Assembly: GCA_019828545.1 (NCBI GenBank)
Contig: JACVRA010000349.1
Location: 1 to 64,000, forward strand
Source: Paracamarosporium sp. OC-R06-R3
Lineage: Eukaryota; Ascomycota; Dothideomycetes; Pleosporales; Didymosphaeriaceae
Length of the DNA stretch: 64,000 bases
Direction: 5' to 3'
Below, piece by piece: positions 1 through 64,000 of the stretch; position 1 is the first letter of the stretch; every line of letters starts with the position of its first letter. The notes under the pieces are model-generated. The model was not told where the DNA came from. It worked only from the letters and a program-made list of their open reading frames with translations, and did no database searches. The position numbers and the translations under genes were made by a program.

Positions 1-545
1 TACGAAAGGAGACAGAAAAGCTACTGAGCTATCTACAGCTGGGAGCTGGCTATATGGGTGGACCTGATCCGCGTTGCCAAGATCCTACTCGTTTGAGCTC
101 CTGACGATCATAGCCCAACTAAGCCCCTAAGGCTTAATATGATTAGTTAGTCCCCAGCCTCGTTACAATTTTCCTAGTAAAACGCGTGCATTGGCTGAAT
201 CCGTGCATTGGGTGCACGGACACGTTATTCCTCGCCGTGACGCATTTACAAGGGTTCAGAACGGGTTGCCTCATGTGTACGTCGGAACATGCACACATGT
301 GGCACAACCAATACGACACATTGGTAAGCCATATGTCACACGGAAATAATGGGGATAATAGTAGTGGTAAGATTTATATGCGAGGTCTGCGTTTATTCGT
401 TCGCCCAGTCGATCTTACCGTATTACAGCTTGGCACGCTGTTTTACACAAAAGTCACCTTTAATAATCGAGCGCTTAAAAATGTATATATCTAGGTATTC
501 CTCTCAAAATCTTTCGGTCGTACTATCTCATATTATTCCCACGCC
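1..545. other. Intergenic, no supported gene
   Basis: No reading frame here has a convincing start, splice pattern or family signature. The last 100 bases or so are the 5' flank of the SDR gene that starts at 546; no clear TATA box was seen. Confidence 0.5.
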
Positions 546-1375
546 ATGGTCCTCAAAACAACAGTCCTGATCACGGGTGCTAACAGAGGCCTCGGACTTG
601 GTCTCACAGAACGTTTTCTAGCGAAACCGTCGCACATCGTGATCGCGGCTGTGCGTAACCCAGGTCATCCAACTGCTCAGGCCTTGCAAAACCTGCCCAT
701 AGGTCTCGACACACAGCTCATTGTCGTGAAAATCGACGCCAGTATTGAGAAGGATGCACACGACGCTATTGCGGAGCTGCAGCAGAAACATGGAATCCAG
801 CACTTTGACATCATAATTGCAAATGCGGGCGTGGCATATATCTATCCCACTGTTGCAGATGTCAAAATAACGGACATCAAGGCCCACATGGAGCCGAATG
901 TGTATGGTGTTATAGCATTGTATCAAGCTACTCGGGGGTTGTTAAAGAAGGCGGCGCACGAACCTATATTCATGATCATGGGGTCATCAGCTGGACTTCT
1001 AGTGTGAGTATCTTTCTTCTACGCACGCCTCAAACTTTTCGCTACATTCCGTTCCTGTTCTGTTTTGTTAATGAGATCTCTAGCAACCACCTCCCTATAC
1101 CCAACGCTGCTTACGCACCTACCAAGACGGTACTCAACTGGTACACTAGACGCATCGATGCCGAGGACGACTGGCTCAACTGCTTTTCTATTGACCCTGG
1201 ACATGTGCAGACGGATCTGGGCGATGCGGCGGCACAGGCTGTGGGCATGGGTGACCATGCTCCTACGACGATCCAGGAATCCTGTGATGGCATGATGCAG
1301 TTGCTAGCAAAAGCTTCCAAGAAGGAATATGGTGGAAAGCTAATTGTTTATACTGGAGAGATTTCAGAATGGTAA
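546..1375 (+). CDS. Short-chain dehydrogenase/reductase, norsolorinic acid ketoreductase-like
   Basis: Two exons, 546-1003 and 1084-1375, are joined across an 80-bp intron (GTGAGT donor, CTAG acceptor) and give a 249-residue protein, normal for a classical SDR. The sequence shows the dinucleotide-binding motif TGANRGLG near residue 10, the ANAG motif near residue 95, a serine-rich strand (MGSSAG) before the intron and the catalytic YAPTK (YxxxK) just after it. Family knowledge: NAD(P)H-dependent ketone reduction in the cytosol; the arrangement resembles fungal Nor-1-type ketoreductases and the small SDRs annotated after them. The substrate cannot be read from sequence. The start is a clear ATG in the context CGCCATGG. 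No polyketide synthase is nearby, so a role in a polyketide pathway is not supported by context. Confidence 0.85.
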
Positions 1376-2062
1376 AGAGAATTCTACCATGTTTTTGTTT
1401 CTTCGATTATAGAAAATCTAAGCGTTATTTATATAAAACAACAATTTTCACTCTGTTGTCCAAAACCGAATTTATAAGCAGCCCGACTCCAAATCGAATC
1501 AACAAAGCTTTTTGGTACAAGATGAAGTTTTTTCCTTTTTCTTTCTTTTTTTTTCACGACCTATCCGACACACGGGAAGGTATCCTATTGTGAAATACCT
1601 CCACAGGCTATAGAAGTCACTTATCGATCAGTCTCGGTTTAAAACGACTATTTCCGGTCAGGTGAATTTAGGGATCCATCGCGGCTCGCTCTTTGTGGTA
1701 CGTTTCCCAAGAAGCTCTGTGGAGAAGCCAGGGGTGCGCATAACCGCACAAGCTTTACTTAATACAACGCCCGATAATTGAAAACTTTTGAGTTATCGCA
1801 CGAAAGTATATCTCACAGCAATCTGTGTATTTTGTAATGAGGGGAGTAGGGTGTGTACATATGCACGGTATTTCAAGGGCCGCCAACAGTATTGTAAACT
1901 GAGCACAACGTACAAAAAAAGCAGATGACAGATTTGCATCTAAAACTTTTTCACTTGTGTTTGCTTGGAAAATGCAGATTTAGAATTCCATTCCAGCTAC
2001 CTCCCGCCCCTCGATTCAGGGTTTAACGCTCTATCTATAATCTGCTGTGCTCTCTATGCAGC
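1376..2062. other. AT-rich intergenic, convergent 3' ends
   Basis: This stretch separates two convergently transcribed genes. It is AT-rich with short homopolymer runs (for example T-runs near 1545-1555) and holds no supported reading frame. Confidence 0.5.
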
Positions 2063-3160
2063 CTAACTATCCACATCCCTCGTATCCTCTTCCATTCTAT
2101 CCCTCAACGGCGGGATCACACGGCCTCCCTTGAGCCTTTGCACAGTAACCCTCTTCTCAGCGCGGACAAGATAAGCTAAACTTTGACGCGGTAGTTGAGC
2201 CTGAGTTCCTAGAGGGGACACAACGCGATGAAGTGAGTTTCGAAGCAATCCACCAGTCCACTCTGTGAGCGTATCTGCGATGTTGATGAGAGCGCAGCCT
2301 GGCTGTGGCCGGATGTAATGCCAGTTCTCATCTACATTCGCCGGTCCAGCGGGTAAGACTTGAAGCCCGCCAGCGACATTAAAAAGGAGCGTGATGATGC
2401 CGATATCTGTGTGGCCTCCAAAATTGATACGACGAGGGTCTTTCATTGACTGCGCCGGGTTCAAAAGTAGACGCACAGTCGTAGCGGATGGTTTGTCCAA
2501 GGCACAACGTGCGGCTAGTGTGCCTAGTAGGAGATTGAGGTGTTTGTCTAAGTGACCAAATATAACACTGACCGCGGCAAACGCAGCTTGAAAGAAGCCG
2601 CGACAGTCATTACGGCTGGATTTGATGGGCTTGGGATTGGACAGAGGGGGGATGCTTCCTAGTATATCATCTTGGCTTAGGGTATACACCTCTATGCTGT
2701 CTCTAGTATTGTCGTCAACCCTCAGCATGCCCTTCCGCTTGTACCTAATTAATGCGAGTCAGTCTAACTCCCTTTTCCTCCTCATGCACTGCATTTTTTT
2801 ACATATAGGTTTTGCTTACCCTATCAAGCTACGCGGAGCATCACAAGCATACTTTTCGAGGGTTTGTTGGTCGAGAGTCAAGGTTTTCTCGATCAGGTCA
2901 AACATTATTGCGCCATATTGCAACAAGGCTTCTCCCTGCTGAGATTCATTGAGGTCGAGGAAAAGAAAACCCTCTTCCCTGCATGCTTGATAGAGTCTCG
3001 AAGATTCTTCGTTCATTCCAGCTTGAAGCTCGTCAAGTGATATCGTAGGGATGTTGGCTACAGGAACCGTTGAGTCAGACGGAAAACAGAATATCTGGAA
3101 AAGTATGTTGATGTAGGCATGGTGTATACGAGGAAGCGATTGTGTGTCTGGCGAAATCAA
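2063..3160 (-). CDS. 2OG-Fe(II) oxygenase, isopenicillin-N-synthase-like; 5' end unresolved
   Basis: Two exons on the minus strand, 3160-2820 and 2744-2063, joined over a 75-bp intron (2745-2819), restore the family stretch GYKRKGMLRV. The C-terminal exon carries the iron ligands HTD (in GGHTDIG) and a distal His (LHRVV), and the 2-oxoglutarate-binding RQS. The N-terminal exon has the DIOX_N type sequence around IPTISLDELQ. Family knowledge: non-haem iron dioxygenases that hydroxylate, desaturate or cyclise small molecules in the cytosol. Odd point: the open frame upstream begins only with TTG, with no in-frame ATG before codon ~63, so either a small 5' exon is hidden or the start is lost. 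An ATG at 3120 sits one base out of frame, which would fit a frameshift. About 340 residues are visible, close to full length. Function of the domain is sure; gene integrity is not. Confidence 0.7.
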
Positions 3161-3815
3161 GGCACGGTAGGTAGTGCATACAGTAATAATAACACCTCTT
3201 CCTAGATTACTTATGTGGCACAGGGATCACTTTGTTAGCGCTTATTAGAAAAGTAATTAAATAACAAGTTGTTGTTAAGGTGATATATTGCCCGCAACAG
3301 GACTACATGATATATATACAAGGCCTGATAGTACAGAGAGCTACGTAGTTAAAGTCCTAATTATTTATCCTGTTTCTGTTAACCTGTGTCCTCTATATAC
3401 TTGATCACACATGCGCTGCTTAGACTCGCTGATCCCGCCGCTTCCGCTGCCGCTGCCCCAGCTTCGCCACTGCGGCGAAAACGTCCTGCGGGGAATGACA
3501 GCTTAAAGGAAGGTAAAGGTAAATCTCTCCCACTCTACCAGTATATGATGATATGATGTGATCTTGTGCAGTGTAACAGTGCAACGTCACCCGCCTGCGC
3601 CCCAACGCCCGCAGCGGCGTAGGGCTTGGCAGTAGGCAACCAATGCACCCTCAGGCCGCTGCTCAAGCATTGGCTTCCGAGCTTTACCCACCAAGCAACA
3701 ACCTACAGAAGCTTGCGCTCACTCGATTCGCATAACGATAAACACAGTGGTGACCTGAAGTCAAACTTGCTCTGCAGTACACCAAAATATTCAGCGTCTC
3801 ACCAGTCAATCAACC
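3161..3815. other. Intergenic, divergent promoter region
   Basis: This gap lies between the 2OG oxygenase (minus) and the thioesterase-like gene (plus). The part at 3240-3420 is clearly AT-rich. Frames here start with non-ATG codons and match nothing known. A GC-richer stretch at 3430-3480 contains a simple imperfect GCCGC repeat. Confidence 0.45.
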
Positions 3816-4626
3816 ATGTCACTAAAATTCCAAGTCAGCCCAATGGAGGTAATGAACCTTGAATCTTCGTCTTCTTCGACGAAATTGATTACGCTACCAA
3901 CGGATATATGTATTGGTTTCGGTATTTACTTTGCGTCTTGTCGGATGTTCGCATCCCTAACACCGGCAAAGGGAGTTCCGGGGGTCTACTGGCGTGCTTG
4001 ATGACGGAGCATGCTGTCTTGCACGCCGCTCTAAATTCAAACATGAAGTATCAGACAGACGTCCGTTCGGCTCATATCCACTTCTATCGTCCCATATTCC
4101 CAGCTAAAGACCCCGCATTCAACTTCAGCTTCGAGAGGGCAGCATTGGGAAAGGATGGTTAACCTTTCACATAGAGTTGACTCAAGGACGCGACGTAAAA
4201 GTGGTAGCTTCAGTAGACATCATGTAGGTCTCAGTGCCGCGATCCCCAGGATACGCCGTAATTGATAGGTCTCACAGAGTCAGTAATTTTACGATACTCG
4301 GGAAGACACTGCCAAAGAATTGGCAGTTGTCGCCTCCCGCCCATGCAGTGGACCTTACCAAGCTCGAGGCTTTGGATGACCCCGAGTGGGCATGTTACCA
4401 TACTGCCTTCCATCCTAACGGTTTCCGAAGAGGTATGGCCTACATCAAATATTACATTCCGCGCAAGATACCATCCCGAATTAAGTTCGTTGAGCAATGG
4501 GTAACGCCGGGCTGGGACTGCACTCCAGGTGGGTCCCGGGACGCCACCATCAAGAAAGCGAAATGGACAAACGAATTATTGAGATCTCATGTTAGAAGTG
4601 AGACTATGGAATTAACTATGACTTGA
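3816..4626 (+). pseudogene. Thioesterase-like (fungal hotdog acyl-CoA thioesterase family), frameshifted
   Basis: Three exons can be traced: 3816-3921, 3972-4223 and 4278-4626. Intron 1 (3922-3971) has a CTAAC branch and AAAG acceptor, intron 2 (4224-4277) GTAGGT and CACAG. The product would be about 235 residues with the family pattern: an N-terminal segment ending CIGF, a GG-containing turn, the strand HIHFYRP, a C-terminal segment around LPKNWQL and a terminal WTNELL. Within exon 2 the frame changes by one base near 4147 in a GGG run: upstream reads to a stop at 4160, downstream continues in another frame with good similarity to the pattern (LTFHIELTQ). That is a disabling indel unless it is a sequencing error. 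Family knowledge: cytosolic acyl-CoA thioesterases or fungal relatives of unknown substrate. The start ATG has a good context (CAACCATGTC). Confidence 0.65.
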
Positions 4627-5262
4627 GGAATCGCACATCCATAGCAGTGAGTTATGATCAGCGTAAAGAGATCCGAACAAGTTGCACTCTTGGGCTACAA
4701 TCGACTTTGATTCCATCATGCTATCGTTAGATAGAGCCAAGAGAATAGCCATGTGCGATAGAACCCACGACGAGGGACTACCTGGTCCGTTACCTAGGAT
4801 GTATAAGGCGCTGTTTGATAAACCGTCAGGTTAACAAAACATACAGGGAAGATCAGCAGTCAGCCTGAGGTCCCTGTCAACTGCACCGCAATTCGTTAGG
4901 TGCCTATTAGGGTGCGGTCCAACAGCCACATGGAACTTCGGTCGCTGCTGAACGTCGCTTCGCCAAGAATGTAGGTTGACAACTGTGCCGCAATGTACGC
5001 CCTTACTACGCCAACAGCGTGTTCTCCGGAAATGATGAAGGCGCATGATGTTTCAAGCGAGTGCTAAAAATGAATAGGCACAAGATGCGGGGTAAGACTG
5101 TGTACATGTGGATGACATAAGCTTGATGCCAAATAGATGTCAACCCATCTTACCTCCCAACGTTTCCCCCGTGTCTCGCTTGAAGTCGCTGACACTTGCC
5201 ACCAACTCTTGCGACATACCTTGGCCCTACCTTCTTCGTCGTATTAAAGTCCTGAACATATC
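4627..5262. other. Intergenic, no supported gene
   Basis: No frame has support. The last 150 bases form the 5' flank of the gene at 5263. Confidence 0.5.
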
Positions 5263-6345
5263 ATGGCATCGTTTAGATTTGTTTTCGTTGCGTTGACCTC
5301 AGTAACCTTTTTCTCTTATTTACTTTACCAACGATCCTGTACAAGCAAATCGATACGGCCTAGTACTACTCTCGGAATATCTCTTAGTGCAGACCATGGA
5401 GTTGTATCCGTTCGAGAGGAAGATGGGAAATTTCGCGATATAGGCAAGGTCAAAGGCGACACCGCGTATCTAGATCTCATGAAACGCCTTTCTCTACAAA
5501 ATTTGGAACATCCTTGGTGCGTCTATTCGATAGATCTTCCCAGAATAAGAGCTAATACTGTTCATAGTCCGCCATATGGTAGCATGGAAGACCAGTGGGA
5601 CGATCAGCCGCGGCAGATTTTGAGGAGCATTCGAAAAGGTTTTGGTCTGCCTGCCTCTTCCGATGTGGCTATCTTGGCTTCTGTAGTGCGAAAACTCGTC
5701 AAAATTGCAGGACCCTCTTCCTCCACCGTTATCAGCTACTCCGCGTTGCCTGGTCTATATCAAGACGATATTGCTGATGTTGCGACATATCTCGGCATTC
5801 GTGTGCTTCCGGGCAATCATTGCTACGCACCACATACGATAACAGCTGCATACGCTGGACATAATATGGGTCTCTGTGAAAGCTTCACAAATAAGGAAAA
5901 GTGTACGGAGGAAGGACTGAGCCTTCCAGTTCACCATACTTTACTCATTGAGTTTTCAGAAAACGCCCTATTACTGCAAGCCAAACTTATGCGCGAGGCC
6001 TACGATCTTGCTGGGGAGAACAGGGACATAGCAACCTTCTTTGACATGGATAATTCCGATCCATCGAATCCGGACGTTTTCGCAAAGATCCGTGACCTTG
6101 TTACGCAGGTCGTGCGTTCAAAGTACGTCAGCATTCCACATCCTCCAAAGATTATCACAGTCATTATGACTGGACGCCCTGATAGAGTGAGTGATGCCGC
6201 GTTTCAAAGAGCGATCAAGGACGGAATCAAGGCATCAGGTTGTGAAGCCGACATACTTGATAGCAATCCAGGCTATATTTCATCTAGAGGCGCTGCGGAG
6301 CTTGCTTGGAGAGCACTAATGCTACATGAACAAGCCGAATTGTAA
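5263..6345 (+). CDS. Hypothetical membrane-anchored protein, possibly actin-like-ATPase related
   Basis: A single-exon frame of 360 residues starts with ATG and carries a hydrophobic segment at residues 4-22 that looks like a signal anchor or signal peptide. The segment near residues 38-55 (LGISLSADHGVVSVREEDG) resembles the phosphate-1 strand of Hsp70/actin-type ATPases, and the C-terminal third has an ITVIMTGRPDRV strand followed by a SSRGAAELAWRA helix, which recalls the phosphate-2/adenosine region (GG-less) and the closing helix of that fold. These likenesses are my reading and not a domain hit. Cysteines are few. Neighbours give no pathway. It could equally be an orphan fungal family; I am sure it is a gene, not what it does. 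Confidence 0.75.
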   Translation: MASFRFVFVALTSVTFFSYLLYQRSCTSKSIRPSTTLGISLSADHGVVSVREEDGKFRDIGKVKGDTAYLDLMKRLSLQNLEHPWCVYSIDLPRIRANTVHSPPYGSMEDQWDDQPRQILRSIRKGFGLPASSDVAILASVVRKLVKIAGPSSSTVISYSALPGLYQDDIADVATYLGIRVLPGNHCYAPHTITAAYAGHNMGLCESFTNKEKCTEEGLSLPVHHTLLIEFSENALLLQAKLMREAYDLAGENRDIATFFDMDNSDPSNPDVFAKIRDLVTQVVRSKYVSIPHPPKIITVIMTGRPDRVSDAAFQRAIKDGIKASGCEADILDSNPGYISSRGAAELAWRALMLHEQAEL

Positions 6346-8135
6346 TATAAGGTTCCTGTCAGTAAGGGGCAAACGACGCTCGCTACATGCAACCTGAGCA
6401 CATATAGATAGGAACGGAAGCGTCATGAGTATGCATTGGAGAAACACCATACGGAAAAAATATGACAGGAAGGGTTAAGGGCTCGCTACACAGCCTAGCT
6501 GCCTAGAAGAGCCCTATTACCAGAGCTTTTACTGTGCCTACTTCCGCATAGATAACACCATCACTGAGTTTTGTATGCTAAGATATAGGCTGACTTAAAT
6601 ACTGCACGCGCAAGCATGCGCTACACGAGTTTCTCAGCGACAGCACAGAGGCGGAGATACACTCCACCGTAGTTCGTGTAACAAGAAGAGCAACGGTTTT
6701 CGGCAGCCGTGCATATCTGGTTTTGAGCATCCTTCGATGAGAAAGTTTCACTAAATTTCGGATGACTTCTGCTAGCTATGCGCCTTGCTTGCTCGCTATA
6801 AATTGTAATCTTTCCGCAGCTAGGCTTACTCTTACCACTGCCGTGCGCAAGTCCTGAGAAGCTGACTTCTTTGGTATTTGCTCCCTATGTATGTGAAAGT
6901 ATCGTGTACTCGGGAATATCGTCGCCGAGTAAGTCACTAGTCAGACTAAGCTTGCCCATGTTTTGGTATTGTAGTAATCTCATCTTAATCCCTTGCGCAA
7001 CGGATATGAGTGCAGCCGACAAAAAGCCAAGAAACCACGGTGCAGCTGGGGTGCTGCCTGTTAAAGTGCTAACAAAGTAACGGACGTGTAAGACCTGACG
7101 TGATGAATGGGCACCTACGGCGCAGGCCTTCTGGGGTGGTTTCTTTTAAGTATGCTATCATATGAAAGAACTCTGAAGGTGTACAGTATCGAGGTTAGGC
7201 TTCGTAAGCACAGCCTTACAAGTCAAATGAGAAATACTTCATGTTCTAATTCGCCGTAACTACGGTATCGCCGCTATCGATAGAAGGCAGAGGCACTTGG
7301 GGCACATTTTGTAATGTCGCGATCTTGTAAGCTATATGCACTGCCCCTTTAAAGCGCTATGCTTATTTGGGAAGTGTCTTTCTGAGCAGCTGTGCGCTTA
7401 GGATGACTGAAGTGTAGGAACGTGAAGTTTTGTTGGGCCTTTTCTAGGCTATAGTATTTAGTTACAGATACGCGATGCTAACTGCGTGACCTGGCCGCTA
7501 GTTGCCACATTCCACGTGACTGAGAAACCTCCCGTGCCTCCAAGGCAGCACGGAGCGGTCCTTTTGGAAACCGGGAATTAAAAAGGAGATAAAGAAGAGC
7601 TACTAGACTGTTTGAGCTCTAGTCCGTTTCGCCCCGTGTGTGCCATGCACCCGTAGTTTACTACGGGGCGAACTTACGAACTGCCTTTCGTTCGTTTACT
7701 GCTGCCTCTTACCCAAGGTCCGGTGATTTGCCATCTGGAAAAGTTCCACAAACATTAATCTTTGGCCTACTGTGCCACAATAACGCCTGCTGCCGCCAGC
7801 CCTCCGCAGCCCCATCATGCATGGCGGAACTCCGCTCGGACGACTTTTCGAGCCGCGTATCCCGTATATAATGCTCTGTCGTTTCGAGACTCGGTTTAGT
7901 GAACACGTCTGGTTCCTTTGTCTCCGGCTAAGTGTACGCCACCAGAGGATCTGTCAAAGAGTTAGTCAATTGGTCAACAATATCACCTTGGGAATGTGAT
8001 TGGCTGCAGCGTCACGTGGCACAAACTCACAAAGGCATTAGCGCTTCTGCTGCCTCCCCTACTCACCTTTGTCGTCGAAGATCCAAATAGCGTGGTCGAC
8101 CCACCTTCGCATGCTGCATAACTGGCACTTTGAAC
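6346..8135. other. Long intergenic region, no supported gene
   Basis: About 1.8 kb with only short frames that use non-ATG starts or lack family signatures. I see no tRNA-like cloverleaf and no terminal inverted repeats. The part near 8000-8135 is the promoter of the SDR gene at 8136. Confidence 0.5.
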
Positions 8136-9183
8136 ATGCCTTTCCATCCCGACACTCTCCCCGATCTGACGGGCAAGGTGTTCATAGTCACAGGAGGAAA
8201 TTCTGGCATGTAAGCTTTGCTCCCTTCTCACCCTAGCACTCTCACTTTTCACCGCGAATGACAAGAATCAATCCGCTAATCTCGCCCTTCTAAACCGCAG
8301 CGGCTACTACACGGTAGCCCACCTCGCAGAACATGGCGCCCATGTGTACATGTGCGCCCGGAACCCAAAAAAGGGCGCAGATGCTATCGCCGAAATCAAG
8401 AAGATGTATCCCGCAGCCCAGGTAGACCTACTGCAGGTCGACTTCATGGACCTCACCAGCGTCGTGGCGGCGGCAAAGCATTTTCTCACGCTCGAGACCG
8501 CGCTGCACGGCCTGGTCAACAACGCAGGCATCATGGGAACGCCGTTTGAAATGACTAAAGACGGTCACGAAGCGCAGTGGCAGACCAACTACCTGGCCCA
8601 CTGGGTGCTTACCGACCACTTGCTTCCGGTGATGCTCCAGACGTCCAAGTCGCTGCCGGCTGGAAGCGTGCGTCTCGTAAACCTCACCTCGTCGGGTCAC
8701 CTGAGCGCACCTAAGGTTGGCATTAACTTCGAGGACCTAGATAACAAGAATGGCAGCGTGTGGCACCGCTACGGCCAAAGCAAGCTAGCCAATATCCTGC
8801 ACACCAAGACTCTGCATGCTAAATATGGCCCTGGCTCCCTTAGCGCCCGTAACGGGGACGGCGAGATCTGGACCTCGTGCGTCCATCCCGGTATAGTCGA
8901 GACAAACCTTGCCGATGGAGTGAGCCCTTCTCCCATAACAAAGGTCTTCTCCGTCTTGCGCCTTATTGGTATGATATTGCCGGCCAATAAGGGCTCGTAC
9001 ACGAGCTTGTTCTGTGTGGCGAGTCAGGACATGAAGGCCGCGGAGAGCGGCGGTTATCTCGAGATCTTCAAGCGTTTCGGTGAGCCAAAACGGCAGAGCG
9101 GTCCTGCGAAGGATGCGAAGCTCGCGGAGAAGTTGGAGACATATACTAGGGAGGTCATGAAGAAGGAAGGGTGGGTGCAGTAA
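8136..9183 (+). CDS. Short-chain dehydrogenase, retinol dehydrogenase/WWOX-like
   Basis: Exons 8136-8209 and 8301-9183 join over a 91-bp intron (GTAAGC donor, CGCAG acceptor) that splits the cofactor motif, giving TGGNSGIG at about residues 19-26. The 318-residue product then has NNAGIMG near residue 125, a serine strand (NLTSSGH), and YGQSK as the catalytic YxxxK, followed by VHPGIVETNL. This is the layout of the retinol-dehydrogenase-like/WW-domain-oxidoreductase-like SDRs, NADP-dependent enzymes with hydrophobic alcohols or ketones as usual substrates. The start ATG is in frame with the motif 18 codons later, as expected. It is the only intact enzyme in the surrounding relic-rich 5 kb, so it may be the survivor of an older gene group (inference). 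Confidence 0.88.
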
Positions 9184-9589
9184 TGGCGTAAGATGGCTCC
9201 CTTCTTTCTCCATCATACTGATAGACTCATGGTCTACATGATGTAATGATGCCGTTTCCCTTGTCAAGCATTTACATTTATCTGATACCTTTTAATCGGA
9301 GATTGTGAGCTACGGAAGCAGCAGTGTCAAATTCAACTTCTTTGGCTCGTCTTTTCCCGTTGATTATAAACAAAACCAACGCAAAGACGTGCCTTACAAT
9401 GATTTCTTGGTTGTGAATCCAGACCCTTGTATTGTATCGATCAAGAACTTTATGCGCGACTAGGTGGATATCCCAAGATGAGCATACAGGTAGGAGTACT
9501 AGCGCTGGTACAATCAACTTCTTTCCGTTGACGCGCCCTCACTTGATTTTTATTTCGTGTCATAGAAACTGCTATACCTGTGCAGGAGC

Positions 9590-9814
9590 GTCTTTCGCAG
9601 CCAGATCCGCCTGATACTTCTCCGTCAACTCCGTCCGAGCCTTCACCTGAAAAGGATCCGACCACCTGGAGAAAGTCTCTTCGATGGCGATGTTCTAGGC
9701 GGCGGAAGGGGCGAAGATTTCGACTAATCGGTTGATCGTGCGGGTGCGGCCTATTTCCACAAAGCGCAGAGCGAGGGCGCAACTTTGGGCTGTGGCTTCT
9801 TGCTGGGATTTCAT
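9590..9814 (-). pseudogene. Possible small hypothetical gene interrupted by a TAG stop
   Basis: From an ATG at 9814 the minus strand reads 39 coherent codons (motif ALRFVEIGRTRTINRLVEIF), then TAG, then about 35 more codons in the same frame (motif FSRWSDPFQVKARTELTEKY) ending at another TAG near 9590. Amino-acid make-up on both sides of the first stop looks like real protein, which suggests a nonsense change. No intron of plausible size removes the stop. I do not recognise the family. It may instead be a chance frame. Confidence 0.3.
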
Positions 9815-10087
9815 GGTCTATGGATAGTTGGATAGGCTGGCTGGAATCAACGACTAACTAGGGCTCATGGAATGCACTTGAGCTATGTTCAGGTAGCAGA
9901 TAATTCGGATAATAGGCTAGGTCATGGAGTCGAGTACTTTTCCTGCCCAACATGGATACATCACAAAGGTCAAAGTTCCCACCGAAGAACTCCGACAGAC
10001 AGGTTGCGTCTATAGATTCGATCTTTCGGAAGGTAGATGCGTTTGGGGGAGTTTCCATTATGAGAACCCGGCCCGGCGTTACTGGGA

Positions 10088-10462
10088 CACTCGGACCGGG
10101 ATGCATAAACAACGCCCCAGCAATCTTTCGAAGACGCCGCCATCCTCGGAGCCTTGTTCTCTCATCAGCCCACCTTATCCCAGATCCCAGACGTGATCCG
10201 TCTTTTCTGCGCACTCCGCCAGCCCCGCGTCAACGCGATTCGTGAGCGCTCCGCACGCGTTGGAGCAGTTTGGGTGCTCCCAGACGGCGACCGCCAAAGG
10301 AAGCGCGATGCGATACTCCGCGGCACCGAGATCGATCCCAATTCTGAATTTCCGAATCCATATTCGGACCTCGGGGTCAGGCAGTGGCTTTATGGATATG
10401 ATGTGTTTAACGAGGCACACAAGGCGTGGGAGGAGTATGTAGCTGGGCAAGGAATGGAATGA
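10088..10462 (+). pseudogene. C-terminal remnant of an FAD-dependent monooxygenase (salicylate hydroxylase-like)
   Basis: The frame 10109-10462 reads TTPQQSFEDAAILGALFSH, then a stretch with LRQPRVNAIRERS, and ends WLYGYDVFNEAHKAWEEY. This is the C-terminal pattern of group A flavoprotein monooxygenases: the GDAAHATTPHQG..A..EDA flavin-binding block followed by LR.PR and a YGYD tail. Here the block is damaged: only LG-like and DA residues are left before a TAA at 10106-10108, and nothing of the N-terminal GxGxxG Rossmann region is seen upstream. I read it as a truncated relic of about 115 codons. Known family activity is NAD(P)H- and O2-dependent hydroxylation of aromatic rings. Confidence 0.55.
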
Positions 10463-10820
10463 GGTGAAGCTGTGGGGTAGGCGTTAAGGCGGTGCTTGCT
10501 AGATTTCTACTGTCAGAAGGCAGTCAATCAAGATTCTAGTGAGATGAATAAAAGTTCTAGCTTAAACTGACGAAAATTGTGTTTCATGAACACTTCGGAG
10601 GATAGTCGTTGGAGATAGCCATACACCTGAATGCACCTACTTCTCGTAACTGAATTCATCAATTCAGTGCCATGCTTGCTATATATGTCACAGCATGTCC
10701 CTAAGTTCCCAGGGCAACGCCGTTAAGACGCCTTTACTCCAGCTCGCATGTACGCCGGTCACGTAGCTCAGCCCAAGGAAAGTTACCTTGGCCACCACCC
10801 AAAGAAGCTCAGCTCGGTGT

Positions 10821-11608
10821 TTAGATATCACCTACTCCCGCCCACTCAACTGTCTTCGCCCACACCCTCTCCTGTGCATCCTCCTTCATACTGTCAGGCG
10901 AACTCGGCCCTTTTCTTAATAAGGTAAAATAGCCCTTCTCCCCCAACCCCACGCTGCCAACAGCCAACTCCGCTACATCTCTGCCCGCCTCCGCTGCTGT
11001 CCTCAGCGTCGGGTCCATGATGCGCTTCAGGATCCACCGGAGAGGGTGCAGCACCCAATCTGCGATAAAGGAAAGTATGCGGGGCGTATTCACACGTAGC
11101 GCACGTGAGTCGGTCAGGTTTCCTGGGTTGATGGCCACGGCCGTGATATGGTCGCGAGCGGGATCCTACGCGCACATCAGTCTGTGATTAGGAAAAGGCA
11201 TTTGAGAGGTCGATAATAATAGAAGCGTACCTTTTCGAGGCGCCGGTTTAGTGCATACATCCACATGATGATGGCGAGCTTCGAGTTTCCATAGCGCTGG
11301 ACGCCGCGGCCTTGAACATTGTCGCCGGGCTTGTCGGCCTGCGGTTTTGCAAGGTCCTCCAGGTTCTCCGGGAGGCCTGGAGGATATTTCTCCAGACTGT
11401 TTTGACCAGGCCAGTGAGCGTCGCTACCGAGCAGAACAATGCGGCCGGGGGCGCCAGGCGCAAAGTTTTCGAGGAGCTGTAGGACGAGGGCGGCGTGAGA
11501 GATGTGGTTCACTTGGAAAGTTTTCTCCATACCGTCGGGCGTGAGCTCCAATGGACGCACCAGGTTCCAGCTGTAGGCATTGCATATTATCGCAGAGAGT
11601 GGGGGCAT
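10821..11608 (-). pseudogene. SDR family protein, N-terminally truncated
   Basis: Exons 11608-11231 and 11165-10821 (65-bp intron, GTACGC donor, GTAG acceptor) encode 240 residues. They begin at the strand normally followed by NAG (here AIICNAYSW), then carry FQVNHISHAALVLQLL, a LLGSDAHW strand, YGNSK (the catalytic YxxxK) and AINPGNLTDS. This is the mid and C-terminal part of a protochlorophyllide-reductase/RDH-like SDR of the sort that acts on lipophilic substrates. The first 75 or so residues, including the TGxxxGIG cofactor motif, are missing: upstream of the ATG at 11608 the frame meets a stop within 30 bases, and no such motif occurs in the 260 bp before the divergent gene. Without that motif NAD(P) binding is unlikely, so I call it a 5'-truncated gene. 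An unseen upstream exon is the alternative. Confidence 0.6.
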
Positions 11609-11874
11609 GCTATCTTGTTGTTGGGGTCACGGAACATCTAACGTTGGATCCTAGGAAAGGATACCCATAGTGAAGTAGATAGAGGTTGCAGGTCGATTGA
11701 TTTGGATATGACTTTGCACCTTGCACCCTGCATCACAACATGTAAGGCCAGCAACTCTCAGCCTTAAAATGAAGCTGCTTCACTCAGTTAAAATGACATG
11801 AGAAGGCTGATAAAAGGACAAGGAACTACACCGAACGAACATTTCAACGCAACCTCTAGGATTTATCAGTCACC

Positions 11875-12961
11875 ATGCCTGCTTCTTCCACTTCCCACTC
11901 CGGGTCTAAGACTCAAGACAAGGAATGCACCAAAACTCAGGATCAATACGGCGGCAACAAAGATACAGGTTGGCTCTCGGCACTTCCCCGATCCTGGCTA
12001 CCCTACATCCAACTCGCCCGCCTCAGCCCACCCGCTGGTCTCTTCCTCATCTACTTCCCGCATCTATTCGGGCTCCTCCTCGCATCTACTGTTTCACAAC
12101 CACCACTACCACCACTCACAGTACTTCGCACTGCCTTCATCCACCTCCTCCCGAGCACGTTCTTCCTCTCCGCTGCTCTACACATCTGGAATGACGTGGT
12201 CGACGCGCCCCTCGACAGCCTTATCGAGCGTACCCGTAAGCGCCCAATACCGCGTGGCGCTGTGACAAGCTTTGCGGCAACCGTCTTTGCTCATCGGCAC
12301 CCCAATCCACCACGTCGCAGCTCTCAGCGCGCCCGCCGCACTAGCATGGATATACTACTCGCTCGCAAAACGCCATACCAACGTGCCGCAGCTCGTTCTC
12401 GGTTGTTGTGTAGCCTGGGGCGTCTTCATGGGGGGGCGCGCTGCTGGGCCTGATGCCATACCATTACCCCTCGAGCTGTTTCTGCCTTTCTCTACTCTAC
12501 TGTCTCGCACATTCCCAACTAAATATCAGATCGAAAACAACCATCACAACTCAAGCGTCCAGACCGCGTTACTGGCTCTCTTCGCTGCGTGCGTAGTCTG
12601 GACTGTACTATATGACACAGTGTACGCACACCAAGACATTACTGACGATGAGAAAGTCGGAATCGGGAGCCTGGCCGTATGGATGCGCGGTGTGGGTGCA
12701 GGTGCGGCGCGGGCACTGCTATGGGGTTTGTTGGCGGCGGAGGCTGCACTACTGATCGCTGCGGGACGCGCGGCAGGGCTCGGTATCGCATACCATATTG
12801 TTGCTGTTGGGGGTGGTGTGCTGACACTCGGCACCATGGTGGCACGGGTTGACCTCGCCGATTCGCAGAGTTGCTGGTGGTGGTTTCGCTCTGGGTTTTG
12901 GTTTACAGGGGGAAGCATCACGGCGGGGTTGTTAGGGGAGTATGTGCGATTGGTTTGGTGA
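11875..12961 (+). pseudogene. UbiA-family prenyltransferase, frameshifted
   Basis: The first frame (11875 to about 12290) gives a polar N-terminus, PYIQLARLSPPAGLFLIYFP, two hydrophobic segments and the first aspartate-rich motif NDVVDAPLD followed by RTRKRPIPRGA. The second frame (about 12275-12961) continues with ALAWIYYSLAKRHTNVPQLVLG, the second motif YDTVYAHQDITDDEK and three to four more membrane segments. Those features define UbiA-type membrane prenyltransferases (4-hydroxybenzoate polyprenyltransferase or meroterpenoid prenyltransferases). The frames are one base apart and, compared with the usual spacing between PRGA and the AW.Y segment, about ten residues are also missing, so a small deletion of about 31 bases is likely. 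No intron fits. The gene sits head-to-head with the truncated SDR at 10821-11608, about 270 bp apart. Confidence 0.65.
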
Positions 12962-13184
12962 TGGTAAAGTGGACGAGTGCATATTGAGAAAGAATGTCGA
13001 GATTGCTATCGCCGTAGATTATCGATCCAGACTCCTATTGATCATTCAACGTCTGATATAACACTATACATAGAACCAATGGATGGTACAGCTACATAAA
13101 TGCAGAAAATGCACACCGCCGTTTCTAACCGCTATCGAATATAAAACTACCACGAGATAGCTGCCGCCTCGCCGAGATAACCCC

Positions 13185-13388
13185 TTAGCTTAGCGTCACC
13201 TCCTTAGGTTTGAGCTTATCCTCCATCCTCTTAAAGACAACCTGGATCGCCTTGATCTGTTGTATCATTTTGCGAATGTGGTCGATCGTATTGGAAAGCG
13301 CATTTTCGTCCAAGCCGATAATTTCCAGCTGAGAACGCTCACACCACAACTGCTTATTGAAATACGCCCGCGCTATTTTCGTCTTTTC
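13185..13388 (-). pseudogene. Fragment of an unidentified gene (3' exon)
   Basis: The minus strand reads 67 codons from a possible TAG acceptor at 13389 to a TAA at 13185. The peptide is charged and helix-prone (ALSNTIDHIRKMIQQIKAIQ, then FKRMEDKLKPKEV). Just upstream a second coherent frame, one base off, reads RNFTVRSTEKVGLLANK. This looks like the 3' end of a decayed gene with a frameshift near 13391. I do not recognise the family. Confidence 0.3.
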
Positions 13389-13399
13389 CTACACTTGTT

Positions 13400-14017
13400 T
13401 GCCAAAAGCCCAACCTTTTCCGTGCTGCGAACGGTGAAGTTACGTATAACCCTTTCAAGGCACTACTTGGGGTCTTATGGGCACAGAGGCACTATTTTAA
13501 ATTTTTAAAGTTGTTTCTCGTCGTCGACATTTACTGATCGTATGAGTTAAAGCGATACGAAACAAAACATTGACATCACACGTTATATTCATATTCTTGA
13601 TTCGAGATGCACCAGCGAAGTCACATCTAGCACGAAATCTAACACAAGATGCCGAGGCTCTCGCTCCAGTCTTCATACACCCGTACCTGCAATCGCTACC
13701 AGCATCTAGGACCTGTTAGGCGACCATTCCATTCCGACAGCGGAACTTAAATTGCACTATGCGAAATGGCTGGCTTCGCAGGTATTGCGTGGCTGTAAAG
13801 GTCATACGGCACAGAGTGATGAAAAGTCATACGAGGCGGGCGATGAGGTTCGGCTGTTGCTTTGCATAGCCTCAATTCACAGCACAAGGAAACTAACGCG
13901 CGTAGATCCTCCATACATTACTTTCAACTGACTAACATTTCGAAAGCAATTCCGAATCGTGCGTACTACTCCACTGTTATCGATTGCCTTTGGAAGAGAG
14001 TTTCACGCCTTTTCAAG
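13400..14017. other. Intergenic, no supported gene
   Basis: Apart from the possible extension of the decayed fragment up to about 13460, no supported frame is seen. The 3' part is the promoter of the HET gene. Confidence 0.45.
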
Positions 14018-15785
14018 ATGGTCCCTGCCAGCGATCAGGTCTATCGCGTCTTGGAACCAAATGAAAGCCGACTTCTACATCTTGCTCCTGGAGAATACGA
14101 CGATCCTATTCATTGCATACTGCATCACTTCAGCTTATTAGAGCCTCCACCTTATGAAGTCCTCTCATACGCATGGGGTGATCCGAATATCACGGCACCG
14201 GTTGGTGTAAATAGTCACTCTCTCCAAGTGACGACCAACCTTGAAGTCGCACTTAGACACTTACGGCTACCTAAAAAACCGCGCATACTTTGGATCGATG
14301 CCATAAGCATCAACCAGCTGGATATGGATGAGCGCGCCCAGCAGGTCACACTTATGGCTGACATTTATAGCAAGGCTGAATCGGTCAGAGTGTGGCTAGG
14401 CCCTGCGGACGACTATAGTGCAATGTTCTTGAAGTTATTTAGAAAGAAAACGTTCAAAAGGCTTTATTCACTTCACGTCTTACGGAAAGCTGGTGCACTT
14501 GGTTCGGCAATACGAAATAAGGAACAGGAAGGGTCTCTGGTCAAACTCCGGCGTACGTACCAAGCCAGGGAGAGGTTGCGCTTTGCTAAACCTTAGATAC
14601 TTGATTCTATTGAAGGCTTCATATCATCGGGCGGGCTTCTGCTTGTCATAAAGGTATTGGGTGCTACGCATATCTATCAGAGAGATTGGTTCTCAAGGTG
14701 AGCGCTCGGTGAGTTTGATGTGTATACCTGATCTTTACTAAACACTCCATAGACGATGGTGCATCCAAGAGCTTGCGCTGGCGCAAAAAGCAATTGCACA
14801 ATGTGGGGCGGAATGTGTAGACTGGTCCGATCTACAGTTTCACGTAGTCGACCGTGTTCTAGGAGCGGCTTGGTTAGAAACATGGATAGATGACCCTATA
14901 AAGCTCGCAAATCTTAGGTCCAAGTTTGAAAGCTTTAGATGGATGGAGCTAAGACAGTCTGCCCATGCAACTCACAAGTATCTGCTTTCAAATCTTCTGT
15001 TCAGCTTTCGATATTGGCTAAATGGAGATCCGAAAGATACCGTTTACGCATTACTATCACTCGCCGACGTCCAACATTCACAGCTAGTCATTGACTATAC
15101 CCAATCGAATATCGAAACGTTCGTTGATGTCTTCAATTACACTATTCGCCATGAGAATAGCCTCAACCTAGTTGGAGTGCCTTGGGCTCCAAACATTTCT
15201 GGTCTGCCGTCATGGATAGTTCCCGTAGGTGACTCACGTTATAAAAATGAGTCTAGATACGATCTTCTGCCATTCATTGCACCGCCCGATATTTCGAATT
15301 TCGAGGATTGGCCTTTGGAGTGGGCCATAAAGGCGAGAATAGTCCAACAAAACGAGATTGTGTTGCCTTCCCTTACTTCCCTAGGCCACATACTGTTTGC
15401 AGACGGAATTACACTCGAAACGCATGGTGAGGCGGCGAAGCTGTTCAACGAGGAGCTGTGGGGGAAAGGTAACGAAGATGAATTTCACCAGCGCAAGTTT
15501 ATGGGTGTGACTGTATCAGAACTAGGGTGGCACACAGGAGAAGACAAAGATGGGACTCGTAGAATTCTTGGTGATCGGTTGGTTGTGCTATTCGGTTGTA
15601 ACCACATTCTACTTCTGAGGCCTATGGAGACAACCTTCGTCCTGGTTAAATCTTGGATGGCTAGCTTCTGGAATTGTATTGCCGAGAAGAATGGGAAAAG
15701 TCCGCCTACGACTCAAGACATTATACGACTCAAGGTCAAGGATTATTTACACACTAGGCCGACGGAGACATTTGCAATTGCATGA
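14018..15785 (+). pseudogene. HET-domain (heterokaryon incompatibility) protein with in-frame stop
   Basis: Coding sequence runs 14018-14697 and 14753-15785 over a 55-bp intron (GTGAGC, CATAG) that restores DWFSRRWCIQELALAQ. The HET domain is plain: YEVLSYAWGDP, then RILWIDAISINQLDMDERAQQ, VRVWLGPA and WFSRRWCIQE. The C-terminal region has GDPKDTVYALLSLA and a variable tail. At 14594-14596 an in-frame TAG separates RERLRFAKP from ILDSIEGFISSGGLL; both sides look genuine and in phase, so a CAG-to-TAG type change is likely. The only in-phase intron removing it (14540-14596) has a poor GTCAAA donor. HET proteins trigger cell death after fusion of incompatible hyphae. Counting through the stop, the protein would be about 570 residues. 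Confidence 0.7.
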
Positions 15786-16762
15786 GCTGATATAGCGGGA
15801 AGGGAAGAAGATCAATTGAATGATATGGTAATTATTTAACGTAATACCACATTAGTAATTTGTGTAAATAACTATAAAAGAAGACGTTACTTTTTTATTA
15901 GACGACATCCATCGATGATTACCAACAAATAGATTGTATTCAGCAGGACACTCTCAAGTGCTTAGCGCCTAGCCGTGTCGAATAAGCCTCTCGGAACAAC
16001 AAGACTACGGATGATAGAGAATTAGACCAAAACGCAAATGACCAGGTCACCGCCTCCCCAGTGTCAGTTTTTCGGACTAATTCATCGAAACCAAGTTCAA
16101 GAACCCACAAGGAGGGACTTCACTGAACCAAAGGACCTAACTCTGACCATAAACGACGTTCGTTCTTCCCTTCAGAAAACATTACGACCCAACTAGATGT
16201 TGGCTCTACCACTGCACATAGCAAACTAAAGTATGAAATTTTCATTCCAGCCATCTAACCCAACCTAAAATCTACCCACTAGATAGGTATGTGCCCATAT
16301 ACAGTGAAGAACCTGCACGACAGACTCGCCGCAGCCAAATAACTAGTAAAGTGGTATCTTGCATACGCCATGCTCGCAAAACCCATCTTGCGCCGTTGTC
16401 CAAAAACTGCGAGGTGGCTATGTAAACGTGGTCGTGTTGGAAGGTTTTCGTTTTCCTCTCCGTTCCCGGATTCCCGCGAACGCAGCGGGCCCGTGCTGTG
16501 ATGCGTAAATGCGTCCATCTTGGAGGGTGTGATCGTTATCTCCGTTCCCAAAATCCTGCGAACGTAGTGGGTCTGTGTTGTGAAACCCTACGGCGGTCTC
16601 CGAACCGTTGAAGCTTTGCCAAAAAGTCTCCAAACGGTAAAGGTATGCCATAAACCACATCGTGTAGTAACTCATGCCGGTATTATACCTGTTTTTTCCG
16701 GAGTAAATAGTATATAGAGAAGAGTATGCAACGTCTGTTAACGCCCGTCCATCGCGAATGGC
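15786..16762. other. Intergenic, AT-rich at left, contains a diverged duplication
   Basis: The first 150 bases are very AT-rich. The only notable structure is a pair of 42-bp copies at 16460-16501 and 16542-16583 (listed separately). No gene is supported. Confidence 0.5.
16460..16583. repeat. Direct repeat, two 42-bp copies 82 bp apart, RIP-like differences
   Basis: Copies at 16460-16501 and 16542-16583 both begin CCGTTCCC and end TGTGA. By eye they differ at about nine positions; all but one are C in copy 1 against T in copy 2, or G against A. A one-way transition bias of this sort is the mark of repeat-induced point mutation or methyl-cytosine deamination. Confidence 0.6.
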
Positions 16763-18110
16763 TCACAAAGTATCCCGACCGTCCTTCAAACACTTTCCTT
16801 TGCGCCCTACTTCCTCGCGGAGGAATTCGAGGCGTTTCGTGTCGCCATCGTTGAAAGAGAAAGCTCCGTTCCAGAAGCCACAGCCGATATTGGTGGTTTC
16901 GTTGCGCCAGATCGTCTGTGCCTGGCCGGCCCAGTCGACCGGCGACAAACCTTGACCGATATCCTCGCCCATGTTCTTCCCGATTTTCGCGATCTCGCTT
17001 TCGCCGGGTAAGTGGTGAAAGAGCTCAGAGTTGAGGGTCCAACAGCGGAGTCCTCGGTTAGGTTGCGATGGTGGGTTCGCCCAGCGACTTGGAATGGGAT
17101 TCGTCTCTCGAGCTCCTTTCAAGCAGGCGTGCAGTAGTGCAACGTCGAATGCGCGTGGGCCCTGGGGTACGAACTTCGGTGGTGCGAGGACGCTCAGCAG
17201 GAGTTCGGCTGCGGGCCGAGTAACTGCATAGCCGAACGAGCAGAGTGGAAATTTCGAGCGATGGAGAGCGCGAGCGTGCTGGGGCATTGAAAGTGCGCCG
17301 AAGAGATCCTGGGTGAAAGGGTGTAGTTCAGATCGTGCGGGCATGGTTGGATCGTCGTATACGAGGTGCGCTACATCATTCAACGTGAAGGGGTTGTTGT
17401 TATATACTAAACCTTCATACGTGACTTGGTTAAGATAATCGCCGCAGTGTCCAAGATATAAAAGATCCCAAGCGTCATGATCACCCCAGTACTGTGTGTG
17501 ATCTTCGTCTGGTCTCGCCAAAGGGTTCAGCGATCGCTTTGGGGGCATAAGAGTGCGCACTGCGCTCGCTGCCAGAGGAACTTGGACGCTGCGAAGGTGA
17601 ATGTCCCAGTCGACATCGTCTTCGAGGATGAGCGCAGTTTCAAGGCCAGTGTCGAGAAACCTATTGATAGCGAATCAGCACGCTGTTCTGTCACCAAAGC
17701 ACATGTTATGCAAGGAAACGATGATAGTGAGTAGCTTACCATCGCAAGGCATTGTGGTGGCCCATCCATGCCAGGACAGATCCATGCTGCACACCATCCT
17801 CCTGGCCATTCCGAAACTTTTCCACGTCAACCTCTGTCCATTTCGGCTGTTTGGGGATGGTGATATCGAAGTCGGTGATATTGGCGGCTTGCAGGAGCGA
17901 GTGACGCCTTTCGGACGTTTCTCTCGATACGACTACGACAGCGCCGAAGCCAAGTGTGCGGTTTGCGGGAAGCTTGGCGTGCTGTGACTCGATTGACGAT
18001 GTCCATTGGAGGTATATTCGGCTTGTATCTCTGCAATAGAAGAAAAACAGCAGCGTAACTACAAGGCCGGCCAGCAGAGGCAAAGGCCTTTTCCTGGTGG
18101 GCGCGAGCAT
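16763..18110 (-). CDS. Glycosyltransferase family 25-like type II membrane protein
   Basis: Exons 18110-17740 and 17660-16763 (79-bp intron, GTAAGC donor, AATAG acceptor) give 422 residues. An ATG at 18110 leads into a basic stretch and a single hydrophobic anchor (residues 10-25), the form of a Golgi type II glycosyltransferase. The lumenal part starts with a GAVVVVSRETSERRHSLLQAA segment typical of GT25 (names the acceptor-donor switch region RRRH-like), followed by WMGHHNALRW and, right after the intron, LILEDDVDWD, whose acidic DxD-type cluster binds the metal-nucleotide sugar. YWGDHDAWDLLYLGHCGDYL and FGYAVTRPAA also fit fungal GT25 (LgtA/procollagen galactosyltransferase-like) proteins. 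The sugar donor and acceptor are not known. Codon use and splice sites are ordinary. Confidence 0.85.
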
Positions 18111-19163
18111 CGCGGCCGGACCGACGTAAAGCGAGCGAAATGGGTTGAATCAGTAAGACATTGTAGGTTGCAGGGTGACAGGAGGGAGCACTCGATATAC
18201 TGTCAGGAGCAAAGAATGCGGAAATCGCACCCAGAGTGTCTGTGAGCTCCACAGAGAAAGAGCATTGTACCCTTGCGAGCACGCACCTGCGCCGATAGGC
18301 CATTTATCAGAGTGCGGGCACACTGTGGGGGACACACAAAGCCATTCTGGTGACAAGGATGGCGTTGTGAAGTGGACACTAGCTGCTGCCCGGAGCCTCT
18401 GTTTCCTGTCATGATGCATCCACTGCTGCGGCAGAACCGTTTAGCTGTCGCGAAGCCTTGTTCATTCTTGCCTGGGGATGTGCCTCGATCAATTGCGGCT
18501 ACTCGTGTACCGCTGTGCGCGGAATCCACGTAGTACTGGGTTGTGATTGTGTCCATAGATGACCACTATGTAGGCAGAAAGAGCACTCGTGGGGATACAA
18601 GCAGTGCAGGTGATGATGTCTGAACCCAGTGAACTGTGCCTGATACTCGAGCGCCGAATGCGCTCCCATCGAAGAGCTAACGGTACGAGTAAGTCCGCGG
18701 AGCTAAGTACTATTCTTGGGCATCATGCTGCTCGACAGTGGTGTAACGGTCACGTGTGCGCGCGACTCAAAGAGGCGTAGCGCCATGTGCACCCTGGGTC
18801 GAGCCGCTGCAAGTGAGCGGAGCTAGTAAGCACGCGCCTCAAGCCAACGACGACGGCGAGGACAGGCCGACTTTTGCTGCCCGGCCAGCCTCTGTCTCCT
18901 GTCCTACCTTCACTGCGGGGGTGTGTTGTCGTTTTCTTTTCCTGCCCGGCCATCTTACCGCGCCGACCCACCAGCAGAGCACTTGTCCGGCGGTGCTGCG
19001 GCCGTCCCTGAAACTACACCGAAACTCGTCCGCCTCCGCCCTCTCACTGCCTCTCCGTACGCGCATACCTTATGGATCGACGCCACACTGCTTCGCTGCT
19101 CTAGACAGTCTTTCGTCGCCTCACCCGCCTCATTGCATGCCCTAAGCCGCGTGCCTGCGAAAC
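18111..19163. other. Divergent promoter region, no supported gene
   Basis: About 1 kb lies between the GT25 gene and the palmitoyltransferase, which are transcribed away from each other. Many short overlapping frames occur on both strands because the stretch is GC-richer, but none shows coherent protein features. CT-rich tracts at 18890-19060 fit a fungal promoter/5' leader. Confidence 0.55.
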
Positions 19164-21148
19164 ATGGCAACGTTGGCATCGCCCTCGCCGCCCTCATCAC
19201 CTTCGCGAACCATGCGCCGCCGCTGGGCCAGGAGGGTCGAGCGGTTCTGCTGTAACACCATAACATACTTTCCGCTGGTTTTTGTCTATGGTCTGACGTC
19301 ATGGGCTGCCTGGGTAGAGGCTGGCATCGGCTTCAACCCGTCGAAGGATCGCTGGACAGGTACGATACGCTCTTTTTTGCGCTGGGCAATGGCTGCGGCA
19401 TGTACAGAGAACATGAAGGATTGCTTCGAGGTCTCTGTACGTTCAGTGCGAGTAAGCTGAGGATTGAGCTAGCATAGAGCCTGAGGAATTATGAGCATCG
19501 ACAGACTAACCGAGAGTGCATAGGCAAGTTCTCGTCTGCGCTTGGTGTCTTCCTGTACCTCATGCTCAACTGGAGCTACACGACTGCCGTATTCACCGAC
19601 CCTGGCTCGCCGCTAAATACAACAAATGGCTATAGTCAACTGCCCACGCAGGAAGGAGGAGGCATGCAATATACGTCGTTCACGGTCAAGGCATCTACCG
19701 GCGACCTACGGTACTGCAAAAAGTGTCAGGCGAAGAAACCAGACCGCGCTCACCACTGCTCAACCTGCAAGCGCTGTGTGCTCAAGATGGACCACCACTG
19801 CCCATGGCTAGCGGCGTGCGTGGGGCTCTACAACTACAAAGCCTTCCTTCTTTTTCTCATCTATCTGACTCTCTTCTGCTGGGTCTGTTTTGCATCGTCA
19901 GCCACTTGGGTGTGGAGTGAAATCTTGAGCGACGGAAACTACTCCGAGTCCTTCATGCCGGTCAATTACGTCTTACTTGCTGTTCTTTCTGGTATCATTG
20001 GCATTGTCATAACCGGTTTCACTGCCTGGCATATATATTTGACTGTTCGAGGCCAAACAACCATCGAGAGCTTGGAGAAGACGCGGTATTTGTCGCCATT
20101 GCGCAACAGCATGAAAGCCCACCTTTCAGACCGCAATTACCTGGATGCCCAGGCCAATGGACGGTTAAGCATCAGCGACCAGTTACGCGAAATCCATGCC
20201 AATGCTTTGCCAGGCGTCACGAGACCTGAGGAAGGTGTTTCTTCGCCAGCACAGCGCTACGCACGTTCGCCGGCACCGACTAATGCGCCAACAAGTAACG
20301 GCTACTCGCACCCAAACCAGCACTCATATGAATACCGCGAACGACAGCAGAATTACGATCGCTACGAGTCCTACCTTGATGAAAGGGACAACGAGCTTCT
20401 TCCGAACGCATTTGATTTGGGCTGGAAACGGAACACAGGTCACATATTCGGTCCCTCTCCACTTCTGTGGTGTGTTCCTATATGCAACACGACAGGTGAT
20501 GGGTGGTCCTGGGAGGCAAGTCCCAAGTGGACAGCGGCGCGTGAGCGTATCAAAAACGAAAGAGAGGCAGAAGAGCGAATCCAAAAGCAGCGTGAACGCG
20601 ACGCTGGCTGGGGCGTTGATTCTCCCACTGAAGCAGAGTTTAGGCGCACTGGACGAGATCCCGAGCCCTGGCAGGTCAACCGCTTCGCCCCGCCCCAGCG
20701 AGCGCCTAGAAGACCAGAATGGCAGGAACCCCGACGTCGTGGAGAGGAGGCTCGATACTTGACCACCTCGAACGGGATAGTGTCGACACCGCTTGAGGGT
20801 CGCCGCAGTCCGAGCAAAGCCGACCAAATCCTTGGAAGGGAGAATGGGATGTATGCGGACGGAGATGTGCAGCTTCAACCGATTGATCGCAAGAAATTTG
20901 ACCAGTACAATTATATTTCCGACGACGATGAAGGCGACGATTACGAGGTATCGAGCGACGAAGCAAGCGCAGAGCAACGGAAAGCTCTCAAATCCATACC
21001 GCTGCCCAAGAATACAAACAATTGGAACGATATTCCTGACGATTTCTTGAGTGCGCCGCCCAAGGGGAAATCTAGGAGTCCTGGGACTAGTCGGGAGCGG
21101 AAGCCAAAGAAAACACATGAATGGGATGATTGGGGCCAGGAAAGTTAA
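19164..21148 (+). CDS. Palmitoyltransferase PFA3-like (DHHC protein)
   Basis: Exons 19164-19359 and 19524-21148, joined over a 164-bp intron, encode 606 residues. After a short basic N-terminus come two membrane segments (about 35-51 and 71-88), the WSYTTAVFTDPGSP motif, and the DHHC cysteine-rich domain: CKKCQAKKPDRAHHCSTC, then DHHCPW with the catalytic DHHC at 155-158. Two more membrane segments follow (about 172-190 and 213-235), then a TTIE motif (residues TTxE of DHHC enzymes), and a long polar C-tail. Family knowledge: transfers palmitate to cysteines of proteins such as the vacuolar protein Vac8. The 300-residue low-complexity C-tail, rich in Arg, Glu and Asp, is common in Dothideomycete orthologues. 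The intron is long for this window but the frame KFSSALGVFLY after it fits the family exactly. Confidence 0.92.
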
Positions 21149-22009
21149 TTGTATCTAAGGTAATGTGTTTGAACGGTACGATGGCATGCGTAAATGTACA
21201 ACATGTATAGAGATAACGCTCTTGGCGATGTGGGATATGACGGCATTGTAAGCGGTCACTTGGTCTAATATCAACGAAAAGGGGCGTTGTTGGATCGCTT
21301 CTTTGTAGCATACTTTTTATATGGATATCATTATTCATCATCTAGTCTTACCCGCCGTTTTTGAGTACCAAAAACGGCGCATGGATGATGCGGGATGTCA
21401 ATGCCATGGTAGTCTGTCTACTGGCGTGTTCTCAGCAAATTTTCTGCTATTCTGAATACCCCTTTCTTGCCCACGCTCGCAGCATCAATAGCAAATCGGA
21501 CGAGGCCCTAGCCAAGTTCAATGAAGATGATGTGGAGTTTTGGGCATATTGCAGGCGTAAATTAGGACAAGACTGTTCAGTGGCTGCTTCGGGCATTGAA
21601 GGGAAGGCCTAAGTATTGTGTTGAGCAACCAATCTTGACCGCGCCATGGTTGAAAACACTTTCACTTCTGACGACTCAGAGAAAACTTTGAAGTTTAGGT
21701 AGTGATTTCGTTGATCAATACTGATGTATCTTCATGTTCATAGCGTTCTGTTTCTCTATCCACGCCGTTCTCAAGTATTATAGGCCAACCATAACAGCTT
21801 CACCCTAGTACCAATTTACTCTAAACCCCATAACCAGCTTGTGGTTCGCTCTAGAAAATGATGCCATTAAGGCCGAGCTTCCGTCTTTATCTCAAGTCTC
21901 CAACTTCTAGAGTTTCCCTTATCGCCTGCCTCTGCTGCTTCTCAAAATTTTCACCAAACCCAACACCGCGATTTCGAAAATGGGGTTCGAAGAACGCGGA
22001 CAATCCGTG
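21149..22009. other. Intergenic, no supported gene
   Basis: Short frames only, none with an ATG start plus family likeness. The end of this stretch is the 3' flank of the doubtful gene at 22010-22555. Confidence 0.5.
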
Positions 22010-22555
22010 CTAGAGAATCAAGATGGAACATGAAAATTCCGACATGGATTGGCTTTTGTGTACTTGAAGCCGATCTCGATGACGAAGTTGTTTCATTACT
22101 CTGCGATTATCGTTGGTGCGGTATGTGATTCTCAGTCCAATACCCTTCTCCCATGCTTCTCTGGCATATTCAGTACTAGGCTGAACACCTGGATGTTGTA
22201 TAATGATCAGAATTAGTCCAAGAGGCATAATCTGGCGTCCATGAAGTTTTAAATGTCGAATCAGCAACTTATTTTTGCCCGGTCATTACAAAATGACATA
22301 CTGACATGAACTTTGGGCGGCATAGTTCCTCATCTTTCCAGCACTCTTCAAGCAATACATCCTCGAGAACATCATGACGCGCGAACATAGCCTGCATGGA
22401 AAAGCGTATGCGAGGCTGAGCCCGCGGGATCAGCGTACGCTGGTGAATCATAATTTGAGTTTTACTATGAAGGTCCTGGTCATTATGATAGGTACGATGT
22501 TTCCTTTCCTCGATCTCCACCAGCCAATTTCCACCTCTTTTTGAAGATTAAACAT
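22010..22555 (-). pseudogene. Hypothetical protein, probably decayed
   Basis: Two coherent minus-strand frames occur. The first reads from about 22530 to 22302 and includes NWLVEIEERKHRT and FARHDVLEDVLLEECWKDEE; the second, 22267-22010, includes IMPLGLILIIIQHPGVQP and YAREAWEKGIGLRITYR. They can be joined by a very short 34-bp GTATGT...AAG interval. An ATG at 22555 (MFNLQKE) lies upstream but one base out of frame, which would need an indel near 22530. I believe this was a conserved fungal protein of about 180 residues but cannot name the family. The small intron and the missing start keep confidence low. Confidence 0.4.
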
Positions 22556-22855
22556 CTGCTAACTATGCAAAAAGACATCTATCCCTTCGGCAGAGTCCTC
22601 TCTGGCAATAATTTTGACACATACTCCACTGGACACACTACTATCGGTTCCGCGCTATTCTTGTGCATGCACCTACACACATCAATATACATGTTCGAGT
22701 TATGCTACGGCCAGAGAATCAGCCCCATTACATAGCTACAGCAAGTTCTTCTTTTCACAGCTCTGCGTTAAGTGTAACATGCGGCTAAGGGTAAGAATTA
22801 CAGTTGCTACACGTCTTAATCTAGATTTTCTTTCATAGGTGTGCCGGATTCCAGC

Positions 22856-24131
22856 TTAGACCTCCATTTTCGAACTTTCTGCCTTACTTTTCGCATCATC
22901 GTCGTACATGGCTTCGATCGTAGTGTTGACTCTAATTTGCCCTCTCCCATCAAGCCCAACACTCAACCCACTCGCCACTAATGAGTCTTCCGACCCGTTT
23001 GTATGGCGTCCTTTGCTTGCATGTACGCCTGAAGCGCCCGCAGATACGGTTGCACTACTTGTTCCCATACGGTTGTCTTGTGTCTTGCGCCGCGCAGATC
23101 CAAGTTCGTAGTGCTTGCCGTAGCTACTCGGGTCGTTGGTGCTGCCGCCGATTACCATGGAACGAAGCGCCGGTAAGCATGCGACGATAATAGCGATAGA
23201 GTTTTCGACCATGGAGACGGTGCATGTCAACATCGTCTCGTTGAGGTGAGAGTAATATGCTCGAACGACTGTTGGGGAACGTGAGCGTATGCAAGAAAGG
23301 CACGCGGAGGTTGAACGTACTACTGGAGATGACGACGAAGAATCCAAGAGCGAATATGCCAGCTACGGCAATTTTCTGCTTTAGTTTCATTTGTAGCCTG
23401 GACACCATAGTGATTGGTAAAGCCATGATGATGGCGTCAGAGAAGATGTTGACTGGACACAAATGCTGTCAGAACTGTCTGCGTAATTGTCGTGGTGGGC
23501 GGTTCGACTCACAAAGGATGGTCATCCAATAATTCGCTGTGGCAGCTTTGGGATCACATTGATCTGCGTGCGTCTGTTAACCTCAGTTTCATAGTTGCCT
23601 ACAGTTCGCTCACAATCTGGGTCCGTCGACCAGCGCTTGTCGTACGGATAGCACTGAAACAATATATCAAAGAAGATAGTGAGGAACGTTGCAACCAGTC
23701 CACCAAGTGCAATATTGTAAAGCAGGATAAGCCGCGATCCCGGTGAAGCAAGGCGTTTGTAGAGAAACACCAGAGCGAATTTGACGGACCAGAGTGATGA
23801 GACATATAGTATTGAGCCAGGCACAATCATCTGCATGATTCCCTTGAGATTTTCGGGCGTCACGGTCGACATGTCACCCAGACCCAAGTTCCACATGTGC
23901 TGCTGGATGCCTAGATCTCCTATGAGGCAGCATAGAGCGAGGATGATGAGGAAGTCCTCAACCGCCAAAGTGCCCAAACGCATCCATCGCGAGTACATGC
24001 GCAAAACCACGAAGGGCACAGTAGCTACGGTACAAATGTACCACGATACCTGCAGGTGTCGGTTCAGCAATGCGCAAACGTGAGGCGAGCAACGAAGGAC
24101 TTACAACCTGACCAAGGCCTTGATCACCCAT
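22856..24131 (-). CDS. Pth11-like receptor, rhodopsin-domain integral membrane protein
   Basis: Five exons (24131-24105, 24049-23614, 23563-23513, 23452-23324, 23268-22856) are separated by introns of 50-60 bp; every join keeps phase and the product is 351 residues. The first exon encodes only MGDQGLGQV, and the third only 17 residues around ANYWMTIL. Hydrophobic segments: VSWYICTVATVPFVVLR, EDFLIILALCCLIG, a VPGSILYVSSLWSVKFALVFLY pair, LVATFLTIFF, NIFSDAIIMALPITMV and IAVAGIFALGFFVVIS, together about seven. Then come RAYYS and ACLPALRSM, standard at the end of the domain, and a polar Ser-rich cytoplasmic tail. No CFEM domain precedes it. Family knowledge: fungal Pth11-type GPCR-like proteins sense surface or nutrient cues; in Magnaporthe the founder is needed for appressorium formation. 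The ligand is unknown. Confidence 0.9.
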
Positions 24132-25016
24132 TGTGTTGTGCAGTTAGCAGACCCTAGCAGGAGGATCTTTAAGAGGAGTGATCGTCTCACGATCGACAAG
24201 CAAGTGGAGGAACATATCTGTGGGTCAGGAGGTGTCATATGTACAGGGCTGCCAAGGACATCCCCTGTTACTCGTATGAGATCCCCTTCCCAAAGCACTG
24301 CTGTGCCAAAATGACAGCCCGCCCTCGTTTCTCAATTCGGATTCATTTTAAGATCGGCATGGATACTGCCAGTTCATTGCTCCGCTCCACGTGTCGAAGA
24401 CACGCCGTCGAGGGGGTGCATATTAGTCCCGCAAGAACACTATTATGCGAACAGAGAAATCTCACCCGACCTGTCTCCTGCATACTCGCCAATCTGGCTG
24501 TAGCTCATTGTAGCGCACTGCGAGGGCCGTTTTGAGCCAATCGTCTTGCGGAGGTACGTAGGTTTCGGGAAGCCAGAGCGTTGCATGTGGTACCGAGCCT
24601 CGGAGCCTTCCGCAAGCGTGTGGATATTAGAAGAAGGTTTCAATGACGGGTTGCGGGCCAAGCGCGGTTCCGAGACGTTCGGCCCATTAAGACCCTTGCG
24701 CGAGTCAAATAGGGCCGATTTTAGGCCACTTGGTGGGTCGTCACCAACAAGCTGCCGGCTAGCATTGTTGACCCCCGGATCGCGTCAAAGAGATTTTCAT
24801 GCTATGGATCTGGCAATCAACAGCAATGACCAGACAATAGCCCACAGCGGACGAACATCGGCAAATCATCTCCGATTCAAGTAAAGACTGAGGAAGGCTC
24901 CATGTGGTTTCCATCCGACCATCAGGCTCAAATACTCCACTTGACGCCTGAGTGACGATCCCCTCGTGGCATCACGTTCTTCGAGCTCCCCTGTCAGCGT
25001 TTCAATCTTTTACACC
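24132..25016. other. Intergenic, no supported gene
   Basis: This divergent gap between the Pth11-like gene and the carboxylesterase holds several short frames that begin with GTG/TTG and show no protein features. Confidence 0.5.
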
Positions 25017-26793
25017 ATGAAGGTTTTGGGCATAGTCGCGTTAGTTTGCGCTTCTAAAGCGGCGGGAAACCCGCTCCCGCACCATGATGAAGGTTTACCG
25101 GACCCTTCAGCGCCAATTGTCAATCTCCATCAAGGAACCGTGAGAGGCTTTGCTGACGAGTCTGGTAATACCGTTTTCCTCGGTATCCCTTTCGCAGATA
25201 CGACAGGAGGAAAGAATCGGTAAGGGGAAATGTCACTAGACCTCACCTCACTTGACGAGCTGACATGGCGCTAGATGGAAAGCACCGCAGGATGTCCCTA
25301 AGGCAAAGAAGGGCACCGTGTTCGATGCGACGGAGTACGGCGCAACATGTCCGCAAGCGATAACAGGAACGACATATTCGCAACAAGACGAGGACTGCCT
25401 GAACCTGAATATCTGGGCACCTTCTCCTAATTCAATCGTAGCCCGTAACGGGAAAGATGCTGGCCTACCGGTCTTCGTTTGGATGTACGGAGGTGCCATG
25501 GTCACTGGTTCAAGCAGCAACCCTGCCTACCAGGGTAGTAATTTCGCGCGTAAAGGTGTCATCTATGTCAGCTTCAACACTCGTGAAAGCATCTTTGCGT
25601 ATCCCAACTCGGCTGAGCTCCAAGGCGGCAAGAAGTCCCAAAACTTCGGTATCCTGGATGTAGACAAGGCTCTGCAGTGGGTTCGCGATAATATTGCTTG
25701 TATGTGTCCCCTAATCTGACATAATTGATCTTCTTGTTGACTTTGACCAGCTTTTGGCGGTAGCCCTAACCATATCGTCTTTGGTGGCCACTCCTCTGGT
25801 TCAGTCCAGGTCGATCATTATCTCTGGAACCATCCAGATACATTCCTAGTTGGTGCTGTCGAGATGGCCGCCAACGCGAAGTCTGGACCTGCAGTAGCTC
25901 CCGTTAATGAAGCACTCGACATTGTGGCTGCGGAAGTTGGCTGCCCGAGTGGCAAAGGTCAGCTCGATTGTTTGCGCAAGGTCGATGTTTACGCTTTCCA
26001 AACGGAGAAGTTCAACGCAACATACAACACCTGGTTCACGCCTGTCGTGGATGAGATCACTCGCTTCCGGGATTACAAAGCACGTTTCGCGGCCGGCAAG
26101 TACGCTTCGCACGTACCTTTGCTAACCGGCAATTCTAACTATGAGGGTGCTCTCTTCGGTCTTGTATACGGAAGCGAGAATACCGATTTCAGCAAGTGGA
26201 TCAACACCTTCGACGCTGATGTTGCTGAGATCCCTAAGGACTTGCTTCTAGGTGCATACGATTCATCTGATTACGATACTGTGTCTGCCATGAGTGGCGC
26301 GCAGTACGGCGACGCACGTTTCTTCTGCCCTGTGGACTATCTTCTCGATCTACGTAGCACTAAGCAGGACACCTGGATATATCGCTTCTTCGCAGACTAT
26401 AGCCAAGGCTTGCCAGTCGCCGCGCCAACGCACGGCGCCGAAATAGCCTTCTTCTTCGGTGGTAACGAGGTCTTCGAAGGGCAAGAGGTGACGACCGAGC
26501 AGCAAGCTTTGGCTGATTATCAGAACGACTGGTTCGTTTCATGGATCAAGAACCCATCTGCCGGACCCGGGTGGAACAAGGCTAGCCCCAAGCAAGGAAC
26601 TCTTGCGAAGTTGGGTGTTCCTGGCAACGACTTGGCCATTGAACTTTCTTCCACTTCTGAATACAATGGAAAGTGCCAGTCGGTAAGTCTATCTCTCCAA
26701 CTCACTTGTAATGTAACCATCCTAACTATATAACAGGTCTACAATCCGTATTTACCCAAATACCCAGTAATCCAAAGCGTTCACACGGCGTAA
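25017..26793 (+). CDS. Secreted type-B carboxylesterase/lipase
   Basis: Four exons (25017-25219, 25275-25699, 25751-26682, 26737-26793), introns 51-55 bp, encode 538 residues, the usual size. A signal peptide is visible (MKVLGIVALVCASKAAG). Markers of the alpha/beta-hydrolase type B family in order: GTVRGF near residue 38, FLGIPFA, the EDCLNLNIWAP motif, the oxyanion-hole region WMYGGAM, WVRDNIASFGGSPNHI across intron 2, and the nucleophile elbow GHSSG with Ser224. A His in PTHGAE near the C-terminus and a Glu in NSNYEGALF complete a plausible triad. The last 18-residue exon reads VYNPYLPKYPVIQSVHTA. Substrate unknown; such enzymes hydrolyse esters or act as lipases outside the cell. The elbow is GHSSG where GESAG is commonest, which suggests a divergent substrate range (inference). 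Confidence 0.9.
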
Positions 26794-27920
26794 GTGCGAT
26801 TGCATGCTCCTATGAACCCGATTTGGTCTTGTAAAACTGGAATTATAGAATATTTAATAAGCATTTTAATAATACCAATCTTTCAACATGTAATCTGTTA
26901 ACTTACTGGTGCAGACCTGTAAAGAACGGCTGGAAAAGACGGCTACTACATAGTATCTCTCGTCTGGATGCTATTTGCCTCTTAAACACGACATAGATTT
27001 GCTGGGGAACCGGTGTTGGAGAAGGTCGTCTAAGGATAGTTTGTTCGCCCGCTTTTCGCTTTCTCTAACAGCCAAAAACTCTGATTGCAATTTTGGCAGA
27101 CGTCGCTTCGTAGCGCCCAGCCGTTGTCGATCAAGATGCCGTCTCAAGGGTTACAAAAACATTTTGAACCTTCCTGCACTCTCATGTATTGTCTTAAGTG
27201 CCCTCCGTTTTCGTTCACATTCAAGGCGACTTGGTTATCTATCTGAAACTTCGCCATTTGCTTTGAGACTTCAAAATATCTTGCTATCAATATTAAAAAA
27301 TGAGTGACTAAATTTCACGATATACCTCGTAAGATGTGCGTTAGATTCTCTCTCTTTACAAGAACAAAAGGTCGTGCTTCTGCTATCGGAGCAAAAAAAG
27401 GGGGCAAGATAGAATTAGAAGAGCTCCAAGTCCCACGAAAAATAAACATACAACAGCGGGGATTCCCCAGTCGTCACCGACCTGAGTACTAATCCGCCGG
27501 TACACTGCTTGTGTAAGGCTGAGCGAACGGGAAGCCCAATTTTCAATGTCCTATGGTCGTATGTAGTATAGTTTTCTTAATCAATCATATATATTGAAAT
27601 TGTCATTGCACCACTTGCTACACAAACCGCTAAAATTACCGTTCTTAGATATCGGATGAGCAGCTCTCCGGTCTCCGTACACTAAATGCACCGAATGCAG
27701 TAATTAGATAGACAAGGTGTCTGAAAGTAGTGGCAAGAACAATTGGTGCATAGATGTCGATATCCGGCGAAACGCTCCAGGCTAGCAAAGTCACGTGCAG
27801 ATAGTCATCCCGAGGCCTATATCGTTAGTCTCGTAGCTCCCTGCCATGAAAGAAGAGGACTGACAGAAGGGCCAAGCAACCGGCAGCACCCATAACCTGC
27901 GCTCTGACGTGCATGTACAA
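26794..27920. other. Intergenic, no supported gene
   Basis: 1.1 kb between convergent genes. AT-rich in parts (26840-26890, 27230-27300). No frame is supported and no repeat was noticed. Confidence 0.5.
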
Positions 27921-29768
27921 TCAAAGGCGCGGCATCTTTAGTGTATTTACCTTCCTCTCAAAGCTTAGCAGCCGCTCCTGGTCTTTCTTCAAGTTTGTGA
28001 TGATCATCTTGACTGAATATGAGTAGAGCTCGTGAATTGCCCTCTGCGTAAGCCCATATGCCCTTTCTGCCTGTTCTATATCCTCTTTCTTAACGTTGAT
28101 CTTGAGCTGGTGCGCCTCTCTCTGCGGCTTCTTCCACTTCCTCGTGCTAGCCTTCTGTGTTGCCTTCAGTGTGTGTAGCTCCGCCCTATGTGCGCGCATC
28201 TCTTTACTCTGTTGAGCTAATTTTGTGGATAATGTCTTCTGCTTCTGTTTCTGCTCGTTGGCATACGAGGTGGATGCCTTGCCCTTGCCTTTGGATGCCT
28301 TGCCTGCCTTGGCTCCTTTCTGCGCTTGTTGCTCTGCGTTCTTGCGCTCGCGGAACATCTTTTCGTACTTCACGAGAGCGGACTTGACCTCCTTCTGTGC
28401 TAGGTTGATGCTATTCTTAGTCCATTTTTGGGCCCATTTATCTATTTCATCGAATCGGTCATTGAGGAAAGTGTCCCACATCGACTCCAGAGTCTGGACA
28501 TTTGGAGCGCCAGTAATCTGGCCCGCGTTGCTGAGTTCTTTCTTCACGTTCTTGTTGATTGATATCATCTTACTGTGAACTGTCGGTGAGCCTAGGTAGC
28601 TAAACACCCCAAAAGCCTGTGTAGATCAGTGAACGTACACAAAGAAGGCACAGGCGCGACGTACCGTCCGGATTGCGCTGAGATATTCGCTAGAAGGTTT
28701 TGCACCCTTCGAGGCATCTAGGTATGCTTCCTCGAACTTCTGAGGCGCCATAAGATTACGGAGACTCCAGAGCTCCTTCTTGTATCGATTGATCTCGTTT
28801 TCGAGCAGTACAAAGTCTGAGGGATTCACTGTGCTTCCGAGGGCTTCGAAAACTAATTGGTTAAGGGTTAAGCGCTCCTGATCTCCTTTTTTCTTGATTT
28901 GTTCAGCATAGTAATGCGGCTTGTTGATCCTGCCTTGAATTATGGCCGTCGTGCGTTTTTGGTTCCACTCCTTGTCGAAGAAGGTCTTCAGCTTTGGATT
29001 TTGATCAATCGCCCAATCACGGAAAAGACCGACAGTTTGGAGCTTTTAGACTTAGCTAGGCATTTACAACCTGGGATCTTCCTTACCTCGATTATGTGTT
29101 CGGTTGCGTAGTTATCTCCATACGTCTCGGTCGACAGAATGGATGGGAAACTCTTTACTGCCGTGCTTCCGACCTTAGTATTCTGGAAGCGGAGTATCTC
29201 CTTCTTGTTCGAGGCGCGGGATGCAGAGTAAAGATCTGAGCTTTCGGGGTACGGTAATGCTTTCAAGCCCTTTGGTGTGCGAACTCGCTTCGTGAGAGTA
29301 TGCTTTCGTAAACTGGATGCGGGTTGCTCGACGGTGACGGTGAAACCACTCGGTTTTCCGGCATCTTTATCGACACAGTCAATGTAAATGCCACATAAAT
29401 CAGTTGCTGTGTCTACATAAGGGACTTTGAGCTTCGGAAAGATGACGGCAGAGGACTTGGGGGTTGGTTTCGTTCCTGGCCTCGGTTTCGTTCCTAACTT
29501 AAGTTTTGGTAGAGGACGTCGGGACCCGCCTCTAGATCCACCTCTAGATCCCCTGGGAGCGCGGACCTCGAGGATGAATTCAGCCTCTCCCTCCTGGGAG
29601 CCACTCAGTCCAACAGCGTCCTTGGTTCCCGCACTTGAGCATATTCAGCGTTGTTTGTATACTTGACATTGGCTGTACGTACTGTTGCACCGCAACACTC
29701 AAGGCCTGCGTAAGAACGACTAAGATTCCAAAGAAGAGAAAGAACTTGCGCAGCAAGAATAAGTGCAT
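27921..29768 (-). CDS. Secreted protein related to the C-terminal region of fungal class V chitinases, no catalytic domain
   Basis: Four exons (29768-29683, 29633-29097 continuing to 29087, 29042-28665, 28616-27921) with introns of 44-49 bp give 568 residues; all joins keep phase. The N-terminus is a clear signal peptide (FFLFFGILVVLTQALS). Next is a low-complexity Gly/Arg/Ser and Lys/Pro linker, then a Cys-containing stretch (TDLCGIYIDCVD), the block ATEHIIELQTVGLF, FVLLENEINRYKKELWSLRN and AIRTAFGVFSYLGSPTV. That order of blocks is what I associate with the region after the GH18 domain of large fungal class V (LysM/killer-toxin-like) chitinases; the link is from memory and needs a profile search. 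The last 130 residues are Lys/Gln/Ala-rich and coiled-coil-like. There is no DxxDxDxE chitinase motif, so it should not cleave chitin. Exon 2 ends at 29087. Confidence 0.75.
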
Positions 29769-31061
29769 GGTGCCTAGATGAAGGACCAGTAACGACTGAG
29801 GGTTTCAATGATAGTGAAGAAGGCTCGAAAGTGAAAACGAATGACTAGAAAAGAAAGCGATGCAGTATGAGGAAACACGTTTGGGCAGAACATATAACTT
29901 ATATATTCATTCGTTTCTCAGTGCTCACATATGATTGCTTACCTTCACTGTTTTCAGATGGATGTCCGCTGCAACACGGGCCTCATAGCGTGCTCCAACT
30001 TCTTCCTCAGGACTAAGTCATGTCAGACGGACGACGCCGCAACATAGGCTTCACAGCGTGCTCCAACTTTTCCTACGCCTATTAGCGTTATATTTATCTG
30101 CGTGTCTGTCATCGACCTTTTGACATTCATATCTATCTCATAGTTCACTCGAAGCAATGTGCGGACAAAAATCAATACGTCTAGGAAAGACGCTTGGAAG
30201 ATGATTTTTTTCATAGATCACAATGAACTACAAGTTCACGGGGTGCGATTCCGATTGAACGGATGTAGGCGTACGGCATGTCCGGCGGCAGTGCAACTCC
30301 ATCGTGTGACTCCATTAATCAACGTACCGGATAACATGTTCAGGATGACTCCTAAGACCAGAACCATATAGCTGGCAAGCTTAGTAACTCACATTGAGCA
30401 GCGAGCGAAGCTCCACTATGGAGTCGCCCCACTGGGCATTGGTCCAACAACCACTTAGTGGCAATGCAACGTCCGGATGTGAGATGCACACTCGCGAACA
30501 TTTACGAACACTTTCCCGCAGAATGTTTCAGGTTCTCTGTCAACGGGTGGCACAGTTACGAGTTACCAGATCGTGTCCGTTGGCCTTTTCACCCCTGCCC
30601 TAGGCGACCCTGTGGGGGCTACAATCACGGAAGGTACTCATCTGGAGTGAGAGTGGGGTTAAGTCTTGTCTTACTGTGGTTATAAGGGTAAGTCAAGCCA
30701 GTGGGGCTCTTATATAGGAGTAACAGAAATCTCTTAATACTAAATTCTATTAGCTCTAGCTCTAGAATACATTACTTACTAAAAAAACTAGCTAAGTGTA
30801 GTAGTAAAATACAGTCTCTACCTCGGGGCACACGGTCTTTTTGAGTTACGTTACTTTTGACGCGCACTAATCCAATGATAAGCCAGTTGGGGGCTGACGT
30901 GACACGTTTAGAGCCGTACCGCCGGGCAAACTGAACTAAGCTGACCCTAATATATGAACACAACCGCGCCACGTAATCTCCACACTCTTCACTGAACCTT
31001 CTGGAAATGAGGGACTATGCCTAACCGTTAGCGCATTGTATTCCCCTAAGTTGGTATCGAA
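29769..31061. other. Intergenic, AT-rich islands, no supported gene
   Basis: A near-repeat at 29970-30070 contains two similar phrases (CAACACGGGCCTCATAGCGTGCTCCAACTT and its relative 60 bp later, shown here only by position: about 29971-30000 and 30039-30068). The stretch 30720-30800 is AT-rich. No gene is seen. Confidence 0.45.
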
Positions 31062-31727
31062 ATGTATGGGAATGAGAGGCATACTCACAATATAGGCACA
31101 ATGCCCGACCAAGATTGCGTCTTCATCCGAGAGCAGCTATCGCGCTTCCCCGGAAGCAAGCTTGGCTTCATGATATACCGCCTAACCTACAAAGATGATG
31201 AAGAGTGGACACGCTTCATGGCATACTTCAAAAGTCGCACTCACAAGAACCTTAAGGAATCTGGCGACGAAGATCTCATACCGCACATCTCTTGGGACGT
31301 CCATGAGGACCCGGCGATGGAAGGCGCGCCGTCATCGCAAGTTCGCGCGTAAGCACTCTTTCGACTACCTGGGTGCATGCTAATGTTGATGATTAGGCAC
31401 TTTCGCAAGCGGGTGGAGAGCCTGACAACTGTGGGACATTTCGGAGACCAGTTACATGAGATCAAAGGTATTAATCAGTGGAGTGGGGGAATTCCACGGA
31501 ACATGGCTTGTCTGGCAATCGACCAGGTGTGCGTTGACAGGAGTATTCAAGATGCGGAGTCAGATGACGCAACAGCTTGGGAGAAGGGGTTTATAATGTT
31601 GGTGTCTATTGAGGAAGAAGAGGACTGGACACATGTCGCATTATCTTCGGTTTTCCCGCGAGTGTACTCTTTGCTTGAGGGGCCCGGCTGGGATGTAATT
31701 GGCGGGGAGGGTGTTTTCAAGAGCTAG
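31062..31727 (+). CDS. Small conserved fungal protein of unknown function
   Basis: Exons 31062-31348 and 31397-31727 (48-bp intron, GTAAGC donor, GATTAG acceptor, branch GCTAATG) give 205 residues, or 192 if translation starts at the second ATG (31101, MPDQD), which I think as likely. Features: PGSKLGFMIYRLTYKDDEEW near the start, ISWDVHEDP, ACLAIDQ in the middle, and VYSLLEGPGWDVI at the end; it is acidic, with no signal peptide or membrane segment. Proteins of this pattern (GxxIYRxTYxDDxxWxxF, DVREDxxLEGA, VYPxLLxxGWD) are numerous in Pleosporales genomes from memory, often in lineage-expanded sets, and have no known role. Confidence 0.75.
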
Positions 31728-34011
31728 TTGTTATGAATTTTAGAGATTTATTAAATGCTCTTGCTTTGTGGTGTCGCTAATAATTTCTCACGGAAACGTC
31801 AACGCCACTATCGCGTGCCATGGTGGTGCGGTGGTGGCGACTACGGGGCAGTCGCGCCTTCCTGGCATGGCGCATACCGCTGTAACGTGGCCGGCGGCAA
31901 GGACACAAGATAGAGTGCTGTTGTCGCATAAATAGCGTGCTGTTCTCTGTTGTCCGAGTTGCGAAGCGCTAATATCCCCAATCAGGCAGAGCCTGTTAAC
32001 CGTTTTCTGTATCATATTTCCCGTTACGGTCCCTCGACAGATGGCAAGGTGGGAGGGAAACTCTGTTCTCAGGGTCCTATGGTCGTATGTGACATCTGTA
32101 GCTTAAATCTCAAAATATAAAGGCTGTATTACATCTAGGAGGACGCTTTCAATAGGAGGGCTTGCGGCGCGATAGGGTAGATCTAGCTTCCGCTTCGCTA
32201 CAAGACTGACGTTGTAATAGAGCGTGACACAGATTTGTCGCACCTAAAGCCTCGGCATCCTATCAAATGTTCTCGGCATCGATGTTTGAATTGAACCACA
32301 TGATATCCGATCAAATGCGGACTGTTGTTGGGTTGAGATCAGCCCTTGGCCATCTTTGGTTATTCATAGGCCATCTATAAGACATCAGTACTTCTGGTGG
32401 GTATTACGCTGCCTGACCAAGAATCTCTCTCTTTGGGTTTTTCGTAAAACCTCACCTCGAAATCCTTCGACGGGGTTTGAGCACGTTCGTGGCTCTTTTC
32501 GTGGAGCGTACCCGGAACGGCCGGGAAAGTCTTGGCTTTGGACAGTGGCAGCGCGGCGTGCAGCGGCGTTTTTGTAACAGCATCCTTGGTTTCCCGAGCG
32601 AAAAAAAGAACAGTTAGCTGTCGACACAGTGCGACATGAAGTTACTACTATGATTTCTCTGCGGGCTTCTTCTGTGTAATGTGAACTTCGGTTGTCGCGT
32701 TCTGTTTGCATTTGCTAGCTATGGTTGAGGTGGCGCTGGATGCCTGACATTGCGCTTCATGAACAGACAGCCCACTATCGTCTTAAAGGTTAGCCTAGGC
32801 GATGTCAAGAATGCGGACTCATAGCTTGTGTTGTGAGATGTCAGTGTCTCGGGCCCACCGGTGAGGATATCTACAGATACTTTGCGAAGAAAATTCTGTA
32901 CAAACCGAAACGTAATGAGCAAGTTAGACGGATAAGAAAAGTCCATCTAGTCACAGAAGATTCGACCCCTTGGGGACGTGTGCGTTGAAATGCTACTGTC
33001 CGTGCTCTTTGATTGCTAAAGTAGTGGCGATTCACGTCGCGAATGTCCTCGCCATGAAGGGCTTTGACTTGCAGCACATTGGTCTCAGCAGGGCTCTCCC
33101 TTCACAGTATCAAAGTATAATGATTGAGCGTCTGCCGGCTGGCGAAAGTGACGAGGAAAGTCGAATCTATTGGCGATGCGATTCGCCTCGGTACAGCGGT
33201 CGATCTTGCACAGGGAAAGGCACAGGTTTTGGAATGGATAGAGATCATCGAATGACCAAGAAGTCAAAATGGTGAGCGACAAGGCTAAGGGCAAACGATG
33301 CATTTCATCCTAGGGTAAACGCTAACTTTTCAATAGAACGGGAGTGGATCTTGAAAAGGAAATACGAAAGGCTAGGCGCTCGGACAACTCGAGATAGTGG
33401 GGGCATCGGTTATAATTGGGCAAAAGGATCGCCAGTGAGGGGGCCAGTGCGACCGCACCTTTTGGCCCTCCCTCGACAAAGTATTGGGACATATTTGTGA
33501 TACAATGCGGGCATGCCAACTGACCCTGAACCTGAAAGCGATCTTAACACAGCCACATGTGTAGAGAGAGGAAGCTTTATCCGAAACGTTCAATCAGACA
33601 TCCACGGACACGAACAGGGTTTTCGTAGTGCACTGCATTTCCGATGCATATGAGCGTTATACAATTACCCCATCAGGTATGGAACCTTGGCGACGTCGTT
33701 CGACAATTCCGTGCTGCAAGTTCCTAGTTTTTGAGTTCGCCTCTTACCTCCGGCCCCAACGGGCTGGCCCGCCGTGTTGCACGGCATTCGCAGCCAATCA
33801 CGACGGAAATTTTGATTAACCCACCTAAACGACTTTGACACCAAGTGGTCTCGTGTTACGAGGGTTTCCCTAACCGTTCCCATTCTCTCATACACCGAAA
33901 GTGTAGTGCATGGGGCCAAGCGCCTAATACAAAGGTGCAATCACCCTTTGTACCCTACTTCGCTCCTACTACACAGGTGGTCTGTCCAAGTGCTCGCAAA
34001 TATCCTTCAGC
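31728..34011. other. Long intergenic region, no supported gene
   Basis: About 2.3 kb with only incoherent short frames on both strands. I found no terminal inverted repeats, tRNA-like fold or transposase motif. It may hold decayed sequence that cannot be read by eye. Confidence 0.45.
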
Positions 34012-34847
34012 ATGGCAACCTGCTACGGAATAGATGGCAACCCGGACCCTGACTTCTATCCCTGCAACCAGACCGCCGTCCTCGACCACCAGCATACATC
34101 ATGTTGTAAGAAGAACGAGAATTGCTATACGAACGGGTTGTGTCGGCACACATCCGAAGGGTCGAAGACCAATTATTACTGGCTCGAGGGCTGCACCGAT
34201 CCCACCTTCAGCCATCCAGCGTGCTCAATCCGGGATTCATGTCGCAATGGTACGATAACAAACATCGGCCTCAGTAATTTTTCGCATGGCTAATCGTCAG
34301 GGAAGCGGACAATCTGTATTGGAAGTGTCCTGACACGGATGCATGGTGTTGCAACAATGGGGGGGCATCACCTCATAGCCAAAGGACAGGACATCTCAAT
34401 ACAACGTGCTGCAACATCACCGAGTTCATGTTCAACGCTCCAGGACCGGAGAAATACGCCAATGCTCTACCGATGACACTCCCACTTAGTATGTTTCTAT
34501 CAAGCTCGGAGACAACATCATACCAAACATCGTCAACGCAGCCAACGACCTCAATATCTGCTACAACGACTCCAATAAACAGCATATCCTCTCCTGACAA
34601 CACACCTGGAGCCTCCGGAGGCTCTTCCAACAGTGTTGGCATTGGTGTTGGGGTAGGTGTCGGACTTGGAGGGGGTGCTATAGCCATAGCTGCGGTACTA
34701 TACGTTCTCGTGCAGAGGCGACGCAATGCATCGAGAGGGCGTGCCTTTTCCGAGTTGCCAGCAGGAAACCCAAGGTTTGAATTACAAGGAAACGAGGCTG
34801 CCGCTGAAGCCATGACAGAAAAGACGATGTACGAGATGAGAGCTTGA
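34012..34847 (+). CDS. Cysteine-rich single-pass membrane protein, fungal orphan family
   Basis: Exons 34012-34249 and 34306-34847 with a 56-bp intron give 259 residues. The outer part holds a repeated cysteine pattern (MATCYGIDG, YPCNQ, SCCKKNENC, NGLCRH, GCTDPTF, PACSIRDSCRN, then KCPDTDAWCCNN and TTCCNIT). A Ser/Thr-rich linker follows (many TTS motifs), then a Gly-Val helix SVGIGVGVGVGLGGGAIAIA as the membrane segment (about 198-222), a QRRR stop-transfer and a short cytoplasmic tail. This build, a Cys-rich ectodomain, mucin-like stalk and Gly/Val TM, is common in ascomycete cell-wall sensor-like proteins of unknown role. No signal peptide precedes MATCY, so either a short first exon is missing or the protein is inserted by its TM. 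The intron acceptor (GGAAG) is the in-phase choice; an AG five bases earlier would break the frame. Confidence 0.75.
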
Positions 34848-35053
34848 TTAGATATTATCATTTTGACCTGCATGGGGCTTGTTTTCGCTGCCATAGCACC
34901 AGTATCGACTGTCGAATCATTGGATTACTCTCCCTGCGGTAACGTAGCCTGCGAAGGGTCTGTAAACATTGTGCCATGAGCATTGAGCGAGCTAAAGGCG
35001 ACAAACAAATTAATTATATAGCTAATACTTGAAGTATCACGATAAATACAGTC

Positions 35054-35971
35054 TCACAATACTGATTCGTCTTTCAACAGCCTTATTTGTGTATTAGGAA
35101 TCATACGCTCCCTACTCCATCCATCGATCTGAGACCAGTTCATGCACTTGCGCGGCGCGTCAGACCGAGCTGATGGCTTCGTCGCATCCGCTGCAGACCA
35201 GAAGAACGAATAGAGGCCAAGGTCAGCGGTACATATAGCTGAGACCCGAAGAGCCTCGATACAGTGCCCAATGTGCACTTGCATGAACTGTTCGTCGTCT
35301 CTCGTCGCATTCGGATAGTACACTTCGCGGTAGAGCCACAGGCGCATCCGTCGCTAATGATTGTCAGTAGCTCGTTAAAGGCTGCTAAAAGGCATGCAAC
35401 GCACCAAGCAGTGTAGCTCATGATACACACCTAGGCTGGCCATGTATCCTCCCGAGGCTACACGCACAGAATCTTGCAGTGGTGCGCCTGAACGGACTAG
35501 CTCTTCGGAGGTGGCATTGAATATGAGTGCTATCAAGCATTAGTACCAGATCGGATAGGGAAAATCCGGGCCACATACGTTCTATAAGCTCCTCCCATGC
35601 ACGGTTGTTCTCATCTGTGGGATACCCAGTGTATGCGTTGTGCTTCAGTGTCCCGTTACTTCGATCAGTCTTTACGACATAGTCGACTGGATTCGCCATA
35701 GGAGCTGTTTTATCTGATTAACGAAACACTTTGCAAAAACAGCTCCTCACTTACTGTAGATGTTATCATCATGACGGTGGCTGAGATAGTTCAGGAAAAA
35801 CGCTACAAGACACAAGGTGAGAGCGACATGCAAAAGAAGAACATAGACAAGTCTCGTTTTGCGATAACGGGGAGAGTTCAGAAAGTCGTAGCTACGAACG
35901 TTGGATGATGCGGAGAAGTCAAAATCTTCCTCATCCTGCTGCGAGCTCAAAAGACTCTTGCGTTCTTCCAT
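35054..35971 (-). CDS. UstYa/DUF3328 family oxidase-like protein
   Basis: Four exons (35971-35755, 35704-35579, 35529-35405, 35353-35054), introns 49-51 bp, make 255 residues. An acidic N-terminal tail leads to one membrane helix (41-62). The two family motifs are present: YHELHC at 150-155, interrupted only just after by intron 3, and HIGHC at 183-187 in the segment HxxHCIEALR. YTGYPTDENNRAWEEL before them is also typical. Family knowledge: UstYa homologues (ustiloxin, cyclochlorotine, asperipin and phomopsin pathways) are membrane-bound copper-dependent oxidases that cyclise or hydroxylate peptides made ribosomally or by NRPS. Context: a small secreted-peptide gene and a P450 lie within 3 kb, which is why I look on the three as one candidate cluster. 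The ATG at 35971 is the only in-frame start. Confidence 0.88.
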
Positions 35972-36372
35972 GGCTACTTCAGACAATTTTTAATATTCTC
36001 TCAGAAAAAAAAAAGGTAAGAAAGAAAGACAGGTAGCACAAAGCAACACTTCTGAGGAATTGTAGAATGTTGCAGCCTACGAAGTGCGCGCTTTTGCCTC
36101 TTTACGTCTCAAGGCAGACTCACCGCGCGTGCAACACGGGCCCCCACTGCACGTGAAGAACACCACACTCTGTGACCAAAGCTTAATCCCCGAACGCCTT
36201 TCCGGGCGCCATCGGATAGAGCAATCATGTCGCATCGATCAGATGTCAGGTGGGAAGCGATATGCTGTGCCACCGGCATTCGACTAAGCTGCGGTGTGGT
36301 CGCGAGATAGGCGACCGGCTGAAAATCCTACAGCCAGTCAACTGAAAACATTAAAATCCGCAAATCCTCCAA

Positions 36373-36640
36373 TCATGTGCCGTAAACAGCCCCATCGGTT
36401 GAAACATGGGGCCAAAAGTATCTACAAGCGCCCGTGATACCAATATATCTCGGGCATACAATACGTGACCAAGGAAATACTTCATGGAGAACCCGCATTA
36501 TCAGCTTGGAGAACGCCTCGGCGGGCTCAGCTGGTTGGGCATCTATACCGGGGAAGTGAGACAGCAACAGGTAATGCTCCAAGGGTGGATGGTAGAGCGT
36601 AGATGCTATCGCAGGTATTTGTAGGCCACTGCCTGCAACG
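36373..36640 (-). pseudogene. Unidentified coding fragment
   Basis: The minus strand holds about 88 coherent codons from a stop near 36650 to TGA at 36373, with STLYHPPLEHYLLLSHFPG, then PAEAFSKLIMRVLHEVFPW, then VCPRYIGITGACRYFWP. Composition looks like real protein, but there is no ATG, no clear splice acceptor and no known family. It may be the last exon of a lost gene. Confidence 0.3.
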
Positions 36641-36741
36641 TTTTCTCTTCATCCGTCAAGATCACAGCTGTGCTTCGCATTTCCACTGATTTCACACACA
36701 AAAGTCTTTTTGCATACCCAAGACCTTCCAGGTCAGTCACG

Positions 36742-37040
36742 ATGCAGTTCCAATCCTTGTTGTCCACCTTCACTGCGTGTGCATTGATGACCTTCGCGGT
36801 TGCTGCACCCATCCCGGATGTTGTAGATGGTGGTAAGTCATCCCTACAGGAACCCAAATGACGATTTTTTGACAAAGAACATAGTCGACAGCGCTGCTGT
36901 ACAGGTCTACCAGAAATCCTGCGGTAAGTTAACGGAGGAAACCTCCGTATGAAGGCTAAACGGTCATTGCAGGACCGGAGCCAGTCGGTACTACTGTTGC
37001 GCGCGATGAGCATGAAGTCTTCTCACCTTGCGGTCATTGA
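36742..37040 (+). CDS. Small secreted peptide, 65 residues, candidate RiPP precursor or effector
   Basis: Three tiny exons (36742-36832, 36885-36923, 36973-37040) with introns of 52 and 49 bp, both with GTAAGT donors and clean AG acceptors, join in phase to 65 codons plus stop. Residues 1-22 form a textbook signal peptide (MQFQSLL, hydrophobic core, cleavage after AVAA). The mature part begins APIPDVVDG and has just two cysteines, in KSCGPEP and SPCGH at the very end. It contains no KR/RR Kex2 repeats, unlike UstA-type precursors. Three exons in under 300 bp with perfect splice sites make chance unlikely. It lies between the UstYa gene (35054-35971) and the P450 (37289-38856). Alternatives: a disulfide-bonded effector unrelated to its neighbours. 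No homologue comes to mind. Confidence 0.7.
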
Positions 37041-37288
37041 GTGGGATAACCGGATGTGGTAGTCAAGATCGAAAGTCGATTTGTTCTATAGCTATCGGGA
37101 GACTCTCCCAATGCACATGAGGTTGAATTCAGCTATTCCCATAACTTCCGGTGCTCTCTTGCATGTTGAGAATTCAACCTTTGGCATACTGTGTAGATTG
37201 TGTTACTTTGAAATCCTACGACACAACGTCTAGGATTTGAACACCAGGTTACATTGCATTGAGCTCATGTTTCGAAGGCCCATCTTTG

Positions 37289-38856
37289 CTAAGGAATCAG
37301 CCCAACCTTTGCCCCATTTCGACCCTGGAACGTCAGTCGCCTCTCTTCCACCCACTCCAACACTGGATCCCTGTTTTCCAGCCCAGAGAACTCTCTGACA
37401 ATCCTCACCACAACGTATTCGCACTCAGAATAGACGAGCTTAAGTGCTGGACAGACCCTTGGGCCTCCGGAAAATGGAATGTACTCCCACGTTGGGCGCA
37501 TAGTTTCCCATCGCTCAGGGCGGAACTCATCAGCATCAACGCCCCAATACAATTTGTCGCGTAATTGAGAGCGGAAATGCGTCTCAATCAGATCACCTTT
37601 CTCCAATAGAAGAGGGCTTTGGCCGTCAATACCTCCACCCGCTGGTAGCACTGTAGTCTCGAGACATTCTCGAAGCGTGCCGGAGTTGAGCGGGGTCAAG
37701 CGGAAAGCTGGAAAAGTATGTTAGCTCCAGTACAATGCTAGCATTATATCTTCTTACTCTCGCGAAGGACCCAATTCAAGTACTTGAACGAAGTGAGTAG
37801 CTCATAAGTCAAAGGCTCAGATGCCTTTGAGACGATTTCGGCACGGAGTTTCGTCCAAGACTCAGGATTTCTAGCAAGGTGGAAAAACGCATTGCTGACC
37901 GCGACAGCCAAATTGTCGTGAGCAGGCATAAAAAGGCTGATGATAAGAAATCGCAGTGTAGGTTTATCCGAAGAAGCCTTCACAAGCTCATCGATAATGC
38001 GAACTTGCTTCTTCGTACTCAACGGCTTGTTATCTAATTGCGCCGTGCGGGCGAAGGCTTCGTCGATGCGAGCATCAATATAATCCCACACCTCCTGGCA
38101 CCCTTTATAGTGCTCTTGTGACCGTTGAGCAGGGTTCGGGATCACTACATCGCGCAACGCAGCTTGAAAAGCATCCATAAAACCCTTGCCCGAGTCTGGC
38201 GATGAGAGTGCCTCCATAGAACGGCCGAAGATGAACTCAGTGGATACGTCAAGAGTCTGTTCCACGTCAGCATTCCACCGTGACATTTGGTTTCCGGGCA
38301 ATCTTACCATCCTCTTGAGTAACGGGAACAGATCTACCGTCGAACCATCACGTGGAAGCAGCTCCATGAACCGATCCACAAACGGTCCCAACCGGTTGAG
38401 GTTCGCGATGTGCGCGACATCGAACGTTGGGCGGATGAGCGCTCGGCTTGTCTTCCACTGAGGTCCATCCGTAACCAGCATACCATTGCCAAAGAAGCTT
38501 TTCCCACCCTCATATCTGATAGGTTGCAGACCGAATTTGTCAAAGTGGGTTGACAGCACCGCTTTGAATACTTCTGGGTCACATGTTCGGATGATTACTC
38601 TGCCACCACGCTTGGTCTTGTAAGTTTTCCCGTGCTCGTTGAAAAGGCGGGTGGCCGTCTCGAGAAGACTGTAGTTCTGTGCAGACTCGCGGTTGATCCT
38701 GTCTAAGTCTATCTTAGGTTGCGGGGGCTCTCTGCAGCCATGTCTCCAGCTGAGCACAAAGCGAGCGAAATACCTGTTCACCTTAGAGGAAAACAAGTAT
38801 AGTGGTATCAGCAGTATCGCGACCAGTATTGAAACCGGGAACGAGGTGGGTGCCAT
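37289..38856 (-). CDS. Cytochrome P450, CYP52-clan-like (alkane/fatty-acid hydroxylase type)
   Basis: Exons 38856-37758 and 37707-37289 (50-bp intron, CTAAC branch) give 505 residues. An N-terminal membrane anchor (residues 8-24) is followed by the proline-poor hinge, a helix-C WKTSRALIRPTF motif, the I helix, the ExxR pair E366-R369 (RETFRL, spanning the intron), the FRPERW segment and the haem loop FSGGPRVC with Cys452. The FNEHGKTYKT and GPQWKTSRALIRPTF stretches fit the CYP52/CYP539 group, which oxidises alkanes and fatty acids at the ER. Odd point: the I-helix motif normally AGRDTTA reads PAHDNL (311-316), so the conserved Thr is missing. The residue after the haem Cys motif is also A where G is common. 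Upstream, at 38905-38943, a 13-bp unit is repeated three times. Substrate unknown; a role in modifying the nearby peptide is inference. Confidence 0.9.
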
Positions 38857-38904
38857 CGCCGTCGCAGTATATTGACACCGTGGGCTAACTTGCGAAGTGG
38901 CGTT

Positions 38905-38943
38905 TGTTGGTAGCCATTGTTGGTAGCCGTTGTTGGTAGCCGT
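38905..38943. repeat. Tandem 13-bp repeat x3 upstream of the P450
   Basis: The unit TGTTGGTAGCCGT occurs three times head to tail (38905-38917 with CAT at its end, 38918-38930, 38931-38943), 50-90 bp before the P450 start. It could be a slippage repeat or a clustered factor site. Confidence 0.7.
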
Positions 38944-39456
38944 ATCTAGGAACGGAAAAATACGCAGGGCAAACCGACGCAGGCGATGCCAAGGCTAGGC
39001 CTCAAAGATAAAGAAATAAGCAACAGGCATTCGAATCCATTTTACTGCGGTCAGCTGAGAACCATTCGCTTAGGACGACCCCGCTGGCGAAGCACGTTTG
39101 TGACACCTTCCACATGGGCGGCGCATCCCGAAGTACCAAGTAGTTGCTAGTAAATTTGTCCTCGAACTTGAGTCAGCATGTATGCTGAACCGTAGATCTT
39201 CTGCAGTATGATTCGACGATTCGCAACGTGTTACCGATGGAATCCGTGGTGCTGTAAATTACGCAGCATAGTTCCAACCATGCTGTGATTAGCCGGTTAC
39301 CGCAACGCCCGATACCTCAACCCATCTATTCTTTGGATTCCGTCAATAACAGAGATGCGCTTATGTGGCGTATTTCAGTCCCTACACAAGGGCACTTCCT
39401 TCCCGCAACACACTAATCGCATCCTGCTTCATTCAACGCCCGCGTAGGAACTCACG
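38944..39456. other. Divergent promoter region
   Basis: Between the P450 (minus) and the second Pth11-like gene (plus). No frame or motif beyond the 13-bp repeats is supported. Confidence 0.5.
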
Positions 39457-40705
39457 ATGCTGGTAGAAGGTGAGTCGAATCTCCAGCTTGGATCGTATAC
39501 TGCAGCCGTCAGCGGGCTTGCTGTTGTACTGGCTCTCGATGTAATCATTGTGTGCGCGCGGTTTTACGTCAGAAAGTCGCTGGGCTACAAGCTGAATCTC
39601 AATGACTGGCTTACGGTACCGGCCCTGGTAAGGCGACACTGTATTCGCAAATGTCTCAAAACTTATCTCTACGTAGCTTTTAAATATTGGCATGGCGATC
39701 GCGATGTTTTACGCCGTTGGCAAAGACTACATGTTCAGTCGCACAGTAACGCAGCTCCCAGGCCCCCAACTAGGTGGGAAGATACGGGAAGCTTACTCCA
39801 CAATCAAGCAGGTACGTCAATCACCGATGATATCGCAGCCATGCTGATCTTTCAGATTGAATTCGCAGTCTTTCTCATGTCTCTGACTGCTTTGGCCTGT
39901 GTTAAAATCAGCTTCTTGATATTCTATAAGCTTATCTTCGTGTACGACAAATGGCATTTTTGGGACCCACGCAACATCTTGTTCAACCTCATGGTCGGGA
40001 TCATCATCCTCTGGGACGTTGGGTTTAGCTTGACAACCATCTTACTCTGCATCGGCTCTGGAAAAGTCAGTACATATTGGCTTACAACGACGTCGCAAGA
40101 ATTGACAAGCAAATGCCTCAATGTATTTGTTTTTATGTATGCTATGTCGATTAGCGATTTCGTCACGGACGTTATTATTATCTTGATACCTCTACCCTTT
40201 CTTTACAGACTTCGCCTTCCACTAGGACGGAAGCTGGGAGTTTTTTGCATCTTCCTACTCGGGTCCTTGTAAGTCAGAAACATCTGAATGAAACATAAGA
40301 CGATTGCTTACATCACCAGGGCTTGCGTCGCTTCCTTAATCCGATTACTCTGGATGGTCGACCAGATAGCCATAGGCGCCACTCCATCCAAGCATGGAGA
40401 CCCTTTGAGTAGGCCTGCTCTGACCCTTCGCATACTCTTACTAACGATTTCCAGCACTGCTCTCAAATGAATTGTTCTGGTATGTCATCGAATCCGAGCT
40501 CGCCCTCTTAGCCGTATCGCTGCCCGCCCTCTCCGGGCTCCGCCGAACCCGCCACGTTGAAGCAATGATCCGAAGCGTTCAAAGTAAATGGAGCCTACGA
40601 TCAGGCACATCTATTTGTTATAAAAGTGACAAAAGCGAGGGGAACTATTCGCATGGGGACCAGGGCGTCAAAAACAAGGGAGGTGCGACTCAAGTCGGCG
40701 TGTAG
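39457..40705 (+). CDS. Pth11-like receptor, rhodopsin-domain integral membrane protein
   Basis: Five exons (39457-39627, 39677-39811, 39856-40268, 40320-40408, 40455-40705), introns 44-51 bp, give 352 residues. Introns 1 and 2 together are a multiple of three long, so an unspliced frame also stays open through them, but only splicing restores NIGMAIAMFYAVGKD. Segments: VSGLAVVLALDVIIVCARFYVR, DDW-like NDWLTVPALL, FAVFLMSLTALACVKISFLIFY, LMVGIIILWDVGFSLTTILL, ISDFVTDVIIILIPLPFLYRL, LGVFCIFLLGSLACVASLIRL and ESELALLAVSLPALSGL, about seven in all. The tail is short and charged. Same family and size as the protein at 22856-24131 but clearly a different subfamily by sequence. Role presumed in surface or chemical sensing. 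Confidence 0.88.
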
Positions 40706-41286
40706 TCGCAGCCTTCAAGAGTAATGAATCAAACTAATAGATATTGATTGTAACAATAATGTTTTTTGGGCATGATGCGTGATTTCTTATGCTCTCATAC
40801 TGTCGTACGATTGCGATTTGCTACGTAGAGAATCGTTGTCAAGAATGCCTGGTAAAGAAAAGCGTTTTAATAATCTATAACACGCGCAAAATGGCCTGTT
40901 TCGCGTATTCTTAAGTCATCCAACTCTTGGGTCAAAGTGCCCCAGGAATGATACTTAATTTGTCGCCTCCTGTATTGGCTTGTTGCTCGTAGATGACGAA
41001 GATGAATTTGCCTAGTATGGCGACCTACGTATTCTGTAATACTCTCCCAAGACTAATCCTTCTCGTTGCCTTACTGGCTTTGGACATTGACCGGGTCACC
41101 ATTAAGCTCGGCAGTATCCTAAATGATACTCTGCTCCTAAAGGGCCCCTAAAAAACCCTTGAGGCGGCTAGTCTGCTTGTCATCGCCTTTGACGCGTGTC
41201 GTACTTGTAGTTTGTTCACGCTCATTCTGTCCTTCTCCAGCCATCAAACAGCGCTTCTTATTCTGTGCCGCACCATGTATGCCCAT
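40706..41286. other. Intergenic between convergent genes
   Basis: AT-rich (40740-40900) and without a supported frame. Confidence 0.5.
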
Positions 41287-42373
41287 CTATTCCTCCAGCG
41301 AATTAGTGTCCTGTTTACTCTCCTGGGATCTATCTCGCTCCTGCCTGGCCATGAACAGACGCTTCTTGTTCTGCTGTTCTAGAACCCTGAGCTGCGCCTC
41401 ATAGTCCAAAATCGTACTCGATTTGCTCTGTTTACCTGTCCCGGCAATCTTACGCTTCTTGTTCTGTTGTTCCAGAAGTCTGAGCTGCATCTCATAGTCC
41501 TTCAGACGCTCGAGCTCCGCAAGGTGGTCCTGGCCATCTGAAAATGTACGAGTGTTCCTCACTTCGTCTTGGTTTTGTCCAGCCATCAACAGATGCTCCT
41601 TCACTCGTTCTCCCACAAAGGGGAGCTGCTGTTCAGCGTACAGACCCGCAAGTTTGGGGGAATCTGGGCGTTTCTTTGCACCATTTATATTGGAGTGTGG
41701 CAGCGAAGGAGGCTGATCGACTTGCGGCGAAACCCAAGAAAAACCACTAAAGATATGATCTACTGGCGGTCCCGGATGGGGGGCCATAGGTAGTGCGCTG
41801 GTGTCAGATAGCGATCGATTGTGATTGGCAAGACGACACAACAAGGCGCCGATGTCGTGGACGAACAGTGGGTACAAGTCCTCAATTATCTTTTCCTTGT
41901 TCGCCAGTTCAAGTGCACGTTCATAAGGAATCCTATAAGCATCAATATAATGGAGTTGGCCGTAGCAATTGACTTACCAAACTCCTTCGAGAATTGTTGG
42001 CGCGTTATTCACCACATGCCTCGTTTTCTCCACCTCCAGTATAGCATCTGCCATTCCACAAGTCATGTCTGTCATGCTCAACAGTTTGGTGCCATTGATC
42101 ATGCGATTATCCTCTCTCCTAGACACGGTTACGCCTTTCGCATCAACATGAAAGATAAGAGTTCCCTCGTCTTCCCATAACATGGCGGAAACTCGTAGTT
42201 TTCTGCCAGCTGGGCACAGTTGCCCAGTAGTATCGACTACATGTGTGGACGCACTAGCTGTGCCTGTCTGTCATCAGCTCCCAGCAAATGGGCGAAGGTA
42301 GTAGCAATGTGTGCTTACAAGCATCAAGGCTGCTCGCCCCGGCATTCATGTCTGCTGCTTGTTGCGATGCCAT
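41287..42373 (-). CDS. APSES transcription factor, StuA-type, divergent
   Basis: Three exons (42373-42319, 42263-41978, 41932-41287), introns 55 and 45 bp, give 328 residues from an ATG at 42373 (MASQQAADM). Residues about 39-150 form an APSES domain: [49 protein letters not shown], then [15 protein letters not shown] and [13 protein letters not shown]. Family knowledge: APSES proteins (StuA, Asm-1, Phd1) bind DNA as bHLH-like factors and control conidiation and hyphal form. Odd: the usual strongly basic NVAGMTRGRRDGILKSEK core reads [18 protein letters not shown], losing most Arg/Lys, so DNA contact may be weak or altered. The C-terminal part has two copies of a [16 protein letters not shown] unit, a coiled-coil-like repeat frequent in Pleosporales nuclear proteins (memory). 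Likely a paralogue of the true StuA encoded elsewhere. Confidence 0.85.
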
Positions 42374-42741
42374 GATTGTAGCTTACCCACATTCACGTAG
42401 CGTTCTGTTCGCGTTCTTATACAAACAAAATTGAATATGCCTGCGAGGTTGAGGTTGCGCACGCGCACGCGCACGGGCGGCGTCTTATGGCGCCCCAACC
42501 CCGCCCCTGCATGCCGTGCCACGTAAAAAGCAAAATACGCAAACTTCTGCACCGAGTTGCTATTCATCCGGTCTCACAATCGCGCAACGTGATAAACGAG
42601 ATGTAAGCAGGGATCTAAATCTGAGTTAAAATAGATGATGCGCTACGCGGGTAGGCCATGCCTTTCATCGTTAGCCGCACACGTCGCCGCCAGGAACCAG
42701 GGCTTGACGTCATGAACCCTTCTGGATAAAAGAAAATCGGT
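42374..42741. other. Divergent promoter with (GC)ACGC run
   Basis: Between the APSES gene (minus) and the acid phosphatase (plus). A run of CGCACGCGCACGCGCACGGG occurs at about 42458-42478; otherwise nothing is supported. Confidence 0.5.
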
Positions 42742-44232
42742 ATGTCCTATCTTTCGTCGACGGTTCGTCCCTCGATGATTGCCTTCTGCCTTCCCATGTC
42801 CTTGCGCGCTCTCCTATTCGCATCCTCGGCTTCGGCTCTGGCCTTGCCAGCTTTCCTTGGTGGCCAACAAGCCCAAATACCACTCCAACCTCTGGATCAT
42901 TCCCAGGGTTATAAATTTGATCCTCTTCTTCACCTTCCAGGTATCTCGCCGTATTTTGATGCCGTAGGCTTCGGTCTTGAGCACAAAGCGCCGGAAGGCT
43001 GCAACGTCAGCGCTGCGTCATATCTCGTACGACATGGGGCGATATATGCCAACGATAAGGAGTATGAAGAGTACATCAAGCCGTTCTTACGGGAGCTGGA
43101 GAAACATCGTGAGGGCTGGTCCGGTCCGCTGTCATTCATGTCAAAATGGCAGTCGCCCATCGAGGAAGACAAGCTGGAAGAATTGACGCCTTCAGGTGCG
43201 GTTGACGCGACCAAGGTTGGCAAGCATCTCCTTGAGCGATACGGGGACCTGGTACCCAACACCAAGCGCATCCTAGCTGACAAGAAGTCTCGCACGTATG
43301 ACACTGCTAAGAACCTCATCCAAGCATGGGCGCATAATGATACCATCGATATCGTTCGCGTCACAAAGAACAAAGACGGGGCTATGGAATCCTTGATCCC
43401 GCATAAATCCTGCGAAGCCTTTTCGAAAGAGCCTGGAACCGAGGAACAGAGCGCATTTATCAATACCTACGGCTCGAGCGTCGCCGTCCGCCTAGCACCG
43501 TACATGCCATTCAAAATGACACCCAAGGATGTCGTCGGCCTTCAACAGCTTTGCGGCTACGAAAGTGCCATTAAGGGGAAGCGCTCCGAAATCTGCGGTG
43601 TTTTCACCGACGCGGAATGGATGGCGTACGAATACGCCTGGGATCTAAAGTACGCGTATATGGTCGGCCCCATGAACCCTCTTTCTCCGTATCTCGGCTT
43701 CCCCTGGCTGCACGCACAATCAAATATCTTCCAGTCCATCGATGAAAACGGTACACCTGGTACGGGTTGGCCAAAGGACCAGCGCTTCTTTCTGTCCTTT
43801 ACACATCGCGAGGTTCCTCCTTTCGTTGCAACCGCTCTGGGACTTTTCAACTCATCGTCAAACGCGATCGAGCAGTTCCCTGAGCATCACATCAACGTAT
43901 GTATACACATGCCTTCTTAACACACATCCAAGCTAACAAGATTATAGTGGGCTCGAGCCTGGCGAATGGCCGACCTAATTCCGTTCCTTGGTCACGTAGG
44001 CATGGAGAAAATGACGTGTGAGCGCGGCGATGTCTCCGGTGAAAGACCGGGAGAATTTATTCGTTTCATTGCCAACACGGCACCACGCCCGATTCCAGAT
44101 TGTCAAACTGGACCCGGGGCGAGCTGCCCCTTGGCGGATTTCGAGGATCTCATCGGGAAGGGAGCGAAGAAGCACAAGGATTTCCACAAGGTGTGCGATA
44201 GGAAGGATAAGAAAAAAGGCAAGCATGAATAG
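42742..44232 (+). CDS. Secreted histidine acid phosphatase
   Basis: Exons 42742-43896 and 43948-44232 (51-bp intron with CTAAC branch) give 479 residues. Three in-frame ATGs occur at the start (42742, 42775, 42796); the second or third would place the hydrophobic signal segment MSLRALLFASSASALALPA at the N-terminus. The catalytic motif of the histidine phosphatase superfamily is LVRHGAIY (RHG with the nucleophilic His), followed by a Cys-paired middle domain (CEAF, LCGYE, ICGVF) and SFTHREVPPFVATALG near the C-terminus, where the proton donor HD/HxE is expected. The form RHGAIYANDxEYE is that of the fungal phytase-like/MINPP-related subgroup and not of classical phyA. Function: release of phosphate from organic phosphates outside the cell. 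The C-terminal tail is Lys-rich. Confidence 0.88.
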
Positions 44233-44936
44233 AAGGCATCGATTTGGTTCCTACAAAATACCCTTTGCGCTTGTACATAGATATGTTAATTAGTGTATTA
44301 TAGAGCCGAAGTGCGAGGACACTGTGTTACCCCAGTATAATCGATACTTTTGTCAACTGTACTCTAACCTTCGGTCCGTGGCTTGAAATCATTCAGAGAG
44401 AGCAAACTTGCTCCTTCGCATTGTATAATGAAAGAAGGATATCAATCCAATGATACCTGATGTGAACGTAGCCACCGGCTGTACCAATCGAGTGGGCGTT
44501 GAGTCAGATGTAAGACCCCGGTGAGTCGGCTCCAGAGTGGAGTTACACACTGAATGCTACTCCCCCTTTAGAGTCATTACCGTTATATGGTTTGGTGAGG
44601 ATGACAAGTCATGACTCAACAGGTAACGCAGCAGTCGAATATATTGACCTCGGAACGTTTCCGAAGCTGATCAAAAGATTCAAACAAGTTGTAGAATCCG
44701 ATAGCATAGTGGTATCGATCCTTGTGGCAAGGTGAAAACAATCCTGCGACCCTAAACAGGAGCGGCCGATTACGCTGCCAAGAGGGATCACGTGCGCTCT
44801 ATTAGGTCACAGCGCTGAGGCCACTCAGGCTGAACGGTCAATAAAAACGAGCTCCTCCGTAGTAATACGCCAAGCGAAGTTGCCAGAGCCGAGAAGGCGA
44901 GGATAGAATATGTAGAGCCGAGGCCTCGGGAATGCA
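44233..44936. other. Intergenic, no supported gene
   Basis: Convergent 3' regions; no coherent frame. Confidence 0.5.
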
Positions 44937-45919
44937 TCACGTTTGGTTGGGCATTGGATGCATTGGCGAGCGAAGGGGCCTGCGCATTATCAGATTGATT
45001 CCAGGAGGTTGTGGCGAGGCGCGGGTGAGGTGTGGGAATTGCGCTCTGTAGGCCTCCAGCAGCTCTTCGTTCGGCTTCTGCAAGTTTGTTTCGTTGGCTG
45101 AGACGGTCGCTACGGTGTTCCTAAAGCCAAAGCTGTCTTCAAATTGATTCGGTCCTGAGCTATAATGGCGGCGATCTTCGAAGTAGTCCGCGGGCGGCTG
45201 CAGGAGTGTTGATGGGAAACGCGTCTGGGGCTCGTTCTTGTCTCTCGCAACAATCTTGGAGATGCTGGCTTGGTAGTCTTGGATTAGCTCTTGGTTTCGC
45301 AGAGGTATTTGCGGATTCGATCCGGGTATTACGCTAATTCGCAGGTTGTAAGGTTCGCGCGACTCCGGAAGTGAGCGTGGGGTATCGAGAAGCATTAACG
45401 GCGACGCGTAATTCATGTCTGGAGCAGGAGGTGGTACCTCGATCCTGTGTTGGCGCAGCAGCTTTTCCAGTGCAACGGTCCTGGAGAGCAAAAGACCGTT
45501 CTGCCGTGCCAAACTCTGCATTGCCAAAAACTCAGTCTCCGTCTGGCCCGGGGTTGCAGGCATAGAATCGAATTGTAAATGGCCGGAGGACGGCGTGGGT
45601 GTGTCGCTCTCGGTGTTCGCTCGACGAAGACGTTCTGTTCCGGACTGCAAAGCGACTCGAGAGCGGCCTACTTTTCCAGCGACAAGCACGATGTCTTTCA
45701 ACGTGTCATCTGTGAGGTTTGCGATGTGACGGCGAGCGTGCTGGGGAGCTATGTTAGTTCCACCGACATGTATGCAAATCAAACACATACCACTCGCAGA
45801 TTATTCGCGTGGCCCGTATTGTATTCACACCACCCACAGTGCGTCTCGCAAGCTTCAATCCGGAGACAGTGTTTCCCGCTCTTCGGCCAGGGCCTATGAT
45901 GGTGGTTCAGACACGGCAT
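44937..45919 (-). CDS. Hypothetical protein with N-terminal C2H2 zinc finger
   Basis: Exons 45919-45791 and 45740-44937 (50-bp intron: GTATGT, CTAAC, CCCCAG) give 310 residues. The intron falls inside a zinc-finger-like motif: C-x2-C from CGWC at about 33-36, then x12, then H-x3-H completed by HARRH after the splice, exactly C2H2 spacing. A His/Cys-rich start (MPCLNHHHRP) precedes it. The rest is polar and Pro/Ser/Gln-rich, with a Leu-rich stretch (ARQNGLLLSRTVALEKLL, about 130-147) that may be a short coiled coil. No signal or membrane segment. Probably nuclear (inference); I do not recognise a named family. The alternative acceptor seven bases earlier would end in a stop, which supports the chosen one. 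Confidence 0.7.
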
Positions 45920-46109
45920 GATGGCTATCTAGGTGATATACGCTGAGGGTGCAGGCAAAGCTGCAACTATTTCTATGGATCCGTTCATTGCGAGAAGGGC
46001 GGAGGAAGGACAACTTATACAAGCGACGAGATACAGCCCGCGAAGTGTTGAAAAGGTCCCCAGGCTTAGTATCCGCGAGTATCTGCGGGCTCGTTGCAGG
46101 GGCTTCGTG

Positions 46110-46326
46110 GGATGCATTGGACCCGGGATGCACTGGACCCGCAAAGGAAGCGGTGCGACCTGCCATTGGGTGCGCCTGCAGCCAGCTATATGCTCGTCGC
46201 TTCCACTCCGTATTTTTCTGCCCATCTGCCTCGAGTATAAAATTGATACTCAATCGCTAGCGCCACGGAAGGCGGATCTCGAGGGATGCACTGGACCTAG
46301 GATTCACTGCAGGATACACTGGACCT
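46110..46326. repeat. Dispersed short repeat GGATGCACTGGACC (five degenerate copies)
   Basis: Copies start at 46110, 46126, 46284, 46300 (partial) and 46312, all close to GGATNCACTGGACC. The spacing is 16 bp in the first pair and 12-16 bp in the last three. No surrounding gene. Confidence 0.6.
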
Positions 46327-46341
46327 TGCCGGATGAGGCAG

Positions 46342-46842
46342 CTACGCTAAGTCCGACTCGGCCATGTAGGCACCGAGGCTGCAGCGTGCCCCTGCTGGCG
46401 ACTGCGGCGTAGCGACCGTTATTCGCTGGACGTCCCAGGACCCCTCAAGACACACTTCAGAGAAGTTGGTCGCCTCACCAAGTGGTTGCATGTTCAAGAT
46501 GACCGGTGTATCCTAGCGTGCATCCTCTTCCGTGGTTTTTGGACCTGCCGAAGCTTGGACTCTGGCCTGTAGCTTCAACGATCTGCTCACTCGCCACACC
46601 CCACACGTAGCGGTGAATAATCGGTTTTCGGCATCATATTGCAACGGTTGGCGACCCTTACACTTGTTCTGTGAATCAACTGTTGCCTGCGTCATCAACA
46701 CTAATGCGGTCCTTTGCTCTGCTAAATGTCCTAGCCAAGAATGCTCGTTGGCAAGGGCCGGGTTCTGTTGCAGAAGCGCGATGACCTGGCATAGCGCGGC
46801 GAACAAGATCTGCACATCCTTCGCCCTGCCCTACGGTTACCC
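46342..46842 (-). pseudogene. Possible decayed gene with TAG stop
   Basis: One minus-strand frame runs about 167 codons with a single TAG at 46513-46515. Before it: VIALLQQNPALANEHSWLGH, then LAEQRTALVLMTQATVDSQ; after it: NMQPLGEATNFSEVCLEGSW. The whole seems protein-like but has no ATG; a TAG at 46843 could be a splice acceptor. The leucine/glutamine pattern recalls C-terminal parts of fungal Zn2Cys6 regulators, a weak guess. Confidence 0.3.
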
Positions 46843-46879
46843 GACGCTAAATGGGACGCTACCCCAACGGTGCAGATAG

Positions 46880-47373
46880 TATCCTACCCGCGCTCCCAGC
46901 TCCTAACACGACATGGTGGGTCTGGGGTTTAGATTCAGCCCCCGCAGCATCAGTTCAAAAGAACCAACAAGTCAAATGACGACAAGTTTAGTGTACTGGC
47001 TCATCAAAGCGCAATTTTGTATCAATATAAGTCTGTCCATGGCACTCTGGTGATACGCATCGAGACCACTGCAGCACTATGCAGGTGTAGTATGATGCCG
47101 TTGCAGAATCCCTACTCACGGTTTTCTTCAACATTCTCCCAAAAGTATCAATTGAATATCAGATACAAACCGATATCTCCCATTATCGCTCAACTGCATG
47201 GCTGCCACCATAGGTGGCCGGCTCGCACCACTGTGATATATATTCTCCCCAAAACTGTCCCCTGGTTCTACTCTCACACTACTTTGATCGGTTCCAACTA
47301 ACTGCCCTCTACTGAGTCTGCTTGCCAGTCCCATCATCGCCAGCCGAACCCACTCTCCTACTCAACGGCTACA
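46880..47373. other. Intergenic/promoter, no supported gene
   Basis: Only weak frames; the right end has a CT-rich leader (47310-47370) before the small gene at 47374. Confidence 0.5.
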
Positions 47374-47685
47374 ATGCCAGCCCTCAACGTCACCACCAAT
47401 ACCCCGCTGGCCACGACCAACTCCACCGCCAGTGACCCGAGAATCTGGACCACTCCCATCGTAATCGGTGCTATCTTCGCCGTCCTGGCTGTCATCATTG
47501 GAGTTCCCGGCGCCATCCTCGCTGTCCATAAACTCCAAGCCCGCAAGCGTGCTAAGCAAGGTAGAACTCCATCTCATCTTGAAGCTTTGTTCGAAGTTGT
47601 GTTAATCTAATACTCTCTATTAGGTCAAGGCGCAGTTGAAAACAGGGACGAAGACGGATTGGAGCCAGATGTCGCTATTGACTAG
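47374..47685 (+). CDS. Very small single-pass membrane protein
   Basis: Exons 47374-47560 and 47624-47685 (63-bp intron, GTAGAA donor, TATTAG acceptor, branch TCTAATA) give 82 residues. A Thr/Asn-rich 26-residue outer part with potential N-glycosylation sites (NVT, NST) precedes one membrane helix (about 28-50, IVIGAIFAVLAVIIGVPGAI) and a basic KLQARKRAKQ stop-transfer, then an acidic tail ending VAID. ATG context ACAATGCC is good. Type III membrane topology (outside N-terminus without a cleaved signal) is inferred. Unknown function; similar tiny proteins are common in fungal genomes and often missed in annotation. Confidence 0.65.
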
Positions 47686-48007
47686 CAACGTGAGCACGGC
47701 TGAGCGCTTTGTGGTGTCGAGATTGAGGATAGGGATTGGTTGTTATAGTGGTGGTTTGACGTTTCGCGTTGAAGAATGCTAAGAGTTCAGAGCGAATATA
47801 CCAAATGCGGGTTGTCGTTGATCGATTGGCCACTTTGATAATGCTACATTCGAGCTGACCAAGTCGCTCGCATTCCTATGGAACAGAGGTCTCCATCTTC
47901 AACAAGCGTGAGGTGTGCACTTGAGCAATAACATCAAAACACTCTGAATCAGCAGTACAGGATTGTCGAAAGTGAATATTTTCCTTTGTTTAAGCACTGG
48001 GTATATC

Positions 48008-49145
48008 CTACTCATCCAACTTCAATATCCGCACAGCATTATTCCCAAGAACACCTTTCGCCCGTTCATCGTTGTCAAAAGCCTTCGATATAGCACTGTA
48101 GTTTGCGTTTACACTATGCCACTCCTCGACGTCCTCTTCCAGCGGTGGGAAAAATGGGTGATCCGTACCTGCAATTATTAGCATCAATTCAAATCGCTTT
48201 TATGGATGCACACTTACCAAAAAGCAACCGATCAGCGCCGCTTGCCTCCACTGCAGCGTTCAATCCTACTTCTGAGTAGATGACCGCGTCAAGATAGATG
48301 TTCGTTTTTAATATATCCCAAATCTTGCGACGATTGTCCCTTGTCCCAGCCTTCTTTAAGTGGCCGTCGTGCAATATGCAGCTCTCAATCCGACCAGCAA
48401 GGAACGGCAACGTACCACCCGAATGTGCAAGGAGTACATTAAGCTTGGTAAACCGATCCCACACCCCACTCAACAACATCCTACTCACCGCAATCGTCGT
48501 CTCCAGTGGGAATCCTAACGCAAGCGGAAGCACATGTCCGTACTCGTTTGCTCTAGGCCCATACACCTCTTTCGGCAGACCATAATGAGGATGCAAGAAT
48601 ATCATCTGCCCATGCTTCTCCAACGCCGCCCACGCAGGATCCAAACTCGGATCGTCCAAGCCATTCCCCAGCCCCGATGTCCCCATAATCACACCACGCA
48701 TATACTTCAGCTTTCCTAACCTTTCCACCTCCTTAACAATCGTATCCGCATCCGCGCTAAGAGGAAGCGTACCAAACGCATACAACCGCCCAGGATACCC
48801 CGCACAAATCTCGTTCACGTCGTCGTTGATCTTGCGCGCAGCCTCGCCCGCCTCTTCGCTGGGAAGAAAATCTAACCACGGATTCGCGAGGGAGATTACC
48901 GACTTGTCGATCTTGTGCTGGTCCATGAAAGCGACCTTCTGCTTGATGTCGTAGTACTCGGGTCCGATGGGACGGCCCCGGGATGTCGAGGGCGTGCTGG
49001 GGTCATCTTCACCGGGCAGAATGATTAGGCGGCTGGAGTCAGGCGCGTCTTCGAAGGTGCGGACGTAGGGAACTGTTTTCCGTGTTCGGAGGAGGTCGAC
49101 GTACGAGGGCGGGTAGATGTGCGTGTGGATGTCGACGATGGGCAT
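48008..49145 (-). CDS. ACMSD-like metal-dependent amidohydrolase/decarboxylase
   Basis: Exons 49145-48218 and 48168-48008 (49-bp intron) give 362 residues. The start at 49145 puts MPIVDIHTHIYP at the N-terminus, so the HxH metal motif is at residues 7-9, as always in this family; the longer upstream frame lacks an ATG. Other ligands: HPHYG near residue 195 (His), LAHSGG (His), and FGTDHPFFPP with the catalytic Asp, restored by the splice. Family knowledge: amidohydrolase-2 enzymes such as alpha-amino-beta-carboxymuconate-semialdehyde decarboxylase, gamma-resorcylate and 6-methylsalicylate decarboxylases; they remove CO2 from aromatic acids using Zn or Mn in the cytosol. The exact substrate is not readable. 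Confidence 0.9.
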
Positions 49146-49431
49146 TTTGAAGACGTATTCGGAGGGAGAGAGTGTTTTGGTGAGATTAGTGAGGTGGATG
49201 GTAAAATCTAGATGAAGGTAAAGAGGCAATGGTTTGTTTGATGTGGACAGTGTCGTGGCAGCTCGATGGTACTGCCCCACTCCTCCGTGAGGGGCATCCC
49301 ACCTTCTCGATTGGGGAAGGCTTAGAACGTCTGATTGCGGAGATGGCCGCTATCAACGACGACAGATTATCAAATCAGCAAGACAGATTTTTTTAAGTAT
49401 GCTTTGTACGTAATTAGAAGGCTGACTATGC

Positions 49432-51823
49432 TCACATCATAACCATTCCGATCAAGATAGCCAGTCCCGTAGCCACTGTAGACAATCCAGCGAGACGGCC
49501 AGCTCCACTATTAGAAGGCCCACCAGGTGGGGTCGGACTCGTTCCATTCTCCCCTGATCCTCCGATTCCAGCCTCGAGCACAATGCTCTCAAGCGCCCCG
49601 CTTGCACTCTGCAGAGGAGCAACCAATGCCATTTGACTCCAGCTAAAGAGCGTGTTCCTCCCCCCAAAGACGAAAACCTCGTATCGTCCCTTGAACTCAT
49701 CGTCCACCCAGACTCTGCTACCATTCACAACATCCGTCTCAATGCGAATATTGATCGGGAAGGTAATGGGAACAGGGTGATGAGTAGAGCTTGTAAGATT
49801 AGTCCAGATACGCCCAGGGTGGCCGGGATCGTGACCGTCTGATTCAGATGTTGAGCGGAGGGGGTAGGGGAAGCCGTCAGTGGTAGAAAATACTAGAGTA
49901 GAAGTTCCATTCGCGCTAATGTTGGATGGCACAGTGCCGATGGAAAGCGAAGTATCTGGTCCAAGCAATGTGAACGGTCCCGAAGCCGAGAGCGAGAGCG
50001 TATATGGCGGTCCATATGAGCCCTTACCAAGCGAGATGTTTGACGCGCTGTAGCCACCAGTGCTCGACCATGTAAACAGTGGCGAGTCCCCTCCAGATGG
50101 AACAAATTGGGCAGAAGTCGAGAATCTACGATCAAGATTTTGGCCCGGGGCATTCGCTGTGAGGAGCTCGAGAGAAGAGTCAAAGTCACCAGTGCTCACG
50201 TTGACCCCTCTTGAACCAGACCAAGCACGTGCTGCAACGAGGGGGATGCCGTTTCGGACTGCATAATATCCCTCGAGCTGCGTCGTGGCATCTGGCCCAC
50301 TGTCGCTCCAAGCGGCCAAAATAGCACCTTTGTTTCCGCTTGCGCCTGGCTCTAGCTGTTCCGTGGTATTCACTGGGTTAAATAAGCTTGGGTCCCATTG
50401 CCAGCCTTCCACATTCGCGAAGTTTAACGATCGAGTGTTATTGAAGAACTGAGGGTACGGGGCTGGAAGAATAGGTGTGTGGTCATTCTTTAAGCTCATG
50501 TATGCCCACCAGTCTTCTGAATTGATCAGTTGGTATCCGTCATCCTGGAGCTGCACTGGGTCAGATTGGCCGTACTGCCAGTGCTGGATGATGACATCCT
50601 TGGAAATTGTATAGTTCTCCGATGGCTCATTAGTACCCCATATACGGACACGTTTACCAGAAGTCGAGTTAACGAATTCAGACATCTCATTGACAAAGTT
50701 GATGTAGACATCCGCCAGCGTAGCGTCGTACTCGTCAGCACCAATATGCACTTCCTTGGTTTGGAACCAGGGAAGGAATTCTGACCAAATAGCCTTAACT
50801 GTAGGGATTGCCTCTGGGTGCGAAAGGTTCAGAAGGTCTTTCTTTGCCAGAGCAAGTTCAGGCTTCCATTTTGTAATTGAGAGACAGTGACCTGGGGCTT
50901 CAATCTCAGGAATGACCGTAACGCCTCTTTGTGCGCAGTGCTGTTGGAAGTCTTCAAAATCGGCTCGTGAGAGTGTTTCATTGGGGCGTTGAACGATGCC
51001 TTGCAATTCAGGGTCTTCTGGGTAAAGCGAGAAATGGGAGAAAATTTCGTTCCACGTTTCCTATCACAACGTCAGCTCGAGCGCATAGAAATAAGTGATT
51101 TCGTTCGGCGAGGCGAAAGAATATATTTTCATAATGACAATGAATCGTAGCGGGAACACTTACATTGTGTCCGCGGTTCAGAGGATAGTTGTCGCTGGAG
51201 TGATAATGGAACTCCGACAGCTTGAAGAAAGACGCATAAGTACAGAGCTCTTTCAGAAAGTCTGCTGTATACCATTTTCGACCGGCGTCTAGCATGTATC
51301 CTCGCGTTGCATACGCTGGTGCCTCAACGACCCGTCCCGGATGCAGAGACGTCCCATTGGCAATCAGCAATTCTTGAAGCAGCGTACGCGTTCCCCAAAA
51401 TAAGCCTCTCGAACCGGTGCCGCCAATAAAGACGGTCCCAGTGCCAACTTCCAGCTCATACCCTTCTTCGGTAACGACTCCATTTTCATACGTCAACTGG
51501 CTTGCGTCGCCGGTGAATTTGCCGAGGAAGATCCCAGCGTCTGGGAAAGAGTCGACTTGCTGCACGGTCCAGTTCGCGCCGAACAATTGCGAGAGGTCCT
51601 TGCTGAATGTCTGCGCAAACTCAAGTGCGGTAGGCGGTATGAGCGTCAGTCCCTCGGTATCAGAAACATTTGCGAAAGAACGTTGTAGATATACTGTGCG
51701 AGGAGCATCCTGGAGCGAGAAACCTCCGCTCGCGGAGCCATTGCCTTGGTTCCATTGTACGGGAGGGAGAGGTTGCAGAGCCGCAGCAGCGCCAACAAGC
51801 GCATAGAAGCACTGCAGACGCAT
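49432..51823 (-). CDS. Beta-N-acetylhexosaminidase, GH20, probably GPI-anchored
   Basis: Exons 51823-51164 and 51060-49432 (103-bp intron) give 762 residues. Signal peptide MRLQCFYALVGAAAALQ; an N-terminal GH20b-like domain (EGYELEVGTGTVFIGGTGSRGLFWG); then the TIM barrel with RGYMLDAGRKW, a FHYHSSDN-type strand, RGVTVIPEIEAPGH and HIGADE, giving the catalytic Asp329-Glu330 pair. W-rich segments (HWQYGQ, EGWQWD, AAWSDSGPD) follow. The last 250 residues add a beta-rich domain and end in a Gly/Ser/Pro linker and a hydrophobic tail (LAGLSTVATGLAILIGMVMM), a GPI-attachment-type signal. It removes terminal GlcNAc/GalNAc, probably from chitin oligomers or glycoproteins at the cell surface. The GPI tail and long extra domain set it apart from the common soluble NagA-type enzyme. 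Confidence 0.92.
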
Positions 51824-52787
51824 CTTGTTGGATTCGAAGCTGAACAGCGCTGCGGTGACAGGGAGCCCGCAAGTTTTGTACCCAGGTACATGATCAACAA
51901 CCAGGGCGACCGGGATCAAGTCCTTCTTGATTCGCTCCTCGTCTTCCCCGCATCTTACTCTTGGCTCCTGCGAAGGTTACATTGTGGGATTAGGGAAGCC
52001 TGAAAAGCGGCGGAGGAGCGCACTTGGCGTCTTGTGAACGGTTTGCACGTTATCGTGCGAATGTAGCGCGCGGGTTACATCGTGCCCATAGAGTTTAGGG
52101 CGGGGATCCTGTAGATATGTAGAGTCGGGGCACAAGCTGCATGGTGGGAGGCTTGGGACGGTGAGAGATTACAAGCTTCCAGGAGGTAAAGACCACCTTC
52201 CTATTCAGGCCATCCGGCTTCGGATGGACGAGTTGAGCGGTGAATACGAGCGATACCGCGTCTCGTCGCGTGCTCCCGCCAGAAACACGCTACGCCCGTC
52301 CAGTCTAGCGCAGCATCCCAACATCGACGACAATGTCTGCTTTTGCACACATGGACATCTTCATCTACTGTGCGGACATCATGCCCATTGTCCATCGGAC
52401 ATCTTGCATATGCAGCCAGCTGTCGTACCCTCCAGGACATCCGCTCACCCGCCTATCACAGCTTAGCGCCGTGCGATCGACAGGATGAAATGCCTGTTCC
52501 TGACGTCCCAGTGTGCTGGACGTTAATTTGCAATGCCTACAATTGCACACGCGGAACCTGTCCCAGCACAGCATCCCCAGTCCGCTATGCATGGGACTTC
52601 ATATCAGAAGATGCGGGGAGATAACATGCGGTACATAAAATGCTGTCTCAGCCGTTCACATGCGCACCTAGTCAGGAGCACTGTCCGTCTTCTTCAGGTC
52701 CTGCAAGAGTCGGATTTGCCTGAACTTAAGGGATAGTATTTGGTCCTTTGTCTAAAGCACTCGAGATAGCAAGACATCACGTCAAAG
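51824..52787. other. Divergent promoter region, no supported gene
   Basis: Almost 1 kb between GH20 (minus) and GH47 (plus). Several frames are open but none has coherent protein features or an ATG with family likeness. Confidence 0.55.
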
Positions 52788-54470
52788 ATGGGTTATCTCT
52801 CAAAAGCAGTGCTTGTATGCACAACCCTCGCGGGACTGGCTTCCACCGCAGTCGTTACTCGCGATGATGGCCCCTCATACACCAATGTGACTTATCCAGG
52901 TCAAAAAGGTGACGACTACGACTACACCGGCTTCGAGCCCAACCAAACGAAACGCGCCGATGCCGTCATCGAAATGTTCCGCTTCGCCTGGAACGGATAC
53001 TACAGCATCGCGTTTCCCAACGACGACCTCCTCCCTGTGACTGGAAACTATAGCAACAGCCGCAATGGATGGGGTGTCACCGCCGTTGATGGACTCGACA
53101 CCGCAATCATCATGGAGCAGACCGACATCGTCAATCAGATCCTGGACTTCATCCCGACAATCGATTTCACAAAGGTAGACACCGCTGCGCGCCGTGGTGC
53201 AAGTCTGAGCGTCAGTTTATTCGAGACGAACATTCGTTATGTTGGCGGTCTGCTAGCCGCGTACGACTTGTTGAAGGGCCCCTTCAGCCACCTAGACGTG
53301 GATTCGGACAAGGTCGACGCACTGCTCACACAATGCGTCACTCTCGCGGACACGCTCAAATTCGCCTTCAACACCACGAGCGGTATCCCCGTAAACAACA
53401 TCTTCATCAACAACGGTACATTTGCGCCACGCTACCGAATGGCAGACGGGACTTGGTCCGCCGGTCTCGCCGAACTAGGCTCCCTCGTCATCGAATGGCA
53501 GCATCTATCCGATCTTAGCGGAAACCCAGAGTACGGCGACCTCGCGCAGAAAGCAATGGACTACTTCCTCAAGCCTAGCTCGGAAGTCTGGCCAGGACTG
53601 ACAGGCGGAAACTTCAGCGTGGAAACAGGCGAGATCCTTGACGCATACGGCGGATGGACGTCCGGCAATGACTCCGCATACGAGTACCTCATCAAGATGT
53701 ACGTCTATGACCCAGAAAAATACGCCCTCTACGGCGAGCGCTTCTCCGCAGCCGCCGATTCAACCATCGAGCACCTCCTCTCATCGCCCTCTACCCGCCC
53801 CGACCTCACAATGGCGGGCTCCTTCACCGGCCGCTTCGCCACAAACTACTCGGAGGAACTCGCCTGCTTCATCGGCGGGTCCTTCATCCTGGGGTCCACG
53901 GCGCTCGACCGCCCCGACTGGCTGCAATACGGGCTAGACTTCTCCGAGTTCTGCGCAAACGGGTACCGCTACGCACCCGTGGGGATCGGGCCGACGCTGT
54001 ACTCGTGGAACCTGACGGAGCTGTCGTGGCCGCAGTTCCAGAACCAGAGCGAGTTCTACCAGAAGTCCGGGTGGTTCGTCGACGACAACAACGCGCTGCT
54101 CAACGGGCAGGCGCCCGAGGCCGTCGAGAGCTGGTACTACGCGTACCAGGTCACGGGGAACCAGTACTGGCGCGACGTCGCGTGGGCGTATACGCTTGCG
54201 GAGAACACGACGGAGAGGGTGGGGTCTGGGTTCTCCGGCGTGCTGAATATCTTCGAGGAGGACGGCGGCGGCTGGGATAATATCATGCATAGCTTTACGC
54301 TGGCTGAGGTCCTCAAGTATCAGTATTTGATTCAGGCGCCTGAGGAGAGGAAGGGCATTTGGGATGTTGAGTATGCGGAGGACGGTGTTGGGAAGGGCGG
54401 GAATGTGAATTATTTTGTGTATAATACTGAGGCGCATCCTATGAGGGTGCAGGCGAAGACGCCGATATGA
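52788..54470 (+). CDS. Secreted alpha-1,2-mannosidase-like protein, GH47
   Basis: A single-exon frame of 560 residues with signal peptide (MGYLSKAVLVCTTLAGLAST). GH47 blocks in order: MFRFAWNGYYSIAFPNDDLLPV (about 63-84), NSRNGWGVTAVDGLDTAIIM (90-109), LSVSLFETNIRYVGGLLAAYDLL, FAPRYRMADGTWSAGLAELGSLVIEW, YEYLIKMYV, and the C-terminal YNTEAHPMR, whose Thr is the usual calcium ligand site. Class I mannosidases trim alpha-1,2-mannose from N-glycans with calcium; secreted fungal members act outside the cell. Start ATG in the context CAAAGATGG is clear. Several N-glycosylation sites. GC content rises toward the 3' end (53.9-54.2 kb), giving long spurious frames on the other strand. Confidence 0.93.
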   Translation: MGYLSKAVLVCTTLAGLASTAVVTRDDGPSYTNVTYPGQKGDDYDYTGFEPNQTKRADAVIEMFRFAWNGYYSIAFPNDDLLPVTGNYSNSRNGWGVTAVDGLDTAIIMEQTDIVNQILDFIPTIDFTKVDTAARRGASLSVSLFETNIRYVGGLLAAYDLLKGPFSHLDVDSDKVDALLTQCVTLADTLKFAFNTTSGIPVNNIFINNGTFAPRYRMADGTWSAGLAELGSLVIEWQHLSDLSGNPEYGDLAQKAMDYFLKPSSEVWPGLTGGNFSVETGEILDAYGGWTSGNDSAYEYLIKMYVYDPEKYALYGERFSAAADSTIEHLLSSPSTRPDLTMAGSFTGRFATNYSEELACFIGGSFILGSTALDRPDWLQYGLDFSEFCANGYRYAPVGIGPTLYSWNLTELSWPQFQNQSEFYQKSGWFVDDNNALLNGQAPEAVESWYYAYQVTGNQYWRDVAWAYTLAENTTERVGSGFSGVLNIFEEDGGGWDNIMHSFTLAEVLKYQYLIQAPEERKGIWDVEYAEDGVGKGGNVNYFVYNTEAHPMRVQAKTPI

Positions 54471-54644
54471 GGGGTAGGCGATGGTTGGATGGATGGAAGG
54501 TAGGTTGGCTTGGGATACACTTTGCGCAAGAGAAGGCTTCTGCATGGTAGATGAAGAGATTCCGGACTCGACATATACATAATCGGGTGGGCCATGAACA
54601 TGATAGTGATGATGCAAATGCTTTTTGGGTATATATTTTCGTAC

Positions 54645-55738
54645 TCAGTACGTAGCAGTCAATCTCTTAACGAGATACTCGCCGCTCTTGATGCCTTCGT
54701 ATTTCTTCCCCGTTTCCTCGTATGTGCCCGGTAACGCTTCAATCACCTTCTCGAAGTTCGGGTTGCAGAAGTACGCTACCGAATATCGTGGTGGGTACGT
54801 GTCTGAACTATCGTTATCGACCTTGGGCGGTGGCTCGATGACGCGGTGCTTTGTCGATTTGATGGTGTCGTTGGACCAACGGGCTAGCAGGTCGCCGGCG
54901 TTGATGACGATGGTGCCTGGTATCGGCGTCGCGTTGACGAAGGTGCCCTTCGGACTCCTCACCTGCAACCCGCCACGCTCGTCCTGGAAAAGCAAGGTCA
55001 AGGAACCGTAGTCACTGTGCTCGCCTGCCCTGACTTGCAGCTGCCCGTCGTCCCGCTTGAACATGCTCTTTGGTACGCCGGGATAGTGTAGCAATCTCAG
55101 CGTGTTGTCACCCACGTCTGTATATCCGTCGAACCACTGCTGGTCGATGCCCATGCCCAGGGCGATTGCCCGCATCAGCTTCATATGGAGGTCTTTGCAC
55201 GTGTCGTGGAAGGCGAGCATGACTTCCTTGAAGGTTTTGGCGTCCTCATCTCCCTCGGTCGGCGGCCACATGTTCGGCATGCCTGGCTCGCCTTCTCTGC
55301 CGATCTCCAACGACTCCTTCAAGTCGGGCACCGCGCGCAGCTTGTCCACCTCGCCTTTGCCCTCATCGGGGAGACTGACTTTCTCGCGCCCGTAGCCGCT
55401 GTACCCGCGATTCGCTTCGGGAGAGTACCATGACAGCGCGTCCTTCTGGTCTTGTGATCGCGCGAAGAACTTGGCAGAGTTGGAGAAGACGGTGGAGATG
55501 GTGGACGAGGGGATGCCGTGGTTGGAGAGGTAGATGAAGCCAGCGGTTTGGAAGCCGTTCAGGACGGCCTGGGCGGTCTGTTGTTTCTGGGCCGGGGTGC
55601 CGCTCAGGAAGGCGGAGAAGTCGATGAGCTGAGAAGGAGGTGAGCATTGAGTGTGGTGGTTGTGGGAGGAGGGACGGCGCATACGGGGATCACTAGATCG
55701 TCCTGCGCGACTGCATGGTCAACCTTGATATCTGCCAT
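54645..55738 (-). CDS. 2OG-Fe(II) oxygenase, isopenicillin-N-synthase-like
   Basis: Exons 55738-55685 and 55628-54645 (56-bp intron) give 345 residues: MADIKVDHAVAQDDLVIP, then LIDFSAFLSG. The DIOX_N region GFIYLSNHGI is followed by the 2OG-FeII core: a GEHSDYGSLTLL iron motif (HxD), KHRVIEPP with the distal His, and PPRYSVAYF with the 2-oxoglutarate-binding RxS. GYSGYGREKV and the EIGREGEPG loop are typical of this fungal subgroup. The reaction is oxidation of a small molecule with O2 and 2-oxoglutarate; substrate unknown. The upstream open frame beginning MRRPSS arises from reading through the intron and is not the start. It is unlike the oxygenase at 2063-3160 in sequence, so not a recent copy. 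Confidence 0.92.
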
Positions 55739-56059
55739 TGTGAAACCAGCTGAAGAGATGTGGATTGCGTGTGCGCGCGGGACGTAGGCAGGACTTAAGC
55801 GACGGAGCTGCGCCTACAAGGCCCGAGATAGACATTCACTCGCGTGAGGCCGTCGGGCAACCCCGCGGCGGTGGTGGTGCGATGCTGGAGCCGAGGCGTG
55901 GAGCTGTTGGCGGGGTCCGCCCGGGACCGGCAGGTGTAGACGAGATAAGGCAGGGTGGGGTAACTATGGGACGAGAAGCCCAACATCCTGGTTCATCGTT
56001 ATCAGAGGGCTGCGAGACTGACAAAATCTATGCGAAACTTCTATCCAACACTACGTCTA
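55739..56059. other. Intergenic
   Basis: Short gap between the oxygenase promoter and the amidase 3' end, without a supported frame. Confidence 0.5.
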
Positions 56060-57838
56060 CTATAGCGTCCCTAGTGGGTACTCGCTCGGCATGTTCTCAT
56101 TGTCCGGCTTCATAACCGGCATCGCGCTATATTCCGGCACTCCAGCCTCCTCTTCCGCCCAAACTGGCGCTCGTCGAACCTTGACCAGCGTCTCCATGGC
56201 GTACCCAATGCCCAGCAACTTCTGATCTTCAAACCGCCTGCCCAAGATCTCCATGCCGATCGGCACGCCTATGGGTGCGTCGGCCGTTTTGTCGCTGAAC
56301 CCAATGGGCACAGTAACAACGGGATAGCCCGTCAGCGCAGCTAGAATACCGTTCCGTCCAGACTGAGCTGGCGACCCAATCTTCACGACGAGGTTCTTCT
56401 GCTCGGGGTAGATGACTGCATCTAAGTTGTTGGCATCCAAGGTGTTCTGCACCGCGAGCGTGAGGTTCTGGATGCCGAGGAGGTGCTCTTGGTAGGTTGC
56501 GTTATTGGTGGAAGATACGAGCGCCGTGTTGACGTACTCGTACTGTGATGGCAAGACCATGAACTCGCCCTTGGAAGCATTGCTAGCTTTGAGGCTGTAC
56601 AGCTCGTTGAGCGTGTTAGGCCGCTTGCCACCTAAGGACGGCCGCTGAAGATACTGGTCCATAAGCTCGCGGTACTCGTAGCGTTGGACGTCGTCAGCTT
56701 GGATGGCGGTCGCATTGTAGATCGTCTCGTTGATGGGCACGATGGTAACGCCGGCGGCCGTGAGTTTCTCCATCCAGGCATCCATGGCTTTGTTCACGGG
56801 CGCGACTTCGGGGTCTGAGGAACCGGCTCGGTTGAAGAAGCCATTCAAAACACCAAGACGGAGCCCCGCGAGTGACGCAGAAGACAGTTTGGCGGAGTAG
56901 TCAATGTTACGATTTTCCGGCGGGACGAGAGCCGTGGCGTTGTCAGCTGGGTCGTATCCAGGCTTAGACATGACTGTCAGTGCGACCGCTACGTCTTTGA
57001 TAGTGCGCCCAATGGCTCCGAGATTATCTTGTGTCAGGGAGATGGGCATGATGCCTGTCCGGGTTATCAAACCTCGCGTTGGACGTACGCTAAAGAGCGA
57101 GTTTGCAGACGCAGGGCTACGAAGCGAGTTGACGGTATCAGTACCAGTTCCGAAAACGCAGAAAGAGGCCGCTACTGCTGCACCGGTGCCGCCAGAACTT
57201 CCTCCAGGAGTCCGCGTCGAATCATAGGGATTGATCGTTTGACCACCCATCGACGAGACGGAAAGGCCTTCCAATGCCAACTCATGTAAATTCGCTTTAC
57301 CCAAGATGATAGCGCCTTCCTTCTTCAAGGCTACCACGCTCGGTGCATCTTCCGTGGGTTGGGAATCTTTCAATGCTAAAGTTCCTCCCGTGGTTGGCAT
57401 GCCGGCAGTGTCGTAGTTGTCCTTCAATACGATGGGAACGCAGAACAAAGATCCAGTTGCATTGCCTGCGGCGAGAGTTTTGTCCATCGAGTCGGCAATG
57501 TCCATAGCATCGGGGTTAAGCGTGATGATGGCGTTGGTGTGGTTGTTGTATGCTTCGATGCGCGCAAGAAAGGCAGAGACGACCTCGCGACAGGTGGAGA
57601 GGCCGGAGTGGATGGCATGCTGAACGGTCTCGACAGTGGCTTCTCTGGCGTCAAAATGTGCGTTCTGTGAGCTTGAGCGAGCAGCTACCGGAACTGCGGG
57701 ATGTCTGACGGTATCCATTGCTCGGGGCCTGGAACCTAGGGTGTCTTCCAGGGCACTATCTGAACCCTTACTAGGTTGTCCCGAAGCACCGCTGCTGAGC
57801 AGCAGCCCGGCGAGCAGAGTGAACGAAGCTGATACCAT
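56060..57838 (-). CDS. Secreted amidase (amidase signature family)
   Basis: Single exon, 592 residues, with signal peptide (VSASFTLLAGLLLSSGASG). The amidase-signature triad is readable: Lys139 in VPIVLKDNYD, the cis-Ser in GGSSGGTG (214-215) and the nucleophilic Ser239 in GTDTVNSLRSPAS. The usual GGSIR at the nucleophile reads VNSLR here, as in some fungal relatives. GLRLGVLNGFF starts the C-terminal half, and TVPIGFSDKTADAPIGVPIGMEILG is the normal end block. Such enzymes cleave amide bonds of small molecules or peptides; this one acts outside the cell or in the secretory route. A possible TATA-like TATATA lies at 57904-57909, about 65 bp before the ATG. Confidence 0.92.
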   Translation of the reverse strand: MVSASFTLLAGLLLSSGASGQPSKGSDSALEDTLGSRPRAMDTVRHPAVPVAARSSSQNAHFDAREATVETVQHAIHSGLSTCREVVSAFLARIEAYNNHTNAIITLNPDAMDIADSMDKTLAAGNATGSLFCVPIVLKDNYDTAGMPTTGGTLALKDSQPTEDAPSVVALKKEGAIILGKANLHELALEGLSVSSMGGQTINPYDSTRTPGGSSGGTGAAVAASFCVFGTGTDTVNSLRSPASANSLFSVRPTRGLITRTGIMPISLTQDNLGAIGRTIKDVAVALTVMSKPGYDPADNATALVPPENRNIDYSAKLSSASLAGLRLGVLNGFFNRAGSSDPEVAPVNKAMDAWMEKLTAAGVTIVPINETIYNATAIQADDVQRYEYRELMDQYLQRPSLGGKRPNTLNELYSLKASNASKGEFMVLPSQYEYVNTALVSSTNNATYQEHLLGIQNLTLAVQNTLDANNLDAVIYPEQKNLVVKIGSPAQSGRNGILAALTGYPVVTVPIGFSDKTADAPIGVPIGMEILGRRFEDQKLLGIGYAMETLVKVRRAPVWAEEEAGVPEYSAMPVMKPDNENMPSEYPLGTL

Positions 57839-58488
57839 TGTGGTCAGCCTTCTGCAGTACTCGATCCTTCAGAATTGAGTTGGGAGTGCGAGTATTGTCA
57901 GCGTATATACTGCTGATGCAGGGGTAGCACAGCGCAGTCGAATACGCCGCAAATTCCAATAAATTGAGAAACTTTAAAAGATACCTACGAACCACAATTG
58001 GGCGGAACAACGATAAATTATATACGCCTTGCCTGTTCCCCGTCTACCGTCACGACTCCCGGGTATCCGATAAAGGGTCCTCACGCTGAAGTGTAGCTTC
58101 TTGGCGGTGGTTACACGACGTTCTGTGTACCTTATCAACGCTGTGTTTGCCGGCCATCGGGTGACGTCGCGACAATGATTTAATCTAACCTTCTTTGATT
58201 ATCTAGCCGTGCCCAGTTAGGGTTTTTTTAGTGTAGATCAAACGCATTGGTCGTCCCATCATGGTAAGCAAGGAAAGCAAAACATCCCATCGGTGTGACC
58301 AACCAAGCCACACGCATGCAGAACCAGTGTGTACAGACAGGTTGTGTAGTATTGTTGTCTGCAGGCTGTTGAGCATGCTTACTGCTACTTACAGACGTCC
58401 CAGGGCGGTCAGCAGCGCTATTTTGTTTGTGGGGCAAAATTCACTCTTGATCCCCCCGCCATACACGTGGTTTATCTTCTCAAACAAT
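57839..58488. other. Intergenic, no supported gene
   Basis: Amidase promoter plus the 3' flank of the oligopeptide transporter. No frame is supported. Confidence 0.5.
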
Positions 58489-61201
58489 TTACCAGGTCTT
58501 TGGTCCAAACGTCTCACCTTCAGCCACAGTCTTACGGATTGCGGTATTTAGATAGTCCTGCAGTATATATGAGCATCGTATATTTACCCGACGGCTGCAT
58601 ACTTACCGTCGTCTCGAACGGCTTTTCGTTGCCCCACCAAGGAATCGCGTACTCCTTGAAAGTAATAGCGAAAAATATCACGATCGTCGAAAAAACCAAC
58701 CCTGCATCGAGCCCGGCTGCAGTGATATAATTGTACCTGTGCCACCACCCGTGCCACTTACGCATGATCCAGTAATTAAATACCAGGCCCCAGAGTGCCC
58801 AGGAGGAGAAGCTAAGAGGAGTTGCAGGTGGCAACCATCCCATAGCGCCAAGCATGACTGGCGCGTTTAAGTATCGAAGTGGAGACTTGGGAGCTACGCG
58901 CATGAGAAAGTAGCAGATGATGGGTAGGGCAGCTCCAATGAGCCAGTAGTAGTGGATTGAAGAGTATACTGAACCCGGTCCGAACATCCGATGAGGGCCG
59001 ATGACTCCCCAGACAATGCTGTTGGAGAAGAAGGCGCGGCCGTTTGGACAGGTGAAGTTGCTTTTCTGTAGGCGTGTGCAGACTTCTGGTATACTTTAGG
59101 TGGGCACACAAGTCAGCAATGTCTCTCACTCCAACTTCAATGCAAAGAGAAGCGCGTGACGTACTTTCCTAATGTCCAGTTCATGACAGCGATCTGTACG
59201 AAGGTTGCCCAAATGGTTGCCACAAGTTGGGCTGTGAATGCAGTCTTTGGTGGGACCTTCATATAATGCGCAAGTTTCAAATCGGCGGAGAACAACTGTG
59301 CCTGACCCAACGTGTTCGTGCTGAAGACCTTGAAGATCATGACACCAATGGGTTTCCCAGGGATCATGTACCCCGCAAGGAATGGCGATATGACGTTGAG
59401 AGACAGCATGATGTTGGTGATGCCAAAGATCATGCATGTTGGGATGACGAAGATCAAGCCGATAACCAGTGACACGAAGTACGCCCACCACGGCAATTGT
59501 GAATCATAAGCCAAAATAGTGGCCAGGCCAAAGCCAGCGAAGATGACGAATAGGATGCCGTACCACCAATCAGGGCAGGGGGCATATTTCTGCATAAGCT
59601 TCATGTGGATGTCCGGTTCTTGGTGTCGTGCGGCTTTGAAGCGATACCAGATCTCCTGACGATGGAATACAAGCACATGTACAACGGATGCAGTGAGCGC
59701 TGCGAAACTGAGCCCGTAATTCAGTGCCAATGTGGGTGCTAGGAACAAGGGCGAGTATGCTTTGTATTTCTCTAGGTCGAAAGTGAATTTCGGTCCGATA
59801 ATGTTGGTGACGTTGTATGCAGCCTGCGTGTTGTCGAATGTGGTCGATGTATTGATTGGCAGGTAATCACCATACCAGGAATTAGTGAAGGAAATACCAA
59901 GGGTGGTGATGATGATAAAGACAACCAATCCGATAAGAGTGTTGATATGCGCATGAGCGGGCGCAAGCAGAGGGTCCTGCAGGTAACTTGATACGTACGT
60001 CCAATCAAATGTGATCGGTATGAGTGACAGACCCGTGTAGCCGCCAAAGAGCTGGTTCACCACCACGTTGTCAGGCTTGATCCTAGTCTCGAATTAGAAC
60101 GGCGACGACGGGAAAGCGAGAAAAGTGCATTACCATGTAGCAAATGCGAAGACCTGGAGACCTTGCCAGATGACTCCTATCGTTGATGAGATACGATATT
60201 CGTTACAATTACCTCACTGTCACTCACCGGGGAACCAATAATAAACGAACATGCCACCCATAACAATGAGGAAGTATCGCATCCGAGAAATGCGCCATCC
60301 ATTCGCATCCTCGCTGGTGGGTTTTCGATCATGGAAGGCGTGGAGCAACGCAGCGTTCGAAAACTGTGTCGGCCAAATAATGGCTGCGGGCCAGACCTAC
60401 AAGATGGATGAGTCAAGTACACAAAAAAGATCGTATTGTTGGGCTTACCAGAAAGCGGCGAAAAAGTCCTGCAAGCGAGATTCCGATTACTTGACTGCTG
60501 AGCGTGAAGAGCAGTTGAAAGCCCCATGACATTGGGATATTGTATAGCGGCTTTGCTAAAAGCGCCAGGAGTGCATCTGTGGAATACGCGTAGTTGATGG
60601 AGATTCCCGCCATAATCTAGGAAGTGTTAGTATGTTAGGCAACGTGAGTGTATTAGGCACTGACCGTGATCACTGCATGTTCTTTGATGTTAAATGGACC
60701 TGTGTTAAGTGTCCACTTGATGCCAAAGGTGGTAAATTGCCTCGTTGGCATTACCCGAGCCCAGAGAACACCGAAAGGATATACTACTCTGTCGGAACGT
60801 AAGTGACGTGAATCTCCCACTATATGCTCTAACACCTACAGTAATACCACAATACTGGGGAAATTAATGTATGGGCTTCGCATCGACAAGAACATATTTA
60901 TGCCAGATGCAACAGTGACAAAGATCATGCCCAGGGCCCACGCTCGTACCGTGTTTGCAGGCTCTCCGCCATCTGTGTTTTTCACTGCAGCCCTTACCTC
61001 CTCGTAAGGCGAGTCTTCGATGAAGTCTGCTTCCGCCTTTTTGATCGCTTCAGGGTCGCCATCATGAGTCGCCGCATGCAACTCGTCAATCTTGTCTTGT
61101 CTCAAATTCGGATCCCATTGATGAGTTTTCTCCGTGATGTTGGCATGACCGGTCTCAACAGAGGTGCTGTACGTCGCCTTTTCGTGTACTACCTCGCTCA
61201 T
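58489..61201 (-). CDS. Oligopeptide transporter, OPT family
   Basis: Eight exons (61201-60840, 60788-60665, 60616-60449, 60396-60228, 60176-60134, 60082-59165, 59093-58607, 58530-58489), introns 48-76 bp, give 770 residues with every join in phase. The acidic N-tail holds SPYEEVRAAV, a hallmark of fungal OPTs, followed by NTVRAWALGMIFV. Later blocks are NTGPFNIKEHAVITIMA, WPTQFSNAALL, YYWFPGVIWQGLQVFAF, FDWTYVSSYL and GYMIPGKPIGVMIFKVF; the end is TVAEGETFGPKTW, the expected C-terminus. I count about 14 hydrophobic segments. The protein imports tetra- and pentapeptides or glutathione with protons at the plasma membrane. The terminal 13-residue exon is easy to miss. Placed beside secreted amidase and glycan hydrolases, it suits nutrient capture (inference). 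Confidence 0.93.
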
Positions 61202-63390
61202 ATTGAAGTGCTCCCCACTGTTGTTTCACAAAACAGACCTTTCTCCCTTAACGAATTGGTCGCCTTGAGAATTGAAGGCTTAGTAGCCCAAACGACTAGA
61301 CTTTGGTACGTAGCAGTAAGGACGAAGTGAAGCTTTTAGTGCCCGCGAAGCTAAGGAAGGCTCGCTTGGCTCGGTTGCAAGCATAGACGCGGGGATATAC
61401 AAGGGGCAGATAGTCACTGTGGTATCGCGATGAGGGGGCGCTTAACCGAAATAGGGAGGCATAGCGGTTGAATTGCAACCGTGAATCCGCCAATGGATCA
61501 CACAGCAGCGGTGGAACCAGAGTAGCGATAACCTATCGCAAAAGCAAGCCGTGTGCACGAGGGATGCGGAGGCGACAATGACCTGACTCTCGTTCTAGGG
61601 CTTATCTTTGATGTATCTAGCGAATGTCGGCAGTGAGTTGCGTTAAGCCATGAATGGACATATATGGTGAAAATCACCTCCAGGCTATCTACATGCGGAT
61701 TCAGACCTTGCGCAACTACCGTGTGCGCAACGATAAGCAGAATGCAGTGCGGCATTTGTACTCGATGCACTCCAAGCGTACGGCACAGTGGTATATTGCC
61801 GACGACGACTGCTTCCGTCCATGTCCAGGGTATCAACGGCTAGTGAGGAGTCTTTCTGCTTTTGCGATTGTCCGTATGTAGTATAGGCTCGTAGATCCTT
61901 TTCGTACGACCTTGAAAGCAATTGGGGAAAGCGTGAAGGCACGGTAGCTCGCCTGATCGAGCGGGGGAGCCACAAGGATCACCAGGCATTCCACGCATGA
62001 GTCTGTGGTGCAACTTGGTGCATTTGTATATGTTTTTGTATTGAGACAACCCGAAAAACATGAAAGCTAGTTCCGAGATGATATAGGAAGGTCTCTAGTA
62101 CGAGGAACATTGGTGCAGTTGGTTGAGGTCCAACCTGGATCCTACGCTTAGATCATCGGGTTTACATAATCACGGCAGCCATTCTCTGCACTCCGCGCCG
62201 ACCTTCCACGTGCCTTCCAACCCCCGACTATCCCTCAAACTACGTATTCAAGCCGTTTCCATTGTCGCAGACCGGAAAATGGCCTTCCGAAGACAGAAAC
62301 ACGTTCGGGTCTACCTCGGCGGCCCCAGCCGTGCGTGAAACGAACGATGCGACACCAACCCACAATCGGCGCCATAGGAAGATAGAACAAAACAATCAGG
62401 CATGAAGACATCTGCTCTTATTAGCATCTCAAAACACCGAGGCTACAGCACAGGTCCAGTTTCGTCAAATATTTTGCGTTTCGCATCATACAAAACGCAT
62501 GGAAAACCTGATTTCCTCGGCTGATCCGTTGCGGCGGGACATGAATATCGCTTTCGGTATTCCGAAAGTGTCATGAAACGAAATTATTTTTATCGTGCAA
62601 TGCACCACGATTCAACTGGCATCGGCCACATTGTAACTGTCACTGTTCCGCTTCGAGCGTAGGCAAGAACCACCAATTCATGATCTCCGCAAAATAGTCG
62701 CAAGTGGCCTTCTGATCGATATGTGCACCTGTGATCTCAAGGCCCTACGTTATGTTGTTTGGGAGTGGCCTAGCTTTGGCGGGCGTTTGATTCTTCACAA
62801 CTCAAATCGAACCTTGTCCCGTTCAAAACATAATACACTGGTCTCGACTGCCATTCGCCTTGCCCTTCTATTCTTAGCTTCAAGACACCTCGGCTCCTGC
62901 CTGATACTCTAAACTATGTTCATCACAGTCTCGTCTTTGATCTTACCTAAACTGCACGACCCACTCGGAATCTATCAATCATTCTTCCGGCGCCAAGATA
63001 CGTCAACACATCTTGGAAACAGGAAACACATCCTGCTTGTTCCTATTCTTGCCTCGATCACGTTTCATTGCTACAATTATGCGACTAGGAAGCTGCTCTG
63101 AGTCTTCGTCGGCGGTTAGATGCCTGGTTGAGAAACCTTATCACATCTTGGCCAAAACGAGTCTGCTTCTCGAGGACGGGACAACGAGGTCCGGTGAGTC
63201 AAGATCGAATCACAGCTGTTGAGCTTTGTGAGCTTTGGAATTTGAATGGCGGTATAAAAAGGAGCAGCCTCGCGACGAACTGAAGGACATCAGCGATCAA
63301 GATTCCCATCCAGCCTTTACAGTAATCACTACTCTCTACTTCCATTCATCCTTAATTGCCTATTTAATAACTTCACTTGACCGGTTCAAG
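61202..63390. other. Long divergent intergenic region
   Basis: About 2.2 kb between the transporter and the GAS1-like gene. Frames here are short and incoherent. No tRNA fold, repeat family or transposon end was recognised. Part is probably a large promoter for the strongly regulated gene at 63391. Confidence 0.5.
63253..63262 (+). promoter_or_regulatory. TATA box of the GAS1-like gene
   Basis: TATAAAAAGG lies 138 bp before the ATG at 63391, followed by a CT- and A-rich leader (63310-63385). Such a strong box fits a highly induced gene. Confidence 0.6.
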
Positions 63391-64000
63391 ATGTACTTCA
63401 CCAAGACTTCCGTTCTCTCTTTCGGCCTTTTGGCCACCAGCCAGCTCGTTGCAGGCCACAGCGCGGTGATCAAGGCTGTTGGTGATGCAGGTGGCCAGGG
63501 ATCTGCCATTGGTGGTACGTTCGCTCTTTCAGCAAACCAGAACATCTTACTGATTAACAACCTCAGTCGACCCCAACACTCCCCGTGATGGCACTGGCCG
63601 CAACCCCTTCCAGCAAGACTCCACCCGTTTCCGAGGAGACGCTGCCGATGTCTGCGGTGAGACTCTCGGTGGAGGTGACAACGATGTCCAGGCTGGCACC
63701 GCTCAGGTCATGCAGCTCAACGGCGCAACTCTTCCCCAGGTCTCCGCCGGTGGCATGCTCATGATGACTGTCCACCAAGTCAACGGTGACGGTGCAGGCC
63801 CCTACACCTGCATGATCGACGCCACTGGCACGGGTACTCAGTGGGCACCCGCCACAGTCGCGACGAACATTGACGGCAATGCTCGTGGCCGAAACAATGA
63901 CCAGGCTATGATGGATCTTCCTCTCAACGTTGCCATCCCGGCCAACCAGACCTGCACCGGTCAAGTTGCCGGCCAGAGCAATATCTGCATGGTCCGTTGC
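63391..64000 (+). CDS. Egh16/GAS1-like secreted protein (DUF3129), partial at window end
   Basis: Exons 63391-63514 and 63567 to beyond 64000 (52-bp intron, GTACGT, CTCAG) encode 186 residues inside the window. Signal peptide MYFTKTSVLSFGLLATSQLVAG, then GHSAVIKAVGDAGGQGSAIG, VDPNTPRDGTGRNPFQQDST, ADVCGETLGGGDNDV, MTVHQVNGDGAGPYTCMIDA, IPANQTCTG and SNICMVRC at the edge. These are the blocks of the Blumeria Egh16 / Magnaporthe GAS1-MAS1 family. Known members are secreted during appressorium formation and some are needed for full penetration; the biochemical role is unsettled. The C-terminal Ala/Ser-rich tail of the family, if present, lies outside the window. Confidence 0.92.

What the first reader, a model, noticed from the sequence alone, without database searches (positions are those of the whole stretch)
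35054..38856. UstYa + tiny secreted peptide + P450: candidate undescribed peptide-modifying cluster
Seen: a UstYa/DUF3328 protein with both HxxHC-type motifs, a three-exon gene for a 65-residue pre-peptide with two cysteines, and a P450, all within 3.8 kb. Known: UstYa proteins modify peptides in fungal RiPP pathways. Inference: the peptide is the substrate. Against: no Kex2-separated core repeats, no peptidase or transporter gene next to it, and UstYa homologues also occur outside RiPP clusters. If true it would be a single-core RiPP type.
Basis: partly seen in the sequence, partly recalled or inferred. Interest (0 to 1): 0.75.

Follow-up and report, generated by a model that had tools for sequence, protein, structure and literature searches.

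The report
UstYa, P450 and conserved two-cysteine peptide
A fungus carries three neighbouring genes, two for oxidising enzymes and one for a tiny secreted peptide with a strikingly conserved core, which look like a small pathway for making a modified peptide of a kind that lacks the repeated cores of the known ones.

Summary
In detail: the three genes lie exactly at 35054-38856. The peptide gene, the doubtful part, is real. An annotated 62-aa protein of Pleomassaria siparia matches it over its full length (E 3.5e-12), with an identical decapeptide KSCGPEPVGT across the second splice junction, the same 19-residue spacing of two cysteines and the same CGH end. The genes also appear to be linked elsewhere: P. 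siparia has peptide and P450, and Ophiobolus disseminans and Clohesyomyces aquaticus each have UstYa and P450, on contigs of identical length. These P450s fall in one supported clade. The peptide has no dibasic (Kex2) site and no repeats, whereas 7 of 18 other UstYa places fetched from this genome hold repeat precursors. So it is not a dikaritin by the usual definition. Most likely it is a dikaritin-like pathway with a single, non-repeated precursor, whose conserved block a copper UstYa oxidises in the secretory lumen; that chemistry is inferred. Rivals: an unmodified secreted peptide, or enzymes acting on another substrate.

The parts
35054..35971 (-). UstYa/DUF3328 gene; exons 35971-35755, 35713-35579, 35529-35405, 35353-35054; 258 aa; N-terminal hydrophobic (transmembrane-like) stretch by eye, HELHC (154) and HIGHC (186)
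   Evidence: spliced translation (the last junction is placed one base over so that the intron reads GT...AG, protein unchanged); Pfam PF11807 E 1.5e-40
35972..36741 (.). 770-bp head-to-head region between the UstYa and peptide start codons (possible shared promoter)
   Evidence: no word of 10 or more bases shared with the P450 upstream region
36742..37040 (+). three-exon gene for a 65-aa secreted pre-peptide; exons 36742-36832, 36885-36923, 36973-37040; signal peptide about 1-22; conserved KSCGPEPVGT and CGH end
   Evidence: homologue P0001, 52% identity over 100% of the query, E 3.5e-12
37289..38856 (-). cytochrome P450; exons 38856-37758, 37707-37289; 505 aa; by eye haem motif FSGGPRVCPA, ETFR, I-helix PAHDN (Asn where Thr is usual)
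   Evidence: homologues up to 76%; Pfam p450 was run on its P. siparia orthologue P0012, not on this protein

Best explanation
A small, conserved peptide-modifying locus of Pleosporales. The 65-aa precursor enters the secretory pathway by its signal peptide. The UstYa protein, anchored in the membrane with its copper site facing the lumen, oxidises the conserved single core (YxKSCGPEPVGT) by hydroxylation, dehydrogenation or side-chain cross-linking, for example of Tyr39. The two conserved cysteines probably close a disulfide loop of 19 residues. The P450 adds a further oxidation, which needs the peptide or a fragment of it to reach the cytosolic face of the membrane, or a later stage. Shown: gene structures, peptide conservation, motifs, shared contigs by length. 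Inferred: substrate relation, chemistry, processing, product.
For: Peptide homologue with a 10-residue identical run and constant Cys spacing (a run this long arises in 0.9% of shuffles of the mature columns). Of 5 named species with a peptide or UstYa hit, 3 are also among the 120 listed of 145 P450 hits, and in all 3 the two genes are on contigs of identical length: P. siparia 4459191, O. disseminans 1728151, C. aquaticus 378951. C. aquaticus has a second listed P450 (P0028) on another contig; it falls outside the window's clade, while the UstYa-linked one falls inside. UstYa with HxxHC(x)nHxxHC, the copper site of CctR (PMC12435403, passages). The best AlphaFold model of the O. disseminans orthologue puts each HxxHC on its own helix. 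Peptide and UstYa are head to head, 770 bp apart. UstYa relatives in this genome match at 20-41% identity per piece (16 of 18 places gave a match), against 74% (62% of the query covered), 65% (50%) and 46% (58%) in other sources, so this UstYa is an old separate lineage. No PKS or NRPS domain among 27 window frames tested.
Against: No second genome with all three genes was seen. Of 9 other species in the window's P450 clade, 2 gave a UstYa hit, 1 a peptide hit and 6 neither. Annotation of such multi-exon genes is poor (P0002 and P0009 look truncated), but this is still a gap. A shared contig is not adjacency. UstYa genes are common here, and at least 4 of 47 other UstYa places have a P450 match within about 5 kb (only 92 of 353 P450 candidates were scored). 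No dibasic site in either peptide. A P450 faces the cytosol (recalled), whereas the peptide would be lumenal. No shared promoter word. No expression or chemistry data.
Confidence: 0.6

Rival explanations
1. The peptide is an ordinary small secreted cysteine peptide (effector-like or antimicrobial), folded by a disulfide and not modified by the neighbours; the UstYa and P450 belong to something else.
For: Two conserved cysteines at constant spacing, no dibasic site, no repeats. UstYa genes are very common here (75 PF11807 matches at 48 places by my count), so chance neighbours are possible.
Against: Peptide and P450 share a contig length in P. siparia, UstYa and P450 in two further species. Conservation is focused on a linear block. 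The single-sequence model has no confident fold past the signal helix (block means of pLDDT 40-56 after residue 20; weak, one sequence).
Confidence: 0.2
2. UstYa and P450 form a pathway on a non-peptide or other substrate (for example a lipid-like metabolite), and the peptide is a bystander or a regulator.
For: The best P450 hit is named n-alkane-inducible and some lower ones alkane-hydroxylase-like, though most are just named cytochrome P450. DUF3328 enzymes also act on non-ribosomal products such as cyclochlorotine (PMC12435403, passages). UstYa+P450 pairs without a detected repeat precursor also occur at C175 and C110 of this genome.
Against: The peptide is conserved and on a contig of the P450's contig length in P. 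siparia. No core synthase domain was found in the 27 window frames tested. The C175 and C110 P450s are distant relatives.
Confidence: 0.15
3. The peptide gene is a spurious gene model.
For: Short, three exons, no Pfam match, one homologue only.
Against: Full-length homologue at E 3.5e-12 reaching across both splice junctions, from another species' annotation.
Confidence: 0.03

Closest known systems
Dikaritins (ustiloxin, phomopsin, asperipin-2a, epichloecyclin, victorin)
   Same: Signal-peptide precursor next to a UstYa homologue; a Tyr beside the conserved block; a P450 also occurs in some such clusters (recalled).
   Different: No repeated cores and no Kex2 dibasic sites; 65-aa precursor with two conserved cysteines; no peptidase, methyltransferase, tyrosinase or transporter domain near it in the frames tested.
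Lichen UstY clans R1/R2 (PMC12048977, passages)
   Same: UstY homologues in clusters without repeated core; the authors raise a single core peptide as one possibility.
   Different: There the precursor stayed open; here a specific conserved precursor candidate is named. Sequence relation was not tested.
CctR and other DUF3328 tailoring enzymes
   Same: HxxHC(x)nHxxHC copper motif and membrane anchor.
   Different: CctR hydroxylates cyclochlorotine, a non-ribosomal peptide (that it is non-ribosomal is recalled); no such synthase domain was found here.
Plant burpitide (BURP-domain) cyclases
   Same: Copper-dependent side-chain cross-linking of ribosomal peptides; the likeness of the histidine plane is drawn in PMC12435403 (passages).
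   Different: Another protein family; not compared here.

Membership tests
UstYa/DUF3328 family (PF11807) | Pfam profile above curated cut-off | tested here: met
   139.9 bits, cut-off 25, profile 4-220 of 220
UstYa/DUF3328 family (PF11807) | HxxHC(x)nHxxHC motif on two helices | tested here: met
   HELHC 154, HIGHC 186; in the best model of orthologue P0002 residues 59-63 and 91-95 (second place counted by eye) lie in helices 56-71 and 82-105 (mean pLDDT 78, the other four models 52-64)
UstYa/DUF3328 family (PF11807) | binuclear copper, oxygen-dependent activity | not testable with these tools
   needs biochemistry
Dikaritin (Kex2-processed repeat protein plus UstYa) | UstYa homologue beside the precursor gene | tested here: met
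   neighbouring genes 770 bp apart
Dikaritin (Kex2-processed repeat protein plus UstYa) | N-terminal signal peptide on the precursor | tested here: met
   hydrophobic residues 1-22 with an A-x-A end; a crude home-made score flagged exon 1 with cleavage after 22 in variant models; SignalP was not available
Dikaritin (Kex2-processed repeat protein plus UstYa) | tandem repeated cores | tested here: not met
   none found in the window; the same scan finds them at 7 of 18 other UstYa places of this genome
Dikaritin (Kex2-processed repeat protein plus UstYa) | Kex2 dibasic cleavage sites | tested here: not met
   no two adjacent K or R residues in either peptide
Dikaritin (Kex2-processed repeat protein plus UstYa) | side-chain cyclised product | not testable with these tools
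   needs mass spectrometry or NMR
RiPP in general | ribosomal precursor modified by enzymes of its locus | tested here: inconclusive
   precursor and enzymes are neighbours here and partly linked elsewhere; modification not shown

The most novel reading that the evidence does not exclude
A new class of fungal RiPP found across several families of Pleosporales. A single-copy, Kex2-free, disulfide-looped precursor carries one conserved core (KSCGPEPVGT), which a lumenal binuclear-copper UstYa enzyme modifies, with a dedicated P450. It would be made beside ordinary repeat-type dikaritins in the same fungus and missed by searches that rely on repeats.
Probability: 0.42. Interest if true: 0.75.

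Novelty: new variant of a known kind. Interest (0 to 1): 0.57.

Why it matters
Published surveys of fungal RiPPs look for tandem repeats and Kex2 sites (PMC7329392, PMC9632046, passages). A UstYa pathway with a non-repeated two-cysteine precursor would be invisible to them. The locus gives an exact precursor, an exact conserved core and relatives in named, sequenced fungi, so the idea of single-core UstYa substrates, raised as a possibility in PMC12048977 (passages), becomes directly testable. A conserved core would also suggest one conserved target or signal, whereas repeat-type cores are reported as highly diverse (PMC7329392). The conservation rests on two sequences.

Tried and rejected
Spurious gene model: rejected by the full-length homologue. 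Paralogues of the peptide in this genome: none beyond the gene itself with the window peptide (the typed query lacked one residue, G30) nor with P0001. Kex2 repeat precursor in the 64 kb: none, stop-to-stop frames only, so a multi-exon one could be missed. Shared promoter words: none of 10 bases or more, and three 9-mers against a mean of 3.8 in random pairs. Solved structures of UstYa relatives by sequence: none at E up to 1. A home-made spliced-gene finder missed the correct model through its own acceptor rule and was dropped. The I-helix scan hit wrong places for 6 of 18 rows by eye; motifs were read from the sequences instead. Peptide model: single sequence, mean pLDDT 62, not informative past the signal helix. 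Scaffold odds rest on assumed genome sizes of 38-50 Mb and on species picked because they appear in both lists, so I give no P value. The P450 tree used 13 of the 120 listed homologues, the window and four relatives of this genome.

Papers: passages seen of PMC12435403, PMC12048977, PMC7329392, PMC10512285, PMC9632046, PMC7099791, PMC11253845; the rest only as search listings. That this locus is not described in print rests on those seven searches of one open-access library only.

Full report
What is there. Judged by the best protein hits it is a member of Pleosporales (inference): the closest P450 is from Byssothecium circinans, 76%. The UstYa gene runs on the minus strand from 35971 to 35054 in four exons (258 aa). 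The peptide gene starts 770 bp away on the plus strand, 36742-37040, in three exons (65 aa). The P450 runs on the minus strand from 38856 to 37289 in two exons (505 aa); peptide and P450 genes are tail to tail, 248 bp apart.

Is the peptide real? This was the weakest point of the finding. A search of 5.77 billion proteins gave exactly one hit at E up to 10, a 62-aa hypothetical protein of Pleomassaria siparia, 52% identical over the whole length, E 3.5e-12. The alignment shows a conserved signal peptide (13 of 22 identical), a variable stretch (4 of 13 ungapped columns), a block around YxKSCGPEPVGT (11 of 12, with ten in a row identical), a variable stretch (3 of 10) and the same last three residues CGH. 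The cysteines are 19 residues apart in both. The conserved block crosses the second intron position, and sequence on both sides of the first aligns. No Pfam family matches the peptide, and this genome has no paralogue found. All statements on conservation rest on two sequences.

Do the genes travel together? I could not fetch fungal scaffolds, but the protein search lists the length of the contig that holds each protein. P. siparia: peptide and P450 (69%) both on a contig of 4459191 bases. Ophiobolus disseminans: UstYa (74% over 62% of the query) and P450 (63%) both on 1728151. Clohesyomyces aquaticus: UstYa (46% over 58%) and P450 (49%) both on 378951. These belong to three families, Pleomassariaceae, Phaeosphaeriaceae and Lindgomycetaceae. 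Five named species gave a peptide or UstYa hit. Three of them are also among the 120 listed of 145 P450 hits, and in all three the contig length is shared; the other two, Setomelanomma holmii and Cladorrhinum sp., have more distant UstYa hits (41% and 31%). In the P450 tree (13 of the 120 listed homologues, the window, four relatives of this genome) the window, these three and six more species form one clade with support 100/98 (midpoint root). The second C. aquaticus P450, on another contig, lies outside it, as do two relatives from this genome (C63, C137). Against this, six of the nine other species in that clade gave neither a UstYa nor a peptide hit, and P. siparia gave no UstYa hit. The two UstYa proteins from these species are short models (160 and 173 aa), so missed gene models are likely, but this was not shown.

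How unusual is it in its own genome? The genome has 75 UstYa exon matches, at 48 places by my count, the window's included. I fetched 18 of the 47 others. A simple scan for repeated words with Kex2-type sites found repeat precursors at 7 of 18, for example repeats of PQWYDLTYID and TEFAPWYRATNILPASD. The same scan finds none in the whole 64-kb window. So this fungus seems to have ordinary dikaritin-type loci, and the locus here is of another make. A tblastn with this UstYa matched 16 of the 18 places, at 20-41% identity per piece, well below the close relatives in other species. At least four other UstYa places have a P450 match within about 5 kb: C175, C110, C200 and C260 (one search scored 92 of 353 candidates). 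So a UstYa beside a P450 is not rare in itself. The C175 and C110 P450s are distant from the window's; those of C200 and C260 were not placed.

Mechanism. Shown from sequence: a signal-peptide precursor; a UstYa protein with an N-terminal hydrophobic stretch (by eye) and both copper motifs, each on its own helix in the best model of the O. disseminans orthologue (mean pLDDT 78; the other four models 52-64; 7 sequences in the alignment); a P450 with haem and ExxR motifs by eye. At the I-helix position where Thr is usual (recalled), the window, Byssothecium and P. siparia have Asn, O. disseminans and Aaosphaeria Ser, Lophiostoma Ala, and the other four clade members Thr (read). From the literature (PMC12435403, passages): CctR, and by extension the family, is a membrane-anchored, binuclear-copper, oxygen-dependent enzyme, proposed to have its catalytic part in the organelle lumen, and family members hydroxylate, halogenate or cyclise. 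Inferred: the precursor meets the UstYa in the lumen, the conserved block is oxidised or cross-linked, and the cysteines form a loop. The spacing Tyr39-x-Lys41 recalls the Tyr to i+2 ether bond of ustiloxin (recalled), a guess only. How the core is released without dibasic sites, and how a cytosol-facing P450 reaches it, is open; the P450 may act late or on a released fragment.

Membership. It is a UstYa locus by the features that could be tested. It is not a dikaritin by the usual definition, since repeats and Kex2 sites were tested and not met. It may work like one. Authors of a lichen survey met UstY clusters without repeats and named a single core peptide as a possibility (PMC12048977, passages). 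The seven searches made here in one open-access library turned up no described example in what I saw of them. Verdict: observation confirmed, interpretation partly supported and strengthened, likely a new variant of a known kind.

Noticed in passing
L016:5087 (+), L018:3263 (-), L019:3106 (-), L021:7552 (+), L025:6567 (+), L026:2569 (-), L029:1161 (-): Kex2-type repeat precursor frames at UstYa places in the same genome, i.e. seven likely dikaritin clusters with different cores.
   Followed up: partly
L012 (C175:44500-54499) and L013 (C110:86000-95999); also C200 and C260 near 241-247 kb: Further UstYa genes with a P450 match within about 5 kb. The P450s of C175 and C110 are distant from the window's; C200 also holds a repeat precursor.
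   Followed up: partly
window 39448-40272 (+): Fungal rhodopsin-domain gene head to head with the P450. A Cudoniella acicularis record joins a rhodopsin domain to a P450 relative (P0038), perhaps a mis-joined neighbour.
   Followed up: no
window 33928-34847 (+): Cysteine-rich protein with a Ser/Thr stretch and a transmembrane-like segment (by eye) next to the UstYa gene; no Pfam match for its two main reading frames.
   Followed up: no
window 59140-60093 (-): OPT oligopeptide transporter about 20 kb from the trio; probably unrelated.
   Followed up: no
window P450 (37289-38856), I-helix PAHDN: Asn replaces the usual I-helix Thr in the window, Byssothecium and Pleomassaria P450s, while four other clade members keep Thr.
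   Followed up: partly
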